This document shows positions 1 to 64,000 of a DNA stretch of 64,000 nt, in pieces; the first letter of the stretch is position 1, and each line of letters starts with the position of its first letter. The DNA is from Promethearchaeota archaeon. Its GTDB lineage: Archaea; Asgardarchaeota; Thorarchaeia; Thorarchaeales; Thorarchaeaceae. The DNA lies in the NCBI GenBank assembly GCA_014728035.1, contig WJMJ01000131.1:117381-181380 (forward strand), in the 5' to 3' direction. The notes under the pieces were generated by a model. That model ran no database searches and had not been told where the DNA came from. It saw only the letters and a program-made list of their open reading frames with translations. The translations under genes were made by a program, and so were the position numbers.

Positions 1-71
1 GCGAACGGTTTATAACTATAGTTAATTCTGAGAGTATATTAATCTGACTCTCTGGTAGTGGTTACTAACAA

Positions 72-1331
72 TCATTCTGGCAGATATTTGTCAGCAGATT
101 CACGATAGACCTTCTCTTCGGTCTTGTGAGCTCCTGGAGTATCCAACTCAACATCTCTATAATCAGATCTGTCCTGAGATAAGATACTACGGAATACTTC
201 GTGTTGGATTATCATTCTCTGCACCTCATTACTACCCGTCCAAATTGTAGCAAGTCTAGCATCGCGATATAAGCGTTCTATAGGATAGACATCTGTATAC
301 CCGATACCACCCAAAATTTGCATTGCTTCGTGTACAGCCTTAAAGCCTGCTTCAGTTGCATACACCTTAGCTTGTGATACCTCTTTTCTGCACCATGCTC
401 CCGTATCAGCTACTTTTGCGGCATGATATACAAGGCCACGAGCAGCATCAAGTTCAGTAACACAATCAGCAACTTTGAAACTAATGCCTTCGTATCTACG
501 AATAGAATGTCCAAAGGCTTCACGCTTATCAGCATATCGAGCCGCTATTTCTATCGCTGCACGACCCATACCAATTGGCCCAGCTGCTGAAGTGAGTCTT
601 TCTGGAACCATCATGGCATTGAATACATCCGCTCCCTCGTTCAGATTACCGATGATTCGAAACGGAGGAATCTCAATATTGGACATGACAATTCTTGCAG
701 CACCCATCCCCCTACATCCCATTAGTTCATATTCTTCTTCGACCTCCACTCCATCATCACGTTCGACTACAAATGCCGTAAGGGATTTGTGGGGTTTTGC
801 ATCAAAATCAGTTTTTGCATAAATGAGAAAATAGTCTGCTCCAATTCCTCCGGCTACAAATCGTTTCTGGCCGTTTATGATATACGAATCACCATTTTTG
901 ATAGCAGTTGTATTTGTGCCGAAGAAATCAGATCCACCCCTAGGTTCTGTCAGTCCCTCACCACAAATCAACTCACCTTTTATAGTAGGAGCCAAGTATG
1001 TTTTCTTTTGTTCTTCAGTGCCAAATTTGTTAATACCTTCTCCAATTATACTTGGGAGAGAGTATGCACATCCGAGCGCTATACCAAGAACCCCTATCTC
1101 TTCGATCGCTAGCATTTCGGAAACCCATCCAAGACCACGTCCACCATAATCTTTTGGAAAACGGAGGCCTAGAATATTTGCCTTGCCAGCATCTCTAATG
1201 AATTCATAAGGATACTCTTTCTCTTTAGAGTCCATTTTTAGCAGTAAAGTTCGGTCTACATTATCGCGCACAAAAGTACGGATTTCATCACGTATCTGTT
1301 TCTCATCTTCAGAGAGCAATACTTCAAACAT
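72..1331 (-). CDS. Acyl-CoA dehydrogenase (isovaleryl/long-chain-type active site)
   Basis: Full-length FAD acyl-CoA dehydrogenase that oxidises acyl-CoA to enoyl-CoA and passes electrons to a flavoprotein or ferredoxin. Visible blocks are GLTEPRGGSD in the FAD-binding middle domain and AMQILGGIGYTDVYPIERLYRD in the C-terminal helical domain (quoted in part). The usual catalytic Glu near the C-terminus (YEGT motif) is replaced (IWTGSNE), but a Glu sits in PERLTSAAGPIGMG at about residue 256 of the long ORF, where isovaleryl-CoA and long-chain dehydrogenases carry theirs, so the enzyme is probably active on branched or long acyl chains (inference). The ORF track begins at a GTG inside the ferredoxin gene; I prefer the ATG giving MFEVLLSEDEKQ, the normal family N-terminus. 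It directly follows the ferredoxin gene, suggesting one operon. Confidence 0.9.
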   Translation of the reverse strand: MFEVLLSEDEKQIRDEIRTFVRDNVDRTLLLKMDSKEKEYPYEFIRDAGKANILGLRFPKDYGGRGLGWVSEMLAIEEIGVLGIALGCAYSLPSIIGEGINKFGTEEQKKTYLAPTIKGELICGEGLTEPRGGSDFFGTNTTAIKNGDSYIINGQKRFVAGGIGADYFLIYAKTDFDAKPHKSLTAFVVERDDGVEVEEEYELMGCRGMGAARIVMSNIEIPPFRIIGNLNEGADVFNAMMVPERLTSAAGPIGMGRAAIEIAARYADKREAFGHSIRRYEGISFKVADCVTELDAARGLVYHAAKVADTGAWCRKEVSQAKVYATEAGFKAVHEAMQILGGIGYTDVYPIERLYRDARLATIWTGSNEVQRMIIQHEVFRSILSQDRSDYRDVELDTPGAHKTEEKVYRESADKYLPE

Positions 1332-1356
1332 CTTTCTCATCCCACAAGACTTAGAA

Positions 1357-1698
1357 TTATGCACCACGTAGTAAAGAATCTAGTGTCTCTGATGAGCCAC
1401 TTTCTCGTTCTATATGAATTGCATTTCTTGGACAAACAACTTCACAAACAAGACAAAGAATGCAATCAGCATCTCGAACAGGGTCTACCACACGACCATG
1501 ATCAGGAGAAAGCCATACTGAAAATACCTTTGTTGGGCATGCAGGAACACATTTCATACATCCATTGCAGGAGGCAAGATGTACTCCAGCCGTTTTGCCA
1601 TGAATGCACTCTGAACCATCAGGGCTAACCCATACAGGATGCCCACTATGTTCGCCCGTACAGTTCCATCGTTTGCGGAATTCCTTGTCAATTGGCAC
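1357..1698 (-). CDS. Two-[4Fe-4S] ferredoxin, partner of the acyl-CoA dehydrogenase
   Basis: A 113-residue protein with two classical cluster motifs, CNGCMKCVPACP and CILCLVCEVVCP, preceded by about 40 residues without cysteine motifs except single Cys residues. It is likely an electron carrier in the cytoplasm. Its stop lies a few bases from the acyl-CoA dehydrogenase start, so it probably serves that enzyme (inference from adjacency). The start is a GTG; an overlapping ATG is in another frame. Confidence 0.85.
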   Translation of the reverse strand: MPIDKEFRKRWNCTGEHSGHPVWVSPDGSECIHGKTAGVHLASCNGCMKCVPACPTKVFSVWLSPDHGRVVDPVRDADCILCLVCEVVCPRNAIHIERESGSSETLDSLLRGA

Positions 1699-1744
1699 AT
1701 CAGGATAATGTGTTCCTGAACTTATAGTCTATTTGGGAAAATAC

Positions 1745-2170
1745 TCAAAAGTCACCTAGACGATTTTCACCTTCTATCTGTTGGAGCGGAGTCAAATTAA
1801 TGCTAGCCTCCAATGTCCCAAGATATGCTCCTTCACTGTCACGAATTGCAATGTACCGAATCAAAACTTTCCTTGGTTTATCACCAACAGGAAGGTCTAT
1901 CCAGAAATCAATTTGGTCTCGTTCACCAGATTTAAGCTTCTTGAGTACTTTTTCTACCTTATCTAGACTATCGGATGGATGGCACATTCGAACATTTCGT
2001 CCAATCACACCAGGGCCTCTTTTAAATATCCGAGTGCCGTGTTTGTTCCAAAAGAGAACATCATCCTCTGCATCAATGACTGAAAATTCCACTGGAAGTA
2101 CATCTAACATACTCGCCAAGAAATCAGTGTTCATTTCATCAAGTGCGTGGATAAGCGGTTTAATTGTCAT
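1745..2170 (-). CDS. Single PAS-domain protein (DUF438-like PAS)
   Basis: A 141-residue protein that is one PAS domain: VEFSVIDAEDDVLFWNKHG near residues 27-45, GRNVRMCHPSDSLDKV in the middle, and a final strand segment YLGTLEASINLTPLQQIEG. The CHP followed by SLDKVEKVL matches the PAS domain found at the C-terminus of DUF438 proteins, where a ligand or haem pocket is suspected. No output domain is attached, so it may be a stand-alone sensor working with a partner. It is separated from the ferredoxin by about 45 bases and may be co-transcribed. Confidence 0.75.
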   Translation of the reverse strand: MTIKPLIHALDEMNTDFLASMLDVLPVEFSVIDAEDDVLFWNKHGTRIFKRGPGVIGRNVRMCHPSDSLDKVEKVLKKLKSGERDQIDFWIDLPVGDKPRKVLIRYIAIRDSEGAYLGTLEASINLTPLQQIEGENRLGDF

Positions 2171-2342
2171 AGTATAATAAAGTGAAAACCATCACTTATT
2201 GTTCTTTTCACTAATCAATCTTTTCAGATCAAGAGTATATTATTTGAGATATTGTAGATTCAATACGATTCTTCTCAAAGAAATAGCACCTTTTGCATCT
2301 ATAACATATAGGAGTGTTTCATATAATAAAAACACGATACCG

Positions 2343-2594
2343 TTGTCCTATAGATTAGATCCTAATCCTGATAAATTATCACGAGAAGATATTCTTTCAT
2401 TAGTTTCATTTTGTCCTCTTTGTGGAAATAAATGGCCAAAGAAACAATACATTTGTTCAAATGGCCACTGTGGAGTAAAGGTACGCATTGAGCCCAAAGC
2501 CCATAACTGGTTTCTATTTTATCCGAAGCATAATGGATGGGTGTATCTGGAAAGACGACTGCCAAGGATTTCGGAGGGAGAAAACAAGAGTTAG
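2343..2594 (+). CDS. Small zinc-ribbon protein, function unknown
   Basis: The convincing part contains CPLCGNKW and YICSNGHCGVKV, a Cys4/His-type zinc ribbon, followed by HNWFLFYPKHNGWVYLERR. I do not recognise the family. The track ORF begins at a TTG at 2199, but its first 48 residues look non-coding. I prefer a TTG at 2343 about 25 bases after an AT-rich TATA-like stretch (ATATAATAAAA), giving a leaderless or nearly leaderless mRNA; this start is uncertain. Confidence 0.5.
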   Translation: MSYRLDPNPDKLSREDILSLVSFCPLCGNKWPKKQYICSNGHCGVKVRIEPKAHNWFLFYPKHNGWVYLERRLPRISEGENKS

Positions 2595-2665
2595 TGAGAA
2601 GACTAATTACATGGATTTTATACAATATCACAATCAATAGCATGGGATGTGCAAGGTGAAGATAA

Positions 2666-3154
2666 ATGACTGACGTTTTCATCCGATATCAAACAACAAC
2701 AGGAATAGAAAAGACAGTCAAATTCGATACGGCAGAAACCAAAATCAATTTAGACCTTCGGGATATCCAGTCAATTGACCTTTTACCACTTATTTGGTGT
2801 ACAAGTTTGCAGGACTTGAGCCTTAGAAATAACCAAATTGTTCATCTTGACCTGACACCATTAGCAAAATGCAAAAGCCTCATCTGTTTAGCTCTGAATA
2901 ATAACAAAATAGAATCCATTGATTTTAGCCCATTGTCAAGTTGTAAGAAGCTTGAGGAGATTTTCCTAAAAAAGAACAATCTCTCACGCATAGATATATC
3001 GCCACTCTTTCAGTGCAGTAACCTTCAGACATTTGAAATCGACGAGTCAGTTTCAATGACAGCAAATATGCTACTAAGATCAATCGGAAATTGGCCATCA
3101 GTACTAGTACAACAATATGGGAAGATACTCTGGAAAGTTCCACGAAAAAGCTGA
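2666..3154 (+). CDS. Leucine-rich repeat protein
   Basis: A 162-residue protein with about four LRR units of 23-24 residues, visible as LQDLSLRNNQIVHLDLTPL, LICLALNNNKIESIDFSPL and LEEIFLKKNNLSRIDISPL. The motif LxLxxNxI is regular, so it should form a short solenoid for protein binding. No signal peptide or membrane segment is present, so it should be cytoplasmic. LRR proteins of this kind are frequent in Asgard archaea. It ends six bases before the convergent phosphate transporter gene. Confidence 0.8.
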   Translation: MTDVFIRYQTTTGIEKTVKFDTAETKINLDLRDIQSIDLLPLIWCTSLQDLSLRNNQIVHLDLTPLAKCKSLICLALNNNKIESIDFSPLSSCKKLEEIFLKKNNLSRIDISPLFQCSNLQTFEIDESVSMTANMLLRSIGNWPSVLVQQYGKILWKVPRKS

Positions 3155-3159
3155 TGGTA

Positions 3160-4194
3160 TCAAAATATTGGAAGTATAACTAAGAATGCGAATACCATCA
3201 GACCAAAAATAGCTGATATAGGTACGGTAATAATCCAAGATATAACGATAGAACGAATCTGATCTTTTTTGATTGGTGTCTGCGAAATCCATCCCACAGC
3301 TATCAATGCGGCAACGAGAACATGAGTACCACTTAGCGGCAATCCAAAATACGTCCCGACAAACATAACCATCGAAACGGAAACACTTGCAGATAATGCA
3401 GAAGAGGGGGAGAGCGTAACTACTTCTGTAGAGAGTGTTTTGATAACCTTTCGGCCAACTACTACTAACCCGAAAGCCATTCCAACTCCTCCAACTAAGA
3501 GAGGAATCACAATACCTGGAAACACAAATGGGCCAAAGAAGACAGGCTCTTGAAAATCAGGTAGAGCAGTTAAGGGAGCTACTGCATTAGCAACATCATT
3601 CCCACCTCTACTTAGTGAGGTGATAATCAAGAAGACTGCAAGACCATAAGCAGCCAGTTCTTCTTGACGCTCACGCTGTGCCAGACCTGGCGCTCTAGAT
3701 TGGATTCGCCGAACTCCTTTGAATACCACTGCAGCAATGCCAAAACCAACAACGGGAGAAATGACCCATCCAGCAAGAATCTCGACAATCACATTCCAAG
3801 AAATTATCTCCATGCCCCAACCAGTCAACCCAAAAAACGGAGCGGATGCAGCCACACCAATAACTGAGCCGACTATACATTGTGTTGTGCTAATCGGAAG
3901 TCCTTTTGTTATAGAAGCAAGTAGAAGCCAAATTGCCATTGAGATAAGAACTGCAAACATCATTGTAGTCGTTAATTGTTGACCACTAATCAAATCAGAC
4001 CCTACTTTCTCAGAGACCCCACCACCAAGTGATAAAGCTCCGATAATATTGATGACCGCACCTATTGCAACAGCTGTGGTTACTGAAAAAACCTTAGCCC
4101 CAACAGCGGGACTCATTGTTTCATCATTGCTTCCAATCGCAAAAGCCACAATAAAGCCAATGACCAGTAATAGAAGAAGAATGACTAAATCCAC
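3160..4194 (-). CDS. pit: PiT-family inorganic phosphate transporter
   Basis: A 344-residue polytopic membrane protein with the two PiT signatures GSNDETMSPAVGAK near the N-terminus and GGNDVANAVAPLTALP in the second half, the inverted-repeat halves of the fold. It imports phosphate by ion symport across the cytoplasmic membrane. The upstream same-strand gene is the DUF47/PhoU-like partner, the usual arrangement. The short length agrees with archaeal PiT members. Confidence 0.93.
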   Translation of the reverse strand: MDLVILLLLLVIGFIVAFAIGSNDETMSPAVGAKVFSVTTAVAIGAVINIIGALSLGGGVSEKVGSDLISGQQLTTTMMFAVLISMAIWLLLASITKGLPISTTQCIVGSVIGVAASAPFFGLTGWGMEIISWNVIVEILAGWVISPVVGFGIAAVVFKGVRRIQSRAPGLAQRERQEELAAYGLAVFLIITSLSRGGNDVANAVAPLTALPDFQEPVFFGPFVFPGIVIPLLVGGVGMAFGLVVVGRKVIKTLSTEVVTLSPSSALSASVSVSMVMFVGTYFGLPLSGTHVLVAALIAVGWISQTPIKKDQIRSIVISWIITVPISAIFGLMVFAFLVILPIF

Positions 4195-4218
4195 TAGAAT
4201 GTCACACTCTTATCTTTT

Positions 4219-4878
4219 CTAGGAATATTTGGTAGCTAATGCACGAATGTAATCAGCAGTTGCTTCTGTGCGTTCCGCAACCAGTAATATTCTATGAGAC
4301 ATTCCATGAAACAGAAGTAGATTAGGAGCTTCGTGGTTTTGTTCAGTAAGAAGTGCTCCCAACAGATCGAATTGTATGTCCCGTGCCTCTTCTCTTACAT
4401 CTTCAACTTTATGACAGAACTCAACCGATTTAGAGAAATTGGTGAAAAGGAACTTGACTGCGTCTTGAAGTAAATCAGTACAATTCCAACATTTCTCAGC
4501 AATTTTGACAATTGCTTCAGGAGGTTTAGACTTTCGACCAATCGCCATCATTCTTACAGCTTCTTCAGCAGCATCGACAATATCATCCATCATCTCGACA
4601 AGTTTGTGGCGTTCTTGGGTCTGTTGAGGGAGATAGGCATGTTTGGGAAAGATGGATTCGACTAGCTCGTCCTTCAGTTCGTCCGCATGTCTTTCTATTG
4701 TGATTATCTCTTCTTCTCGAGCTAATAGAGTTTCTAGATCTCCATCGAACCAAGCCTGTGCACTCTGGTGTAATTTGGCACTAGCAGCTTGAAGGGCTTT
4801 GCTAATTTTTAGCATTAATTCATCTGCTTGTCTTCTTAATTCCTTATCGCCGCCACGGAATATTTTGGAAAACGCCAT
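4219..4878 (-). CDS. DUF47 / PhoU-like phosphate transport regulator
   Basis: An all-helical protein starting MAFSKIFRGGDKELRRQADE, with PhoU-like acidic metal-binding helices (LVEMMDDIVDAAEEAV near residue 100). DUF47 proteins accompany PiT transporters and are thought to modulate phosphate uptake. Its stop is about 25 bases before the transporter start, so the two form an operon. The track start (GTG) adds three residues; the ATG giving MAFSK is the likely start. Confidence 0.9.
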   Translation of the reverse strand: MAFSKIFRGGDKELRRQADELMLKISKALQAASAKLHQSAQAWFDGDLETLLAREEEIITIERHADELKDELVESIFPKHAYLPQQTQERHKLVEMMDDIVDAAEEAVRMMAIGRKSKPPEAIVKIAEKCWNCTDLLQDAVKFLFTNFSKSVEFCHKVEDVREEARDIQFDLLGALLTEQNHEAPNLLLFHGMSHRILLVAERTEATADYIRALATKYS

Positions 4879-4940
4879 GATAACCACAATGTAACACGAT
4901 TATTGGTATCCTCACTTATAATCTTCATCCAAGCATAGTT

Positions 4941-5939
4941 CTATAGTTCAACTGCACCAATAGAATCCATATCACCAACGACTTCAAGTCCAGCATTTGT
5001 TCCTGTGCCTTCAAATAGCAGCTTGCGGCTGGTTTTTGTGAGCTCATAAAATCGAATACTAATCTTAGAAGTAAGACTCTCAATAATTCGTCCGGACATC
5101 GAGCCTTGGACTGGAGACCTAAGTGTTGCACCATCAGCACGTGAGGCATCAACCATAATAGCATATTTTTTATCACGTACTTGAAATCTAACGTTTTTTT
5201 CTGATACACGAATTTGAGATATCCGAGCCCCAGTGTAAGTTGTGAATCGGTATATTGTATTATCATAGAGAAGTCCAATTAGAAATCCAGGAAATTGAGA
5301 GCCAAACCAAGGAATCGTAGCAATTGATGATGAAAATGAAACTCTAGGTTCTTGAAAATGATTAGATTGCATCCAGATCCAAGAGCTAGGGAAACCTTGA
5401 CCCCAGTCCTTCTCTAAATATCCACGACCATCAGTGAAATCAATCTTGCTTCCATTGATCGTCAGAACTCCTTCTATGGAATGATCGAAGCTAAGTATAC
5501 CATGAAGGCATTGTAATCCAGGAACAAAACGAAATATTCCCATAGCCCCTGGAGAAAATGTTGTTACAGGCCAAGGAATAATGTTTTTGAAAATCAGGCT
5601 CCCTTCAACATGTTGGTCATCATTTCTGATTGCTAGTTTGATTCCATTTAGTGAAAATCTGCTATTCTCAACTTGGATGTCAAAAGAATGCTTAGCACTT
5701 GAGAAAGAATCTAGTGGGTAGCGATGGTAAGTAGCAGAGGCATCATTTCCAGTCAACACCTGGATAAAAGAATGTCGTGAGCCATCAAGCCCTCCAAAAC
5801 TCACACCAGGAATAATGGCATACGAGTGCTTCCGGGATTTATCAACTATTTTGAAATACCATCCCTCAAAGTAACCATTCATTTCCTTTTTCCCCTGATA
5901 CATCTCAGGTTTCCAATAGGTACGCAAAGCATGAAACAT
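4941..5939 (-). CDS. Tocopherol-cyclase-like (lipocalin-type) protein
   Basis: A 332-residue protein with hallmarks of the tocopherol cyclase family: N-terminal GYFEGWYFKIVD and SYAIIPGV, and central GYLEKDWGQGFPSSWIWMQSNHF. In plants and cyanobacteria this family closes the chromanol ring of tocopherol. Archaea are not known to make tocopherol, so the substrate here is open, perhaps an isoprenoid quinone or another lipid. No signal peptide is evident. An AT-rich region separates it from the divergent SDR gene. Confidence 0.8.
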   Translation of the reverse strand: MFHALRTYWKPEMYQGKKEMNGYFEGWYFKIVDKSRKHSYAIIPGVSFGGLDGSRHSFIQVLTGNDASATYHRYPLDSFSSAKHSFDIQVENSRFSLNGIKLAIRNDDQHVEGSLIFKNIIPWPVTTFSPGAMGIFRFVPGLQCLHGILSFDHSIEGVLTINGSKIDFTDGRGYLEKDWGQGFPSSWIWMQSNHFQEPRVSFSSSIATIPWFGSQFPGFLIGLLYDNTIYRFTTYTGARISQIRVSEKNVRFQVRDKKYAIMVDASRADGATLRSPVQGSMSGRIIESLTSKISIRFYELTKTSRKLLFEGTGTNAGLEVVGDMDSIGAVEL

Positions 5940-6047
5940 TTAACCACCAGTTAGTCAATAAATAAGGACTAGATGCATATCTATCATTAGGTCATGCCGA
6001 ATTCTTCATAGGTAACCTCACAGAATCCTATACGAAGAGGTATTAAC

Positions 6048-6863
6048 TTGAAAACAGGTCTGAAAGGTAAGCATGCTGTAATCACGGGTGCAGCAAGTGG
6101 AATAGGTTTTGAAACTACCAAAAGACTCCTTGCAGAGGGGGTCAATATCACAGGAACATACCATAGTTCCAAGAAAGGATTAGAAGAGTTAATCGAACAT
6201 TGGCAGGATCATCTTCAAATAATCCAAGCTGACGTCAGAGATGAAGCAAGTGTACAAAATCTGTTTCGCCTAGCAAACAAAGCATTTGGAAGAGTTGATA
6301 TTTCCATCGCAAATGCAGGTATTGCCAATCACGAAGGAGTAGCAATTCAAGATATGACTCTTGAGCAATGGGATAGAATAATTTCTGTAAATCTGACTGG
6401 CGTGTTTCTTACTGCAAAGTACTTCTTCAAAAACCTAGAAACATATCCTGAGGAACAAGCATCGCTTATACTTATCGGATCAACTGCTGGTATCTTTGGT
6501 GAAGCTTGGTATTGTGATTACGCATCAACAAAAGCAGGTCTCAAAGGTCTCATGCTAAGTCTGAAGAACGAGATAGTCCATCTTGCAAGAAAAGGGAGAG
6601 TGAATATTGTGAACCCAGGTTGGACTGTCACACCAATGGCAGAAGAAGCTCTAACCGAAGAAGAAAGTGTAACCCGAATCCTTCAGACCCTCCCTATGAG
6701 GAAAGTTGCATTACCAAAAGATATAGCGAACGCAATTCTGTACTTGGCTTCAGATGAATTAGCAGGTCATGTGAGTGGACAGTCCATAACAGTAGCAGGA
6801 GGTATGGAAGGTCGTCTACTATTTGTCCCGTCAGACATAGATCCATCACGCGCAAGAGGTTAG
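6048..6863 (+). CDS. Short-chain dehydrogenase/reductase
   Basis: Classical SDR of 271 residues: cofactor motif TGAASGIG at 13-20, NAG at 89-91, catalytic Ser145 and YASTK at 158-162. It should reduce a carbonyl or oxidise an alcohol with NAD(P)H; the substrate is unknown. It starts with TTG about six bases after GAGGT. The final residues overlap the Shine-Dalgarno of the next gene, so the two are translationally linked. Confidence 0.9.
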   Translation: MKTGLKGKHAVITGAASGIGFETTKRLLAEGVNITGTYHSSKKGLEELIEHWQDHLQIIQADVRDEASVQNLFRLANKAFGRVDISIANAGIANHEGVAIQDMTLEQWDRIISVNLTGVFLTAKYFFKNLETYPEEQASLILIGSTAGIFGEAWYCDYASTKAGLKGLMLSLKNEIVHLARKGRVNIVNPGWTVTPMAEEALTEEESVTRILQTLPMRKVALPKDIANAILYLASDELAGHVSGQSITVAGGMEGRLLFVPSDIDPSRARG

Positions 6864-6867
6864 ATTC

Positions 6868-7623
6868 TTGAGTTTTGATGAAATTGCTATAGCATATGAC
6901 AATGCAATAAACTGGGAGAGCAGACTAGATAGAGAGATTCCATTCATCATCAAATCACTCAAAGATGAAGAGGCGGCAAAAATCCTAGACATAGCATGCG
7001 GATCTGGGCGTCATGCAATAGAACTTGCATCCAGAGGTGCATATGTGATTGCATTTGACAACAGCAGCTCTATGATACAACAAGCAAAGAATTTTGCAGA
7101 CTCGGCAAACTCAAGTCCACGTTTTCTCATTTTGGAGATGCTTGAGATGGAAAAGGAGGTCTCTGAATCCTTCGACCTAGCTTTGTGTCTAGGAAATTCT
7201 TTAGCTCTACTAAATGATTGGAATGAAGTAGAACATGTAATTCGAACGGTTCGAAACCTGCTAAACCAAGAGGGAAAATTCATATTTCAAACTCTCAACT
7301 TCACAGAGATAATTAAAAACGATTTTCGACTCTTTCCACTGAAAAGAGGATATACACCTAGTGGAAAAGAAATTGTTTTTGGCAGATTCTTTGACCACGA
7401 TACAAATAGCCAACAGACTCATCTGATTATGTCATCTTTTGTTAAAACTGGTAAAGAGTGGACAGTAACTTCCTCCAAACAAAAGATTCTAAGAATACAG
7501 AAGGAGAATATCGAAGAAATATTACTAAGAGCAGGATTCAATCAAGTAGAATTCTACTCTGATTATAACAAATCCTCTTTTGTACCTACAACTAGTCGAA
7601 GTATGATTGTACGAGCTCAATAA
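6868..7623 (+). CDS. Class I SAM-dependent methyltransferase
   Basis: A 251-residue Rossmann methyltransferase with motif I ILDIACGSGRHAIELA near residue 38, an acidic motif II (IAFDNSSSMI), and post-I block FDLALCLGNSLALL. The DIACGSGRH form is typical of small-molecule methyltransferases. It starts with TTG four bases after the SDR stop with GAGGTT upstream, so the SDR and methyltransferase probably modify the same, unidentified metabolite. Confidence 0.85.
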   Translation: MSFDEIAIAYDNAINWESRLDREIPFIIKSLKDEEAAKILDIACGSGRHAIELASRGAYVIAFDNSSSMIQQAKNFADSANSSPRFLILEMLEMEKEVSESFDLALCLGNSLALLNDWNEVEHVIRTVRNLLNQEGKFIFQTLNFTEIIKNDFRLFPLKRGYTPSGKEIVFGRFFDHDTNSQQTHLIMSSFVKTGKEWTVTSSKQKILRIQKENIEEILLRAGFNQVEFYSDYNKSSFVPTTSRSMIVRAQ

Positions 7624-7630
7624 TTGGTAT

Positions 7631-8563
7631 TCAATCATTATTTGATTGAGTCTTGACAACAATAGCGATAATAATTGTAACCCCAACACCAACAGCTAGA
7701 ATTCGAGTAGAATCAAATAATGAAGGAGGTGAAGTAGGAGTGGGACTGGTCGGAGTAGTTGTAATGGAAGATATTTCAATCAATCCAATTGTCGGATCGT
7801 ATGTGAGAGTTTCATTGAAATAGGGGAAACAGAAGTAGATTTGTTCACCATTGTTTTGTGGATTCGCACCATTTACACTCGCAGTTACTCCGACTGTCTG
7901 AGAGCTGACCTCAGCAGTAGAGGGGTAAGATAGATATCCATTATCAAAGGAAACATTTCCTGCACCAGTAGCAACTGTGGGTCTATTCAACTGGCCGCTA
8001 GAATGCTGACCAATACTAATCACTATTCCAACTGCAAGACTATTGTTGGTATTATGCCAATTCCATCCAGAGAGAATTACATCAAATTTCAAAGATGCAT
8101 TTTTTGAGACTTCAATGTGATTTACCAATACTATCTGAAGACTGGGTTGTTGCGGCCCGAAACTTCCCGGAGAACTGGCAAGTTCAAAGTCTAATTGAAC
8201 CACCTCACCAGATTCTTCTTGAGTTACAAAGTTACTAAAAGTCCAAGTTCCAGACTGGAGTGCTATAACCGAACCAACAACTACATCACTGTCATGGGTA
8301 TAACCACCATCGCTATTGGTATCGGTATATTCAAACATTCTTACGAAGAGAACATGATAATCAGTCGTGTTCTCAACTATATCATAGAATCTATAATGTG
8401 GTGATTGGGAACCCATAAGAAAAAGACCAAACGATCCATTGCGTACATCAAGTCCAGTTGCATCTAATGTATAATCAATACCAAATGGAGAAGCAGCTGC
8501 CCAAGAGAGAGAAACCAGTAAGGTCAATACCGCAATAGTACACACTGATATAGGTCTGGACAT
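7631..8563 (-). CDS. Secreted, C-terminally anchored protein, paralogue of the 9642-10589 product
   Basis: The trimmed protein (about 310 residues) begins with a signal peptide (MSRPISVCTIAVLTLLVSLSW). It ends in a Pro/Thr spacer, a hydrophobic segment ILAVGVGVTIIIAIVV and a short polar tail, so the bulk faces outward. A calcium-site-like DTNSDGGYTHDSD is present near residue 80. Blocks HYRFYDIVENTTDYHVLF, LKFDVILSGWNWHNTNNSL and TLTYDPTIGL match the neighbouring paralogue in order. The family is unknown to me. The track start would overlap the divergent regulator; the ATG at 8563 fits the signal peptide and lies about 38 bases from TTATTATATGC, a TATA-like box. Confidence 0.75.
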   Translation of the reverse strand: MSRPISVCTIAVLTLLVSLSWAAASPFGIDYTLDATGLDVRNGSFGLFLMGSQSPHYRFYDIVENTTDYHVLFVRMFEYTDTNSDGGYTHDSDVVVGSVIALQSGTWTFSNFVTQEESGEVVQLDFELASSPGSFGPQQPSLQIVLVNHIEVSKNASLKFDVILSGWNWHNTNNSLAVGIVISIGQHSSGQLNRPTVATGAGNVSFDNGYLSYPSTAEVSSQTVGVTASVNGANPQNNGEQIYFCFPYFNETLTYDPTIGLIEISSITTTPTSPTPTSPPSLFDSTRILAVGVGVTIIIAIVVKTQSNND

Positions 8564-8628
8564 AGCTATACACAATTCAATATTGCACAAATGCATATAA
8601 TAAGACTGCTTCCTGCGTTCATTAGGAG

Positions 8629-9477
8629 TTGAATTCACTGGATCAAGATACCATAATGGACAAGATGTTCAATGCGCTTGCTCATAAAATCAGACGGAAA
8701 ATAATCGTCATGGTTGGTAATCAGGGCTCCGTCACCTATACGGATCTTACGAAACTAGGTCTTGAACCAGGCACTCTCTATCACCATCTTGATATCCTTG
8801 TAAAATCCGAAGCTGCTATTCTCATACAGGGAAAGAACAAGCAATACTCTCTTACTGATCTAGGAGAAGCAGCTCTTAGTGTTATTTCACAGGGAGAAGA
8901 CCAAACATCTTGGACCATAAGAGAACATAATACTTCTGGAACAATTCCTAAAAAGATAGCAGATTATGTTGGGATGAAGCCTTTGACCATTCGGATACAA
9001 AGAGACCCTTGGAGATTTGTTATTGAGGTGATTCTCTTCCTAAGTGTATATGGGTATCTTGCATCTGAAGTGGCACTTCTGCCTTTTCTATTGTTCTTTC
9101 TTGAGGGGACTTTTATTTCAGGGATAACAATCATAGCAGCACTAGCTTCATGGATAATCACATATCTGCTTGTAGAAATTCTTTCGATGATAATCCTGAA
9201 GAAACGAGAGCCATCTCGCGGGTTATTTATGGCAATACCACTTGCATTTGTTCCTCATTTCTTGATAGAACTGTTATGGTACATTGCACCTGCAAGCGCA
9301 CCATTCACAGGTTGGCCTCTCACAATTGTTCTAACAGGAATAATTTCATGGAGTACGTATATACTCACAGTGGCAGTAGCGAGAGCAAAAAAGGTGAGAC
9401 TATCACGAGCAGCAATGATTACACTAATTATTACAAACCTTAACCTGTTTCTTTTGGCACTAATTACGGGATTCTAA
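8629..9477 (+). CDS. Membrane-bound winged-helix (ArsR-like) regulator
   Basis: N-terminal ArsR-type winged helix (MFNALAHKIRRKIIVMVG through LYHHLDILVKSEAAILIQGK, about residues 10-75) is followed by roughly five membrane helices between residues 130 and 282. One-component membrane regulators of this type are common in archaea. It sits between two paralogous secreted proteins, one divergent and one downstream, and may regulate them (inference). The start is uncertain: TTG at 8629 touches AGGAG, CTG at 8638 has ideal spacing, and ATG at 8656 gives MDKMFNALAH. Confidence 0.8.
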   Translation: MNSLDQDTIMDKMFNALAHKIRRKIIVMVGNQGSVTYTDLTKLGLEPGTLYHHLDILVKSEAAILIQGKNKQYSLTDLGEAALSVISQGEDQTSWTIREHNTSGTIPKKIADYVGMKPLTIRIQRDPWRFVIEVILFLSVYGYLASEVALLPFLLFFLEGTFISGITIIAALASWIITYLLVEILSMIILKKREPSRGLFMAIPLAFVPHFLIELLWYIAPASAPFTGWPLTIVLTGIISWSTYILTVAVARAKKVRLSRAAMITLIITNLNLFLLALITGF

Positions 9478-9641
9478 CAATCAAAGTAGTAAATAGTCAA
9501 AGTGGTACTACATCTGAAGAATGATGCGGTCGCTAAGAGAAATCGAAGTCAGTTCGGTAAATCCCGAAGTGGTATTTCCACAAACGCGGAATAGAACTAT
9601 TATATATCCATTTGAGTAAACCATTCATGGTGTACAACCTT

Positions 9642-10589
9642 ATGAAAGATAAGAAAATATTAATCGCCTTTGTAGCATTCGTGCTTCTGGCAACTGTTCC
9701 ATTTGTTGCAGCTCAACAGAATGGACCAGATTATGGTCATAGTAATGGTGTGGCTTCGGTGACCACAGATAACATTGGTCTCAAAGTCACAGCTACTAAT
9801 CAAGTTCCACATTTCCACTTCTGGGATGCAAATGATAGCACACCAGGAGCTGATTATCATGTCATGTTTAGCAAGTTTTTCGAAGCTAATGATACTGATG
9901 ATGACGGTACATACACACCAGGAACTGATCAGCGAGTATACGACCCCTTGACACTTCCATCTCTTGGTTGGGAATTTAGCGGATTCGAAACAGAAGGCAA
10001 TCCAACTGAGAAGATCCACTTCAACTTCACATCAACAGAAACATTTACACCACAAGGACCCCCAACTCTTGCGGATACTGGACCCCCAACAAGCATGGAC
10101 ATAACCATTAAGATTCTCGTACACATTGATTTGGCAAACGATAACGAAATGAAATTCGATATCATGCTCGATGGCTGGGATTGGACATACGACGATTCAA
10201 TTCTTGTATTCCAATTTACAATTTCTGAGAGCCAACATGGAGAAGAAAATGGTACAGCAGAACCAACTAATTTCCAGGGACAGAACGGAAACTTCACGTT
10301 TGGTAACGCATACATGGAAACTGCTCAAACTGCCACTGCAGGAAATGAAACTGCTCCTCAGACAATTCAGGTCAGAGCTAGTCATGGAAGTTCAGAAGCT
10401 GGTGAAACCGGTGAATCCGTATATATTGCCTTTGAGAACTTTGGAAACGAATCGTTATACTACGATCCCACTCTAGGTATTGAATCGGACGGATTTACTG
10501 GAATCATAGACTACAATACACTCCTAATCATTGCTGGCGGTGCAACTGTTATTGTATTGATAGCAATCGTGCTCAAGATGAGAAAGTAA
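9642..10589 (+). CDS. Secreted, C-terminally anchored acidic protein
   Basis: A protein of about 315 residues with signal peptide MKDKKILIAFVAFVLLATVP, a long acidic ectodomain, and a C-terminal anchor (TLLIIAGGATVIVLIAIVLK) ending MRK. NDTDDDGTYTPGTD resembles a calcium-binding DxDxDG loop. Blocks HFHFWDANDSTPGADYHVMF, MKFDIMLDGWDWTYDDSIL and SLYYDPTLGIE match the 7631-8563 product. TATATATCC at about 9600 serves as TATA box; it favours the ATG at 9642 over the track TTG at 9612. A strong hairpin terminator follows. Confidence 0.8.
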   Translation: MKDKKILIAFVAFVLLATVPFVAAQQNGPDYGHSNGVASVTTDNIGLKVTATNQVPHFHFWDANDSTPGADYHVMFSKFFEANDTDDDGTYTPGTDQRVYDPLTLPSLGWEFSGFETEGNPTEKIHFNFTSTETFTPQGPPTLADTGPPTSMDITIKILVHIDLANDNEMKFDIMLDGWDWTYDDSILVFQFTISESQHGEENGTAEPTNFQGQNGNFTFGNAYMETAQTATAGNETAPQTIQVRASHGSSEAGETGESVYIAFENFGNESLYYDPTLGIESDGFTGIIDYNTLLIIAGGATVIVLIAIVLKMRK

Positions 10590-10612
10590 TTTTCTTGAAC
10601 AACAGATAGATA

Positions 10613-10666
10613 ATGTTATGCACATGTCAGAGAATCGCTCTGCCTTTGCATAACATAAATTATTTT
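10613..10666 (+). terminator. Intrinsic-type terminator after the secreted-protein gene
   Basis: Perfect 10-bp inverted repeat ATGTTATGCA / TGCATAACAT (10613-10622 and 10647-10656) with a nested CAGAG/CTCTG stem, followed by AAATTATTTTTT. It lies 24 bases after the stop at 10589. Confidence 0.7.
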
Positions 10667-10685
10667 TTAAAACAAAGAAATAAGA

Positions 10686-10706
10686 CCGGACAGAATAATC
10701 TGTCCG
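10686..10706 (-). terminator. Hairpin terminator for the minus-strand small regulator
   Basis: Perfect 8-bp stem CGGACAGA / TCTGTCCG with ATAA loop (10687-10706). Read on the minus strand it is followed by TCTTATTTCTTTGTTTT and lies 21 bases after the stop of the 10728-11012 gene. Confidence 0.65.
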
Positions 10707-10727
10707 ATCATGATGACTTCACTGCTT

Positions 10728-11012
10728 CTAACGAAAGAGCATAGTAAGTTGCATACCTATTATTGATTCAACTCCATGCCGTTCAACAGCTTTTTGAATT
10801 GTTTTAGGTTCAACGTGATAGAGCGTCTTCCGCATATCTTGTAAATTCGGAATCCGTTGAACCATTCCAGTTTTTAGTAAGCGCTTCAGCGCAAACGCAA
10901 CCGTTCGGGCTGGAATTTTAGCAAACTCACGAATTTGTTTAGGGGACATAGGACCTTTTCGTTGAAGTAGATGCAGTATTTTGAAGGAGCTAGGTGGTAG
11001 ACTCTTTGCCAT
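10728..11012 (-). CDS. Small winged-helix transcriptional regulator (MarR/TrmB-like HTH)
   Basis: A 94-residue protein that is essentially one winged helix: SSFKILHLLQRKGPMSPKQ, then PARTVAFALKRLLKTGMVQRI as recognition helix and a wing ending at LYHVEP. It directly follows the ABC permease gene (11 bases apart) and is probably the operon regulator. It is a candidate to bind the palindromes in the operon promoter near 13500-13578 (inference). Confidence 0.75.
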   Translation of the reverse strand: MAKSLPPSSFKILHLLQRKGPMSPKQIREFAKIPARTVAFALKRLLKTGMVQRIPNLQDMRKTLYHVEPKTIQKAVERHGVESIIGMQLTMLFR

Positions 11013-11023
11013 ATTGATTCCTC

Positions 11024-12715
11024 CTATTCATCTGGTCGTGATATGGATCGCATTCCAGACCAAAGGAAACCGATACCTGCAATGATAAGAATCATTGGAC
11101 CCCATAGAGCAAAAAGCCAGCCAAATCCAGTAGGACCTAATATCTGCTCTAGCAAAATATCAAGGTCTAAGATACTAAGAACTATCAGAGCAATAATTGA
11201 AGACATTATTGCGAACATTGGCACCATTATCGAAGTCATGACATTGGTTTGATGGGCGGGAGACTTTGTATCATCATAATCTGGATTATTTGCTGTAACT
11301 CCAATAGCCACCATTGTCGCCCCTACAGCGATAAGATATCCAATACCAAAAAGTGTCATTGCAACCCATATGTCCAAACCGGTTACCAAAGTAATAACAA
11401 TCACAGCTATCGAGGTAAGAACAAAATCAGTTAGAAAAGCGGATAGCGTCCTAGCTTTAACATAATCAGATGCTCCAGACGGAGTTCCTTGAAGAATCCA
11501 TAGTTGTTTCTTACTCTCAAGAAAACCTACACCAGCATGAGGAAATGCACCAATTAATGCGAACATTATTCCAAAAATACCTATCAGTTCAAGAGGGGTT
11601 TCTGCAAGGTTGTTGTCAGTAAAGAGTGTCATAAACACAGGTAGAATTATTGCAAGTGCTAGTCCATAGAACATCTTGGACAAGTTCTGTGCCTTCCTGA
11701 AATAATCCTTCATATTGATTACTACAAGTGTTCCGAAGTGTCCCTTCAGGATGGAACGCACACCTCTAAGGAAAATATTCTCTTCACCAGTAGTACTCAC
11801 GACTTCAGTCCGAACTCCTGCACTTATTGTAAAAATGCGATCAGCACTTACAATTCCAATGATAGTGATGAGGGCCAAGAAACCAATCATGAGAGTCGCA
11901 CTAACCATGAAATCCAAGTACAAAACTGATCTGAACAGTTCAATCTGCGGCAAAGTTAGACCTATACCATTGTAAGAGATTGCCAACCAGCTAATTGTAT
12001 CTGCACTCCAGGTGAAAGGAAGAAACAGAAATATTTCTAGTCCAAGAATATCCGATACCAAAGGAGCAGCATACATTATGAGATACATTGGAACGATTGC
12101 AATAATCCCCATAATCATTGACATTGCTTTTGCCAAGTCATTCCCACGGGAGGAATCCCCCAGACGCGATTGAATCAATGACGTGATATACTTTGATAAC
12201 CACAACACACCGAATACGTTGAGAAAAATTGTGCAATATATTAGAATTGACCCAACTACCGATACCTCAAATGCCATCAAAAACGGAGATAGCAGAAGAG
12301 GCGCTAGTATCAATGCAACAAACCCATAGAGAGGAGTCCACCCAAAGAAACCACCAACAAGGATATCTCGTGTGCGAGTATTGTTGCTTAGAAAGATCTC
12401 CCAGTGTCCAATCTTTATCTCTTCAAGCGATTGTGCCAAAGGAAATAACATCAATGCCAACCAAAGAAACATAATAACTGACCGCATAAGACCTGGAAAA
12501 ATACCTATGAGGAGTGATCTTAGCTCTATCAGAGGTATGATAGAGGTCAATATACCATTTATCAAAAACGGTGCCACTAAGGTGGCCCAAATGATTCCTA
12601 AAGCAAATAGACTTCCTGTGATAAGATATCTATGTTTTCTAAACTTCACTGTGAGAACATAGAAGTCTGCTTTTGCGATACTAAGCCATGTTCCAGACAA
12701 TGGCTTCACCTCCAC
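11024..12715 (-). CDS. ABC-2-type transporter permease
   Basis: A 563-residue integral membrane protein with about 12 hydrophobic segments in two halves, separated by a hydrophilic region near residues 300-340. It overlaps the upstream ATPase gene by ten bases, the usual coupling of an exporter pair. The paired-half layout resembles ABC-2 permeases for lipids, peptides, antibiotics or polysaccharide; the substrate cannot be read from the sequence. Confidence 0.8.
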   Translation of the reverse strand: MEVKPLSGTWLSIAKADFYVLTVKFRKHRYLITGSLFALGIIWATLVAPFLINGILTSIIPLIELRSLLIGIFPGLMRSVIMFLWLALMLFPLAQSLEEIKIGHWEIFLSNNTRTRDILVGGFFGWTPLYGFVALILAPLLLSPFLMAFEVSVVGSILIYCTIFLNVFGVLWLSKYITSLIQSRLGDSSRGNDLAKAMSMIMGIIAIVPMYLIMYAAPLVSDILGLEIFLFLPFTWSADTISWLAISYNGIGLTLPQIELFRSVLYLDFMVSATLMIGFLALITIIGIVSADRIFTISAGVRTEVVSTTGEENIFLRGVRSILKGHFGTLVVINMKDYFRKAQNLSKMFYGLALAIILPVFMTLFTDNNLAETPLELIGIFGIMFALIGAFPHAGVGFLESKKQLWILQGTPSGASDYVKARTLSAFLTDFVLTSIAVIVITLVTGLDIWVAMTLFGIGYLIAVGATMVAIGVTANNPDYDDTKSPAHQTNVMTSIMVPMFAIMSSIIALIVLSILDLDILLEQILGPTGFGWLFALWGPMILIIAGIGFLWSGMRSISRPDE

Positions 12716-13476
12716 GCAAGAAGAGATTTACGGTCCATCTTTCCACCGACTATCTTCAGATAAGCTTCTTCCAAATTACCTGTATTAGTTCTGTCAATTA
12801 TTTCTTGAGGTGACCCCAGAGTCACAAGTTGACCTTGATTCAAAATGCCTATAACATCGCAGACATCTTCAGCAAAATCTGTCATATGTGTGCATATGAA
12901 AAAACCAGTGTCAGTTTCTTCAGCAAGCGCTAAAATCAAATCTTTAACTAAAGCACTAGCTGAGGGATCAAGTCTTGCAGTTGGCTCATCTAGAAAGACC
13001 AATTTTGGTTCATGGAGAAGTGTCGATGCCACCAATACTTTTTGTTTCATTCCAGAAGAGTAGGACTCTAATAGGTCATCTTGACGGCCCCCAAGTCCCA
13101 AAATAGAGAGGAGACTATCTATCCGACGAGTAAGTGCAGCACCACTTCTTTTATTGAGTGCACCAATCAGTTCAAGGAACTCTCTTGCAGATAGTTTTGA
13201 GTAAAGTCCAGGAGATTCTGGAAGTATTCCAGTAGCCGCTTTGACTTGATCTCGGTCAGTAGAGATGTTAAATCCGCAAACTTCTGCAGTGCCACTTGTT
13301 TGTTTTAGTAGACCGGAAAGAATTCGAACGGTAGTAGTCTTCCCAGCACCGTTAGGTCCAAGGAAGCCAAATCTGCCACCGGTCTTCATCTCCAAATCTA
13401 GATCACGAACAGCTTGAACAGAGCCAAAGCTCTTACTCAAGCCGCGTGTGCTAATGCATATTCCATTCTGTACCAT
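12706..13476 (-). CDS. ABC transporter ATP-binding protein
   Basis: A 256-residue ABC ATPase: Walker A GPNGAGKTTT, Q-loop region GILPESPGLYSKLSA, signature SYSSGMKQK, Walker B KLVFLDEPTARLDP, and H-loop CTHMTDFAED. It energises the overlapping permease, probably for export, as the DrrA/CcmA-like layout suggests. The promoter is shared with the divergent 13625 gene and contains repeated palindromes. Confidence 0.92.
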   Translation of the reverse strand: MVQNGICISTRGLSKSFGSVQAVRDLDLEMKTGGRFGFLGPNGAGKTTTVRILSGLLKQTSGTAEVCGFNISTDRDQVKAATGILPESPGLYSKLSAREFLELIGALNKRSGAALTRRIDSLLSILGLGGRQDDLLESYSSGMKQKVLVASTLLHEPKLVFLDEPTARLDPSASALVKDLILALAEETDTGFFICTHMTDFAEDVCDVIGILNQGQLVTLGSPQEIIDRTNTGNLEEAYLKIVGGKMDRKSLLAWR

Positions 13477-13499
13477 TATGTTTCACGTAATTCATATTA

Positions 13500-13511
13500 G
13501 TAAATCTTTAC
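13500..13511. promoter_or_regulatory. Operator-like palindrome 1 (GTAAATCTTTAC)
   Basis: Interrupted palindrome with arms GTAAA and TTTAC around TC, 24 bases upstream of the ABC ATPase start. It belongs to a set of three related sites in this divergent promoter. Confidence 0.55.
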
Positions 13512-13544
13512 CAGATTTCTATGCAATATACTAAGAGTTTAAAT

Positions 13545-13556
13545 ATAAATCTTTAC
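13545..13556. promoter_or_regulatory. Operator-like palindrome 2 (ATAAATCTTTAC)
   Basis: Repeats site 1 with one change and keeps the following CCA. It overlaps the AT-rich TTTAAATATAAAT stretch, a likely TATA box for the plus-strand operon, so binding would block transcription. Confidence 0.55.
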
Positions 13557-13566
13557 CATAAAGCAT

Positions 13567-13578
13567 GTAAAGAATTAC
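13567..13578. promoter_or_regulatory. Operator-like palindrome 3 (GTAAAGAATTAC)
   Basis: Weaker match to the same GTAAA..TTAC pattern, 57 bases upstream of the 13625 start. Confidence 0.4.
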
Positions 13579-13624
13579 CATAACCCTGATATGGGATGAT
13601 GAAAGAGAAAAACGAGGAATGAAA

Positions 13625-14182
13625 ATGGGATTGCTTTCAACTCACGAGGCTATTGTTTGGTGGGAATTTCAACAAGGAAAACCCACAGGAGAAATAGCTA
13701 GTGAGTATGAAGAAGAGAAAGAGTATCCGGAGTATGTTAGACAAATACTTGAGGAAGAAGCAGGATCTACAGCTTCCTTCAAAGATGCAGCATATGTGTC
13801 CAGAGTGTTGAATAGAGCAAGGAAGAAAATCAAGAAAGCACTCGAAGATCAAGGGAGAAGTCATAGACTGGACATAGAAAGTGTACAGGATTACAAGGGT
13901 CTCCTGATGGGCTTTGATTATCAGGCTAATGCACAAGTCTACATCGTATTCACTATGCAACTGGGAAATGTTGTTTGGTACAAACACGACTCGTATGCGG
14001 GAAAATTATGTCCTGAATGTCCGAAAGAGTCCGAATGTCGAGAAACTCTTGATATTATCATTAAAGAGTACAACATCGAACTACGTCCGGATCAAGAACA
14101 GCTCCCTATGACTCAGCAATCCATTGCAGTATTTACAAAACTTGCAGCAAAAGAGAATCCTCGTTACAAAAGAAGTACATAA
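13625..14182 (+). CDS. HTH-like protein with Cys-rich motif, first gene of the bPH2 operon
   Basis: A protein of about 185 residues. The first 75 (THEAIVWWEFQQGKPTGEIA, then YVSRVLNRARKKIKKALEDQ) look like a split sigma-r4-like HTH with an insert. The middle is a small alpha/beta stretch, and LCPECPKESECRETLD near residue 140 could hold zinc or an FeS cluster. I do not recognise the family. The ATG at 13625 has GAGGA seven bases upstream; the track ATG at 13619 is too close to it. It is followed at 15 bases by the bPH2 genes. Confidence 0.65.
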   Translation: MGLLSTHEAIVWWEFQQGKPTGEIASEYEEEKEYPEYVRQILEEEAGSTASFKDAAYVSRVLNRARKKIKKALEDQGRSHRLDIESVQDYKGLLMGFDYQANAQVYIVFTMQLGNVVWYKHDSYAGKLCPECPKESECRETLDIIIKEYNIELRPDQEQLPMTQQSIAVFTKLAAKENPRYKRST

Positions 14183-14197
14183 TGGATGTGATGTGAA

Positions 14198-14998
14198 GTG
14201 GGTCGGGATTACGAAGCAGAAACGGGAAAAGTCATAAAACCCCCATTGGAAACAATGGCTGGAAAGACGTTCAAACCAGCGCCAGCCTTTAGGAATAAGC
14301 TCTGGTTCACAGTACTATTTGTTACCTTTATCATATGGGTAATGATAATAGCAACATTCTATTTTGCTAGCAGCTTGGTAAGTTGGTTAGGTTATAATTA
14401 CTCTCTTGAGCAATTCCTTGGTCTTTGGCTTGTTCAGATTACCTACTGGTATTGGATCATTTCGCTGTTTTGGATTGTTCCTCTCTTGATATTCATACCA
14501 ATCTATATTGACAGAATCGAGTACTCTGTTCGAGCTGAATCAGGAGAGAGTCTTCCAGAGATATATGTGAAGAAGGGACTCATAGATATAACCGAAAAAC
14601 ATGTGCCTTTCAGAGCAATAACCAATCTTACCAATAGAACTGGACCTTTTGACAGACTGTTCGGCATTGGAAATATCGAGATTGAAACTGCTGGATATTC
14701 TGGTTCTATGCAGACGGGCCCTGAAGAAAAAATCGAAGGTATTCTCTTTCATGATGAATTGCGAGACTATATGCTTCAGGAGATTCGCAAGTTTAAGGCA
14801 CCCTATGCAACAACAATGGAAACAGAGGAGGATTTTGAAGAAACGGAATCAAAAGGGAGTCGCTTTGAAACATCTGAAATAATTTTGGTGCTTCAAGATA
14901 TCAAAGCTGTGCTGGAGAAAATAGATAGCAAACTGGATTCTTACAATGATTTTCAATCCGATATCAGGGATATCAAAGAAGAATTACGGAGAAAGTAA
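14198..14998 (+). CDS. bPH2-domain membrane protein (YdbS-like), copy 1
   Basis: A 266-residue protein: polar N-terminus with KVIKPPLETMAGKTF, two membrane helices (about 38-60 and 85-110), then a bacterial PH-like domain (IEYSVRAESGESLPEIYVKK, HVPFRAITNLTNRTGPFDRL, IEIETAGYSG). A low-complexity acidic linker and a C-terminal coiled coil (LQDIKAVLEKIDSKLD) follow. The start is GTG. The next gene is a clear paralogue. The family sits at the membrane with unknown biochemical role, sometimes next to secretion or stress systems. Confidence 0.8.
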   Translation: MGRDYEAETGKVIKPPLETMAGKTFKPAPAFRNKLWFTVLFVTFIIWVMIIATFYFASSLVSWLGYNYSLEQFLGLWLVQITYWYWIISLFWIVPLLIFIPIYIDRIEYSVRAESGESLPEIYVKKGLIDITEKHVPFRAITNLTNRTGPFDRLFGIGNIEIETAGYSGSMQTGPEEKIEGILFHDELRDYMLQEIRKFKAPYATTMETEEDFEETESKGSRFETSEIILVLQDIKAVLEKIDSKLDSYNDFQSDIRDIKEELRRK

Positions 14999-15002
14999 GA
15001 AA

Positions 15003-15779
15003 ATGACGGAAAGAAAAGCAAAGGTGATTAAACCACCTGTTGAGAAGATAACAAGTGGAAGGGTGTTCCACCCTGATAATAGATACAAATACAAGATGTG
15101 GATAGAAATATTCCTCGTGGCGTTTGTAATCTATATTCTACTAGTGGGATTCTGGGTTGGAATGGGCTACTTCATAGAAGTCGTAGATAATGACGTGACA
15201 CCTGCACAATTCTGGGCGTATATCGCAGAATGGTGGTGGCCGGTGAATTCTGCATTTTGGTTAGTCATGATGGTTTGGATGATTCCAGCAATAATTGCGG
15301 TTCCAATCTACTTCAAATCATTCAGCTATTCGGTTATCAGCGAAAAAGGCGAAACGATGCCAGAGATTTTCACCAGGAGAGGTATCATCAATGTGACTGA
15401 GCGACATGTACCCTTCAGAACAATTACTAACATTTCCTCTAAGGCCGGAATACTTGATAGAATACTAGGAATAGGTTCTGTAGAAATTGAGACCGCAGGA
15501 GGATCAATCAGAAGTCCAGGACAACCGGGCCCTGAAGAGAAGATAGAGGGCGTCATGTACTATGAAGAAGTACGAGATTTTATCTTGAGAGAGTTGAGAA
15601 AGTTCAGAGATCCATATGTAACAGGAACTGAACTAGTGACTCCCAGAGCTGAACATCCAGTTCCGGTGCTTGAGGATACACTTGATGATGATATACTTCG
15701 AACATTGAGAGACATCCGAAATAGTACAGAGTGCCTTCCAGAAATTCTAGAATTGCTCAAAAAGTTGAGCAAAAGATAA
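15003..15779 (+). CDS. bPH2-domain membrane protein (YdbS-like), copy 2
   Basis: Tandem paralogue of the preceding gene: KVIKPPVEKITSGRVF, two membrane helices, SYSVISEKGETMPEIFTR, HVPFRTITNISSKAGILDR, GIGSVEIETAGGS, PGPEEKIEGVMYYEEVRDF and a shorter C-terminal coiled coil. The ORF-track start at 14946 overlaps the previous gene; the ATG at 15003, four bases after its stop, gives MTERKAKVIKPP and matches copy 1. The two copies probably form a heteromeric membrane complex (inference). Confidence 0.8.
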   Translation: MTERKAKVIKPPVEKITSGRVFHPDNRYKYKMWIEIFLVAFVIYILLVGFWVGMGYFIEVVDNDVTPAQFWAYIAEWWWPVNSAFWLVMMVWMIPAIIAVPIYFKSFSYSVISEKGETMPEIFTRRGIINVTERHVPFRTITNISSKAGILDRILGIGSVEIETAGGSIRSPGQPGPEEKIEGVMYYEEVRDFILRELRKFRDPYVTGTELVTPRAEHPVPVLEDTLDDDILRTLRDIRNSTECLPEILELLKKLSKR

Positions 15780-15789
15780 TCTTTGCATG

Positions 15790-15815
15790 GGGAATGCAGT
15801 GCATTCTGCATTCCC
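15790..15815. repeat. Perfect 10-bp hairpin after the bPH2 genes
   Basis: GGGAATGCAG / CTGCATTCCC with six-base loop, 10 bases after the stop at 15779. No T-run follows, so it is more likely an mRNA-stabilising or processing hairpin than a terminator. It lies just before the Shine-Dalgarno of the micro-ORFs. Confidence 0.5.
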
Positions 15816-15838
15816 GCTAAAGGAGTGAATCAAAGAAA

Positions 15839-15907
15839 ATGATAATAGACAATGATATCTGGACAATATTATGGGATGAAAGACGATGTCAACAAGGAGA
15901 ATCATAA
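15839..15907 (+). CDS. Micro-ORF (22 codons) with strong Shine-Dalgarno
   Basis: ATG ORF encoding MIIDNDIWTILWDERRCQQG plus two residues, preceded by AAAGGAGTGA about 11 bases upstream. Its TAA overlaps the next ATG by one base (TAATG), which suggests coupled translation. Too short for the ORF track. It may be a leader peptide or a small protein. Confidence 0.35.
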   Translation: MIIDNDIWTILWDERRCQQGES

Positions 15908-15978
15908 TGAAAGCGTTGTTACTGATGGGAGTTGTATTTTTCTTTGTATTTTATCTCCTATTATACTTCAATAAGTAG
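15907..15978 (+). CDS. Single-span membrane micropeptide (23 aa)
   Basis: Encodes MKALLLMGVVFFFVFYLLLY followed by FNK: Lys, a 19-residue hydrophobic helix, and a Lys end, an ideal transmembrane span. AAGGAG lies about 8 bases upstream inside the previous micro-ORF. The position at the end of a bPH2 operon suggests a small subunit or regulator of that membrane complex (inference). Confidence 0.5.
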   Translation: MKALLLMGVVFFFVFYLLLYFNK

Positions 15979-15994
15979 GAAGTAGTTTTACAAA

Positions 15995-16822
15995 TCACAA
16001 GTTAGTTCTTTGTTTTACTCTATTATATGGGAAAATAATGTTACCTTCATGAAAGACGACCATCTCGCCAGGATTAAACTCAATCCAGTCTTCAGCTGTT
16101 AACGCTCTAGTTACAATTACATAACCTGATTCTTGTTGGTCAGATTCGAGGTTGCCACTCTGGACATCAAGGATTCCAAAGGATTCATCCTTCCGTGTAA
16201 ATTCAATAGAACCAGTTGGAACAGATTTCGGGAGGAATCTTAGTCCATTATTATGTTGTTGCTCATCTGAATAACAAAACAGAAAGGGACCATTGGTTAG
16301 CATACAGTTGAAAGTGTTGTCCGAGTCATTGATCTCTTGAAATATTTCTTGGAGCTTCTCAAAATCGGGAATCTTCCACGAAGATACATCTTCATCAGCA
16401 ATTGCATCCAAAATATAACAGAATGCATGTTCGGAGTCCGTTGTGCCAATTGGGTGATATACTCCAAGCTGTAATTTTTTAAATTCGTTAAGAGTTCCAT
16501 TGTGAGCAAAAGCCCATTCCTGAATACCACTTTGTGTGGTGACTTGTCGATAGAACGGATGAGTGTTGGCATAGCTTCGCACGCCTTCAGTAGACCTACG
16601 AACATGACTTACAAAAGTCGTGGAAGTTGGATATACTTCAGCAAAGTCAAATAGTTTACTTGATTTAGCTGAAATTGGCTCTTTCAGAATACGTAGAAGT
16701 AATTCGTGATAAAAAGCTAGTCCCCAACCATCAGGATTTGGCTCTCCACGCAATTGAAATATATCCAGAGATATTCGTGGGCTTACAGGCGAATCAAAAG
16801 ATAAACCGAGTAGATCACACAT
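15995..16822 (-). CDS. Class II glutamine amidotransferase (YafJ/EgtC-like)
   Basis: Ntn-type glutaminase domain. Starting at 16822 gives MCDLLGLSFDSP, placing the nucleophile Cys at position 2, exposed after Met removal. Other landmarks are PNPDGWGLAFY, FVSHVRRSTEG, WAFAHNGTLN and TTDSEHAFCYIL. It should release ammonia from glutamine or cleave a gamma-glutamyl amide; no synthase domain is attached. The track start adds 18 residues that would bury the nucleophile, so I reject it. Confidence 0.85.
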   Translation of the reverse strand: MCDLLGLSFDSPVSPRISLDIFQLRGEPNPDGWGLAFYHELLLRILKEPISAKSSKLFDFAEVYPTSTTFVSHVRRSTEGVRSYANTHPFYRQVTTQSGIQEWAFAHNGTLNEFKKLQLGVYHPIGTTDSEHAFCYILDAIADEDVSSWKIPDFEKLQEIFQEINDSDNTFNCMLTNGPFLFCYSDEQQHNNGLRFLPKSVPTGSIEFTRKDESFGILDVQSGNLESDQQESGYVIVTRALTAEDWIEFNPGEMVVFHEGNIIFPYNRVKQRTNL

Positions 16823-17134
16823 ACACTCAGTATATGTGTATACCTGATAAGGTCTACTCTCAGAAGTATCTAACAAAAATACAACCGAAGGAATTCAGAT
16901 ATACCACACTAATAAAAAAACGATGAGTTAACAAATACAACAATATAGACCCGTTCTCGAAAATTATGTCTATCATGGAGGTGCTGTCCAATTACATTTA
17001 ACCAAGGCGGAGTGGACTTGGCAATTTTTGGTAAAAGTAGCCCATAGTAGATTGCTGCTCCTGAGATAACCTATGGGATAGTTCAAACACCACAGACTAA
17101 TCAAATCTTTAACTATTGCCAAATAAATTGACTA
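16823..17134. other. Intergenic region between amidotransferase and membrane protein
   Basis: About 310 bases without a supportable gene. It holds AT-rich promoter-like sequence near 16900 for the minus-strand amidotransferase and a GGAGGTG that leads only to a six-codon frame. Nothing else is recognisable. Confidence 0.4.
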
Positions 17135-17884
17135 TCAAAAGAGGGATTTGCTCCAGATAGGTGTTTTCTTAACATAAGGGCTCAACAGCATTAGTATTGT
17201 TCCTATTGAGGACAGAACAATCACATCTCCAACAAACCATGCATAAAATGCAGATATTGCACCATCAAAACTAGAGATGTTGAATAAATAGAATGTGAAT
17301 GCACCTGGAATAGCTGAAGCGAACGAAGCTAATAATACACCAAAAATGAGGAAGCCAATCCAATTCGTTCTTTTTTTGCCTTTCTCAAATAGTGCAACCA
17401 ACGCAATCCCAGCAATTCCCGTTGTAAAAGAGGCAAATAGAAGGATGTTTCCAAAAGTTGGAATGACAATAGATAAGATCACAAGCAAAAATGTGATGAT
17501 TGCAACTAATAGAAAACCGATTCTTCCTCTCGGGCTAGGTTCAAAATCAGGTTCAATAAGGAAGATATAGATTGCTAAAATGGGCATAAGTGCTTCAGAT
17601 GCATCAGCGAGACCCCAAACTAGAGACCCGACGATACCTAATGGTGTCGTGAGAATGCCAAGAATCACACAAGACACATACCCCACAACTACACCCCAAC
17701 CCCGCATCCAATAAGCTAACGGAACGTATATAGCAGCTGCGATGTAAAGATAACTGATTCCGGCCATGTTGGAAGGTAGAGATACGACCGCAGAGATTGC
17801 AACAACTGTTGCTACTGCAGTAAAAATCAATGCGATTATTCCACGAAGCAGAATCATATTGTCTTTCATGAAAGAGCTGGTCAT
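17135..17884 (-). CDS. Polytopic membrane protein, possibly transporter S-component-like
   Basis: About 249 residues and seven hydrophobic segments. AAIYVPLAYWMRGWGVVVGY and GSLVWGLADASEALMPI recall membrane sensor or substrate-capture proteins (MASE1-like or ECF-S-like), but no diagnostic motif is visible. I place the start at 17884 because AAGGTG lies nine bases upstream, whereas the track start lies inside the phosphatase gene. The gene follows alkaline phosphatase at 76 bases. Confidence 0.6.
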   Translation of the reverse strand: MTSSFMKDNMILLRGIIALIFTAVATVVAISAVVSLPSNMAGISYLYIAAAIYVPLAYWMRGWGVVVGYVSCVILGILTTPLGIVGSLVWGLADASEALMPILAIYIFLIEPDFEPSPRGRIGFLLVAIITFLLVILSIVIPTFGNILLFASFTTGIAGIALVALFEKGKKRTNWIGFLIFGVLLASFASAIPGAFTFYLFNISSFDGAISAFYAWFVGDVIVLSSIGTILMLLSPYVKKTPIWSKSLF

Positions 17885-17960
17885 TATATGTACACCTTGC
17901 AAAGATTCCTTGAAACACAGCATCTCACGATTTGTATTAAATAAATATAGGAGGAATGCA

Positions 17961-19274
17961 TTATATTCTCCGGCGCCATGCAATCGTGATTACTACTACT
18001 GCGACTAACACAGAGCCTGCTACTACGTAAGGAAGTAGAGATACCAAGTCTGGTGTATATTCAGTAATGGTAGTTGTTGGAAGAGGGGGAGCTTGGGGAT
18101 AAAATGACACCATCAACTGGAATATGTCCGTATTATCAAGCACTTCATTGGACATATCATCAAAGATTGAACCATATCCATAGATAGGAACGTTTACTGC
18201 AGTATGTCCAGAACTACTCCAAGTGACATCTATTTGGTCCACTCGGTCAGCACGTAATTGTCTTTTTTCCTCTTCAGTATTCTCGTCGCTAGGCAGAGTT
18301 GAGTCCAAAGTATTACTATTCACAATCAATCCACCAGTTTCATGATCCGCAGTAACAATCAACATTGTATCATCATGAGTAACAGTATAATGCAACGCAA
18401 CTTCTACCGCTTTGTCGAATGCAATCGTATCAAGTGCATTCTGAACTTTGTTATTATCATGGCCCGCATGGTCAATTCTTCCTCCTTCAACCATAAGAAA
18501 GAAACCATCCGTATCTTGTGATAGAAGTTCAAGTGATTTGTTAGTCATCTGTGCAAGAGAAGGGATGACCGTCAATTCACGGTTTAACTCATAGTCCATA
18601 TGAAAATCTGAAAATATTCCAAATAGCTTTCCTTCACTTACCATATTCATTTCGGATAGATTCTGTACGAAAGAATATCCTTTATCCTGCATTGTAGTGA
18701 TATTGGCATTAGAAAAATAATGAAGTCCACCACCCAATAGTACATCTACATTTGCAGAATCTATTATTTGCTTGGTAATAGTATTGTACGAGTTCCGGTC
18801 ATTTATGTGAGTCATAAATGCGGCTGGAGTCGCATGTTGGATATAACATGTGGAAATCACACCAGTGGATTTATCGAGTCGCTGAGCAAGCTCAAGAATG
18901 GTTTCCAAATTATGACCATCTGGATCCTTTGAGATAACACCATTATCCGTCTTCACACCAGTTGCAATTGCGGTTGCAGACGCTGCAGAGTCAGTAATCG
19001 ATGAATCTGCACTGTGTGTCGTCACAGACGAGTTAAACGGAAGACTCTCCATAACAAGTTGGCCATCTACACCTTTCTCTACCCATCGAGCAAGTTTGAC
19101 CTGTTCAAAACCCATACCATCTCCAATCATCAAAATGATATTCATACCATTTTCATGTTCTTGATTAACGGATGATACAGGAGCTGCCATTGAGATTGAA
19201 AACATCAACATTAGGACTATCGATGTTGTAACAACATGACCTTGAATACGGAGAAACCAACCTATAAGAGCCAT
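17961..19274 (-). CDS. phoA: Alkaline phosphatase, membrane-anchored and extracellular
   Basis: A 437-residue metallophosphatase with metal site MIGDGMGFEQ, nucleophile Ser96 in SSITDSAASATAIATGV, VEGGRIDHAGH, TADHETGG, and GHTAVNVP. It has an N-terminal signal helix, a Pro/Thr linker, and a C-terminal helix (LLPYVVAGSVLVAVVVITIA) ending WRRRI, so the catalytic domain faces outside. It would liberate phosphate from organic esters, complementing the PiT transporter at 3.2-4.2 kb. The PhoA name denotes family only. Confidence 0.92.
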   Translation of the reverse strand: MALIGWFLRIQGHVVTTSIVLMLMFSISMAAPVSSVNQEHENGMNIILMIGDGMGFEQVKLARWVEKGVDGQLVMESLPFNSSVTTHSADSSITDSAASATAIATGVKTDNGVISKDPDGHNLETILELAQRLDKSTGVISTCYIQHATPAAFMTHINDRNSYNTITKQIIDSANVDVLLGGGLHYFSNANITTMQDKGYSFVQNLSEMNMVSEGKLFGIFSDFHMDYELNRELTVIPSLAQMTNKSLELLSQDTDGFFLMVEGGRIDHAGHDNNKVQNALDTIAFDKAVEVALHYTVTHDDTMLIVTADHETGGLIVNSNTLDSTLPSDENTEEEKRQLRADRVDQIDVTWSSSGHTAVNVPIYGYGSIFDDMSNEVLDNTDIFQLMVSFYPQAPPLPTTTITEYTPDLVSLLPYVVAGSVLVAVVVITIAWRRRI

Positions 19275-19333
19275 AGATAGTATTAGAATAGTGGTTTAAT
19301 ATTACTGTTATCAAATAACACCAAAATCCAATA

Positions 19334-19636
19334 TTATAATGGTATTAGTCGTGTCACGGTCGAATCAGTTCTAATTGCATTCAATCTGGCCGATAAGCGA
19401 ATATAATCTTCATCACTATGTAGCTTCTCAATTGTGGACCTGTATTCTTCCTCATCTTTGTATTCAGACATATAATATGTATGAACAGGCTTGTTCTTAT
19501 CACGCCAATATCCAATAATTTTTACACCATGCTTATGGTATATTTTGATAAATTCAGACCTGAGATCATCAAGTTCGCCAATATCGTCTTCTGAAACACT
19601 AGTTCTGTATAGCATTACTAAAGCCATCTTCATCAT
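19334..19636 (-). CDS. Small dimeric alpha/beta-barrel (NIPSNAP-like) protein
   Basis: 100 residues with the pattern beta strand (ALVMLYRTSVSE), helix (LDDLRSEFIKIYHKHG), strand (VKIIGYWRDKN), strand (HTYYMSEYKDEEEYRSTIEK) and helix, as in ferredoxin-like dimeric barrels of the NIPSNAP/ABM type. Function unknown. It sits just upstream of the phosphatase, possibly with its own promoter. Confidence 0.6.
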   Translation of the reverse strand: MMKMALVMLYRTSVSEDDIGELDDLRSEFIKIYHKHGVKIIGYWRDKNKPVHTYYMSEYKDEEEYRSTIEKLHSDEDYIRLSARLNAIRTDSTVTRLIPL

Positions 19637-19718
19637 ATTAACAATAGTTAATACAGTTATAGATGTTTCTGTTGAAAAGATATTAAGAGTCCGTACACCT
19701 TACGGACTCTAAGAAGTG

Positions 19719-20207
19719 TTAGAGGTCAGAAGGATCACATACAATATCTGCCCCTGTTTCACCTTTAACTGATTGTAAAGGCTGCATCTGAATTATACGA
19801 ACTAGCTCCTCTAAGTCAGCATGATGACGTTCTTCATCTTTTCTAAGGTGTTCTAGAAGAAGCTCTCCAAGAGGATCGGTCATTTTTTCAATTGCTTTAT
19901 CAAGAAGATCTATCATTCGTGATTCTTGTTTTTTGAAAGACTCAAGGTCTCGGGATAACTTTACTCGATCAATATAACGTTGAACTTTTGCACTCCATGC
20001 ATCACACGGAGTATCCATAAGCATCTCGATAAGACCTTTGAGGAATTCTTTATGTTTCCACGTATCAAGCCTCATTTCCATAAAGACCAGTCGTACAGCA
20101 GTTTCGTGTACTCGCTCTTCAGCATTTTCCAAATCATTCAAGAGATTTTCTTCAACAGACACTTGATCTTGTAGAATCTCGATTAGTTCATCATTTCCTT
20201 TAGCCAT
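19719..20207 (-). CDS. Ferritin-like four-helix protein
   Basis: 162 residues, almost all helix, with Glu/His-rich positions VSVEENLLNDLENAEERVHE and LGELLLEHLRKDEERHHAD that resemble the diiron ligands of ferritin-like proteins. It may bind iron or respond to oxidative stress; helices 1 and 4 look like one ExxH-bearing pair each. The cysteines at the C-terminus are not in a known motif. A TTATATAAATA box lies about 70 bases upstream. Confidence 0.55.
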   Translation of the reverse strand: MAKGNDELIEILQDQVSVEENLLNDLENAEERVHETAVRLVFMEMRLDTWKHKEFLKGLIEMLMDTPCDAWSAKVQRYIDRVKLSRDLESFKKQESRMIDLLDKAIEKMTDPLGELLLEHLRKDEERHHADLEELVRIIQMQPLQSVKGETGADIVCDPSDL

Positions 20208-20503
20208 AGGTACACTCTCTTAACATTCGATTACACATTCAGCACGAAATCGAAAGTTATGTTAAAATTTGTAACTTATTTATATAATGCAAGTCTTTTA
20301 CGCGATTATAGTGTTCAAGGACGCACAACAATTACGATGAACGGACCTTTTATAATTCGAATAGCAATGAATGTACTTTGGTATTTTTGAAACAGCTTCA
20401 ATATGTACAATCCCAATGAGACTTATCTGATGAGATATGGAAGATATTCATGATATACAAAAGATAGACAATGAAACCATATATTAAATAACGAGTGTGT
20501 GGA

Positions 20504-22810
20504 ATGATGCGAGTTCTGCAAGTTGATGATGATGAAATGACTTTGTTCATTTCATTAAAACATCTTGAAAAGAATATCCCTGGAATCGATTTAATACAAA
20601 TCAAAACTGCGAAAGAAGCTCTTGAGAAGTTGGAGAGTGCCCAGTTCGATGCAATAATATGTGATTATCAGATGCCAGGTATGGATGGACTGGAATTACT
20701 AGACATCATTCGGAAAAAAAGAGTTACAATCCCTTTCATTATCTTCACAGGCAAAGGAAGAGAAGAGGTTGCAATAAATGCATTAAATCTTGGAGCAGAT
20801 TATTATGTTGAGAAAAGAGGGGATGCCAAAAGTCAGTATGCAGAACTCGCACATGTCTTGAAAAGAGTTATTGCACATCACAAGTCAAAAACAATGTTGG
20901 AGCAAGAGAGGAAAAGAACCCAAAAGTACCTTGATGTAGCTGGTGTAATTCTTTTGGCTCTTGATACAAAGGGCAATGTGACTATGATTAATCAGAAAGG
21001 TTGCGAGATATTAGAACTGACGAAAGAAGAAATTATTGGAAAGAACTGGTTTTCCGAGTTCTTGCCAAAAGGTCAACAAGATGAAATCTTCAAGATATTC
21101 AAAGATATAATGAACGGAAGAATATCTGAGCATGAGTACGAAGAAGGAGGGTTGATATCAAGAGGGGGGGTGGTGAAAACGATTGCATGGAATAATACTC
21201 TTCTTTATGATGATGAGGGAAATGTGATTGGGACGCTTTCTTCTGGCATGGATGTTACAGAAATCAAAAAGACCGAATTTCGACTCAAACGTGCATTAGC
21301 AAAAGTAGAGAATCATCGTCAATATCAAGAGTTGCTATTTGAAGCAGCTCGGTCAGTTCTAACAAACATGGTATTCGATAACGCATCAAAAGAGGTATTT
21401 GAAGTATGTAAAACACTCACTGGGGCTCGATCGGGTTTCATTGCATTGCTTTCTGAAGATGGGACAACAAATGATAATATCTTAATAGATGGAGGTGGGG
21501 AGGAATGCAAGGTTGACCCAGAATTACCAACTATTATCAGAGGTTTGCGAAAAGTCGCATACCAGGAATGCAGATCAGTTTATGATAACAGCTATATGGA
21601 AAGCAAATGGACTAAATATATGCCAGAGGGCCATGTAGCATTGTATAATGTCTTGCTAGTTCCACTGATCATCCGAGATGAGGCTGTAGGATTAATCGGT
21701 CTAGCAAATAAGCCAGAACCATTTACTGAAGACGATGTGAAAACAGTAGAGGTGTTGGCTGAAATTGCTTCAGTCTCATTGGAGACTGATAAAAATAGAG
21801 AAGCCCTAAAAGAGAGCGAGGAAAGATTTCATACCTTTTTCAGTAATGCTCCATTTCCAGCTGCAGTGTTAAACGAAGAGGGGCGGTTCCTTCTATGTAA
21901 TCAAGAGTTAGAGAGGTTCTTGGGTTATTCACAAGAAGAGTTTCGCGAATTTAGCTTCATAAATATCACCCATCCAGAGGATATAGCAATAGACCAAGCT
22001 TTGTTTGAAGAAGTGCAAAAAGGTGAACGTGACTCCTACGTAATAGACAAGAGGTATATACGAAAAAATGGAGAAATAATCTGGGGGAGATTAGGTACAT
22101 CAGTAGTACGTGATGGGTCAGGTGGCTTGAAATATGTATTTGGAATCATCTCTCGTACAGGAGAACGTAAACCACCGCCAGCTACAAAGAAAGAGATGGT
22201 TCAAGAGGTTAGTGAGCTAGTACACTCGGTGTCCCATGATTTGAGAGGAAGTATCAGCAATATCGCAGGTCTTGCAACCCTATTTCAAGAAGAACAAGAT
22301 TCTAAGTATATTGAAAAACTGGTGCATATAACAAAGAATATGCAAGATTTGCTTAACCGATTTGTAGAACTAATTGATGCAGGACTTGTTACAGAGTCGT
22401 TAGAGCATATTAACCTCAATGAGCTAGTTGACAATCTTGCCCAAGACATAATACCAGACCATATAAATTTCAGACGAGAGAATCTACCAAATGTGATAGG
22501 AGACCCTGTTCGGGTTGAACAATTGTTCAGAAATCTATTTGTCAATGCAGTTGAACATGGTAATCCGACATCAATCAGAGTATATTCAAAAAGCCATGAT
22601 GATGGATTTGCTATTTTTGTTTCCAACAATGGAGACCCAATCCCTATAGAGTATGCCAAGAAGATATTTTCTAGAGGTTTTACCACAAAGGAGCACGGTA
22701 CTGGAATTGGACTGACAATCGTTCAACGAGTTGCTGAAGCTCATAACTGGCAGATAAATCTTGAGAGTGTAGATGAACCTACTTTCAGGATATTCATTCC
22801 AATGCGATAG
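20504..22810 (+). CDS. Hybrid sensor histidine kinase: receiver-PAS-GAF-PAS-HisKA-HATPase
   Basis: About 768 residues. An N-terminal receiver (VDDDEMTLF, phospho-Asp in DAIICDYQMPGMDG) is followed by a PAS domain near 145-260, GAF near 285-425, PAS near 440-560, a dimerisation helix with the phospho-His (HSVSHDLRGSISNI), and an ATPase domain (N box NLFVNAVEHGN, G boxes FVSNNGDPIPI and HGTGIGLTIV). No membrane helix is present, so it is a cytoplasmic sensor. A receiver at the N-terminus is a common archaeal layout. The track GTG start adds three residues; the ATG is preferred. Confidence 0.9.
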   Translation: MMRVLQVDDDEMTLFISLKHLEKNIPGIDLIQIKTAKEALEKLESAQFDAIICDYQMPGMDGLELLDIIRKKRVTIPFIIFTGKGREEVAINALNLGADYYVEKRGDAKSQYAELAHVLKRVIAHHKSKTMLEQERKRTQKYLDVAGVILLALDTKGNVTMINQKGCEILELTKEEIIGKNWFSEFLPKGQQDEIFKIFKDIMNGRISEHEYEEGGLISRGGVVKTIAWNNTLLYDDEGNVIGTLSSGMDVTEIKKTEFRLKRALAKVENHRQYQELLFEAARSVLTNMVFDNASKEVFEVCKTLTGARSGFIALLSEDGTTNDNILIDGGGEECKVDPELPTIIRGLRKVAYQECRSVYDNSYMESKWTKYMPEGHVALYNVLLVPLIIRDEAVGLIGLANKPEPFTEDDVKTVEVLAEIASVSLETDKNREALKESEERFHTFFSNAPFPAAVLNEEGRFLLCNQELERFLGYSQEEFREFSFINITHPEDIAIDQALFEEVQKGERDSYVIDKRYIRKNGEIIWGRLGTSVVRDGSGGLKYVFGIISRTGERKPPPATKKEMVQEVSELVHSVSHDLRGSISNIAGLATLFQEEQDSKYIEKLVHITKNMQDLLNRFVELIDAGLVTESLEHINLNELVDNLAQDIIPDHINFRRENLPNVIGDPVRVEQLFRNLFVNAVEHGNPTSIRVYSKSHDDGFAIFVSNNGDPIPIEYAKKIFSRGFTTKEHGTGIGLTIVQRVAEAHNWQINLESVDEPTFRIFIPMR

Positions 22811-23008
22811 TTCAGATTGCGAATTGGACCAAGATAGACTGATTGTAAGATTATTTCAGAAAGAGAAATGTATTTTGACATGCCATTTTGATGAGTTAAA
22901 TATCTCAAATTCTATGGCTTTAATAGATTCGATTCGCCATGTGGTATCAGAAGAACACAAAACACCCAGAGCATGCCCACACAAACCACACCAAATCCCC
23001 CCACAACC

Positions 23009-23037
23009 GCGCCGCGTTCTGCGGCGCACCTCTTTTT
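23009..23037 (+). terminator. Intrinsic-type terminator downstream of the histidine kinase
   Basis: GC-only 7-bp stem GCGCCGC / GCGGCGC with GTTCT loop, followed by ACCTCTTTTT. It lies about 200 bases after the kinase stop in a locally C-rich stretch unlike the surrounding AT-rich DNA. Confidence 0.7.
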
Positions 23038-23122
23038 CAGAGTTTCAGGAATTCGGATTCAATGTTTCATTTGCATTGAGTTCATAAAAGGTTGAAACGT
23101 CGTATTATAAAGACGGATTAGA

Positions 23123-23875
23123 ATGCCTGATGAAAAAGTAAGAAAACAACCACACTATGGACACTATGCACTACAGTGGATGGGCTACACCGTGTTTTTC
23201 ATGTACCTTGTTGCAGTGATATTATCATACCTATATCTCGTTCTAGCTGGTGTTATTGTTGCTATCTTTGGAACGTATCTCATAACTTCATATATGATCG
23301 GGCTTCGTATATTGGACCAACATAATCCCTTCCCCCCACCAAAAACACTTAAGCTCACTGGAGAGGAACATGTCTTAGATATCGGCTGTGGACTTGGAAA
23401 AATGACAGTTGGTATCGCAAAGAAACTGACCACTGGAAAGGTCACTGGACTTGACCTCTGGGTAAGTGCTGAGATTCCTGGTAACTCACCAGAGAGAGCT
23501 AAGAAAAATGCACAGCTAGAGGCCGTAGAAGATAGAGTCGAATTTGAAAGTGGCGATGTTAGATCCATGCAGTTCAACGATTCCACTTTTGACGTTGTGA
23601 CTGCTCTCACTTTGATGAACAATATCAGAGGTCATGAAGACAAGATGCTTGCTCTTTCTGAGATCTTACGTGTATTAAAGCCAGATTGCCAATTCTTACT
23701 GGTTGAAGTCCCCCGAGACCGTTGGGGAATGCTTATGGTAACTCCATTGATGTACTGGAGTATGCTAAAGAAAGAGCAATGGATAGAGCTCCTTGAAGAA
23801 GTAGGATTTGTAGACATATCATACGAAAGATACAGAAAAATGACCACAATCCTAGCAAGAAAACCAGCTAGGTAG
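23123..23875 (+). CDS. Membrane-anchored SAM-dependent methyltransferase
   Basis: 250 residues: two N-terminal membrane helices (about 18-60) followed by a class I methyltransferase with motif I HVLDIGCGLGKMTVGIAKKL, TGKVTGLDLW, DVRSMQFNDSTFDVV and EILRVLKPDCQFLLVE. Anchoring suggests a lipid or membrane-quinone substrate. It is separated from the kinase by a terminator, so it is transcribed on its own. Confidence 0.85.
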   Translation: MPDEKVRKQPHYGHYALQWMGYTVFFMYLVAVILSYLYLVLAGVIVAIFGTYLITSYMIGLRILDQHNPFPPPKTLKLTGEEHVLDIGCGLGKMTVGIAKKLTTGKVTGLDLWVSAEIPGNSPERAKKNAQLEAVEDRVEFESGDVRSMQFNDSTFDVVTALTLMNNIRGHEDKMLALSEILRVLKPDCQFLLVEVPRDRWGMLMVTPLMYWSMLKKEQWIELLEEVGFVDISYERYRKMTTILARKPAR

Positions 23876-23906
23876 AATACCAGACTGTTATCATAGGCCT
23901 AGCTGG
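23864..23906. repeat. Inverted repeat spanning the methyltransferase stop codon
   Basis: CCAGCTAGG (23864-23872) and CCTAGCTGG (23898-23906) are perfectly complementary with a 25-base loop. No clear T-run follows; possible transcript-end structure. Confidence 0.4.
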
Positions 23907-23948
23907 CGACGATTTACATTCTTCAATTGGATATACTACTAGAGATAA

Positions 23949-24428
23949 TCAGATGGTATCTAACTCAGAGAGAAGATATTTCTTGTTTCCTTCTTTTTCA
24001 ATCTGCTTAGCTGACTTCTTTGCCAGTTCGAAGTATTTCTTGAAATCGTCAGCATCCCGGTCGATTAGGGAATGTGCTCTAGCTAATGCCTCATAGGCAA
24101 ATGAGAGGTCGAAGTCACCAATCCCATTCTCTTCACAGATTTCAAGGCTGCGATTTGCATGATACATAGCGGCTTTGGGTAGTTCTAGTAGCGCATAAAC
24201 ACGAGATATCTGCCATTCTCCACGTGCCAGATTAACTGGTCCTGTTCCTTCCTCACCGGATTCTACTATTACTCCCCAATGATAGCGTGACGCATGAGCT
24301 GAGTGAATCATATCATCATTGTCAGCTCGAGTCCTATCTGCTCCCTTGTCAATCAAGTCCCATGTACGATTAAAGAGACTCTTTGCCATCTTCTTATGCC
24401 ATTCTAATTCCGATCTTTCGTCTGTCAT
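23949..24428 (-). CDS. TPR-like helical protein, function unknown
   Basis: About 159 residues starting MTDERSELEWHKKMAKSLFN. Pairs of amphipathic helices recall tetratricopeptide-type repeats: ARGEWQISRVYALLELPKAA, MYHANRSLEICEENG and FDLSFAYEALARAHSLIDRD. No catalytic motif or membrane segment is visible. Single gene, with 70 bases to the convergent methyltransferase. Confidence 0.6.
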   Translation of the reverse strand: MTDERSELEWHKKMAKSLFNRTWDLIDKGADRTRADNDDMIHSAHASRYHWGVIVESGEEGTGPVNLARGEWQISRVYALLELPKAAMYHANRSLEICEENGIGDFDLSFAYEALARAHSLIDRDADDFKKYFELAKKSAKQIEKEGNKKYLLSELDTI

Positions 24429-24676
24429 GGAATATACTCCATTCAGTACATGACTCAATGAAGCTTATAATAACCACTATTCTGCCACCTTCACAAGTAT
24501 GAGGACGAACATACTACGCCTGCCACCCATAAACGAATACAACTGTAGAACAAGATATTCACTAAGATAGGTTGCGGACGTGACGACTCAAAACAAAATA
24601 GTCAGCGAGGAACACAAGCACACAGACATATAAGATTGTAAACAAATAATGTATACGTATACTAAAGCGATTACAT

Positions 24677-24919
24677 GTGATGCTAATGACAGTATCGTCG
24701 GTTAGACTGACAGAGGAAGAGAAGGCCTTTCTAGAGAGACTTGTTGCTGAGGGGAGATTTGAATCCATTAGTGAGGCACTAAAGGCTGGAATATACCAGT
24801 TGATGAGGGAAGAGAAACTCCAACAAGTACCGTGGCAGACTTGTGATGATGTGAGACGGTATTTTGCAGATCGGGAAAAGAAACTGAAGGGGCTTGAAGA
24901 GGAACATGAAGAAGAATAG
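24677..24919 (+). CDS. Ribbon-helix-helix antitoxin (ParD/VapB-like)
   Basis: 80 residues: SSVRLTEEEKAFLERLVAEG then RFESISEALKAGIYQLMREE is a ribbon-helix-helix DNA-binding domain, and the acidic C-terminal tail (KLKGLEEEHEEE) would bind the toxin. It overlaps the PIN-domain toxin gene by 14 bases, the standard antitoxin-first order. It probably represses its own operon. Confidence 0.8.
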   Translation: MMLMTVSSVRLTEEEKAFLERLVAEGRFESISEALKAGIYQLMREEKLQQVPWQTCDDVRRYFADREKKLKGLEEEHEEE

Positions 24920-25376
24920 GATATATCTGGAGGCCTCGGCACTATGGAATCTTTTCTACGGCGAACCAGGAGAAAATCTTGTAGAATATCTACTTCTTCA
25001 TAATGAGTACCTCTGTCTAACGTCAATCTGGAGCCAACTTGAGATACATAGAGGAATTCAGAAACGTATCAATCAGTCAGAGATAACCTCTGAAGAGGGA
25101 ACAAATCTTAGGATATACATAGATACCCATCTACAACAACTGACTACCAGACGAAGGTTGGAACAGGTTCCAGTAGTTGAGGAGCATGTAGAACTCGCCA
25201 AGTCGTTGATAGTGGAATGCAATCTCTATGCATCCGATGCATTACATGTTGCTACTGCTCTGAACAATGCATGTGAGACGATCTTTGTGGATGACTATCA
25301 TATGGAGCGACTGCATGACCGAATTGCCCCACGCCTGCGTATCATGAGGACTTCAGCAGAGATTGAGGATATATGA
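24906..25376 (+). CDS. PIN-domain toxin (VapC-like ribonuclease)
   Basis: 156 residues from ATG 24906. PIN acidic residues are visible: Glu9 in IYLEASALWNLF (most VapC have Asp here), Glu46 in SQLEIHRG, Asp111 in YASDALHVATAL, and Asp129/130 in FVDDYHMERL. It would cleave RNA when free of the antitoxin encoded just upstream. The track start at 24894 lies in the antitoxin frame overlap. Confidence 0.85.
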   Translation: MKKNRIYLEASALWNLFYGEPGENLVEYLLLHNEYLCLTSIWSQLEIHRGIQKRINQSEITSEEGTNLRIYIDTHLQQLTTRRRLEQVPVVEEHVELAKSLIVECNLYASDALHVATALNNACETIFVDDYHMERLHDRIAPRLRIMRTSAEIEDI

Positions 25377-25636
25377 AACAGATATCTGAACAAGTGACGT
25401 AATGTACAACCGCCCGCACCTCACGTTTTCTGGACATGCTCGCAATACCTATAATGAGTGTTTGAAGTACGATTTGTGCCTGTACTATCAGACACAAAAC
25501 GAATGCGCAATATGTTCTTGGACTTCCACACAATCATTCAAAGACCGAAAATACCCAGCAAATGGTCGTAGGAAAGAAAACATGTGAATATTTTTTAGTA
25601 TTCATACTAGTTAACAAGGTAAGGAAGTGGGAGATT

Positions 25637-27466
25637 ATGAAGAGATACAAATCAACTTTTGAGAAACTTATTCGACTTCGTAGATATGGAGAGATTGAGG
25701 CCCTCTGTGACAGGCTAATCCAGAACGAGGGGTGGAATGCAATCAGGTCTCTGTTTGCTGACTTGCCGGTGATGGATCATGCCCCCAAAGGATTCACAAT
25801 GATAGACAAAGAAAAGGCATACATTGCAAAAGCAATACTTCAAGATAGGGACAAATTATACCATGTGCGTGGGGGAGAATTCGTTTTGGGAATCCCCTTA
25901 GGAAAAATGCGGGATGCACTGGTCAAACTGTATAGGATAGAGTCAATCAAAGGTATAGATACACCTCTATTGGAGCTCAGTCTCGATTTGAACCCAGACA
26001 ACCTTGAAGAATTACGTACTCAAATCATACCAATATGTATTGAACATTTACTCGACCAAATCAAGACCAAAAACACGTTCTTCTTGGATTTTGAAGAGAT
26101 TGCATCATCACTATATGCAAGCATTATTCCAAACTTGATAGATGCTCGGAAGCAAGAAATTGAGGCGCTTGAAGGGGATAACGATATCAATGAATTGCTT
26201 CAGACATATTACGGATTTGAGGTTATAATAAGAGGGACGATACCAAGATACAATCGTGAGATCCCTAAAGGCCTGAAGCAGAAAACTGACAGTCTCTTCA
26301 GATTGATGAAGGTGAAAGGTACTATTACCAGTGAGGATCTACTCCCTCGAACCAGTCTTTTCCAGCACTGCTCTAAGTACTCAGCATTTCTACTGAATCA
26401 GATTGTTGAGATCTCCATTAGATCGAAACGAAAAAGAGCAAACTCTCTTAGAACTCTGGGATACTTGGGCGATTCACGCGCTATTCCATACATCATGCAC
26501 ATGTTCAATTCATATAACACCAGTTCGGAACACAAACATAAAGCTTTAATCAGAACAGTAATTGAAACTCTGGGAAACATTGGATGTGTCGAATCACTGA
26601 GAGTTCTAAGGGAGCATATCGATAAAATCCATCCGAACACACGAAAAGCTTTTGCTAAGATGGCCTTCTCAGACCCAGAGGAAGTGAAATCACTTCTTGA
26701 AACAATATACAAAATGGGAAGAAAACAGGCTAGTATCATAATTGAAGAGCTATGGAGACTAGAAGACTCCAGTGTGATTCCCATTTTAGAATGGGCACTA
26801 AAAAAACGGGATGTTAGGTCATTTTGTGCAATCCGAGCACTGAAATTATCTGGTGTACAGGGAAAACAAGTTCTGCTGGATCAGGGAGAACACATACCTG
26901 AACTAATGCTGGAAAGAAAATATCTCCGTGAGCTATCGTCTTCCAGAATAGGGTGGGACCTATTCCAATCACCAGGATTCTTTAGAGGAATGATGGAACT
27001 TCTTGAATACCCAGAAAAGGTCATAAAAGTCCCCAACGAAGTTTGGCGAAGGAGCCGACCAGAGTGGAAGGAGGAGTTCGCTAAGCCACTTGCCCAAGCA
27101 ATAAGAAGAGCAGACAAGATCTTCATACAGCTAGTACTTTCTATACCAGAAGGATATTTCCAATATCAGGACCTACAAGATGCAATGAACGAATCTCGGG
27201 AAAAGCTCATCACTCATATGAAGGACGAAAGAAGTTTGAGGGGAACGCTTAGACATATTGGTTATGGGAAAGCAGTTGATATCTGTATCAGATACCCAGA
27301 GATCGCTCAAGATGAGGAGATTGCCAAACTGGTTCTTCAAACTTTTGCAAAGGAATTTGAGAGACCAATATCGGTCAGAGAAGAGAGAATCGAGAAAATC
27401 AGACAGAACAAATGGCTCAGACAAAGTCCTTACTTTGAACTGATTGTAGAAAAGACAAAGAAATGA
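25637..27466 (+). CDS. Large HEAT-like alpha-solenoid protein
   Basis: About 609 residues with helical pairs resembling HEAT repeats, clearest around RANSLRTLGYLGDSRAIPYI, ALIRTVIETLGNIGCVESLR and SSVIPILEWALKKRDVRSFC. No catalytic motif, signal or membrane helix was found. The ATG at 25637 has GTGGGAG just upstream; the track start adds an unconvincing 25 residues. Such scaffolds usually mediate protein interactions; the partner is unknown. Confidence 0.65.
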   Translation: MKRYKSTFEKLIRLRRYGEIEALCDRLIQNEGWNAIRSLFADLPVMDHAPKGFTMIDKEKAYIAKAILQDRDKLYHVRGGEFVLGIPLGKMRDALVKLYRIESIKGIDTPLLELSLDLNPDNLEELRTQIIPICIEHLLDQIKTKNTFFLDFEEIASSLYASIIPNLIDARKQEIEALEGDNDINELLQTYYGFEVIIRGTIPRYNREIPKGLKQKTDSLFRLMKVKGTITSEDLLPRTSLFQHCSKYSAFLLNQIVEISIRSKRKRANSLRTLGYLGDSRAIPYIMHMFNSYNTSSEHKHKALIRTVIETLGNIGCVESLRVLREHIDKIHPNTRKAFAKMAFSDPEEVKSLLETIYKMGRKQASIIIEELWRLEDSSVIPILEWALKKRDVRSFCAIRALKLSGVQGKQVLLDQGEHIPELMLERKYLRELSSSRIGWDLFQSPGFFRGMMELLEYPEKVIKVPNEVWRRSRPEWKEEFAKPLAQAIRRADKIFIQLVLSIPEGYFQYQDLQDAMNESREKLITHMKDERSLRGTLRHIGYGKAVDICIRYPEIAQDEEIAKLVLQTFAKEFERPISVREERIEKIRQNKWLRQSPYFELIVEKTKK

Positions 27467-27901
27467 TTCAGATAGTTCCAAGTGAGATTTCTCTATTTGC
27501 GTACATCTACGTGACGTGAATCCCAAGGATATCTAAGTGCACACAGTTTATCATTCTAGTAGAGTCGATAAGAGAATAGAACTGCTTCATTTTTGCAACA
27601 CAGAGAAGATCTAGAACAACAACAAGGTGGAAATATATCCGGTACAGCCTGAAAAAGACATCAATCAGATTATCCTATTTTATCAATCAACTATCTAAAC
27701 AAGTTAAGTATTGCGATTCATGTCCGTTTCTATTGGGAAGAACAACTCACGTCATCCTCAATAGGTTAGAAATAGTGATGAATTGCCGTCGCCAACAGTA
27801 AGCGGACTGAGTTTACTCAATAGTCGGTTATAGTCAGTAAAACTTCATCGTGGACACATTGGGGGTGGCCGAAACTGCTTGCAATAGTTAGATCACTATA
27901 C
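27467..27901. other. Gene-free stretch before the repeat-flanked nuclease
   Basis: About 435 bases with stops in all frames and no recognisable RNA gene. One GTGATGA and a later CTGA resemble C/D-box elements but the spacing is wrong. It would have been the natural downstream flank of the 23S rRNA operon before the nuclease was inserted (inference). Confidence 0.35.
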
Positions 27902-27967
27902 AGGATATAGCATATCCTCTACAGAGGACAAAGACTGCAAAAGAAAAATAGTCTGCGAGGATGATGA
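27902..27967. repeat. 66-bp direct repeat, copy A (distal to 23S)
   Basis: Identical to 29178-29243 except one base (A at 27909 versus G at 29185). It contains GGATAT..ATATCC and CCTCTACAGAGG inverted repeats, a T-rich run on the minus strand (TATTTTTCTTTTG), and the first 11 of 12 bases of the pre-23S stem GAGGATGATGAT. It begins seven bases past the nuclease stop codon. Confidence 0.95.
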
Positions 27968-27974
27968 GTTGTAT

Positions 27975-29114
27975 CTATTCAGCATCCTCTATTGTTTCAT
28001 GAAGAAGAGAAATCACACCCTTAAGAGACTCAACTTCGCGTTTGAGCATAGCCGTGAATTCCCTCGAATCTTGCAAATCCTCGTAGGGAATTGTTTTAGA
28101 TATTTGAAACCTACCATAAAGATCGATTCTATCCTTTCCAGAATACTTCTTTTCAATATCGGAAAGAGTGAAATCGCATTCCTCAGGAACTAGTCCATAT
28201 ACGGAATACCCTTCTTCAGTTTTCTTTAGGGATTCTACAAATTCTTCATAGTCCAGAACCTTCATTGAAATTTTAGGTAATGGTCCTTTTCGATGAACTC
28301 TGAAATATATTTTGAATCCATCTGGTTTCATTTTGAAAGCGAGAATTACTTTAGATTTCCATTTCTTAGATCTGAATTCTAGATTTTCGAAGGCCAGGTG
28401 TCCAGATTGTTTTTTGTCTAATTCATCAATATTCTTCACCAAAGATGCGATATAGGGTTCTAAGTTGAATAACTGACTCCTAACAGACAGATATCCCGAG
28501 ATATCTTCATTTTTGATCCCACTAAAGGAATTCATTTTCATTTTCTCCAAAATACGTTTAGTTTCCTTGAATAGAAAGGTAGATACAGCTTGTTCACACG
28601 AATTCGGGATAGAATCCGACTTTGTGGATTTATCAGATTCAATGAGACTGCTCAATGCTCTGTGCAGATCTTGCCATAGCATGATATCCACCGATTCTTT
28701 AGGGACTCCCTGCTTTGCAAGGACAGAGAGAATATCCTTTTTAGATTGACTAGTCTGGTCTGCAGTGACTAGAAGTCGGATATCACGATTCTTGTATCTG
28801 GTTTTTAGATCGTCATAGTATTTTCTGAGTTGGGAACTCTTCCCAGACGCGGCGTCGTGTTCTGATTTGACTTTGCTCTCAAATCCAATGACAATTTCAT
28901 CCCCGATCAGAAGACCGTCAATACGCCCATGATCAAGTGTTTCTTGGGAATGAATTATAAAATCGCAGTCCAGTCCCTTAAGTTTATCAAAGCCCAATTT
29001 GCAAAAAAGGGCCTTGCGCCTAGCAATATCAATCTTCTCAAGTACGGCCAGAAACCAGTTAGTAAGCTGGTCCTCGTTTCTTTTGTGAGGTTGATACAAG
29101 AGAGTTAGCCCCAT
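27975..29114 (-). CDS. PD-(D/E)XK nuclease-superfamily protein between direct repeats
   Basis: About 379 residues from the ATG at 29114, which has GGTGG six bases upstream. The nuclease core is GRIDGLLIGDEIVIGFESKV: Asp66, then Glu79-x-Lys81, followed by QLRKYYDDL, the classical PD-(D/E)XK pattern with a trailing Gln helix. The C-terminal 200 residues carry no motif I know; they could bind DNA or RNA. The gene fills almost exactly the space between two 66-bp direct repeats, one of which belongs to the 23S rRNA flank. It could be a selfish endonuclease or a defence-type nuclease carried as cargo. The longer track start reads into the repeat. Confidence 0.75.
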   Translation of the reverse strand: MGLTLLYQPHKRNEDQLTNWFLAVLEKIDIARRKALFCKLGFDKLKGLDCDFIIHSQETLDHGRIDGLLIGDEIVIGFESKVKSEHDAASGKSSQLRKYYDDLKTRYKNRDIRLLVTADQTSQSKKDILSVLAKQGVPKESVDIMLWQDLHRALSSLIESDKSTKSDSIPNSCEQAVSTFLFKETKRILEKMKMNSFSGIKNEDISGYLSVRSQLFNLEPYIASLVKNIDELDKKQSGHLAFENLEFRSKKWKSKVILAFKMKPDGFKIYFRVHRKGPLPKISMKVLDYEEFVESLKKTEEGYSVYGLVPEECDFTLSDIEKKYSGKDRIDLYGRFQISKTIPYEDLQDSREFTAMLKREVESLKGVISLLHETIEDAE

Positions 29115-29177
29115 CAATACCACCGTACAAGAAGAGTGTGAATCAGGGTTGATATAAACAAATTCAGGATGTAATTG

Positions 29178-29243
29178 AGGATATGGCATATCCTCTACAG
29201 AGGACAAAGACTGCAAAAGAAAAATAGTCTGCGAGGATGATGA
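29178..29243. repeat. 66-bp direct repeat, copy B (23S 3' processing/terminator flank)
   Basis: Same sequence as 27902-27967. This copy abuts the 23S gene: its last bases belong to GAGGATGATGAT (29233-29244), which pairs with ATCATCATCCTC at 32720-32731 across the gene. On the minus strand it gives GCAGACTATTTTTCTTTTGC, a likely rRNA transcription terminator. Confidence 0.95.
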
Positions 29244-29282
29244 TCCACGATACACAGTAGTACACGTTCTACCCTTGGCAAC
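29233..29282 (-). other. 3' half of the pre-23S processing stem
   Basis: GAGGATGATGAT (29233-29244) is a perfect 12-bp complement of 32720-32731. CCTTGGCAAC (29273-29282) pairs, with one G-U, to 32665-32674. The first helix has bulges on both sides, as in archaeal rRNA processing stems cut by the splicing endonuclease. Confidence 0.7.
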
Positions 29283-29307
29283 TCTAGGTACTGGCGAGTT
29301 ACACTTT

Positions 29308-32636
<3,329 letters not shown>

Positions 32637-33104
32637 TACTCATGTAACCGGCACAGTATTGCCTGTTACCAAGGAGTGTATCTACTTCATTTCTACTTCA
32701 TAGTTGTGTATGTTTGTGTATCATCATCCTCTGCAGTCATAGTGGTTGGTTACCCACCATTGACCGTTCCCCAACACGAAAGACTACCTATTTCGGGTCA
32801 TGATCTAGCGAAGGACCACTTCGCGTCTCAGACTAATACTTATTCAGTACCATTACCCTAGTCGGGTCATGCTGGTTATTGGAACATGTATTACGCAATA
32901 CCCTAGCCAGAGGCTGTGGGTGTGCGCTCGTCGGTCGAACCGAAGTAGCAATTTAAACGTTGCTATGTGTCCTGACCGATTTGTAATAAGCCAACATCGG
33001 TTTGGCGCTAAACCAGAATAACCATGCGACGAATTTGCCAGCAATAGATGCCACGTCGCAAAAGGCCTCTCTAACCAATGCAAGCAAATGTATCCCGTAG
33101 CATT
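32637..33104 (-). other. 23S rRNA leader with the 5' half of the processing stem
   Basis: About 450 bases between the likely promoter and the mature 5' end. It holds ATCATCATCCTC (32720-32731) and GTTACCAAGG (32665-32674), which pair with the 3' flank. I found no tRNA or ORF in it. Confidence 0.55.
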
Positions 33105-33122
33105 TCAAAATAAACTTTTTGC
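33105..33122 (-). promoter_or_regulatory. Probable 23S rRNA promoter (BRE/TATA)
   Basis: Minus strand GGCAAAAAGTTTATTTTG: purine-rich BRE followed by a TTTATTTT TATA box, in the only strongly AT-rich stretch upstream of the 23S leader. Transcription would begin near 33083. Confidence 0.45.
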
Positions 33123-33197
33123 CGCGACGAAGGAAGTTCTCCCGCACTTAGGAGATATTCAGAGAAACTAATTGGCACACTATGGCGGCATCTGTTT

Positions 33198-33581
33198 TTA
33201 CAAGTTTCTCGTTTTGAGGTATGCAGAAACACACCGTCTAACAAGACCGGCTAAGGAAAATATCCAGGACAGAAACGCCAATCCAAGAAGGAGATCAATC
33301 TCAGGTCCGAAAACCAACATAAGAAACGATACCAAGGGAACCGATAGAGCCATTGTGAGAATGCCAACGACCAAAAACAGGTGAAGAGTATGAGACGAAT
33401 CACTCTTGCTCCGAGCCCATGTGACAAGGGAGCCCATACCCCTAATAGCCAGTTCTGAGCCATTAAGACGAGAGACATATGCTCTTTGAAGAACATGAAC
33501 AACTGTACCTATGAGATACTGTAAAAGAGCTATGAGAAACAACAAACCAGATGTTGTGAAGGAATCAATTGACCAGGCCAT
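33198..33581 (-). CDS. Small membrane protein downstream of RNase PH, unknown
   Basis: About 127 residues from MAWSIDSFTTSGLLFLIALL; three to four hydrophobic segments, including LFLVVGILTMALSVPLVSFL and IDLLLGLAFLSWIFSLAGLV. No family recognised. It follows the RNase PH stop by about 40 bases and is probably in the same transcript. Confidence 0.5.
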   Translation of the reverse strand: MAWSIDSFTTSGLLFLIALLQYLIGTVVHVLQRAYVSRLNGSELAIRGMGSLVTWARSKSDSSHTLHLFLVVGILTMALSVPLVSFLMLVFGPEIDLLLGLAFLSWIFSLAGLVRRCVSAYLKTRNL

Positions 33582-33622
33582 ATGAGCTGAGCTGGTCAAA
33601 AGCAATTTGATTCTTTCCGTTA

Positions 33623-34333
33623 TTACAAATCAGTGTCTAATGTATCAGTTTGGATTTTTTGGAGGTCGGATATCCCTTTCACTGCAAGGTCCAATAGTTC
33701 ATCTAATGCGGACCGGTTGAATGTGCCATCTTCGCCAGTTCCTTGAACTTCAACAAATTCATCATCACGCATGACGATATTCATGTCAACAGACGCAGAA
33801 GAGTCTTCAATATAACAGAGGTCTAATAGACACTCATCATCAACTACTCCAACACTGACTGCAGCAACCTGTCCAATAAGAGGCAGTTCGGAAATCATAT
33901 CCAAATCAACCATTAATTGTAGAGCATCACAAAGTGCAATATAGGCACCAGTGATGGATGCGGTTCTTGTTCCGCCATCAGCTTGGATTACATCACAGTC
34001 TATCCGAATTTGGTGTTCACCAAGGTCACCAAGACTAACAGCAGCCCGAAGAGACCGGCCAATCAATCGCTGAATTTCTTGGTCGCGACCACTGATTCTA
34101 TTCCTCCTGGTACGCTCATTGGTTGCGCGAGGGAGCATTCCGTATTGTGCAGTGACCCACCCCTTTCCAGTTCCATTTAGCCAACCAGGAACATCTTCTT
34201 CCACAGTTGCAGTACAGATAACTTGGGTGTCACCAGTCTTAATCAGTACAGACCCTTCAGGATGTTTAAGAAAGTCACGAGTGATATCTACTGGTCTCAA
34301 TTCATCATTCAATCTACCGTCAGACCGGGCCAT
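33623..34333 (-). CDS. rph: RNase PH, bacterial type
   Basis: About 236 residues from ATG 34333 (MARSDGRLNDELRPVDITRD). It matches bacterial RNase PH throughout: EGSVLIKTGDTQVICTATVE, GWVTAQYGMLPRATNERTRR, GRDQEIQRLIGRSLRAAVSL, DCDVIQADGGTRTASITGAY and AAVSVGVVDDECLLDL. The enzyme is a phosphate-dependent 3'-5' exonuclease that trims tRNA and rRNA ends. Archaeal exosome subunits Rrp41/Rrp42 are related but lack several of these exact blocks, so transfer from bacteria is likely (inference). It lies directly upstream of the 23S gene on the same strand. Confidence 0.88.
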   Translation of the reverse strand: MARSDGRLNDELRPVDITRDFLKHPEGSVLIKTGDTQVICTATVEEDVPGWLNGTGKGWVTAQYGMLPRATNERTRRNRISGRDQEIQRLIGRSLRAAVSLGDLGEHQIRIDCDVIQADGGTRTASITGAYIALCDALQLMVDLDMISELPLIGQVAAVSVGVVDDECLLDLCYIEDSSASVDMNIVMRDDEFVEVQGTGEDGTFNRSALDELLDLAVKGISDLQKIQTDTLDTDL

Positions 34334-34465
34334 ATTAACCACAATATGGTTGAACATATTGTCTGCTATTAACGCTATTGACGTGTAGTCACCAAATAGC
34401 TTTATTGATAAAAGAGGAAACAATACAATGAGATTGATGTAAATAACATTGGAGCGACCAAAATA

Positions 34466-35488
34466 ATGATGGATGTTCGTGGCAGATTCAACACCGCCCT
34501 AAAAGATACAGTCGAAGAATGGAAAAAGAAGGATACTGTGAAAGGCGTATATGTTCATGGCTCATACGTGAAAGGTATAATCTCACCGAATTCAGACCTT
34601 GACCTCTGTGTAATTATGGAGGCAGATGAGGCTCCCGCACAACTACTTGCGAAGTATAAAGGTGTCATGATCGATATGACTTTCTTCACCCCTGAAGATG
34701 TACAAGATGTGGTCGAGGGAAACACCCACGATATGGTTAAGATTGCTTCAGTAGTAGGTCAGTTACGAAATGCAGAAGTGCTATACGATAAAGAGGGAAA
34801 ACTCAAGAGTTGGCAGAAGGATGTTTCAACATATCAATGGCCCAAGGAATCAATCCAAACAGCAAAAACTGAGGCGATAGAAGCTTTACAAAGTGCGTCA
34901 GCCTTTGCTGCAGAAGAAGACATAATCAGTGCTGTTTACGAAATAAGAGAAGGCCTTTTTGAACTTGGACGAGCAGTGTTGATGAAGAATAATAATTTCT
35001 GTGTGATTAAACCTGCTGAAATTCTTACAGAAATTCGAATGATGGACCCAATGACTTACCAGCTGTTCCTCAGAACGTTCAAACTCAAAGGACTAGGAGA
35101 GAATGAGCTTCTAGACATGCTAGAGGATATCAAAGCATGGATCAAGAAGGCTGAAGAGTTATTTGATGCTGAATCATCTGACATTGCGGCAACAATCATC
35201 CTATCGGATGCGCAGAGATCCACGTTCAGTGCGATTAACCTAACACTAAATGGAGATTATGAGTTAGCAGTATTTGAGCTAAGACTAGCAATACGAAAAC
35301 TGGGACAGGCATTGCTCGCAATATCAGGAGAAACAACTTTCAATGCACGTACATTTATCAGTGATATAAAAGAGCATGAGCCAAATTTCTATAATAACAT
35401 CTTAGTGAAATATGGAGCTTACGAGTTTCATCCGAAGGGTGTGAAACGAAGTATTGGAGAAGCAGAATTCATAGCAAAAAGAATATGA
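34466..35488 (+). CDS. Nucleotidyltransferase with duplicated helical domain
   Basis: 340 residues. The N-terminal polymerase-beta-type nucleotidyltransferase has GSYVKGIISPNSDLDLCVIM (first two metal Asp residues) and VMIDMTFFTPED (third). Two similar helical domains follow: ISAVYEIREGLFELGRAVLM near residue 155 and ELAVFELRLAIRKLGQALLA near residue 275, apparently a tandem duplication, HEPN-like in shape but without a clear RxxxxH. The nucleotide-transfer target is unknown; MNT/HEPN-type modification of a protein or RNA is possible. Confidence 0.75.
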   Translation: MMDVRGRFNTALKDTVEEWKKKDTVKGVYVHGSYVKGIISPNSDLDLCVIMEADEAPAQLLAKYKGVMIDMTFFTPEDVQDVVEGNTHDMVKIASVVGQLRNAEVLYDKEGKLKSWQKDVSTYQWPKESIQTAKTEAIEALQSASAFAAEEDIISAVYEIREGLFELGRAVLMKNNNFCVIKPAEILTEIRMMDPMTYQLFLRTFKLKGLGENELLDMLEDIKAWIKKAEELFDAESSDIAATIILSDAQRSTFSAINLTLNGDYELAVFELRLAIRKLGQALLAISGETTFNARTFISDIKEHEPNFYNNILVKYGAYEFHPKGVKRSIGEAEFIAKRI

Positions 35489-35537
35489 GACTGAAGATTG
35501 ATATGGGAGCTGTTGTTTTTCTACAAAAGTGGTGACA

Positions 35538-36077
35538 ATGTCCGAATCCGATGTAGAAGTGATAAAACTCATGAGTGTTGCGCTAAATTACGAGAAACAA
35601 CTTGTCCTTAAGACAGAGATTGAAGCATATCACAATGCCACAAATTATGTGATAGAACAAATTCTTAAAATCAGAAAGAAGAAAGCGTCCGAAATAATTG
35701 AAGCAATTGGTGATGAATTCTCTGAAAAGTTCGATTCCCGCACAGCATATTTGAAAGATGTGGTCAAGACCGCTCGTGTTACAATTGGAGAGCACAAACA
35801 GAAAGCAAGATGGAGAAGGGATTTGAAGAATAAAGTTCCCAAATTCAAACCAAATATCATGATTTTCTCAGCACCACTGATAGAGATTTCACATGAAGCA
35901 GCATTTCTCACTGTCAAGAGTGGAGAACAGAAAGCAATTCCATTCGATAAGCATAGCAGAAACAAGAACAAAGAGATACTTTCTGAGATTATAAAAGACC
36001 CAAAGAAAATGGATAGAGTACGGTTAATGTGGAATAAAGAAGGTTACTTCAATGTTGACATCCGTGTATTCAGATAG
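35538..36077 (+). CDS. Stand-alone protein resembling the N-terminal part of TnpB/IS605 OrfB
   Basis: About 179 residues from the ATG at 35538, with GGTGA just upstream. The helical start (YEKQLVLKTEIEAYHNATNY) is followed by VPKFKPNIMIFSAPLIEISH, a KAIPFDKHSRNKNKE segment, and RVRLMWNKEGYFNVDIRVF. This is the order seen in the N-terminal and wedge regions of TnpB-like proteins. The RuvC nuclease part is absent; the next gene is on the opposite strand. Either a domesticated fragment or a different family of similar layout. Confidence 0.4.
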   Translation: MSESDVEVIKLMSVALNYEKQLVLKTEIEAYHNATNYVIEQILKIRKKKASEIIEAIGDEFSEKFDSRTAYLKDVVKTARVTIGEHKQKARWRRDLKNKVPKFKPNIMIFSAPLIEISHEAAFLTVKSGEQKAIPFDKHSRNKNKEILSEIIKDPKKMDRVRLMWNKEGYFNVDIRVFR

Positions 36078-36951
36078 TCCAGCATTTCAATGCACCTGAG
36101 AATTCAGTTGTGTAGAACTTCTTACCTTTCGAATCCCAAGACACTCCACTTACTCCAGTAGGAAGTTTCTGGTGGATAGATTCACTGAAGTCGTTAGCCC
36201 ATAATTGAATTGTTGTATCATAGCTCGAAGTGAGTAAACTTGAATCGGACGGATTGAAGCTGATTGAGCTGACTACATCAGTGTGACCATCAAGAATTAT
36301 TGGTTTTCGGTCATTAACTAAATCAAGAATAACAACGGAACCGTTGTGAAGGCCTAATGCAGCTTTTGTGTGTTCTGGAGATATAGCAAGAGATCGTATT
36401 CTATTATCACTCTGAAATATATTTTCCACTAACTCATATGATGATAAATCCCACAAGTTACATTTGCCAGACCAAGACGCCGTAATTAATTTGCTATCCC
36501 CAGCATAGAAAGCAAGACCAGAGATGTCACGCCGATGAAAATGAAGATTTCTAATGCATTTGAGTTTCTTGAGAGAGAATAACTTGACCAGACCATCACG
36601 AGTTCCTGCGACAGCTTTTGAAATAGTCGAGTCTACTGCAAGAGCTTTGATATCACAACTATGACGAAGGAGATGACTCTCCTTGAACTTCTTTGACGCT
36701 AACCACATTCTTGCGGTTCCATCCCAGCTGCTCGATAAGAGGTGAGATCCATTTTCAATAAAAAGCAGTGAGGAAATCATCTTTTCATGGCCGCTCAATG
36801 CAAGACGAGGTTTGCGAGTTTTGGAGTTGATAATGATGATTTGCCCATCGAGACTGCCGACCGCAACGAGATTCTTTGTAGGACTGACCGAAACACAGGT
36901 TAATGGTACAATTTGAGAGCTAGTTGGAAGGTAGATTGTAGTGGCCTGCAT
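36070..36951 (-). CDS. WD40-repeat beta-propeller protein
   Basis: About 293 residues with seven recognisable WD40 blades: SLDGQIIIINSKTRKP, SSWDGTARMWLASKK, GTRDGLVKLFSLKK, ASWSGKCNLWDLSS, GLHNGSVVILDLVN, SSYDTTIQLWANDF and TEFSGALKCWTI. It forms a closed propeller with no other domain. Cytoplasmic. WD40-only proteins are unusual in most archaea but common in Asgard genomes. It overlaps the convergent 35538 gene by eight bases. Confidence 0.9.
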   Translation of the reverse strand: MQATTIYLPTSSQIVPLTCVSVSPTKNLVAVGSLDGQIIIINSKTRKPRLALSGHEKMISSLLFIENGSHLLSSSWDGTARMWLASKKFKESHLLRHSCDIKALAVDSTISKAVAGTRDGLVKLFSLKKLKCIRNLHFHRRDISGLAFYAGDSKLITASWSGKCNLWDLSSYELVENIFQSDNRIRSLAISPEHTKAALGLHNGSVVILDLVNDRKPIILDGHTDVVSSISFNPSDSSLLTSSYDTTIQLWANDFSESIHQKLPTGVSGVSWDSKGKKFYTTEFSGALKCWTI

Positions 36952-37014
36952 ACTTGTCACTCCGAATATTATCAATGCATAGTTATTCGTTTACAAGATA
37001 AAAAGTCTAACCAC

Positions 37015-38073
37015 TTACTGTTGACGACGAATAATAAAGTAAGAAACAATAACAAGAGGTATTGCGATAAGAATAACAAGAAAATCTAAAGGGGTTTCTT
37101 GTGGAAAATCAGAAACATCGGGGAGATAATCAACAACGAAGACTTCAACCACGCGACCTACTGCTTGTAAACTGGCTGCACTACATTTATCGGGTGTATC
37201 CTCAATAGTATGCCAAGTGGATGGAAAGGGGTAATGAATTAGATCAACTGCTGGAATATCTGCATCTAGGAAAGGAATATGGTCATCTGTTATTCGTCCA
37301 CCAGTTTCATTGAGGAAAATACTATCATAGCCAAACTCGTGGGCTATCGACCAAATGGTGTTTTGCAAAGAGGGGAATTGCATCGAGTTCTGCTCTTTTG
37401 GAATGCGCAGGTTTGCATCTCCAACCATATCTAATAGAACCATAGCTGCAATTGAGTCAATTCGGTCAGCAGATAGTTGGCTAACAAAATATCTTGAACC
37501 TTGAATCCAATCCCAGCCATCAATATTCCCAGAGTCTTCTGCATCAAAGAATACTAACTCGACATATGAACGAACAGCTTCAGGCAATACTTTCGCAAGT
37601 TCAAGAAGTACTGCCACGCCACTTGCACCATCATTTGCTCCAAGAACAGGCAAATTATGATTTGCAGGATTGGGATCATTATCAGCTTTAGGTCGTGTGT
37701 CATAATGGGCTCCCAAAATCATGGTAGAGTTAACTTCCGGACCCCATCTTGCGAGTATGTTGCTGCAAAGTGTTTCTTGATAAGTGAAATTCTGTAGAAT
37801 AACCTCCCAGCCATTGAGTTCAAGTTTATCTACAATATAAGATCGACAGTCACTGAGATTTTCTGACCCGGGAGGACGTGGTCCAAAATCACATTGGTCG
37901 TAAATATATTGAAGCGCCTCTTCTCCATTGAAAACGGGACTATAGTCATCACCGATAACCACAGGTATGTGTGGGATACCCAGCAAGAAAATGATGAGAA
38001 GCGACGAATATTTCAAAGATACACCATCAAATTCTGTACCAACGTCCCCTAAGAATCTTTTTGATAAAATCAC
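37015..38073 (-). CDS. Secreted M28-family metallopeptidase or glutaminyl cyclase-like enzyme
   Basis: 352 residues: a signal helix (SSLLIIFLLGIPHIPVVIG), zinc-binding GAHYDTRP, LGANDGASG, FDAEDSG, VLLDMVGD and the final ligand in WHTIEDTPDK, and a C-terminal anchor (FLVILIAIPLVIVSYFII). The pattern fits M28 aminopeptidases and the related glutaminyl cyclases. It would process peptides outside the cell. It overlaps the geranylgeranyl reductase stop by four bases. Confidence 0.88.
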   Translation of the reverse strand: MILSKRFLGDVGTEFDGVSLKYSSLLIIFLLGIPHIPVVIGDDYSPVFNGEEALQYIYDQCDFGPRPPGSENLSDCRSYIVDKLELNGWEVILQNFTYQETLCSNILARWGPEVNSTMILGAHYDTRPKADNDPNPANHNLPVLGANDGASGVAVLLELAKVLPEAVRSYVELVFFDAEDSGNIDGWDWIQGSRYFVSQLSADRIDSIAAMVLLDMVGDANLRIPKEQNSMQFPSLQNTIWSIAHEFGYDSIFLNETGGRITDDHIPFLDADIPAVDLIHYPFPSTWHTIEDTPDKCSAASLQAVGRVVEVFVVDYLPDVSDFPQETPLDFLVILIAIPLVIVSYFIIRRQQ

Positions 38074-39287
38074 GTAATATAAGACCTAATCTTGCTTCTC
38101 AACAATCTTGGCAATTCCCGGGGCAATAGACGAAGTGCGGTAGCTGGAATATCACCATATCCAATCTCACCTCTAGCAACTTTAGCCATAATTTCAGCTG
38201 CTAATGGATGACCGTTAATTTTAGAAAGGAGTCTATCTACAAGTACAGAACTCTGAGGTCCAGCCCATTCCGCCATCCCAAAACTGGATCCGAACACATC
38301 ATGACATAGATTATGATATTTAGAAAGATACTGTTCATCGTGGCGATTAGCACTGATAGCATCCGAAATAACTTGTGCGGCAAACACTCCAGATTGCATG
38401 GCATATGCAATCCCTTCGCCCATCATAGGATCAACAAATCCAGCAGCATCTCCAACTAATATCACACGATCCAAAACATTCTTGTGTTTTAATCCATCCG
38501 CACCCAAGAAAAACGTTCGCAACTTTTCAGGAACCAGTTCAATATTTGCTTGGTTTTCGATGTGCTTACAGAAATCATAGAATTTGGGACGGAGTGGAAG
38601 TATATCGATCCCAGGGCCCGCAATACCAATAGCTAGATGTTCTCGTTTTGGAAAAACCCATCCATAACCCAGTTTGCCCTTTAGAGGTTGAATTGATAAG
38701 ATGTGAGGGTTATTGTCGGTACCTTTTGCAACACCCTCTTCACCAACATAAAAATCAGACTCCATTCCAAGACCATGACGGGTCAAATCTTTTCTTTTAG
38801 GACGCAGACCCAAAGATCTACTGATCACCGAATTAACTCCATCCGCACCAATCAAAAATAATCCTCTAATATCAGCACCATTTTCTAGTTTGACACAAGC
38901 AGAATGCTCTGACACTTGAGCACTTACAACACGGGAGTCTTCCATCAAAATAACCCCAGCATCTTCTGCTCTTCTAGCTAAAAATTCATCAAACTTATTA
39001 CGAAATACAGTAATGCCAATCAACTTATCAGATACAAATTCAACAGTTGAAGAACTACTAGGAATTTGGAATTTTAAACCATAGATTTTTTGCTCTATGA
39101 TCTCGGTTGGCAGGTTTCCATTTATGACTTTTAATCCACGAAACATTACTGCACCGCCGCAAGGTTTCTCGCGAGGCAATACGAACTTTTCAATAAGAAT
39201 AGTATCTAGATTTCGTTTAGCACATTCATAAGCTGCAATAGACCCAGCAGGTCCAGCCCCCACAACAATGACATCATATTCAGTCAA
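38070..39287 (-). CDS. Geranylgeranyl reductase-family flavoprotein
   Basis: 405 residues. FAD-binding GAGPAGSIAAYECAKR at the N-terminus, KPCGGAVM, ADGVNSVISRSLG, and ILVGDAAGFVDPMMGEGIAYAM are typical of geranylgeranyl reductases, which saturate isoprenoid chains of archaeal membrane lipids. A quinone or other isoprenoid substrate is possible. Coupled by a four-base overlap to the peptidase gene. Confidence 0.9.
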   Translation of the reverse strand: MTEYDVIVVGAGPAGSIAAYECAKRNLDTILIEKFVLPREKPCGGAVMFRGLKVINGNLPTEIIEQKIYGLKFQIPSSSSTVEFVSDKLIGITVFRNKFDEFLARRAEDAGVILMEDSRVVSAQVSEHSACVKLENGADIRGLFLIGADGVNSVISRSLGLRPKRKDLTRHGLGMESDFYVGEEGVAKGTDNNPHILSIQPLKGKLGYGWVFPKREHLAIGIAGPGIDILPLRPKFYDFCKHIENQANIELVPEKLRTFFLGADGLKHKNVLDRVILVGDAAGFVDPMMGEGIAYAMQSGVFAAQVISDAISANRHDEQYLSKYHNLCHDVFGSSFGMAEWAGPQSSVLVDRLLSKINGHPLAAEIMAKVARGEIGYGDIPATALRLLPRELPRLLRSKIRSYIT

Positions 39288-39367
39288 ACTACTCTCTCCA
39301 AAACTGATTAGACAGATATCGAATCGTCTATCAAAACCTTTTTACAAAGGAATAAAAATTTGACGAC

Positions 39368-40003
39368 TCAAATATCACGACATTTTTCACAGCCAGGCCT
39401 TGGACGAAGACCCAACCGCCGCATTATTTTGCCACCAGGTAAATCAGCCGATGTATCTTGTTCAGGAGTAATTTGAACGTCCACTTCTCTTGTTCCAACT
39501 TGCTCAAATCCATATGCCATAATCAACATCTGAGAAGGGGTATTTTCTTCGTAGACCTCACAATAGACCTCTTCAACCCCAGCATCTAGAAAGTATTTTG
39601 ATGCACGTTTTATCAGAGCTGTAGCAATCCCTTTTCTTCTACGAGATGGGAGAACGCCAATACCAGTAATTTCTCCATACACTGAATCCTCTTCCTTTTC
39701 AACAAAACATGCAATGAATCCAGACAGTTTGCCCCATAGTTCTGCTACAAAAATACCCTCGGTATCGAGTTTCTTTGCTTGCTCGAGATTTATGGGGCAA
39801 AATGGGTCAGGAGACGCAAGAAAACATCTGTTGTAAAGGTCTACAAAGGATTCCAAATCATCATGTACCAATTTGCGTACATGAATGTAATTAGGAATAG
39901 TCTTACTATCCCACCATTCTTCAGCCAAGTCTAATGCTACTTTCGCCTCAGCCTTCATTATGAGATAAGAACGGGTGACACCATCCAAGTCAGACTCTGA
40001 CAT
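39368..40003 (-). CDS. GNAT-family N-acetyltransferase
   Basis: 211 residues with the acetyl-CoA loop in EITGIGVLPSRRRKGIATAL and the strand EVYCEVYEENTPSQMLIMAYG. The N-terminal helical extension and the C-terminal PRPGCEKCRDI with two cysteines are not part of the core. Substrate unknown. Confidence 0.85.
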   Translation of the reverse strand: MSESDLDGVTRSYLIMKAEAKVALDLAEEWWDSKTIPNYIHVRKLVHDDLESFVDLYNRCFLASPDPFCPINLEQAKKLDTEGIFVAELWGKLSGFIACFVEKEEDSVYGEITGIGVLPSRRRKGIATALIKRASKYFLDAGVEEVYCEVYEENTPSQMLIMAYGFEQVGTREVDVQITPEQDTSADLPGGKIMRRLGLRPRPGCEKCRDI

Positions 40004-40052
40004 CTATCAATCTCCATGTTCAATGAAATATCTACTAATAACAATCTGTCGA

Positions 40053-40823
40053 TTATTCACCCAGTTCAACTATGGAGTCAATAGCATTTACCGTAGCTTG
40101 TATTTCTTTTTTAACAGCTTCAATCAGAAGGGGATGTTGTTCACCTGACTCTTCAGATGTGTCCTCTTGTTCTACCTTTGGGTCAGAATGGAGATTGCCA
40201 TCAACTGCAAGAATAGAGCCAGCAAAGAGTCCTTTCGTATATGCGAACGTATAGAGCAGCGAACTCTCCATTTCGATGCATTTCACCTTTGTACGGGTCC
40301 ACAGGTCTAGTTGGTCAGTATGTTTTGCAGCATAATACACATCACTTGTCCAACAAATACCTTGATGCACTCGTTCTTTGGGCAGAATCTCATTTATTTT
40401 CGAGTACAACGAGTTAAAGACCACGGGAGATGGAACTGCTGGAAATTCGATTGGAGCATAGTTCAAACTTGTTCGTTCGTCTCTTATGCATCCGATGGGA
40501 ACTACGACATCTCCGGTCTTAACAGAGGGGTCAATACCACCACATGAACCAACACGTATTAGATATTTAGCTCCCAGATTTGCCAGCTCTTCAATACAAA
40601 TATGAGTTGAAGGTGTTCCAATTCCAGTTCCAGATATAGTTACAGCAGTTCCTTTCGGGGTATATGCACGATACGTTACAAAACCACGATATCGAACAAT
40701 TTCTTTGGCATCTTTCATCTCAGCTGCAATCTTCGGAACCCGGTCTGGGTTCCCAGTTATGAGGGTGAATTTTTCAACGTCACCTTCACCTACTCGTAGA
40801 TGGGGTTGTATCCTTCTTTTCAT
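40053..40823 (-). CDS. Nucleoside phosphorylase (uridine/purine family)
   Basis: About 256 residues. ITGNPDRVPKIAAEM, GTGIGTPSTHICIEEL, RVGSCGGIDPSVKTGDVVVP and VKCIEMESSLLYTFAY are the phosphate- and nucleoside-binding blocks of the Udp/DeoD family. It splits a ribonucleoside into base and ribose-1-phosphate for salvage; specificity between uridine and purine is not clear. The ATG giving MKRRIQPHLR is used. Confidence 0.88.
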   Translation of the reverse strand: MKRRIQPHLRVGEGDVEKFTLITGNPDRVPKIAAEMKDAKEIVRYRGFVTYRAYTPKGTAVTISGTGIGTPSTHICIEELANLGAKYLIRVGSCGGIDPSVKTGDVVVPIGCIRDERTSLNYAPIEFPAVPSPVVFNSLYSKINEILPKERVHQGICWTSDVYYAAKHTDQLDLWTRTKVKCIEMESSLLYTFAYTKGLFAGSILAVDGNLHSDPKVEQEDTSEESGEQHPLLIEAVKKEIQATVNAIDSIVELGE

Positions 40824-41224
40824 CAGCACCACAGCAATATTGGAATGTACTATCTGCTTTTGACTCTTAGGCTCTTTCGTTTTTGGTGAAAATCACCTAT
40901 GAGGAGTTTCAATTTTAGAGATAATACAGTCAAGACATAACCATTTTTCATTGATTAAGAAGGATCGACCAAAAGACGGGGAGCTTGTACTGCAGATATC
41001 ACAGGAACGAAATCGGCTCTCATAATTCTCTGTCAGAAAGACAATTAGCAATGAAATCAATTTCTTCCGAGCATGTACATATTGCAAAAGCCCACATCCA
41101 ATGGTAAATACCTCATGGAACCTTATTAGCACCACAAATAAGGTAAATACCAAACATACTTTTGTGCAACCTCCGACATTTTTCCTCGACTGGCAGGTTA
41201 ATACCAGTTAGGACGATGTAGAAA
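40824..41224. other. Intergenic region with a possible tiny minus-strand zinc-ribbon ORF
   Basis: About 400 bases. The minus-strand frame ending at 40893 reads RSCDICSTSSPSFGRSFL and then KWLCLDCIISKIET, two CxxC pairs like a zinc ribbon, but no ATG/GTG start is near and its N-terminus looks random. If real, it would be about 45-50 residues from a TTG. GGTGAAAATCACC just beyond the stop is a small hairpin. Confidence 0.3.
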
Positions 41225-41599
41225 ATGAGTGTGGATTTTACATACTACTGTTATCGCTGCGGAGGCAAGAATACGCTTAATCTCCCAGCACCAAATGCAC
41301 CAGCATATCATCACCAAGATTTGACTTGTAATAATTGCGGTGATGGCACAAGAGTTCTTGTAAGTCACTGCCCCAATTGTAGCAACCAATATGTCTACTG
41401 GATAGACGATTTACATATTCCAAATCTGGTACAGGGATTTGCAAAGTATATGGTACATAACATGCAGGCCATGATAGATAAAGCGGCACAACAAGGAGCA
41501 AGAATCAGCATAGACACCCCCGAAAAGTTTCCTATCAATGCAGCATGTCCTTGTGGGGCTAAATTCTCAATCGATATAGAAATTCCAGATTTAGACTGA
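41225..41599 (+). CDS. Zinc-ribbon protein, function unknown
   Basis: 124 residues with four cysteine pairs: CYRCGG, CNNCGD, CPNCSN and CPCGAKF, enough for two zinc ribbons. The central helix LVQGFAKYMVHNMQAMIDKA and C-terminal acidic strand contain no other motif. Probably a nucleic-acid or protein-binding adaptor. Confidence 0.6.
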   Translation: MSVDFTYYCYRCGGKNTLNLPAPNAPAYHHQDLTCNNCGDGTRVLVSHCPNCSNQYVYWIDDLHIPNLVQGFAKYMVHNMQAMIDKAAQQGARISIDTPEKFPINAACPCGAKFSIDIEIPDLD

Positions 41600-41628
41600 T
41601 ATTCACAAGAGTGGTTCGCGAAAATGAT

Positions 41629-42282
41629 TCAGCAACCACTTTCTTTCCTTTTTTGCATGCCTTTAAGAGAAGAATCACACACAGGACGTACAGGACACTC
41701 TTCACACCGCGAGTTTTTTCTCAGACAAACTAGCGAGACCAGGTCAATAATTCCAAAGTAGAACTGTGGTTTATGCGGTGCTCCGAATGTATTCATAAAT
41801 GACCAAGCTTGTTCATTATACGCATTTTTGAATTGTAATGAAAACACCCGATTTAGAAAATGAAGAATATTCCCATCAACAAGAGGAACTGAATAATGAA
41901 AAGCAAAATTCCTCACTGCATTTGCCACATACTTTCCAACACCTGGAAGGGATACAAGGTCTTTTTCACCGGAGGGAACAAGCGAATCAAAATCGGACTG
42001 GATGATTTTTGCAGTTGTGACAAGATGTTTTGAGCGAGTGTTTTGTAGCCCAAGAGAAGAGATAGTTGTGGACACTATTTCAACATTGGCAGATGCCAAT
42101 TGATCAACAGTTCCATATTCTACAATAAAATCGGAATATAATCTTGCGACTGCTTGAGCAGTGGTACGACGTAGCATCATCTCTGCAATAAGAATATGAA
42201 AAGCATTGTCGGTAGAACGCCATGGAAATGACCGTCCGAATGAGGAGAACCAAGATAGTATTAGTGAGCGAGTGCGGTTCAT
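41629..42282 (-). CDS. HhH-GPD glycosylase resembling archaeal MIG (G:T mismatch)
   Basis: 217 residues. ILIAEMMLRRTTAQAVARLY, SLPGVGKYVANAVRNF (helix-hairpin-helix), and PLVDGNILHFLNRVF (catalytic Asp) are followed by a 4Fe-4S loop Cys-x6-Cys-x2-Cys-x5-Cys (CLRKNSRCEECPVRPVC). The LRRTTA in place of the MutY LQQTQ matches the thermophile G:T thymine glycosylase MIG, so I prefer that over MutY. The MutY C-terminal NUDIX-like domain is absent. It repairs deaminated 5-methylcytosine. Confidence 0.75.
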   Translation of the reverse strand: MNRTRSLILSWFSSFGRSFPWRSTDNAFHILIAEMMLRRTTAQAVARLYSDFIVEYGTVDQLASANVEIVSTTISSLGLQNTRSKHLVTTAKIIQSDFDSLVPSGEKDLVSLPGVGKYVANAVRNFAFHYSVPLVDGNILHFLNRVFSLQFKNAYNEQAWSFMNTFGAPHKPQFYFGIIDLVSLVCLRKNSRCEECPVRPVCDSSLKGMQKRKESGC

Positions 42283-42338
42283 TCGCTCATTTGAAACAGG
42301 GAATCTTGTCAGCTGGAATCACCTCGATAACTTGAATT

Positions 42339-42893
42339 TCAGCGGAGAGAATCGATTATTTCAACAACCTCATTTATCGAACTAACTACAGTCACGCCCT
42401 CCATCTTACGCAACTTCTCTACATTTTCCAAATCTATTGCTCTTGTTCGAATTTTCACTTCTTGTTCGTCTGGAGTCAATGTAGTGATTGTGCCAGGGAA
42501 TTGGTCAACAGGAAACAGAATAACACGAGTGCTGCCTTTCAAAGTTTGGGCGACTGCATTAGTAAGAAGAGTATCCTCAATTCCATATGCAATCTTAGCA
42601 GAAGAGTTTGCAGTGAGTGGTGCAACAACCAACAAATCATACTTACCGACCTGTAAGGGCCCAGCGATGAATGGTACATTAGCATTGACTTCAACCTTGA
42701 CAGTATCGAATGCTTGTTTGACTCGATCCCAAAGTTTGTACCAATGAAGAACTTGTTTCCCAGCTTTTGAAATGAATACATCAATTTCTATAGTGGAATC
42801 TTCGAATAAATGCAGCATGGCATCAATAGTCTCTTTGATCTTATCACCTGAGCCAGTTATTCCCCACGCAATCTTCAACGTTATCAAATTCAT
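42339..42893 (-). CDS. Archaeal flavoprotein, DmrB/AfpA-like (dihydromethanopterin reductase)
   Basis: About 184 residues in the flavoprotein fold of UbiX/PPCDC: KIAWGITGSGDKIKETIDAM at the start, LVVAPLTANSSAKIAYGIED, LLTNAVAQTLKG and VILFPVDQFPG. This is the layout of archaeal FMN proteins that reduce dihydromethanopterin. The divergent neighbour is a methylene-tetrahydromethanopterin reductase-like gene, which supports that role. Confidence 0.75.
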   Translation of the reverse strand: MNLITLKIAWGITGSGDKIKETIDAMLHLFEDSTIEIDVFISKAGKQVLHWYKLWDRVKQAFDTVKVEVNANVPFIAGPLQVGKYDLLVVAPLTANSSAKIAYGIEDTLLTNAVAQTLKGSTRVILFPVDQFPGTITTLTPDEQEVKIRTRAIDLENVEKLRKMEGVTVVSSINEVVEIIDSLR

Positions 42894-42974
42894 GTGGTAA
42901 TATTCACAAAAATACATACGTATTGGATGAAATCAATTATCAGATAGAGAGTTTATGATATCAATGTGAGTTCT

Positions 42975-43955
42975 ATGAAGAGTGTAAGTGTGGGAATTAC
43001 GACCAACATGCAAATTTCTGCTACATCATGGATTGCAAAGAACGCAAAAAGCCTTGGGGCAAATGGTATTTGGATTGGAGAAGATATAGACCTGGGCCAA
43101 GAGATATTCTCTCTTACTACCTCAACTATTATGCAATCAGAGGGGATCAAAATAGGGACTGGAATAGTTCCAATAACAATACATAACATGTCAACCCTTG
43201 CCCGGGTAGGAAAAACACTCAACATCCTAAGCAATGGGAGATTCATACTAGGATTAGGTATTGGGGGAATCCAAGACCTAAAATCAAAGCAAATTTCGGT
43301 GAACAAACCAGTAACCGCATTGAGAAGAACAGTCCGGAGTTTGCGAAGTCTCTGGAAAGGAAAAACTGTTACAAGTAAACATGAGTATTCACATCTTGAA
43401 GACTACAAACTAAAAATCAAGAGCCCAATGGATATCCCGATTTTTCTTGGTGTGAGGGGTCCTCAGATGTTGAAACTTGCGGGGGAGGAAGCAGATGGAG
43501 TTATTCTTTCAGGCCCAGTTGAGTATTTGAAAAACGCCATAGATATTGTGGACAAATCTGCTGAATCAAACAGAAGACCAATTCCAAAAAAGGTCGGCTG
43601 GTTAGCTACTATTCCAACATCAGACAAGGACGTGAAAATTGCAAAACGAGTTGTGTCGCTCATTGTTGCAGATACTCCACAAAGTGTAATTGAAAAATTG
43701 GATGTTGATTTAGAATTAGTAGAAATAATTAGGCAAAAGGTCTCAAAAGAAGGGCCCAAAGCAGGAATACCGTATGTTACAGAGGAGATGATGGATGTGT
43801 TTGCAGTTAGTGGAACTACCGATCAAATGGTTGACAAATATGAAAATCTCTGGAACATGGGAATCGACGATGTGGTTTTCGGTCCACCGTTTTTTGGGGA
43901 TTGGAGAAACAAAATGAAAGAGGTATTTCAGGAGATTAGAGAAAGAGAAATGTGA
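42975..43955 (+). CDS. F420-dependent methylene-H4MPT reductase-like (Mer) luciferase-family enzyme
   Basis: About 326 residues of the luciferase-like F420 family: MKSVSVGITTNMQISATSW, IWIGEDIDLGQEIFSLTTST, KIGTGIVPITIHNMSTLARV, GRFILGLGIGG, and GVRGPQMLKLAGEEADGVIL. Mer reduces methylene- to methyl-tetrahydromethanopterin. Related F420 oxidoreductases share the fold, so the exact substrate is not certain. The divergent DmrB-like gene points to C1 carrier metabolism. Confidence 0.8.
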   Translation: MKSVSVGITTNMQISATSWIAKNAKSLGANGIWIGEDIDLGQEIFSLTTSTIMQSEGIKIGTGIVPITIHNMSTLARVGKTLNILSNGRFILGLGIGGIQDLKSKQISVNKPVTALRRTVRSLRSLWKGKTVTSKHEYSHLEDYKLKIKSPMDIPIFLGVRGPQMLKLAGEEADGVILSGPVEYLKNAIDIVDKSAESNRRPIPKKVGWLATIPTSDKDVKIAKRVVSLIVADTPQSVIEKLDVDLELVEIIRQKVSKEGPKAGIPYVTEEMMDVFAVSGTTDQMVDKYENLWNMGIDDVVFGPPFFGDWRNKMKEVFQEIREREM

Positions 43956-43961
43956 GAACAT

Positions 43962-45404
43962 TCAATTGATGTATTGAGATAGGTCTAAACTCTCAGGATT
44001 TGTTGTCCATCTATCATTCTTCTTTTCCCAATGCTTTAACAAATCAAGAGTTGAACGAGACCCTTTTTGTTTAAGGGTCATAATAGACTCGACGGATTCA
44101 ACTCCTTCATATTGTTCTAGATTCCGCATTAGTTGATAGTAATCAACCTGATGATACCCAGGTACCTGAATCCAGACTACAATGCCACGATCGGACAAGT
44201 ATGATAGACTCTTTGGGAAAAGCTCCAAAGCATGGGAGATTCGTTGTATCCATTCGCCATTACAAAGAATCTCAAAACAGAAGTTATTTGGTAATCCAAG
44301 GCTACCCCACGAGGTATGTGGAAGCAAAATCCCATTGCGTTTGCATCGTCTGATAGAACGAGAGATGAAGCGCACATCATACTCAAAATTTCTCAGAGAG
44401 AGAAACTTCTTGATTTCACTTGGAGGGGCCCGGATATCCATACGATACTGACATGAAATTTCAAAATCCGAAACTCGTATTTTAGCATTCTTTCCATTAC
44501 AATATAGAAGATTTGGTTCGATATCTGAAGATAGCATTCCATCGGGATGAAGAAACTGAGTGGCAAGTTCTGGAAATTCCCAAATATCACCAGAGTACAA
44601 ATCCATATTGTAATGAGTACCACAAGCACGCATGGAGTGCACACTCACATGACTGAATATTTCATCTTTTAGCAAATCAATACTACCAATGAAATTTCTA
44701 AAATTAGCTGATGTATAAGGGAACATAAATGTGGCATAGCCATAGTCAGACATTGGTGTTTTGAGTATGGATTTTGTGTGAGGAAACCGTGCGAATCCAT
44801 CCTCAACTATATCCCAAGAAATACCATTCTTTAGCCGAAAGAACATCAAAGATGAATGGATTCCAAATGCACTATTATCAATTAAAGCTTGAAAACGAAG
44901 AGAAAAGTTTTCATTGAGACGTTTAAGAACACGAGAAACTGTTCTAGGAGCAATAGACAGAGATTCTGCTGCTTCAGAAACAGTACTAAGAGGGTTTTTT
45001 TGAAAATATATCAGACTCTCTAAATCAAAAGAAGAAATTGGAACATCATCCATCAGAAATGCAAAGTTCATTGCTGAGCGGATTGCATCAAGATTAGTAA
45101 GATTGTATTTCTTCAATGTTTCAAGATTAGATAGTATTTTTTGGATGTACACATCACGAATGGGAATCATTGTCGGATCCATTGAAACCTTAACAGATTC
45201 AGGATTCGACTTCATTTTCTCAACAAGTTTGACTGCATCTTCTACTGAAAGAGTTCCCGCATAAATTGCCAAGTATATTCTTAGTATGTCTAGATAATAT
45301 TTTGCAGAAGGATCATCTACGGCTGGAATTAGATGGTCGTAGGGTGTAGTATATTGTTCTTGAATACTATCAGTTGTCAATTTTTCTTTCCCTCTTTCTG
45401 ACAA
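43962..45404 (-). CDS. Large HTH regulator, Lrp-like
   Basis: 480 residues. A central HTH near residues 130-165 (NPLSTVSEAAESLSIAPRTV then SRVLKRLNE) resembles Lrp/AsnC or ArsR domains; long alpha/beta regions flank it with no enzyme motif. It lies 26 bases downstream of another large HTH gene on the same strand. Function and ligand are unknown. Confidence 0.6.
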   Translation of the reverse strand: MSERGKEKLTTDSIQEQYTTPYDHLIPAVDDPSAKYYLDILRIYLAIYAGTLSVEDAVKLVEKMKSNPESVKVSMDPTMIPIRDVYIQKILSNLETLKKYNLTNLDAIRSAMNFAFLMDDVPISSFDLESLIYFQKNPLSTVSEAAESLSIAPRTVSRVLKRLNENFSLRFQALIDNSAFGIHSSLMFFRLKNGISWDIVEDGFARFPHTKSILKTPMSDYGYATFMFPYTSANFRNFIGSIDLLKDEIFSHVSVHSMRACGTHYNMDLYSGDIWEFPELATQFLHPDGMLSSDIEPNLLYCNGKNAKIRVSDFEISCQYRMDIRAPPSEIKKFLSLRNFEYDVRFISRSIRRCKRNGILLPHTSWGSLGLPNNFCFEILCNGEWIQRISHALELFPKSLSYLSDRGIVVWIQVPGYHQVDYYQLMRNLEQYEGVESVESIMTLKQKGSRSTLDLLKHWEKKNDRWTTNPESLDLSQYIN

Positions 45405-45430
45405 GAGATAACCTCGTCATGACAATTTAG

Positions 45431-46462
45431 TCATTTATCGGACGAATGAATCATTTGTTGCACAACCCCTTCTAATCCTTTTCTAATTAAGTCTTCAGAG
45501 ATGACAAAAGGAAACAGGATAGAACCAGAAGGGTCCAAAACAGATACTGTGGTAGATATTGCAAACCAGTCAATTGAAGATGGCAAATCGATGTAAACCA
45601 TTGTAAGGGTATTACCCATTGCCACACGAGTTCTAGGATAACTGTTCAATTGAGCAATAAGAGTTCGTACAACATCAGAAGAAGGAGGTGCCTTGAAAAC
45701 CAAAGCAACCCGTTGTGCAAGATTCAGGCCTGTTAGATGTACATAAGGAGTAACTATTTTTTCTCGTACTTCATTTATTCTACGTCTGATAGTACGGTCT
45801 GATGGTGGTATTACATCAAAGATTTCAAACCAATGTAATACTTCTCGCGTATTTGCAAAATAGTTCTTTTCCAATGCAACTGCAACAATTGACAATTCGA
45901 TATTTGATGGTGATGGAGAGCTTATTTCTACAAGTAGATTTTCAGGAATGATATCAACATAGTCCTTGGTTGCATGGATAACAGCTTCAAGTCTGAAAAA
46001 ATCTGTGATGTTCCAGCTCGTCCCATTAAATCTTCCAAGATTCAAAAACTGACCTTGATGAATCAATGGCGAGAAAAGAAGGGACCCAGACAGAGACTCC
46101 TGAAACTCAGCGAGCTTAGAGCGAAAGTGGCCTACCTTTGGTCCAAGAGGGAATACAGTTTCAAAAATAAGAATGGATTCCATTGATGCTGTTACTGCGG
46201 AAGGTGCAAGAGAAACGACAAATGGGTTTTGCCGTAGCCAATCTTCAACCTCACGTAATTTCAAGGGTTCATCTTGAGTGAAAAAAAGACCAACAAAAGG
46301 AATCAGACCTAATTCACCATAATTAATCATTCCACGTACAGACAGATTATGCACCTGTTCAAGTTGTCGCCATATCTGACTCACTGCTGAACGAGTAATT
46401 CCAAGATCCCTTGCAAGTGCAATCGGTCTTTTGGATGGGTCTAATACTAGACGATTAAGCAA
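45431..46462 (-). CDS. HTH regulator of the same type as its neighbour
   Basis: At least 343 residues. The N-terminal HTH reads RPIALARDLGITRSAVSQIW; a second HTH-like DRTIRRRINEVREKI lies near residue 220. The TTG at 46462 used by the track would cut the first HTH helix: in frame upstream comes LTSSELKLLNRLVLDP, with GAGGAGGGCACTATC before it but no ATG, GTG or TTG. The true start may be an ATC a few bases after GGAGG (46506 region), or a non-standard start. Confidence 0.6.
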   Translation of the reverse strand: MLNRLVLDPSKRPIALARDLGITRSAVSQIWRQLEQVHNLSVRGMINYGELGLIPFVGLFFTQDEPLKLREVEDWLRQNPFVVSLAPSAVTASMESILIFETVFPLGPKVGHFRSKLAEFQESLSGSLLFSPLIHQGQFLNLGRFNGTSWNITDFFRLEAVIHATKDYVDIIPENLLVEISSPSPSNIELSIVAVALEKNYFANTREVLHWFEIFDVIPPSDRTIRRRINEVREKIVTPYVHLTGLNLAQRVALVFKAPPSSDVVRTLIAQLNSYPRTRVAMGNTLTMVYIDLPSSIDWFAISTTVSVLDPSGSILFPFVISEDLIRKGLEGVVQQMIHSSDK

Positions 46463-46769
46463 CTTCAGCTCTGATGAGGTTAGAGTTCGAGTGATGATAG
46501 TGCCCTCCTCAAATGACCATTTGTTTAGTTGACACCAATATAAACTGTCGTGTTCTTGTAAATACTATTTGTTTCAAGTTTGAGGGTATAATAGAATCAA
46601 GCTAGAAGGCATCTCCATGCATTTCTACAGTCTTGTTATCTGAACGACTCATTATAGTATAGAGGACACTCATTCTATATCATGACATGAATCATGCGTA
46701 GTGTTTCTAGTATTCACTATCGATGCAAATGTCACGACTCCGAATAGGTAATTGAGGAGGTGAACTAGA
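46463..46769. other. Promoter region upstream of the HTH regulator
   Basis: About 300 bases. Minus-strand TTTATATTGG near 46540 is a TATA-like box with a GAGGAGG Shine-Dalgarno downstream. The remainder shows no gene. Confidence 0.4.
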
Positions 46770-46907
46770 ATAACTGTTGACCATATCAAAGCTGCAATCG
46801 AAGAGATGACGGACAATCGAACTCTACTAAGATTACTATCGATTGGGATTGTGAAGGGAGTTTCACTAATTGTGCAAGTGCCCTGTGAGGATGTTTGTCC
46901 CTTTTGA
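46770..46907 (+). CDS. Possible micro-ORF with strong Shine-Dalgarno but ATA start
   Basis: GGAGGTGA ends seven bases before ATA, which opens a 45-codon frame TVDHIKAAIEEMTDNRTLLR, then LLSIGIVKGVSLIVQVPCED to a TGA. The only ATG in frame is at 46806. The peptide is amphipathic and plausible, but the start is non-standard, so this is tentative. Confidence 0.3.
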   Translation: MTVDHIKAAIEEMTDNRTLLRLLSIGIVKGVSLIVQVPCEDVCPF

Positions 46908-46931
46908 GATGTATATTCTTAGAGAGAAAAG

Positions 46932-47012
46932 ATGGCATCAACTCGTAGTAGTTTTGTGGTAAAATTACCAATTCGGGGATTCACATTCAAAATGGAGGAG
47001 AGAACAGAATGA
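46932..47012 (+). CDS. Micro-ORF B (26 aa), basic peptide
   Basis: ATG ORF encoding MASTRSSFVVKLPIRGFTFK plus MEERTE. Its TGA overlaps the ATG of the next micro-ORF (ATGA). No strong Shine-Dalgarno of its own. Confidence 0.3.
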   Translation: MASTRSSFVVKLPIRGFTFKMEERTE

Positions 47013-47047
47013 ATCCTGATGAAAATCCAGAAACTGAGCCATGGTAA
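47009..47047 (+). CDS. Micro-ORF C (12 aa), acidic peptide
   Basis: MNPDENPETEPW preceded by GGAGGAG at ideal distance and coupled to micro-ORF B by an ATGA overlap. Could be a leader peptide for the following gene. Confidence 0.3.
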   Translation: MNPDENPETEPW

Positions 47048-47085
47048 GAAATGAATCAAAAATAGAAAATGAATGGAGTGATTGA

Positions 47086-47340
47086 ATGATAAGATCAGAC
47101 CTAGCATTGAACCCAATCATAAATGCAGATATGCAAGAGAACGGCAGAGAGGTAGATATCTACAATGATCCAAAAGTTGTTAGATTGGTGGCATTAAATC
47201 TTGAACTAGCAGTGAAAAATTTAATGGCGTCACATAACCCACCAGAGTGTCTTGTTCTAACTGCAGAAATTTGTACTCATAGATTGTTTGCAATGCCAAC
47301 AAAAAATGGAGATGTAAAAGTAATAGTATTCGAACTTTAG
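47086..47340 (+). CDS. Small protein of 84 residues, unknown
   Basis: 84 residues, MIRSDLALNPIINADMQENG onward, with a mixed alpha/beta pattern (VVRLVALNLELAVKNLMASH, GDVKVIVFEL). No family recognised. Followed at once by a strong terminator, which supports a real gene. Confidence 0.5.
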   Translation: MIRSDLALNPIINADMQENGREVDIYNDPKVVRLVALNLELAVKNLMASHNPPECLVLTAEICTHRLFAMPTKNGDVKVIVFEL

Positions 47341-47354
47341 AAATCCGAAAAATT

Positions 47355-47388
47355 TGGGAGAGTACAACTCTCCCACAAATTCTCTTTT
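47355..47388 (+). terminator. Intrinsic-type terminator after the 47086 gene
   Basis: Perfect 9-bp stem TGGGAGAGT / ACTCTCCCA with ACA loop (47355-47375) followed by TTCTCTTTTT. Confidence 0.7.
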
Positions 47389-47497
47389 TATAAATCAACA
47401 CGAGAGGTGAATAAATAGCTCGGCGTGAAATTATGATGTGAGCTTTCAGATAAGATAGTCGATCATTAGTAAGCATCAAAAAATCAAGGTTTCAATT

Positions 47498-48886
47498 ATG
47501 ACCGAGGTAACACAGGAAGCAGTACCAACAGCCAAAGATAATGAAGTTTCCAAAATTGACCAGAAATCAAATCATTGCGCTGAACAACAAGTAGTAGGTA
47601 TTAGAGAAGCACTAAAAGAAATATTTGCTTGGAAGAACTACAAGATATACGTCAGCACTGCTTGGGTATTCAATGCGTTCTTTGTCATGCAAGTCTATCT
47701 GAATCTCTACTTACGTTACATCGGATGGGACTACCTAACAATAGGAGTTGTCACGTCAATTTCTATTTTTGCAATCACTATTACTAGGTTTTTGAGTGGA
47801 TACGTTGGGGATACCGTTGACAGAAAAATGCTATCTGTTTCAGCAATGGTTATGATGGGGATATACTTTCTTCTGATGGGAATATCTACCGAATTTCTGA
47901 TAGTTTTTACAGCTCTACTTGTTTACTCTTTACAAGATATTGCACGAGGGGGATCGTCAGCATATATCATGGAAAACATACCCAAAAAACATGGAGGATT
48001 AGCAGTATCGATGTTTAAAATTGGAGGGGCATTTGGCATCCTAACTCTAATTGTATTCGGTATGCTAATTCCAGTACTTGGTTTTGTTGATGGATTCAGA
48101 GTCATATCGATTACAGGAGGGGTATTGCTTCTTGTTTGCAGCTGTATTAGAGCAAAATATCTTGACGCTAGCGAAAAACAAGAGTCCTCTATTGAACTCT
48201 CAATATTAAGGGATTTTATTAGTGAGAATAAACGAGCAGCCATACTGGCAATGAAAGTGATGCCAGGTGTACTTATCATAATGGCTCTTGATGCTACCAG
48301 TGACAATCTTTTTCGATTCGCCTCATTAATCTATACAAACGAATTTCTAGGAGTTTCTGTTGATTCTATTAATCTAATGATTCTTTTACCATTATTCATT
48401 TCAATACCACTTCTTTTAAAAATAGGAAGATTTAGTGACACGAAAGGAATCAAAAAAGCAGCAATGCGCATTTATGCCATTATGCCAATTTGTGCATTAT
48501 TGCTTGTGATTGCACCAATAATTCCAATATGGCTGCCACTTGAAAATATAGCATCTTTACATCTTGTATTTGGACTCGAAGTTGTTTTCACCACGCCATT
48601 TCTAGCTCTCGCATTGAAATCGTTGAATGATATCTTGTGGGGAGTGCTCATTTTCACAATCATCCAAAAGAATCTTCCTAAAAGAGATACTGCCAAAACA
48701 TTAGGAATTGTAACAATAATAGGATATCTAGCAAGTGGACTCGCACCGTCGATAGGCGGAATTCTTTTTACATTCTTCAATCCAACCATGTTATTCTTTG
48801 TTGTGATTGGTTTGAACATGATAATTCTGATTGTGATAGCCAAGATACCATTAGAAACAAACACATCATTGATTGAAAGCACGTAA
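47498..48886 (+). CDS. MFS transporter
   Basis: 462 residues with 12 membrane helices after a hydrophilic N-terminus of about 35 residues. The A-motif-like loop GYVGDTVDRKML lies between helices 2 and 3, as in the major facilitator superfamily. Substrate unknown. The micro-ORF/84-aa gene upstream is closed by a terminator, so it has its own promoter. Confidence 0.88.
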   Translation: MTEVTQEAVPTAKDNEVSKIDQKSNHCAEQQVVGIREALKEIFAWKNYKIYVSTAWVFNAFFVMQVYLNLYLRYIGWDYLTIGVVTSISIFAITITRFLSGYVGDTVDRKMLSVSAMVMMGIYFLLMGISTEFLIVFTALLVYSLQDIARGGSSAYIMENIPKKHGGLAVSMFKIGGAFGILTLIVFGMLIPVLGFVDGFRVISITGGVLLLVCSCIRAKYLDASEKQESSIELSILRDFISENKRAAILAMKVMPGVLIIMALDATSDNLFRFASLIYTNEFLGVSVDSINLMILLPLFISIPLLLKIGRFSDTKGIKKAAMRIYAIMPICALLLVIAPIIPIWLPLENIASLHLVFGLEVVFTTPFLALALKSLNDILWGVLIFTIIQKNLPKRDTAKTLGIVTIIGYLASGLAPSIGGILFTFFNPTMLFFVVIGLNMIILIVIAKIPLETNTSLIEST

Positions 48887-48940
48887 TTTATCACCCACTG
48901 GCATAACCGTAGTACTGCAATAAGACTGAGAGAGATATGA

Positions 48941-49576
48941 ATGAACGCTGAAAGAAATGCCCAGATAGTGTTAGATGCTCTCAAAAAAGTATATCCTGAT
49001 GCACCCAAGACATACCTGAATTGGGATAATCCGTTCCAACTACTAATATCCACTATACTATCAGCAAATACTACAGATGCATGTGTCAACAAAGTCACAC
49101 CTAACCTATTCAAAAACTATCCTACTCCAAGAAAACTGATGAACGCATCTCAAGAGGACGTAATAGAACTGATTCGGCCATGCGGAACATACAATAGAAA
49201 ATCAGAATATATCATAAGTTCGGCTAGAATGCTGGTAGAAGAATTTGAGGGCAAGGTTCCAAAGAGTATGAATGATCTAGTAAAACTCAAAGGGGTTTCA
49301 AGAAAGACTGCAAATGTCGTACTCTCGGTAGCTTTTGGAATTAATGAAGGAATAGTTGTTGATACACATGTGAAAAGGGTATCAAAACGACTGGGACTCA
49401 CTGAAGAAAAATATCCAAAAAAAGTGGAAAGAGATTTGATTGCAATACTACCAGAATCTCTATGGTATGAATATGCTCGTCTTATTGGAGCACACGGACG
49501 ACAGACATGTAGTGCTCGTTCACCAGATTGTTCAAATTGCGCTGTGAATGAAATATGTCCTTCAGCACAAATATAG
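48941..49576 (+). CDS. nth: Endonuclease III
   Basis: 211 residues with helix-hairpin-helix LKGVSRKTANVVLSVAFG including the catalytic Lys, VVDTHVKRVSKRLGL with the catalytic Asp, and a 4Fe-4S loop Cys-x6-Cys-x2-Cys-x5-Cys at the end (CSARSPDCSNCAVNEICP). It removes oxidised pyrimidines and nicks the abasic site. The MIG-like glycosylase at 41.6 kb is a second HhH enzyme in the window. Confidence 0.93.
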   Translation: MNAERNAQIVLDALKKVYPDAPKTYLNWDNPFQLLISTILSANTTDACVNKVTPNLFKNYPTPRKLMNASQEDVIELIRPCGTYNRKSEYIISSARMLVEEFEGKVPKSMNDLVKLKGVSRKTANVVLSVAFGINEGIVVDTHVKRVSKRLGLTEEKYPKKVERDLIAILPESLWYEYARLIGAHGRQTCSARSPDCSNCAVNEICPSAQI

Positions 49577-49662
49577 AAATGTCGTCAAGACGTGAAACTG
49601 AAAAGGGGAGTAATTTCTCACAATACATACATCTTGATAGAAAATTCAAAGGTGATTATCTG

Positions 49663-50967
49663 ATGATACATATCAAGTTCATACGTGAACATCCCGACCT
49701 TATTAGAAAAGATCTCAAGAAGAGAAGAGATCTTGACAAAATCAAAGATTTCGAGCGTCTACTTGAACTAGATGAGAAAGTAAGAGCTCTAAACAGAGAG
49801 ATTCAAGACCTGAGAACCCAAAGGAACAGTCTCTCGAGAGAAGTAGGAAAAATCAAAAAATCGGGAGGAGATGCATCATCTATAATCGAAAGGGTCAACC
49901 AAGTAAACGATGATATTAAACAGACTGAAGACCATGCTGAAATATTGGAAAATGAACTTATAGGTATACAAATGCGGATTCCTAACATCCTTCATGAAAG
50001 CGTTCCATATGGAGACGATGAGGAAGACAACGTGGTTGTTAGAAAATGGGGAGGGCAACCCACCTTCGATTTTGATATTCAAAGCCATGTTGACCTCTTG
50101 GAACCGCTTGATATTGCAGATATTCCTCGTGCAGCCAGAATTGCAGGCTCAAGATTCTACTATCTCAAAAATGAGCTTGTGTTAATTGACTTAGCAATGC
50201 AACAAATGGCACTTCATATGCTTGTAAAGAAGGGATACACACCAATCTATCCACCATTCATGATGAGAAGAGAACCATACGAAGGAGTCACAGATCTAGC
50301 AGATTTTGGAGATGTGATGTATAAAATTGAGGGCGAGGACCTCTATCTCATTGCTACTGCAGAACATCCGATGGCGGCTATGTATATGGGAGAAATATTT
50401 GAACCTACTGAACTGCCAATTAAACTTGTAGGGGTCAGTGCGTGTTTCAGAAAAGAAGCAGGAAGCCATGGGAAGGACACAAAGGGCATATTCCGAGTAC
50501 ACCAATTCAGTAAGGTAGAACAATTTGTGTTCAGTCATCCTGATGAATCATGGAAAATTCATGAAGAATTATTGAAGAATGAAGAGGAATTCTTCCAAGC
50601 ACTAAAAATACCGTATCGAATTGTAAATGTTTGTACTGGAGATATTGGAATTGTCGCTGCTAAAAAATATGATTTAGAGGCATGGTTCCCAGGACAAGAG
50701 AGGTATCGAGAAGTAGGCTCATGTAGCAACTGTACATCGTATCAAGCAGTCAGACTTGGAATAAAATATCGAATTAAGAAAGGTGGCACGGAGAAAGATT
50801 ACCTACATACACTAAACAACACAATGATGGCAAACCCAAGAGCGATTGTGACAATACTGGAAAATTATCAGAGGGAAGATGGATCAATAAAAATTCCCAA
50901 AGCACTCCAAAAATATTTACCAGCAGGAATGAAAGAGATAGTGCCAAAAGAAAAGGAGCAAGAATAA
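49663..50967 (+). CDS. serS: Seryl-tRNA synthetase
   Basis: 434 residues from ATG 49663, with GGTGA upstream; the track start reads 36 residues earlier through the end of nth. An N-terminal coiled-coil arm (about 30-110) precedes the class II catalytic domain with motif 2 FRKEAGSHGKDTKGIFRVHQ, EVGSCSNCTSYQAVRLGIKY and motif 3 ANPRAIVTILENYQ. This is the standard SerRS, not the methanogen-specific type. Confidence 0.95.
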   Translation: MIHIKFIREHPDLIRKDLKKRRDLDKIKDFERLLELDEKVRALNREIQDLRTQRNSLSREVGKIKKSGGDASSIIERVNQVNDDIKQTEDHAEILENELIGIQMRIPNILHESVPYGDDEEDNVVVRKWGGQPTFDFDIQSHVDLLEPLDIADIPRAARIAGSRFYYLKNELVLIDLAMQQMALHMLVKKGYTPIYPPFMMRREPYEGVTDLADFGDVMYKIEGEDLYLIATAEHPMAAMYMGEIFEPTELPIKLVGVSACFRKEAGSHGKDTKGIFRVHQFSKVEQFVFSHPDESWKIHEELLKNEEEFFQALKIPYRIVNVCTGDIGIVAAKKYDLEAWFPGQERYREVGSCSNCTSYQAVRLGIKYRIKKGGTEKDYLHTLNNTMMANPRAIVTILENYQREDGSIKIPKALQKYLPAGMKEIVPKEKEQE

Positions 50968-50998
50968 ACTTACTCCATAAATTGTTGGATACACTTTA

Positions 50999-52225
50999 CT
51001 AGAGGCCCTGTTCCAAGGTCATCTTGATAGCTTCATCGATAGTGTTCTGAAGAGCTGGAGGTAAGTCTGGGGCTTGTAATTGAATGAAGCCTTGCACAAT
51101 TAGAGACGTTGCCTCATCTTCTTCAAGCCCGCGACTCATAAGATAGTTCAATTGATCAGCACCAACTTTGCCAACGGTTGCTTCGTGACTCAATTCAACA
51201 CCTTCTGCAGATGCATCAAGGATAGGAACAGCTACTATCTTTGCGGTATCACTTAAGAGAAGCCCATTACATTCAAGTCGAGCTTTAACGCCTTCAACAC
51301 GTCCTTGCAAGTCACCGCGTGCAATAATTTCAGAGTTCTCAGTAGCTATGGTGCGAGATATTACCTTGCCGCTAGTACCATTAGCTTCAAGGACAAGAGA
51401 ACCACCAATATCATAGACGGAATCTTTTGTTCCATAAACAACTGAATATAGTTCTGCACGAGCATTTCTCCCAATCAGTCTAACCTTTGGATAAGATTGG
51501 ATGGATTTGATAGGGCTCAATACGGCATAGCTAGAAACAAAGACTCCATTTTCCTCAACTATCGCAGCAGATCTAGGGCGAACATCAACGGCTTCATTCC
51601 ACTTGTGAACCATTGTGAAGGTCATCCGTGCATCCTTTTTCACATAGAATTCAGAAACTCCGAGATGCAATGAGCGTTCCACCGATGAAGGGGTAGCACA
51701 GCCTGTGACAATGTGTAGCTCTGACCCTTCTTCTGCTATGAGAATATTATGAACGTTCTGAGCAAATTGTTTCTTCTTCATTACTAGACATGTCTGAACC
51801 GGCATCTGGATTTTCTTTCCAGGTAAAGCACGAATAAAGTAACCATCGTATTCTTCGAGCTCACTTCGAGCAGTATACTTGTCCGTATCTACTGATACTG
51901 CATTCCATAAGTATTCTGATAACCAGTCATATCTTTCAAGTGCCTCGGAAATGGGAAGTACTTCAAGTCCCTCTTGAGTCATCAAGACATCTGCTAGGAT
52001 GCTTTCATTATCAAATTGGGCAAACGAGCCAGAAACATCTTTTTGATCTGGGTCAAATCCAACTTCTGCAACCAAATCTCTATCTTCTTTAGAAATCTGG
52101 TCGGATTTAATGGATTGAGCTGAACCGCCATATTGAAAACCATCCAGATCAATATCAGAGCCATACTTAGCTTTTCGGTCTATTGCACTTTTTGCCTTCT
52201 CTTTTTGTTCTGTAGATGTCATCAT
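50999..52225 (-). CDS. sufB: SufB/SufD-family Fe-S cluster scaffold
   Basis: 408 residues with the beta-helix core and the C-terminal block VELSHEATVGKVGADQLNYL, MSRGLEEDEATSLIVQGFIQ. The SHEATVG His is present (as in SufD), while the Cys used by SufB for cluster assembly is not at its usual place; a Cys lies upstream in RLECNGLLLSD. Only one SufBD gene is present, as in many archaea, so the protein probably works as a homodimer with SufC. Confidence 0.9.
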   Translation of the reverse strand: MMTSTEQKEKAKSAIDRKAKYGSDIDLDGFQYGGSAQSIKSDQISKEDRDLVAEVGFDPDQKDVSGSFAQFDNESILADVLMTQEGLEVLPISEALERYDWLSEYLWNAVSVDTDKYTARSELEEYDGYFIRALPGKKIQMPVQTCLVMKKKQFAQNVHNILIAEEGSELHIVTGCATPSSVERSLHLGVSEFYVKKDARMTFTMVHKWNEAVDVRPRSAAIVEENGVFVSSYAVLSPIKSIQSYPKVRLIGRNARAELYSVVYGTKDSVYDIGGSLVLEANGTSGKVISRTIATENSEIIARGDLQGRVEGVKARLECNGLLLSDTAKIVAVPILDASAEGVELSHEATVGKVGADQLNYLMSRGLEEDEATSLIVQGFIQLQAPDLPPALQNTIDEAIKMTLEQGL

Positions 52226-52998
52226 TATACCTCCAAGGAAACTTCAGAAAGAAATCTCTCATAGCCTTTCTCAGCTAATACGGGAATGTCACTCATATCA
52301 CCAGTATACACCAGTTTCCCTTGTTGTAGAATATAGACAGTATCAACTTCTAGAAACTCGAGGATGTATCTATGATGACTAATAACAACCATAGTGGTAT
52401 TTCCTTTCTCACGTATTGCTTTCAATTCACGTCCGACAAGTTTCAGAGAATCGTAATCCAATCCACTATCAGGTTCATCAAGAAACATGATTTGGGGATG
52501 CATAGATAATACCTGAAATAACTCAGATCGTTTCTGTTCGCCACCTGAAAATCCATCGTTCAGATCTCTATGAGCGAGATTAGCAATGCCTAATCGATCG
52601 AAATCCTCATACAGCTCCATTCTACAGGAGCATGCTACGCCCATGAAATGATCACTAGGCTCTTTACATTCATACTCTGGGCAAATTCTACATATGAACT
52701 CATCAAGTTGGACTCCAGGAATCGAAGGTGGCGACTGAAAAGCGTATGCGATTCCCATTTGAGCTCTCTGTGTGATATTCTTATCAAGCAATGATTCGCT
52801 ATTGAATAGAATATCACCACCATCAATCTTGAACTCGGGAAGTCCCATTATTGCTTTTGCTAAAGTTGATTTTCCAGAGGCATTTGGCCCGAGAACAGCG
52901 TATACCTTCCCGCGTTCAAATTCTAACGTCACACCATCAAGAATTCGAGTTCCATTAATACTAACTCTAAGGTCATGTGTTTCAAGAAGCGGATTCAT
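52225..52998 (-). CDS. sufC: SufC ATPase with a cysteine-rich insert
   Basis: 257 residues: Walker A GPNASGKSTL, signature FSGGEQKRSEL, Walker B MFLDEPDSGLD and H-loop SHHRYILEFL. Between the Q-loop and the signature lies FICRICPEYECKEP and VACSCRMELY, with five cysteines (103, 106, 111, 123, 125), not present in E. coli SufC. It overlaps SufB by one base. It powers cluster assembly on SufB; the insert may bind a metal or cluster. Confidence 0.92.
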   Translation of the reverse strand: MNPLLETHDLRVSINGTRILDGVTLEFERGKVYAVLGPNASGKSTLAKAIMGLPEFKIDGGDILFNSESLLDKNITQRAQMGIAYAFQSPPSIPGVQLDEFICRICPEYECKEPSDHFMGVACSCRMELYEDFDRLGIANLAHRDLNDGFSGGEQKRSELFQVLSMHPQIMFLDEPDSGLDYDSLKLVGRELKAIREKGNTTMVVISHHRYILEFLEVDTVYILQQGKLVYTGDMSDIPVLAEKGYERFLSEVSLEV

Positions 52999-53091
52999 TC
53001 CATCATCCCCACAAGCTGTTAATTATTGTTAACTATAAAAGACTATGAATGGGGCAAATACTGTAATAGAATCAGGTGAAGATTTCAGTTA

Positions 53092-53562
53092 TCAGTTATC
53101 TTCAATCTGAGAGAGCAACTGGATTACCTTCTTTGATGACCAAGCAACATAGTCTTCGCAACGGTCTCGAACTGGTTCTTGTTTCAATCTCAGCTTTCCG
53201 GCAGGATTCAGTTCTCCTCGATCCATAGCTTTCAGATGCCTGCAATCGGTGGTTCCCCAAGATTCAACAAATTCCATAAGAAACTGATTGCCAACACTTC
53301 TTCCCAGACTTCTACGTTCTTTGAATGTTTTTGCGTCTTCTGTACCATCTGTGCCAAAAGCTAATCCAAGACAAATGATGGCACCACTTGCAGCCCCACA
53401 AATCTGACCACTTCCACATATACCTCCACCACATAAGGATGCAACTCTCATAGAAGAGGAATTGAATGCATCAATGGGATGGTCCTTGTTGACTCGTACA
53501 ACAACACTTTCAGCACAGTTCAGTGAGTTTCCATGCATTTTTTCCATGTAAATCCCAGTCAT
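53092..53562 (-). CDS. C_GCAxxG_C_C-family protein
   Basis: 156 residues with the family signature: NCAESVVVRV, SLCGGGICGSGQICGAASGA, TTDCRHLKAM and DRCEDYVAW. Members are small cysteine-rich proteins of suspected redox function, often near Suf or molybdopterin genes. Here it lies just upstream of SufC on the same strand. Confidence 0.85.
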   Translation of the reverse strand: MTGIYMEKMHGNSLNCAESVVVRVNKDHPIDAFNSSSMRVASLCGGGICGSGQICGAASGAIICLGLAFGTDGTEDAKTFKERRSLGRSVGNQFLMEFVESWGTTDCRHLKAMDRGELNPAGKLRLKQEPVRDRCEDYVAWSSKKVIQLLSQIEDN

Positions 53563-53625
53563 CCGACCATATCATAGACATGAAAAAGGTTCGGATTCAT
53601 TCATTAACTATTAGGAGTGTTCCAA

Positions 53626-54792
53626 ATGAATAACTCAGTTCCACTCATGACCGCAGCAATACGTGGAAAGCAAAACGAAGTTCAGGCAATTCTAGATAGA
53701 GGAGAGAATCCAAATCAGAGTGACGACTTTGGAAGAACTGCAATAATATATGCTGCATCTAAGAGTGAATTCGACATCATCAAGATATTAGTAGATGCAG
53801 GTGCAGATGTTAACAAACAAGATAAGGAGGGCTGGAATGCACTGATGGTGGCTACTAATGAGGGAGAAATAGACATTGTGAGATATCTTATAGAACAGGG
53901 GGCTGATGTAAATAGTAGAACCGTAGGAGGACAATCAGTTCTTCAACTTGCTGTTGCAACAGGAAAACAGGAAATCACCAAACTATTAATCGAGTGTGGA
54001 TCAAATCCTGGATATGTTAGACCAGATGGATATACGGTACTAATGGCTGCAGTGCAAGGAGAGGATATTCAAATTATACAAGGATTGCTGACAGACTACA
54101 AGCTGGATATTAATCGTGAACAACCAGATGGTTGGAATGCATTACGATATGCAGTAGATACGGGAAATACAGCTATAGTGAAGACACTTTTGGAACACGG
54201 CGCAGACCCCAATTGGTCGAATAAAAATGGTTACTCCCTACTGGTAATAGCAATAGAGAATGGCTTGCCAGAAATAGCTCATTTGATTATCAAACATGGA
54301 GCTCAAATCAATACAAGATTTGGTTCCGGTTGGACCGCCCTCACTCTAGCATCTCAAAAAGGACAAGCGGATATTGTCACCAAGCTCATTGAGAATGGAG
54401 CAGATATCGATATCCAGTTAGATTCGGGACAGTCAACATTGATGACAGCAGCCTCAAGTGGAAAACAACAAATTGTAGATATTCTAATTGAGAGAGGTGC
54501 AAATATTCATCTCACAAGAAAGGATGGATATACCAATCTCATGGCAGCTGCAGAGGGAGGGCTAACCGATTTCGCACAATATCTAGTTGAGGAAAATATA
54601 GAGATAGATGAACAGACAGAATCCGGAGCAACAGCATTAATGATAGCTGCTCAAAGAGGGAATGTAGATTTTGTCAAACTTCTTCTTGACAATGGTGCAA
54701 GCCCCAGTATTCAAGACAACTTTGGGAAAGTGGCAAAAGACTACGCCAAGATGAACAAACATGAAAATATTGCGACTATGCTTAGCTCCTAG
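53626..54792 (+). CDS. Ankyrin-repeat protein
   Basis: About 388 residues from the ATG at 53626, with GGAGTG at good distance. It is about 11 ankyrin repeats of 33 residues and nothing else; GRTAIIYAASKSEFDIIKIL and GWNALMVATNEGEIDIVRYL are typical. Cytoplasmic protein-binding scaffold. Codon and base use agree with neighbours, so recent transfer is not evident. Confidence 0.92.
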   Translation: MNNSVPLMTAAIRGKQNEVQAILDRGENPNQSDDFGRTAIIYAASKSEFDIIKILVDAGADVNKQDKEGWNALMVATNEGEIDIVRYLIEQGADVNSRTVGGQSVLQLAVATGKQEITKLLIECGSNPGYVRPDGYTVLMAAVQGEDIQIIQGLLTDYKLDINREQPDGWNALRYAVDTGNTAIVKTLLEHGADPNWSNKNGYSLLVIAIENGLPEIAHLIIKHGAQINTRFGSGWTALTLASQKGQADIVTKLIENGADIDIQLDSGQSTLMTAASSGKQQIVDILIERGANIHLTRKDGYTNLMAAAEGGLTDFAQYLVEENIEIDEQTESGATALMIAAQRGNVDFVKLLLDNGASPSIQDNFGKVAKDYAKMNKHENIATMLSS

Positions 54793-54844
54793 TATCATCA
54801 CGCTTAAAACGGTCTATATCCGAAAACTCAATGGGTTATAGTCA

Positions 54845-55315
54845 TTGACAGAAGTCCAGCAATCATTTGAGAGGTTAATCTCCCTGGCAATAGAGAGGGA
54901 GGTAGAAGCTTATGAATTCTACACAAAGGCTGCAGAGGAAGCAACTCTTTCTTCATCAGCGAAACTGCTCAAGGAGCTTGCAGAACAAGAAGTATCTCAC
55001 AAGGAAAAGCTTGAGAACGCTCTAAAAGAGGGCGTGTGTGGTACTTTCGAATGCAAGACAGAAGCAGAATTTGAGAAATTAGACTTGGGAAAATACTTAG
55101 TGGATGTACCATTAAAACCAGATTCATCACCTCAAGATATCCTTGTGGTAGCAATTAAGAGGGAAGAAGGAGCGTATGATTTCTACAAATCACTATCAGA
55201 ACTGACCAGTGTGTCAGCACATAGAACGGTTTTTGAAACATTAGCTGAAGAAGAGCAAAAACACAAAGAACGTCTGCAGCAGATGTACGACGAGGTTTTC
55301 TCACCAGACATGTAA
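54845..55315 (+). CDS. Rubrerythrin-like diiron ferritin-family protein
   Basis: 156 residues with four helices and two diiron half-sites: EREVEAYEFYTKAAEE plus EQEVSHKEKLE, and KREEGAYDFYKSLSEL plus EEEQKHKERLQ. This is the rubrerythrin pattern without the rubredoxin domain; it probably reduces peroxide. TTG start. The hairpin at 55321 terminates it. Confidence 0.85.
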   Translation: MTEVQQSFERLISLAIEREVEAYEFYTKAAEEATLSSSAKLLKELAEQEVSHKEKLENALKEGVCGTFECKTEAEFEKLDLGKYLVDVPLKPDSSPQDILVVAIKREEGAYDFYKSLSELTSVSAHRTVFETLAEEEQKHKERLQQMYDEVFSPDM

Positions 55316-55320
55316 TAATA

Positions 55321-55346
55321 GTAAGGGCCGTTGGCCCTTACTTTAA
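55321..55346. terminator. Terminator hairpin between convergent genes
   Basis: Perfect 9-bp stem GTAAGGGCC / GGCCCTTAC with GTT loop, six bases after the rubrerythrin-like stop and 15 bases from the end of the minus-strand gene; likely works in both directions. Confidence 0.6.
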
Positions 55347-55355
55347 CAATAAACA

Positions 55356-56633
55356 CTAATTCTTATGCAGTTTTGGAGCCGCAATGAAAGTCAAACCTTT
55401 CTTAGTTAGCTCTTCAGCTGTTCGGTTCAAAGCATGATGCTTGTCCAGATAATTTCTAAGCATCTTTGGCATATCTCCCGATTCGATAATTTCACTCTTA
55501 TCGCGGAAATAATCAAGGATATCACTGGGGTGATCACGAGTGACATCAATCTCAGGAATTCCTCCCTCATGTTTCGCACTTATATTCTTGACATGATCAG
55601 CTAATTCAACTAATTCTTCAGTACGGTCGTAGGGTTGACGTACAATAGATTTGTAGGTTTCAGTAATGTGATGTTCTAAGCGAACCACATCTTCAAACCC
55701 AAAATCGTCCCGAATGAAAGCTGCGAGTTCTATGGTGGATTTATCCACACTGTTTGATAGATTGAATCCAATAAGGGGAGTCGTACCATCAGGCCGACTA
55801 AATAATTTCGCGGTCAATAATGTCCAAAGACAAGCATATGGATTATCATTGCCCATGAATACAGAAATTTTGAACTCCAAATCAATACCTAATTTATACA
55901 GTATATAACCAACAAGAACACTTCCAGGATTGATGTTTAGAACTTGCTTTACCCCATAAGTTGTATAATAATGCAGAAATTCATCAGCCCATTTTAATAC
56001 ATAATCATTGGGCATGCCAACTCCACCAAAGTATCCAGTAATTGTTTCTGGTCCACCAAGATGAATATTTACAGGAGCTCCATCTGGGCCAGGTGCAGTC
56101 CCCTTGGTATCAAGAGTTTCAACGTAGGATGAACCTAAGATTTGCATTGCAGCAGCAAAAGCCACAATATCGTCATCTTGTGTCTGTTCCTTCATTTTTC
56201 TAACGCGGATAAATCGCCCAGGCATAAGTTCTTCCTTGTCAATTGCCTGCTTTGCCTGTTCAATAAGCCAAGGAAAATACTGACACGCACTTATCTCAAG
56301 AGTTACTGCAAAACTATCATCGAAGCTCATTGATTCTGCCTTATCACCCAAAACCTTCTGACGGAAATCTGAAATGCTAATGAAAGCACCTTTATCACGC
56401 TGTTCTTGAAGCCATTTCAAGTCAGCCAAGTAAGGAGATTTCTTCTTCTCCAAAACAGCAAGTAGGTGTTCCAACCTGCGAGCTTCTGCAGCTTTCTTAT
56501 TGATTTCTTCTACCCCTCCGTATTTTTCAATTATCTTCAGTAATTCGGTAATCAGAGGGTTATCCTCATTCAGGAGAAAATCGTTTATTGCTTCGAGTTG
56601 TGTAGCATCGATTCTTAGCTTTTCTCTGTCCAT
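55356..56633 (-). CDS. Conserved protein of unknown function, alpha/beta
   Basis: About 425 residues from MDREKLRIDATQLEAINDFL (an upstream ATG adds five). A helical N-terminus is followed by a region with alternating strands and helices: GVKQVLNINPGSVLVGYILY, LEFKISVFMGNDNPYACLW, LIGFNLSNSVDKSTIELAAF. This suggests a TIM-barrel-like or cobalamin-enzyme-like fold, but no diagnostic motif (B12 DxHxxG, radical-SAM Cys, PLP Lys) is visible. I do not recognise it. Confidence 0.6.
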   Translation of the reverse strand: MDREKLRIDATQLEAINDFLLNEDNPLITELLKIIEKYGGVEEINKKAAEARRLEHLLAVLEKKKSPYLADLKWLQEQRDKGAFISISDFRQKVLGDKAESMSFDDSFAVTLEISACQYFPWLIEQAKQAIDKEELMPGRFIRVRKMKEQTQDDDIVAFAAAMQILGSSYVETLDTKGTAPGPDGAPVNIHLGGPETITGYFGGVGMPNDYVLKWADEFLHYYTTYGVKQVLNINPGSVLVGYILYKLGIDLEFKISVFMGNDNPYACLWTLLTAKLFSRPDGTTPLIGFNLSNSVDKSTIELAAFIRDDFGFEDVVRLEHHITETYKSIVRQPYDRTEELVELADHVKNISAKHEGGIPEIDVTRDHPSDILDYFRDKSEIIESGDMPKMLRNYLDKHHALNRTAEELTKKGLTFIAAPKLHKN

Positions 56634-56795
56634 TTCAAGACCATCCAATATGTTCGACTATTGATAATAAGCCAAGATAGCCCAATACTTGATTATTAAA
56701 AAACGATTCTGAAAGAACATTAAACATGTAATTGGTATAAAAATTAAATTGTTGAAAGTGAAACTGAGCATTACTGAAATACGTTCGCAAATGAA

Positions 56796-57383
56796 TCATT
56801 CAGCTGTCTCGAATACTTGTAATTCTTTGAAAGAATCACCATCTCCAAATATTGGAGATATATCACGAAGATATGAGCGAAACTTTGGACCAACTAATCC
56901 TACAAAAATTCCACCAACAGTCACTTGAATCCAATTGATACCAAGAAGTTCTTCCCAGGCTGCAATTTCACCAAACATAATGCTCTCAAAGAAAAAATAT
57001 CCCGCCAACATAGCTAAAGCACCAAGAACAATTCCAATAACATCCATGATACTAAGGTTATGAGACCTTCTCGCCTGTAGACTGAAGGCACCCACGATGA
57101 ACCCCTCCAGACCCTTGACAAGCAAGGTGATTGGAGCAAAAGGTATGAAGCCCAAAGCAACATCTGCCATCGCAGATCCAAATCCACCAGCTATTAGACC
57201 ACCTATTGGACCTAGAAGAAGACCACTGAGCATCACCATTGTATCCCCAATATTTAGATATCCAGAGGTTGTTGGAAAAGGAATTGCAACAACCGCAGTT
57301 ACAACAGTGGTAAGAGCTGTAAATAACGCCAATAAGACGATATACAATGTGGAATTTGTGGTGCTTGAGCTAATTTTTTCCAT
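56796..57383 (-). CDS. ECF transporter S component
   Basis: 195 residues, five to six membrane helices, with SGYLNIGDTMVMLSGLLLGP, IGGLIAGGFGSAMADVALGF and APITLLVKGLEGFIVG, typical of energy-coupling-factor substrate-capture proteins for vitamins. The substrate is not readable. It is divergent from a threonine-synthase-like regulator, 80 bases away, which may control it; a PLP- or amino-acid-related compound is one idea. Confidence 0.85.
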   Translation of the reverse strand: MEKISSSTTNSTLYIVLLALFTALTTVVTAVVAIPFPTTSGYLNIGDTMVMLSGLLLGPIGGLIAGGFGSAMADVALGFIPFAPITLLVKGLEGFIVGAFSLQARRSHNLSIMDVIGIVLGALAMLAGYFFFESIMFGEIAAWEELLGINWIQVTVGGIFVGLVGPKFRSYLRDISPIFGDGDSFKELQVFETAE

Positions 57384-57443
57384 ATGAATTACTCACCGAG
57401 TTTAAACAAGTCATGCCTCTAAACCGCAATATATAACTTTGGG

Positions 57444-57455
57444 CCTATATATAGG
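57444..57455. promoter_or_regulatory. Operator-like palindrome CCTATATATAGG
   Basis: Perfect 12-bp palindrome in the 80-bp divergent promoter between the ECF S gene and the PLP-fold/HTH fusion, between the TATA-like AATATATAAC and the start codon. Confidence 0.5.
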
Positions 57456-57469
57456 TCATAATAATGACC
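57454..57469. promoter_or_regulatory. Palindrome GGTCAT-AATA-ATGACC over the start codon
   Basis: Six-base perfect arms; the second arm contains the ATG of the HTH fusion gene. It suggests autoregulation by a dimeric HTH. Confidence 0.5.
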
Positions 57470-58960
57470 TCTTTCATAAAAGAAATGTTCTGCACCGAAT
57501 GTGAAAACAGGTACTCTGAAAAAACACAGCGAAAAATTTGCAATATCTGTAAAGAAGTATTGGAAGTCAGATACAATTACGAAGCAGCAAAAGAATCCAT
57601 GACGAAAAGGACAATCAAAAAAAGACCAAGAGGTATTTGGAGGTATTTTGAGCTTTTACCACTAATAGACAGGAGAAATGTCATTTCTCTTGGAGAAGGA
57701 CAAACCTTTCTGCATCATTGCAATTCACTTTCTGAAAATCTAGGTATTCCCAATCTCTTATTGAAGAACGAAACAACCAATCCTACAGGCTCATTTTTAG
57801 ACAGAGGAAGTAGTGTTGAAATATCAATAGCCAAAGAAAGAAAACAATACAAGATCTGTTGTGGTTCAACAGGGAATCTTGCTGCTTCTGTTGTTGCTTA
57901 TGCTGCTAAAGCGTCAGTTAGTTCAAAGGTATACATGGCACAGAAGGGGCGTATTGATATTGGAAAGTTCTATCAAATATTGGCATATGGTGCTGATGTT
58001 GAGATTGTAAAGACCAGAAAAGAAGCTATCTCGCTTGCATCACAAAAAGAGCCGATTTGTCATTCAATAACCTCATACAATCCACATTTCTTGGAAGGGA
58101 CGAAAACACTTGTCTTTGATCTTTGTGAACAACTAGACTGGAAAACGCCAGATTGGATAATTACTCCAATGGGAAGTGGTGGAAATATTTCAATGATCTG
58201 GAAAGGAATACTTGAACTTCAAGAAATGGGATTAATTGGATCAGAAACACCTAAACTAATTGGGACACAGGTGGAAGGTATTTCTCCAATAGTGGACGCA
58301 TTCAAAAACGGTCAAAAAACGGTAAGACCCTCTAGTGGAAAACCCAATCTTGCAATGGATATTGGAGTTGCAGAACCGGTATGTGGAAATAAGGCATTAG
58401 AGGCAATTAGAAAATCAAAAGGACTGGCAATTGATTTGACAGATAAAGAAATCATACAAAGTGTTAGAGACCTTGCCAGAAAAGAGGGAATATTTGCAGA
58501 ACCTGCATCAGCCACAACAATTGCTGCACTAAGAAATCTAGTAGCAGAACAAGTAATCAACCCAAATGATGTAGTGGTGTGTATGATAACAGGTACGGGG
58601 CTGAAATCACCAGAGATAGCTGAATCTTTTGTGCAAGGACGTAAAGATATTGGACATCTTCTAAGTAAATTTGAAGGACGAAAGTATACTACAGAGATTG
58701 GACGAACAAAAGTCTGTATTCTCAGATTACTTTCTCTAACAGATTCATACGGGTATGCTATTTGGAAAAACCTGTCAGAATCATATGGAATACAGATTTC
58801 AATCCCAAGTGTCTATCAGCATCTTACTGAACTTTCAAGAGGTGGATTGATTGTAGAAATTAAAACAATACTATCCCCAGAAAAGAGAGTTAGAAAATTC
58901 TATGACTTGACCGAGAGGGGGAGATGGACACTTGCTCAAATTGAGAAGATATCTGAATAG
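57464..58960 (+). CDS. Threonine-synthase-like pseudoenzyme fused to a PadR-type winged helix
   Basis: 498 residues. An N-terminal zinc ribbon (FCTECENRYS, ICNICKEVLE) and the fold-type II body match archaeal threonine synthase: CCGSTGNLAASVVAYAAKA, PMGSGGNIS, CMITGTGLKSPE. The Schiff-base lysine in the family motif SFKDRG is Leu112 here (NPTGSFLDRGSS), so normal PLP chemistry is excluded. Residues 413-498 form a PadR-type winged helix (RTKVCILRLLSLTDSYGYAI, VYQHLTELSRGGLI, YDLTERG). It is probably a ligand-sensing regulator derived from an enzyme, analogous to but distinct from MocR regulators. Palindromes overlap its start, and it is divergent from an ECF S component. Confidence 0.85.
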   Translation: MTSFIKEMFCTECENRYSEKTQRKICNICKEVLEVRYNYEAAKESMTKRTIKKRPRGIWRYFELLPLIDRRNVISLGEGQTFLHHCNSLSENLGIPNLLLKNETTNPTGSFLDRGSSVEISIAKERKQYKICCGSTGNLAASVVAYAAKASVSSKVYMAQKGRIDIGKFYQILAYGADVEIVKTRKEAISLASQKEPICHSITSYNPHFLEGTKTLVFDLCEQLDWKTPDWIITPMGSGGNISMIWKGILELQEMGLIGSETPKLIGTQVEGISPIVDAFKNGQKTVRPSSGKPNLAMDIGVAEPVCGNKALEAIRKSKGLAIDLTDKEIIQSVRDLARKEGIFAEPASATTIAALRNLVAEQVINPNDVVVCMITGTGLKSPEIAESFVQGRKDIGHLLSKFEGRKYTTEIGRTKVCILRLLSLTDSYGYAIWKNLSESYGIQISIPSVYQHLTELSRGGLIVEIKTILSPEKRVRKFYDLTERGRWTLAQIEKISE

Positions 58961-59053
58961 ATTGAGATAAGCGAAGTGTTTTAACTGAGGGCGAGTAATG
59001 CCTAGTGGGCAATTTAGCTACATGCCCGATGTCGAAATATAGAGGAAAGAGAG

Positions 59054-59428
59054 ATGAGTTGGATTCAAACTGATGATTGGAAAAACGAAAAACATGTACC
59101 TGTAATTGAAATCGAGAAAAAAGGAGATAACTTGTATCATATCATTATCTCAGTAGGAAAGGAAATACCCCATCCTAACACAACGGCACACCATATCAAA
59201 TGGGCAGATGCATTCTTTTTGCCAGAAGGAGAGAAATTCCCTGTTGAGATAGGCTATTGTACCTTTGATCACCATGGCGAATCGACAAAAGGAGCGGATA
59301 CAAGCAAAATGTACTCTGAGCCTTATGCAGTATTTGCTTTCAAAACCGAAAAGCCAGGAACAATAATGGCCACTTCATATTGCAACATTCACGGCCTTTG
59401 GAAAAGCGAAACTAAACTCAAGTTATAG
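59054..59428 (+). CDS. Superoxide reductase (neelaredoxin class)
   Basis: 124 residues without the desulforedoxin domain. The iron-site ligands are visible: KHVPVIE, PHPNTTAHHIKW (two of the His) and SYCNIHGLW (Cys and His). It reduces superoxide to peroxide, which the rubrerythrin-like protein at 54.8 kb could remove. GAGGAAAGAG precedes the ATG; a GGGCA..TGCCC hairpin lies in the leader at 59007-59027. Confidence 0.92.
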   Translation: MSWIQTDDWKNEKHVPVIEIEKKGDNLYHIIISVGKEIPHPNTTAHHIKWADAFFLPEGEKFPVEIGYCTFDHHGESTKGADTSKMYSEPYAVFAFKTEKPGTIMATSYCNIHGLWKSETKLKL

Positions 59429-59441
59429 AAACAATACGAAA

Positions 59442-59477
59442 TCTGATCTGGTATTGCCAGATCAGACCTTATCTTTT
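59442..59477 (+). terminator. Intrinsic-type terminator of the superoxide reductase gene
   Basis: Perfect 10-bp stem TCTGATCTGG / CCAGATCAGA with a TATTG loop, followed by CCTTATCTTTTT. Confidence 0.75.
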
Positions 59478-59487
59478 TGAACTTACT

Positions 59488-59733
59488 CTAACTAGCTTGT
59501 TCTTGTAGATGAGCATCCCATATGGTGTCCCCATCAGTCAAACCAGTAGCAACTACCCGTTTGCCAAGAGAATGAGCAAAGCTACCAAGGTCGTAATCAC
59601 GAGCAACCGCTTCATGGGGCTTGATAGCTGCAAGTTCATATTGCATACCATCATCGGTTGTGATGACATAACGATTCATAATTTTTGAAACTAATCCAAC
59701 AATCTCAATTTCTTCCAGACCACTATTCAACAT
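59488..59733 (-). CDS. Small beta-rich protein, unknown
   Basis: 81 residues; strands IEIVGLVSKIMNRYVITTDD, YELAAIKPHEAV and KRVVATGLTDGDTIWDAHL suggest a small OB-like barrel. No known motif. Monocistronic between SOR and the zinc/membrane protein. Confidence 0.55.
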   Translation of the reverse strand: MLNSGLEEIEIVGLVSKIMNRYVITTDDGMQYELAAIKPHEAVARDYDLGSFAHSLGKRVVATGLTDGDTIWDAHLQEQAS

Positions 59734-59849
59734 GGGATGTCACTCTTCTTCAGAAGGTTCTTTCTCTCAATGGAAAGTGGTGGCTATCCAATATAACCTC
59801 ATTTGATGTATTATTTCTTATGACTGGTTTGTAAATTCGCGCGAATCGA

Positions 59850-60452
59850 TTAGGTTCGCGAAGGAGCCTTGATGATCCATTTTACCAAGTCTACATTCAT
59901 TGCATTTTCTTCAACAAATCGTTCTTGGTATTCGGGATTCTTTAATTTTAACCAGACATGTTGAGCACCCAAGTCGAAACCCACAACACGTATTGCATCT
60001 TGAATCGGTTTTGGACGGAACGCAATAGCACTTCCAATCAGCGAGATAATGAAAATACTAAGCAATCCAACATACCAGAGATTAAGCCCTCTGCCTACCG
60101 AAAGATCGTTTCCAGAAATAAATGTTGCAAAAAGAACTACTGAAAATAGAATACCATTGAAACACACACAGGTACTTCTAAACCTACAATCACTCTCGTC
60201 ATAGAAATAATGGTCTTCACAAACCGGAATAAGGAAAGTTCGAGTTTCAGGAGGTTTGAAACCCAATCGTCTTCTTTGTGATGGTGTGAACCCAGGTCTA
60301 TGTGATGGAGTAATGTACTCTTTTTTTCCGGGAACTATTGTGACACGTGTTTTTTTAGTGGCAGGTTCAGTACATACAGGACATATCTTTGGGAATCGTA
60401 TTTTTTCTTGGCGTATCCGAATAATTGGTTCATCAAATACAATCTTACTCAT
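59850..60452 (-). CDS. Membrane protein with N-terminal CPVC motif
   Basis: 200 residues. A CPVCTEPATKK zinc-type knuckle, then a basic region with YITPSHRPGFTPSQRRR, a His/Cys cluster (VCEDHYFYDESDC), and two membrane helices (GILFSVVLFATFI and LWYVGLLSIFIISLIGSAIA). Unknown function. An inverted repeat TTCGCG..CGCGAA lies after the stop. Confidence 0.6.
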   Translation of the reverse strand: MSKIVFDEPIIRIRQEKIRFPKICPVCTEPATKKTRVTIVPGKKEYITPSHRPGFTPSQRRRLGFKPPETRTFLIPVCEDHYFYDESDCRFRSTCVCFNGILFSVVLFATFISGNDLSVGRGLNLWYVGLLSIFIISLIGSAIAFRPKPIQDAIRVVGFDLGAQHVWLKLKNPEYQERFVEENAMNVDLVKWIIKAPSRT

Positions 60453-60561
60453 ATTACACCACCGGGGACAACCATCAGTAAGAAACTAGCTAAATTAGTG
60501 TGTCGAAACAAGTAAGACGCTTGCAACCAATCATAGTAGAAACATACCATTTGCGTGCAAA

Positions 60562-61221
60562 CTAAGATGGTGTTCGAGCTTTCAGGAAACCTTGTTCTAC
60601 AAGCTCGCAAACAATATTATGGAAACCAGGACAAAGACTCCATCGCATTTCAAACTCACAGTTTTCACAAGTTTTCAGGAGTTCCAATGAACGTTTGACC
60701 ATCAACAGAACTACAAAACCGAGGTATAAAAGGTAGATTACGACAACTTTCTCAGTAAAGAGATAATCAATTGTCCCTCCAGCAATCAGAATTGATAGAC
60801 TAACGAGTGCAAAGGAGAAGCTCAAAAGAAACTTCTTTGCTATTCGAATTGGTTGCCTCTTATCAAAACCAGAGATAGTGATTAGAAGATACAAAAGAAG
60901 ACCACCAATACCGGAATAGAACATAAGAAATCTATTGTAAGACACTATTCGAAAAAGCCAGAGAAAAAAAAGTGGTAGAAAAGAAAGGATGAAGAAAAGA
61001 GAATTTAGAAAACATCCCATACAAAGACGTCGATTTCTTAGTTTGATAGTATGTTCAGAAAACTCAGCACATGAAGGATGATGAGAAAGTAAAAAGGGAC
61101 TCGTGATTGATAAAAAAAGACGAAGACGCGCAAGAATCGATTTTATTTCGAATTCAAGCCGTCCCCGAGATTTGTCATTTATGACTTTTTTACAACCTCG
61201 CTCGTCTTTTAGTGCGTTCAT
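60562..61221 (-). CDS. DUF2085-like membrane protein
   Basis: 219 residues with SHHPSCAEFSEHTIKLRNRR and LCMGCFLNSLFFILSF: His/Cys residues before the first helix, as in the small DUF2085 membrane proteins (their CHQ..LCARC pattern). Five hydrophobic segments follow. CENCEF near the C-terminus adds another CxxC. Function unknown. Confidence 0.6.
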   Translation of the reverse strand: MNALKDERGCKKVINDKSRGRLEFEIKSILARLRLFLSITSPFLLSHHPSCAEFSEHTIKLRNRRLCMGCFLNSLFFILSFLPLFFLWLFRIVSYNRFLMFYSGIGGLLLYLLITISGFDKRQPIRIAKKFLLSFSFALVSLSILIAGGTIDYLFTEKVVVIYLLYLGFVVLLMVKRSLELLKTCENCEFEMRWSLCPGFHNIVCELVEQGFLKARTPS

Positions 61222-61257
61222 GTATAGTCCCTATTCATCAAACTAATCCGATTAGTA

Positions 61258-61650
61258 CTATGGCCCTGGAATTAATGGTAATGCGGAAAAGATTGCAAGA
61301 CCTAGCAGTAAAGCTAGTAGAATTACAACTACAATTACAATAATTATCGTAATAATCCAAGCAACAATCGCACCACCCCAACCAACATCATGGCGGCTTT
61401 TGATAACATACCACTGAAGGATAATTGCCAGACAAAAGATGAAGATACCACCAGGAAGTAGTAATATCAAATAAGTCAAAGCGATAATGAAAGCGGTAAC
61501 GAATGTTGATCCTAAATCTCTATTCCTTCCGTGAACTGGGCCAAGTGCAAGACCTAGACAAAAGCCATAGATAAGGAATGCAACAACAAAACCAATGATA
61601 GCAATGGTTCCAATTACTCCGAGCGCGGCAATAAGCCATTCTAACTGCAT
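61258..61650 (-). CDS. Small polytopic membrane protein
   Basis: 130 residues with three to four helices (LIAALGVIGTIAIIGFVVAF, TFVTAFIIALTYLILLLPGG, IVAWIITIIIVIVVVILLAL) and a Gly-rich loop GLALGPVHGRNRDLGSTF. Unknown; same strand as the DUF2085-like gene, 36 bases upstream of it. Confidence 0.6.
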   Translation of the reverse strand: MQLEWLIAALGVIGTIAIIGFVVAFLIYGFCLGLALGPVHGRNRDLGSTFVTAFIIALTYLILLLPGGIFIFCLAIILQWYVIKSRHDVGWGGAIVAWIITIIIVIVVVILLALLLGLAIFSALPLIPGP

Positions 61651-61967
61651 TTCTCAAACTCCTGAATTTAGATAGTCTTTCAAATCACCTTCAGAGATAA
61701 AAGCATACTGGATAATCTTCAATGTATGAACAATAAGATAAGAATTGCATTTCAGGTCCTTGATTTTCATTATGGATATCTTTAGATTATGGAAAAAAGA
61801 ATTGCTTAAAGATAAACCAAAAACTAGGCTTCGAAGAAACGGGGAGATTTCACCAAGCCGCATTATCTAAGAGTGCATGTATTGGTCTACTAACAAGGTC
61901 TCGAATATACATATGCTGGCGAGTTCAGGGAGGGATATTCTCCAAGAACTCAAGTTGATACGCAGGA
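61651..61967. other. Intergenic region, no supported gene
   Basis: About 315 bases. A minus-strand 69-codon frame ends at 61654 but lacks Shine-Dalgarno and has a random-looking sequence. Otherwise only AT-rich promoter-like DNA for the 61258 gene. Confidence 0.35.
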
Positions 61968-62162
61968 TTAGGTTGAAACCACTTCGCGCTCGGGAATTGA
62001 GGAGAGATGATCACGACGAGACGTCCAAAACTGGATGATGCTCTCACGTACTGCAACACCATCGAAGATACGATTCAAAACAGTACAGATTGTGTCATGT
62101 GAATCGTCTTCCACATAGTTTTCAGTTTTCATCATATTCATTTCACATGCAGGGCATTCCAT
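61968..62162 (-). CDS. Small protein with N-terminal CPAC motif
   Basis: 64 residues: MECPACEMNMMKTENYVEDD and a helical remainder. Minus-strand TTAGGTGAGTATAGAAAATG gives a good Shine-Dalgarno (AGGTGA), which supports a real gene. One CxxC only, so a metal site would need a partner. Confidence 0.5.
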   Translation of the reverse strand: MECPACEMNMMKTENYVEDDSHDTICTVLNRIFDGVAVRESIIQFWTSRRDHLSSIPEREVVST

Positions 62163-62474
62163 TTTCTATACTCACCTAATATGTATGTAGATTGTAATAA
62201 TAAAGGACAGATGTTTAGCGCAATCACCAAAGGAGCAATTTCGACAAAACTGGCTTTGAAAAACGTCAGATGAAAAAAAACAATAAATGCATGTTTATTG
62301 CTCAATACTTCCGAATATCACAAGAGAAAATCCGTATAATTATGGATTTAGTACTCGGGAGTATCCAGAGTTGTTAGAGTGAATCCATATGGATAAGAGT
62401 ATTAGACAATCTAGAAGTAGCGCTGAAGAAACATATTATATTATAAATTAGAGAAATAATATCTGGAAAAAGAT

Positions 62475-63332
62475 ATGACAGCATCCAGAACTGCAATAAA
62501 GGAAAAGATACTCTTAATTTTAGACCGGATGCCATGTCATGGATATGATTTGCTCGATTCATTAAACGGATATCATCGAAATCTAAGACTAACAACACTG
62601 TATAGATGGCTTCATGAAATGGAATCAGAGGGTCTTATTATTAGTTCAATGGAACCAGGTCTCACAGGTCCCAAACGCCGAGTATATCATCTTGGTCCAA
62701 GAGGAGAGTCAAAGCTTCGAGAGATTCTAAGAAGTGCAATAGAGGTCTTACTTCATTTCTTTAGTGCATATAGAGGATTCCTAACTGAAGACATCCAAGA
62801 TAATTTTGAAAAAGAAATACAAGCATCTTCATCGGGGAGAATCTTGCTAGTAGCTAATCCAAGATTAAATGAACCCATTATCAATATCATAAGATATCTT
62901 CTTACAAAATGCAGTAACAAATCAATTGATGCCATGGGTGATGTGGGATTGCTTAGAGTCTATGAAATCGACTACCGACAAGTGGAGGGAGTTGCACATG
63001 ATATGCCAGTTTCTAGTAACCGTTATTCGGAGATCTGGTTGAGCGGCACCTCAGATGCTAAAATGCTACCAATAATAATTGCAGAGTGTAAAAGGGCTCT
63101 AAAACCGGGAGGAGTTTTACGTATAATCGCACCATTTGTGTTTTTTGATGAGCCAACCGAACCAACACTAAGTGAATTCATTCGTGTTACGTCAGTACAA
63201 CTTTTTCCCGATTTGGGAATAGTAGAAGGCACGGAATTATCAAGTATTATCAATGAGCAGTTCCAGGATTATGGTATATCTGAAGTATTTCCGGGTTTGG
63301 TTTTATTTTGGGCGGTAAAAAATAAGATGTAG
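62475..63332 (+). CDS. PadR-type HTH fused to a methyltransferase-like domain
   Basis: 285 residues. Residues 1-80 are a PadR-type winged helix (CHGYDLLDSLNGYHRNLRLT, LYRWLHEMESEGLIISSMEP, RRVYHLGPRGESKLREIL). Residues about 115-285 resemble a Rossmann methyltransferase: GRILLVANPRLNEPIINIIR in the motif I area but without the glycine-rich GxGxG, YSEIWLSGTSDAK, and ECKRALKPGGVLRIIAP. With the binding motif altered it may sense rather than use SAM. It is the second regulator-enzyme fusion in the window. ATATTATATTATAAATT upstream is the likely TATA element. Confidence 0.7.
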   Translation: MTASRTAIKEKILLILDRMPCHGYDLLDSLNGYHRNLRLTTLYRWLHEMESEGLIISSMEPGLTGPKRRVYHLGPRGESKLREILRSAIEVLLHFFSAYRGFLTEDIQDNFEKEIQASSSGRILLVANPRLNEPIINIIRYLLTKCSNKSIDAMGDVGLLRVYEIDYRQVEGVAHDMPVSSNRYSEIWLSGTSDAKMLPIIIAECKRALKPGGVLRIIAPFVFFDEPTEPTLSEFIRVTSVQLFPDLGIVEGTELSSIINEQFQDYGISEVFPGLVLFWAVKNKM

Positions 63333-63349
63333 TATTAATACTCGGATTA

Positions 63350-63378
63350 TAAAGAAAAGAAAAGGGGACAGAGTCCCC
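63350..63378 (-). terminator. Terminator of the substrate-binding protein gene
   Basis: Stem GGGGAC / GTCCCC with AGA loop (63364-63378). On the minus strand it is followed by CTTTTCTTTTCTTT; it lies 19 bases after the minus-strand stop at 63397. Confidence 0.65.
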
Positions 63379-63396
63379 TGTATACTAAAAATGGTT

Positions 63397-64000
63397 CTAC
63401 TTTTGCCTCATCAGGACATATCCACCAACGAGGATGACCACTGCAGCGCCAACAGCGCCAGCAATAAGAGCCATCATAACATCAGGTGCAAATGTATCGG
63501 TAGGTCCATCGGGGACATCTGGATGCTCAATACCGTAGAAGTAGTTGGGGTTGTATTCGAGTTCTGTGAACTCACCGTCAACGGACTCAGATACGGTAAA
63601 TGGACCAGAGGTGACAAAGAATTCCTCGTCAGGGTCAGTTGGGTCAGGATCCCACTCGTTCCAAGTTGGGAAGCTTGGGTCGGTGAAGATGTGCTTAGGT
63701 AGGATAGGCTTGTATGAGACCGTGTGCAGGTGCCAATATGATTCCGTATCAAACTCTACAACGAGTGTGTAAGGAGTCTGGGCATAAGCTGCTGCGAGGT
63801 CTGTCAGGTCTACACCATAGGGATTACCTGACGAATCACGATAGAAGTTCAATGAGAATGCGGCATCCTCTGCAGTAATAGGAGTACCATCGGTCCAGGT
63901 TGCGTTCTGGATCATATTGAAGGTAAACCTAGTGTGACCATCAGGTACTGCTGGGTTGTCGTCATGGGTCTCAGTTGTGAAGTCTTCACAGAGCCAGTTG
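63397..64000 (-). CDS. Peptide/nickel-type substrate-binding protein, C-terminal part (gene runs off the window)
   Basis: The frame stays open to the window edge (TFNMIQNATWTDGTPITAED downstream of it). WTDGTPITAEDAAFSLNFYR and TSGPFTVSESVDGEFTELEY, NPNYFYG are landmarks of the family 5 solute-binding proteins (oligopeptide type). After NPNYF a normal member continues for about 250 residues, but here a short linker and a membrane helix (MMALIAGAVGAAVVILVGGY) with VLMRQK end the protein, so it is anchored on the outside. It may be a shortened or repeated-domain variant; the 5' end is not visible. Confidence 0.8.
   Translation of the reverse strand, partial: NWLCEDFTTETHDDNPAVPDGHTRFTFNMIQNATWTDGTPITAEDAAFSLNFYRDSSGNPYGVDLTDLAAAYAQTPYTLVVEFDTESYWHLHTVSYKPILPKHIFTDPSFPTWNEWDPDPTDPDEEFFVTSGPFTVSESVDGEFTELEYNPNYFYGIEHPDVPDGPTDTFAPDVMMALIAGAVGAAVVILVGGYVLMRQK

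Follow-up and report, generated by a model that had tools for sequence, protein, structure and literature searches.

The window, the 64,000-nucleotide stretch of thorarchaeal DNA analysed here, carries at positions 57464-58960 (+) a gene for a 498-residue protein in which a degenerate threonine synthase (PALP domain) is fused to a PadR-type winged helix. This protein is quite probably a threonine-synthase-derived PadR regulator that has lost catalysis, senses PLP or another vitamin B6 vitamer, binds a palindrome and controls B6 uptake or synthesis. It is probable, if a little less so, that it represents an undescribed and widespread archaeal class of regulators, in which a dead fold-type II enzyme binds PLP non-covalently and represses B6 genes through a palindrome overlapping the promoter, independently of MocR/PdxR, and which is mislabelled as threonine synthase. 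We found no answer in the literature to how archaea regulate vitamin B6. Nor did we find a description of a threonine synthase-PadR or fold-type II transcription regulator, in a coverage that most subscription journals fall outside. Here, a candidate regulator, a candidate operator and predicted target genes for archaeal B6 are named together, in two phyla. The family also suggests convergence, in that PLP enzymes of two unrelated folds would each have given rise to a PLP-linked regulator.

The domain layout agrees with the preliminary description, which had placed a PadR-type winged helix behind a threonine-synthase-like body. The PALP (fold-type II) domain, which we propose as the PLP-sensing module, covers residues 74-377 (57683-58594 (+); Pfam 205 bits), and the winged helix covers residues 419-491 (58718-58936 (+); PF03551, 47.9 bits against a cut-off of 27). 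A zinc-ribbon-like Cys4 motif at the N-terminus (C10-C13-C26-C29; 57491-57550 (+)) is invariant in 27 aligned fusions. The protein matches TIGR00260 at 205.9 bits, against a cut-off of 167.1. In the open reading frame, the motif that normally reads SFKDRG appears as NPTGSFLDRG, and alignment to Thermus thermophilus threonine synthase (1uim) places Leu112, encoded by TTA at 57797-57799 (+), on the K of that motif, the Schiff-base Lys61. This replacement had been noted in the preliminary description and is borne out by both the alignment and the relatives. A read error at the lysine codon was ruled out because SFLDRG recurs in a same-genus relative and the position is Leu or Ile family-wide. The position of T. 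thermophilus Arg160 is occupied by Phe209 (58088-58090 (+)). An AlphaFold2 model built from the single sequence reached a pLDDT of 33 and was discarded.

The same domain pair is widespread, as the preliminary description had proposed to check. A genome search found about 28 full-length fusions among 59 related genomes. A scan of contigs gave a single distant stand-alone relative, which became the centre for the search of a second phylum; this phylum, represented by 398 genomes, was reached via a Marine Group I thaumarchaeote and searched with PRK05638, yielding dozens more fusions. In total, the analysis covered 93 fusions of nearly full length, drawn from two archaeal phyla, and 13 stand-alone homologues.

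The residues needed for catalysis and those predicted to line the cofactor site have fared very differently in these proteins. The lysine is missing in 89 of the 93 fusions and present in 13/13 stand-alone homologues. The fusions carry at this position Arg (54), Ile (15), Leu (12), Lys (4), Met (3), Val (2), or Asn, Phe or Thr (1 each). Arg160 and Thr88 of the T. thermophilus enzyme hold the substrate phosphate. In the 1uim alignment, the first of these is Arg in 0/93 fusions against 12 of 13 stand-alone homologues, and Thr has been lost from the second in 89/93. Predicted PLP contacts are retained nearly throughout (Asn138 in 92/93, Gly237 in 92/93, Gly239 in 93/93 and Thr376 in 88/93). The loss of lysine, arginine and threonine, taken with the retention of these contacts, argues that the fusion family gave up the reaction and kept the cofactor pocket. 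The expectation that the lysine would always be lost thus holds for 89 fusions and fails for four (4/93), in which it is intact, an outcome that the preliminary description had named as counting against its reading. All four have lost both Arg160 and Thr88, and since they lack the substrate arginine they do not restore an enzymatic reading; they may bind PLP covalently. These lysine keepers are loci L163, L170, L075 and L076, the last two of which have an S component nearby.

In a quick, midpoint-rooted tree of the PALP domain only, a branch with support 83 sets the stand-alone proteins apart from the rest. Two groups can be told apart among the fusions: a hydrophobic group, which includes the window protein, and an Arg group, which includes the four lysine keepers. 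This topology is suggestive only, and would fit a single fusion event with the lysine lost later, or regained in small lineages.

The gene next to the fusion is remarkably constant. Divergent to the fusion, at 56796-57383 (-), lies an ECF-transporter S component of the PdxU/HmpT family (PF07155, 108.8 bits), its predicted target. Of 95 fusion loci, 64, spread over both phyla, have a PF07155 S component no more than three genes away. In most related loci the two genes are divergent, and in most of the others the S component lies downstream of the fusion. One further S component, at L064, was overlooked by ORF calling and seen on re-inspection; it comes on top of the 64. In 29/95 loci there is no linked S component or pdxST, in some of them because contigs end. 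One locus (L121) has the order fusion, S component, ABC ATPase and a 248-residue protein resembling a membrane T component. Three EcfT-family genes in the window genome could serve the S component.

Several lines of evidence connect this S component with vitamin B6. PF07155/COG4720 includes the B6 transporters PdxU and PdxU2/HmpT, which account for two of the three that a 2023 survey lists as characterised (PMC9997740). Against solved structures, the archaeal S-component profile has a sole significant match, 4HZU chain S (E 1.5e-25). This is HmpT, for which pyridoxamine is the reported cargo (PMC4860826). Of the six conserved pocket positions of HmpT, the archaeal proteins retain four, namely Glu41 (as Asp or Glu), Tyr120, Asn140 and Gln143, and differ at two, His84 and Gln87 being replaced by Lys and Glu (H84K, Q87E). 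We infer that the archaeal S component carries a B6 vitamer.

In two lineages, the fusion instead adjoins pdxS-pdxT, encoding PLP synthase, which is divergent at L062 and downstream at L067. Archaea have been reported with the pdxS-type pathway only (PMC9997740). None of the 37 genomes of the window's family (0/37) contains pdxS. Among the 398 genomes of the second phylum, pdxS was found in 6 of the 68 fusion carriers among the matches listed, compared with 180 of 330 others, a depletion with a Fisher value of 3e-13 that ignores relatedness.

An operator candidate lies between the two divergent genes. The preliminary description had pointed to palindromes at 57444-57469. One of these, CCTATATATAGG at 57444-57455 (GCCTATATATAGGT in context), is conserved across genera, whereas the other, GGTCATAATAATGACC at 57454-57469, is not conserved and is accepted as a chance palindrome. 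The conserved palindrome has a conserved upstream partner, TATATAA at 57430-57436, which is probably a TATA box combined with a degenerate operator half. Among relatives, the divergent intergenic regions share ATATATAA, followed after 6-7 bases by GCCTATATATAGGC directly before the fusion start. Within one mismatch, CCTATATATAGG occurs at 18 of the 19 family fusion loci with readable upstream DNA, and at the nineteenth (L061) the sequence is CTTATATATAAG, in which both arms have changed together. The exact 13-mer GCCTATATATAGG is present in 17 of 59 genomes; 14 of these belong to the family and have it there only before the fusion gene, and the other sites lie before the fusion in one other family and in three unrelated places. 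No such palindrome turned up in the Arg-type fusions.

Loss of the regulator is accompanied by loss of the site. Twelve family loci have the S component and no detected fusion, and the palindrome, within one mismatch, is found at 0/12 of them (Fisher about 1e-7 or lower, relatedness ignored). In at least eight of the twelve genomes, desulfoferrodoxin is directly beside the S component, as though the fusion gene had been excised, and the loci resemble natural deletions that removed the regulator along with its site. For the palindrome-bearing loci, shuffled upstream regions matched the observed score in less than 0.5% of trials. A chance origin of CCTATATATAGG was therefore rejected on the strength of its conservation, its absence with fusion loss, and the shuffles. 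At L062, the palindrome, with one mismatch, is located between pdxS and the fusion in a fuller form, TATAGG-N6-CCTATATA, and so links the S component and the B6 synthase through a shared type of operator.

Taken together, the fusion is best read as a locally acting repressor, one that would sense PLP and control B6 uptake or synthesis. Threonine synthase would have been fused to a C-terminal PadR winged helix and would then have lost catalysis. The PALP domain would bind PLP, or a close B6 vitamer, as a signal, and would do so non-covalently because the Schiff-base lysine is gone in most members. The winged helices, presumably those of a dimer, would contact CCTATATATAGG together with the upstream TATATAA/TATAGG half. 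TATATAA stands about 30 bases before the fusion start codon, where a TATA box would be expected, with the palindrome in the gap between the two. A dimer bound there would obstruct the promoters on both sides. With ample PLP, the complex would cover these promoters, switching off the S component or pdxST as well as its own gene. Economy suggests this direction of control, with PLP as co-repressor. Very probably, what the protein senses is PLP or some other B6 vitamer and not a threonine-pathway metabolite, because the Arg and Thr for the substrate phosphate have disappeared and the genes linked to the fusion are those of a B6-type S component or pdxST.

Other vitamins and metabolites should be weighed against this proposal. 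It is conceivable, though unlikely, that ligand and cargo are related to thiamine (HMP or thiamine itself), in which case the PALP pocket would now accommodate a pyrimidine. HmpT was originally named for hydroxymethylpyrimidine, and an AIR-synthase-family protein, more HypE-like than ThiL-like, follows the S component at many second-phylum loci (L128, L129, L146, L161 and others). The window genome, in addition, has no match to PF08543, the pyridoxal/HMP kinase family, which is present in 14/14 control genomes; salvage of unphosphorylated B6 would therefore need another kinase. However, the AIR-synthase-family protein scores under both curated cut-offs and is closer to HypE, and HmpT itself was found with pyridoxamine (PMC4860826). 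The retained PLP-site residues, the depletion of pdxS in fusion carriers, and the adjacency of pdxS-pdxT to the fusion in two lineages, one of them sharing the palindrome, all favour B6 over thiamine.

Still less probable is a sensor of phosphohomoserine or threonine that controls threonine synthesis. Such a role would suit a regulator descended from threonine synthase, and an intact threonine synthase (SFKDRG) is divergent at or near the fusion in about eight second-phylum loci (L136, L137, L144, L149, L150, L153, L154 and L112). These neighbouring paralogues may instead be leftovers, and are possibly a trace of the original duplication. Against such a role, Arg160 is lost in 93/93 and Thr88 in 89/93 fusions, and the recurrent partner is the B6-type S component, or pdxST in two lineages. 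The earlier suggestion of an enzyme-derived sensor on fold-type II, for a threonine-pathway metabolite or PLP, consequently stands in part: the sensor is separate from MocR/PdxR and the genome has intact threonine-synthase genes, but a threonine-pathway ligand is disfavoured. The check for a separate intact threonine synthase in this genome gave two threonine-synthase-like genes with the lysine intact (L011 and L012, both SFKDR) in a draft assembly of 8.5% estimated contamination, and L012 also retains the substrate-phosphate arginine.

Regulation of riboflavin, or of another vitamin carried by a PF07155 transporter, is very improbable: the Pfam title of the family is 'riboflavin transporter, S component', but no solved structure other than the B6-linked HmpT matches the S components significantly, the sensor is without a flavin fold, and the pdxST linkage points elsewhere. 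Least credible of all is that the protein is still an active enzyme, threonine synthase or a PLP enzyme akin to it, whose DNA-binding tail is a mere accessory. The name of PRK05638 and the lysine of four fusions might suggest this, but no Schiff-base lysine is present in 89/93 fusions, the substrate arginine is present in 0/93, and the window genome has other intact threonine-synthase-like genes.

The database name nevertheless has practical consequences. NCBIfam PRK05638, named 'threonine synthase', spans the fusion layout and aligns over residues 8-491, the whole of the window protein. Its cut-off is exceeded in 2 of 59 genomes, and an Arg-type fusion (L041) is above it. We flag an annotation error because this curated model passes such fusions as threonine synthase, and the label corrupts metabolic reconstructions. 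The fusion shares with threonine synthase (ThrC; PRK05638, PRK08197, TIGR00260) its sequence family, the zinc-ribbon-like N-terminus, the fold motifs and the predicted PLP-site residues. It differs in mostly lacking the Schiff-base lysine, in always lacking the substrate-phosphate arginine, and in bearing a PadR domain. Judged by the two defining residues, both of which were looked for and found wanting, the fusion is not a threonine synthase.

The closest functional analogue is MocR/PdxR. Both types pair an enzyme-derived sensor, in the archaeal proteins a putative PLP sensor, with a winged helix, and both are linked to pdxST and pdxU-type genes and to local repeated or palindromic operators (PMC5320631), the archaeal site being a candidate. 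A bacterial PdxR regulon comprises pdxST, pdxK and pdxU, and MocR regulators have been reported absent from archaea (PMC5320631). MocR/PdxR proteins, however, combine an N-terminal GntR winged helix with a fold-type I aminotransferase, in contrast to the C-terminal PadR domain, the fold-type II threonine-synthase domain and the mostly lost lysine of the archaeal proteins. The fusion would work like MocR/PdxR, but it is not a member, having neither the GntR domain nor fold-type I when tested for both.

Among archaeal systems, ThiR-type thiamine regulators consist of an HTH and a ThiN enzyme domain. They are likewise vitamin regulators derived from an enzyme of vitamin metabolism, but with another fold, vitamin and HTH; the parent of the fusion uses a cofactor and does not make one. 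From the PadR family (PF03551), the fusion has a winged helix scoring above the Pfam cut-off, whereas ordinary PadR proteins are without an enzyme-derived domain of about 400 residues. The partner gene, in turn, resembles PdxU/PdxU2 (HmpT) in its PF07155 membership, its best solved match (4HZU_S) and four of six pocket positions, and departs from HmpT at H84 and Q87, which are Lys and Glu in the archaeal S components.

The surroundings of the fusion offer several further observations. One clade has the fusion following gatD-gatE, the Glu-tRNA(Gln) amidotransferase genes, with no S component nearby (L167 and, by layout, L132/L147). Directly downstream of the window fusion, at 59054-59428 (+), is a desulfoferrodoxin-like gene, conserved in 16 of 37 regions. 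On the other side, the gene at 55356-56648 (-) encodes a 430-residue protein with no Pfam or NCBIfam match, which is conserved beside the S component in 16/37 regions and in most of the loci without the fusion. Finally, the window contains a second PadR protein, encoded at 62475-63332 (+), with 285 residues, a PadR domain at residues 12-83 and a C-terminal part that shows a weak likeness to Methyltransf_11 (E 0.05).
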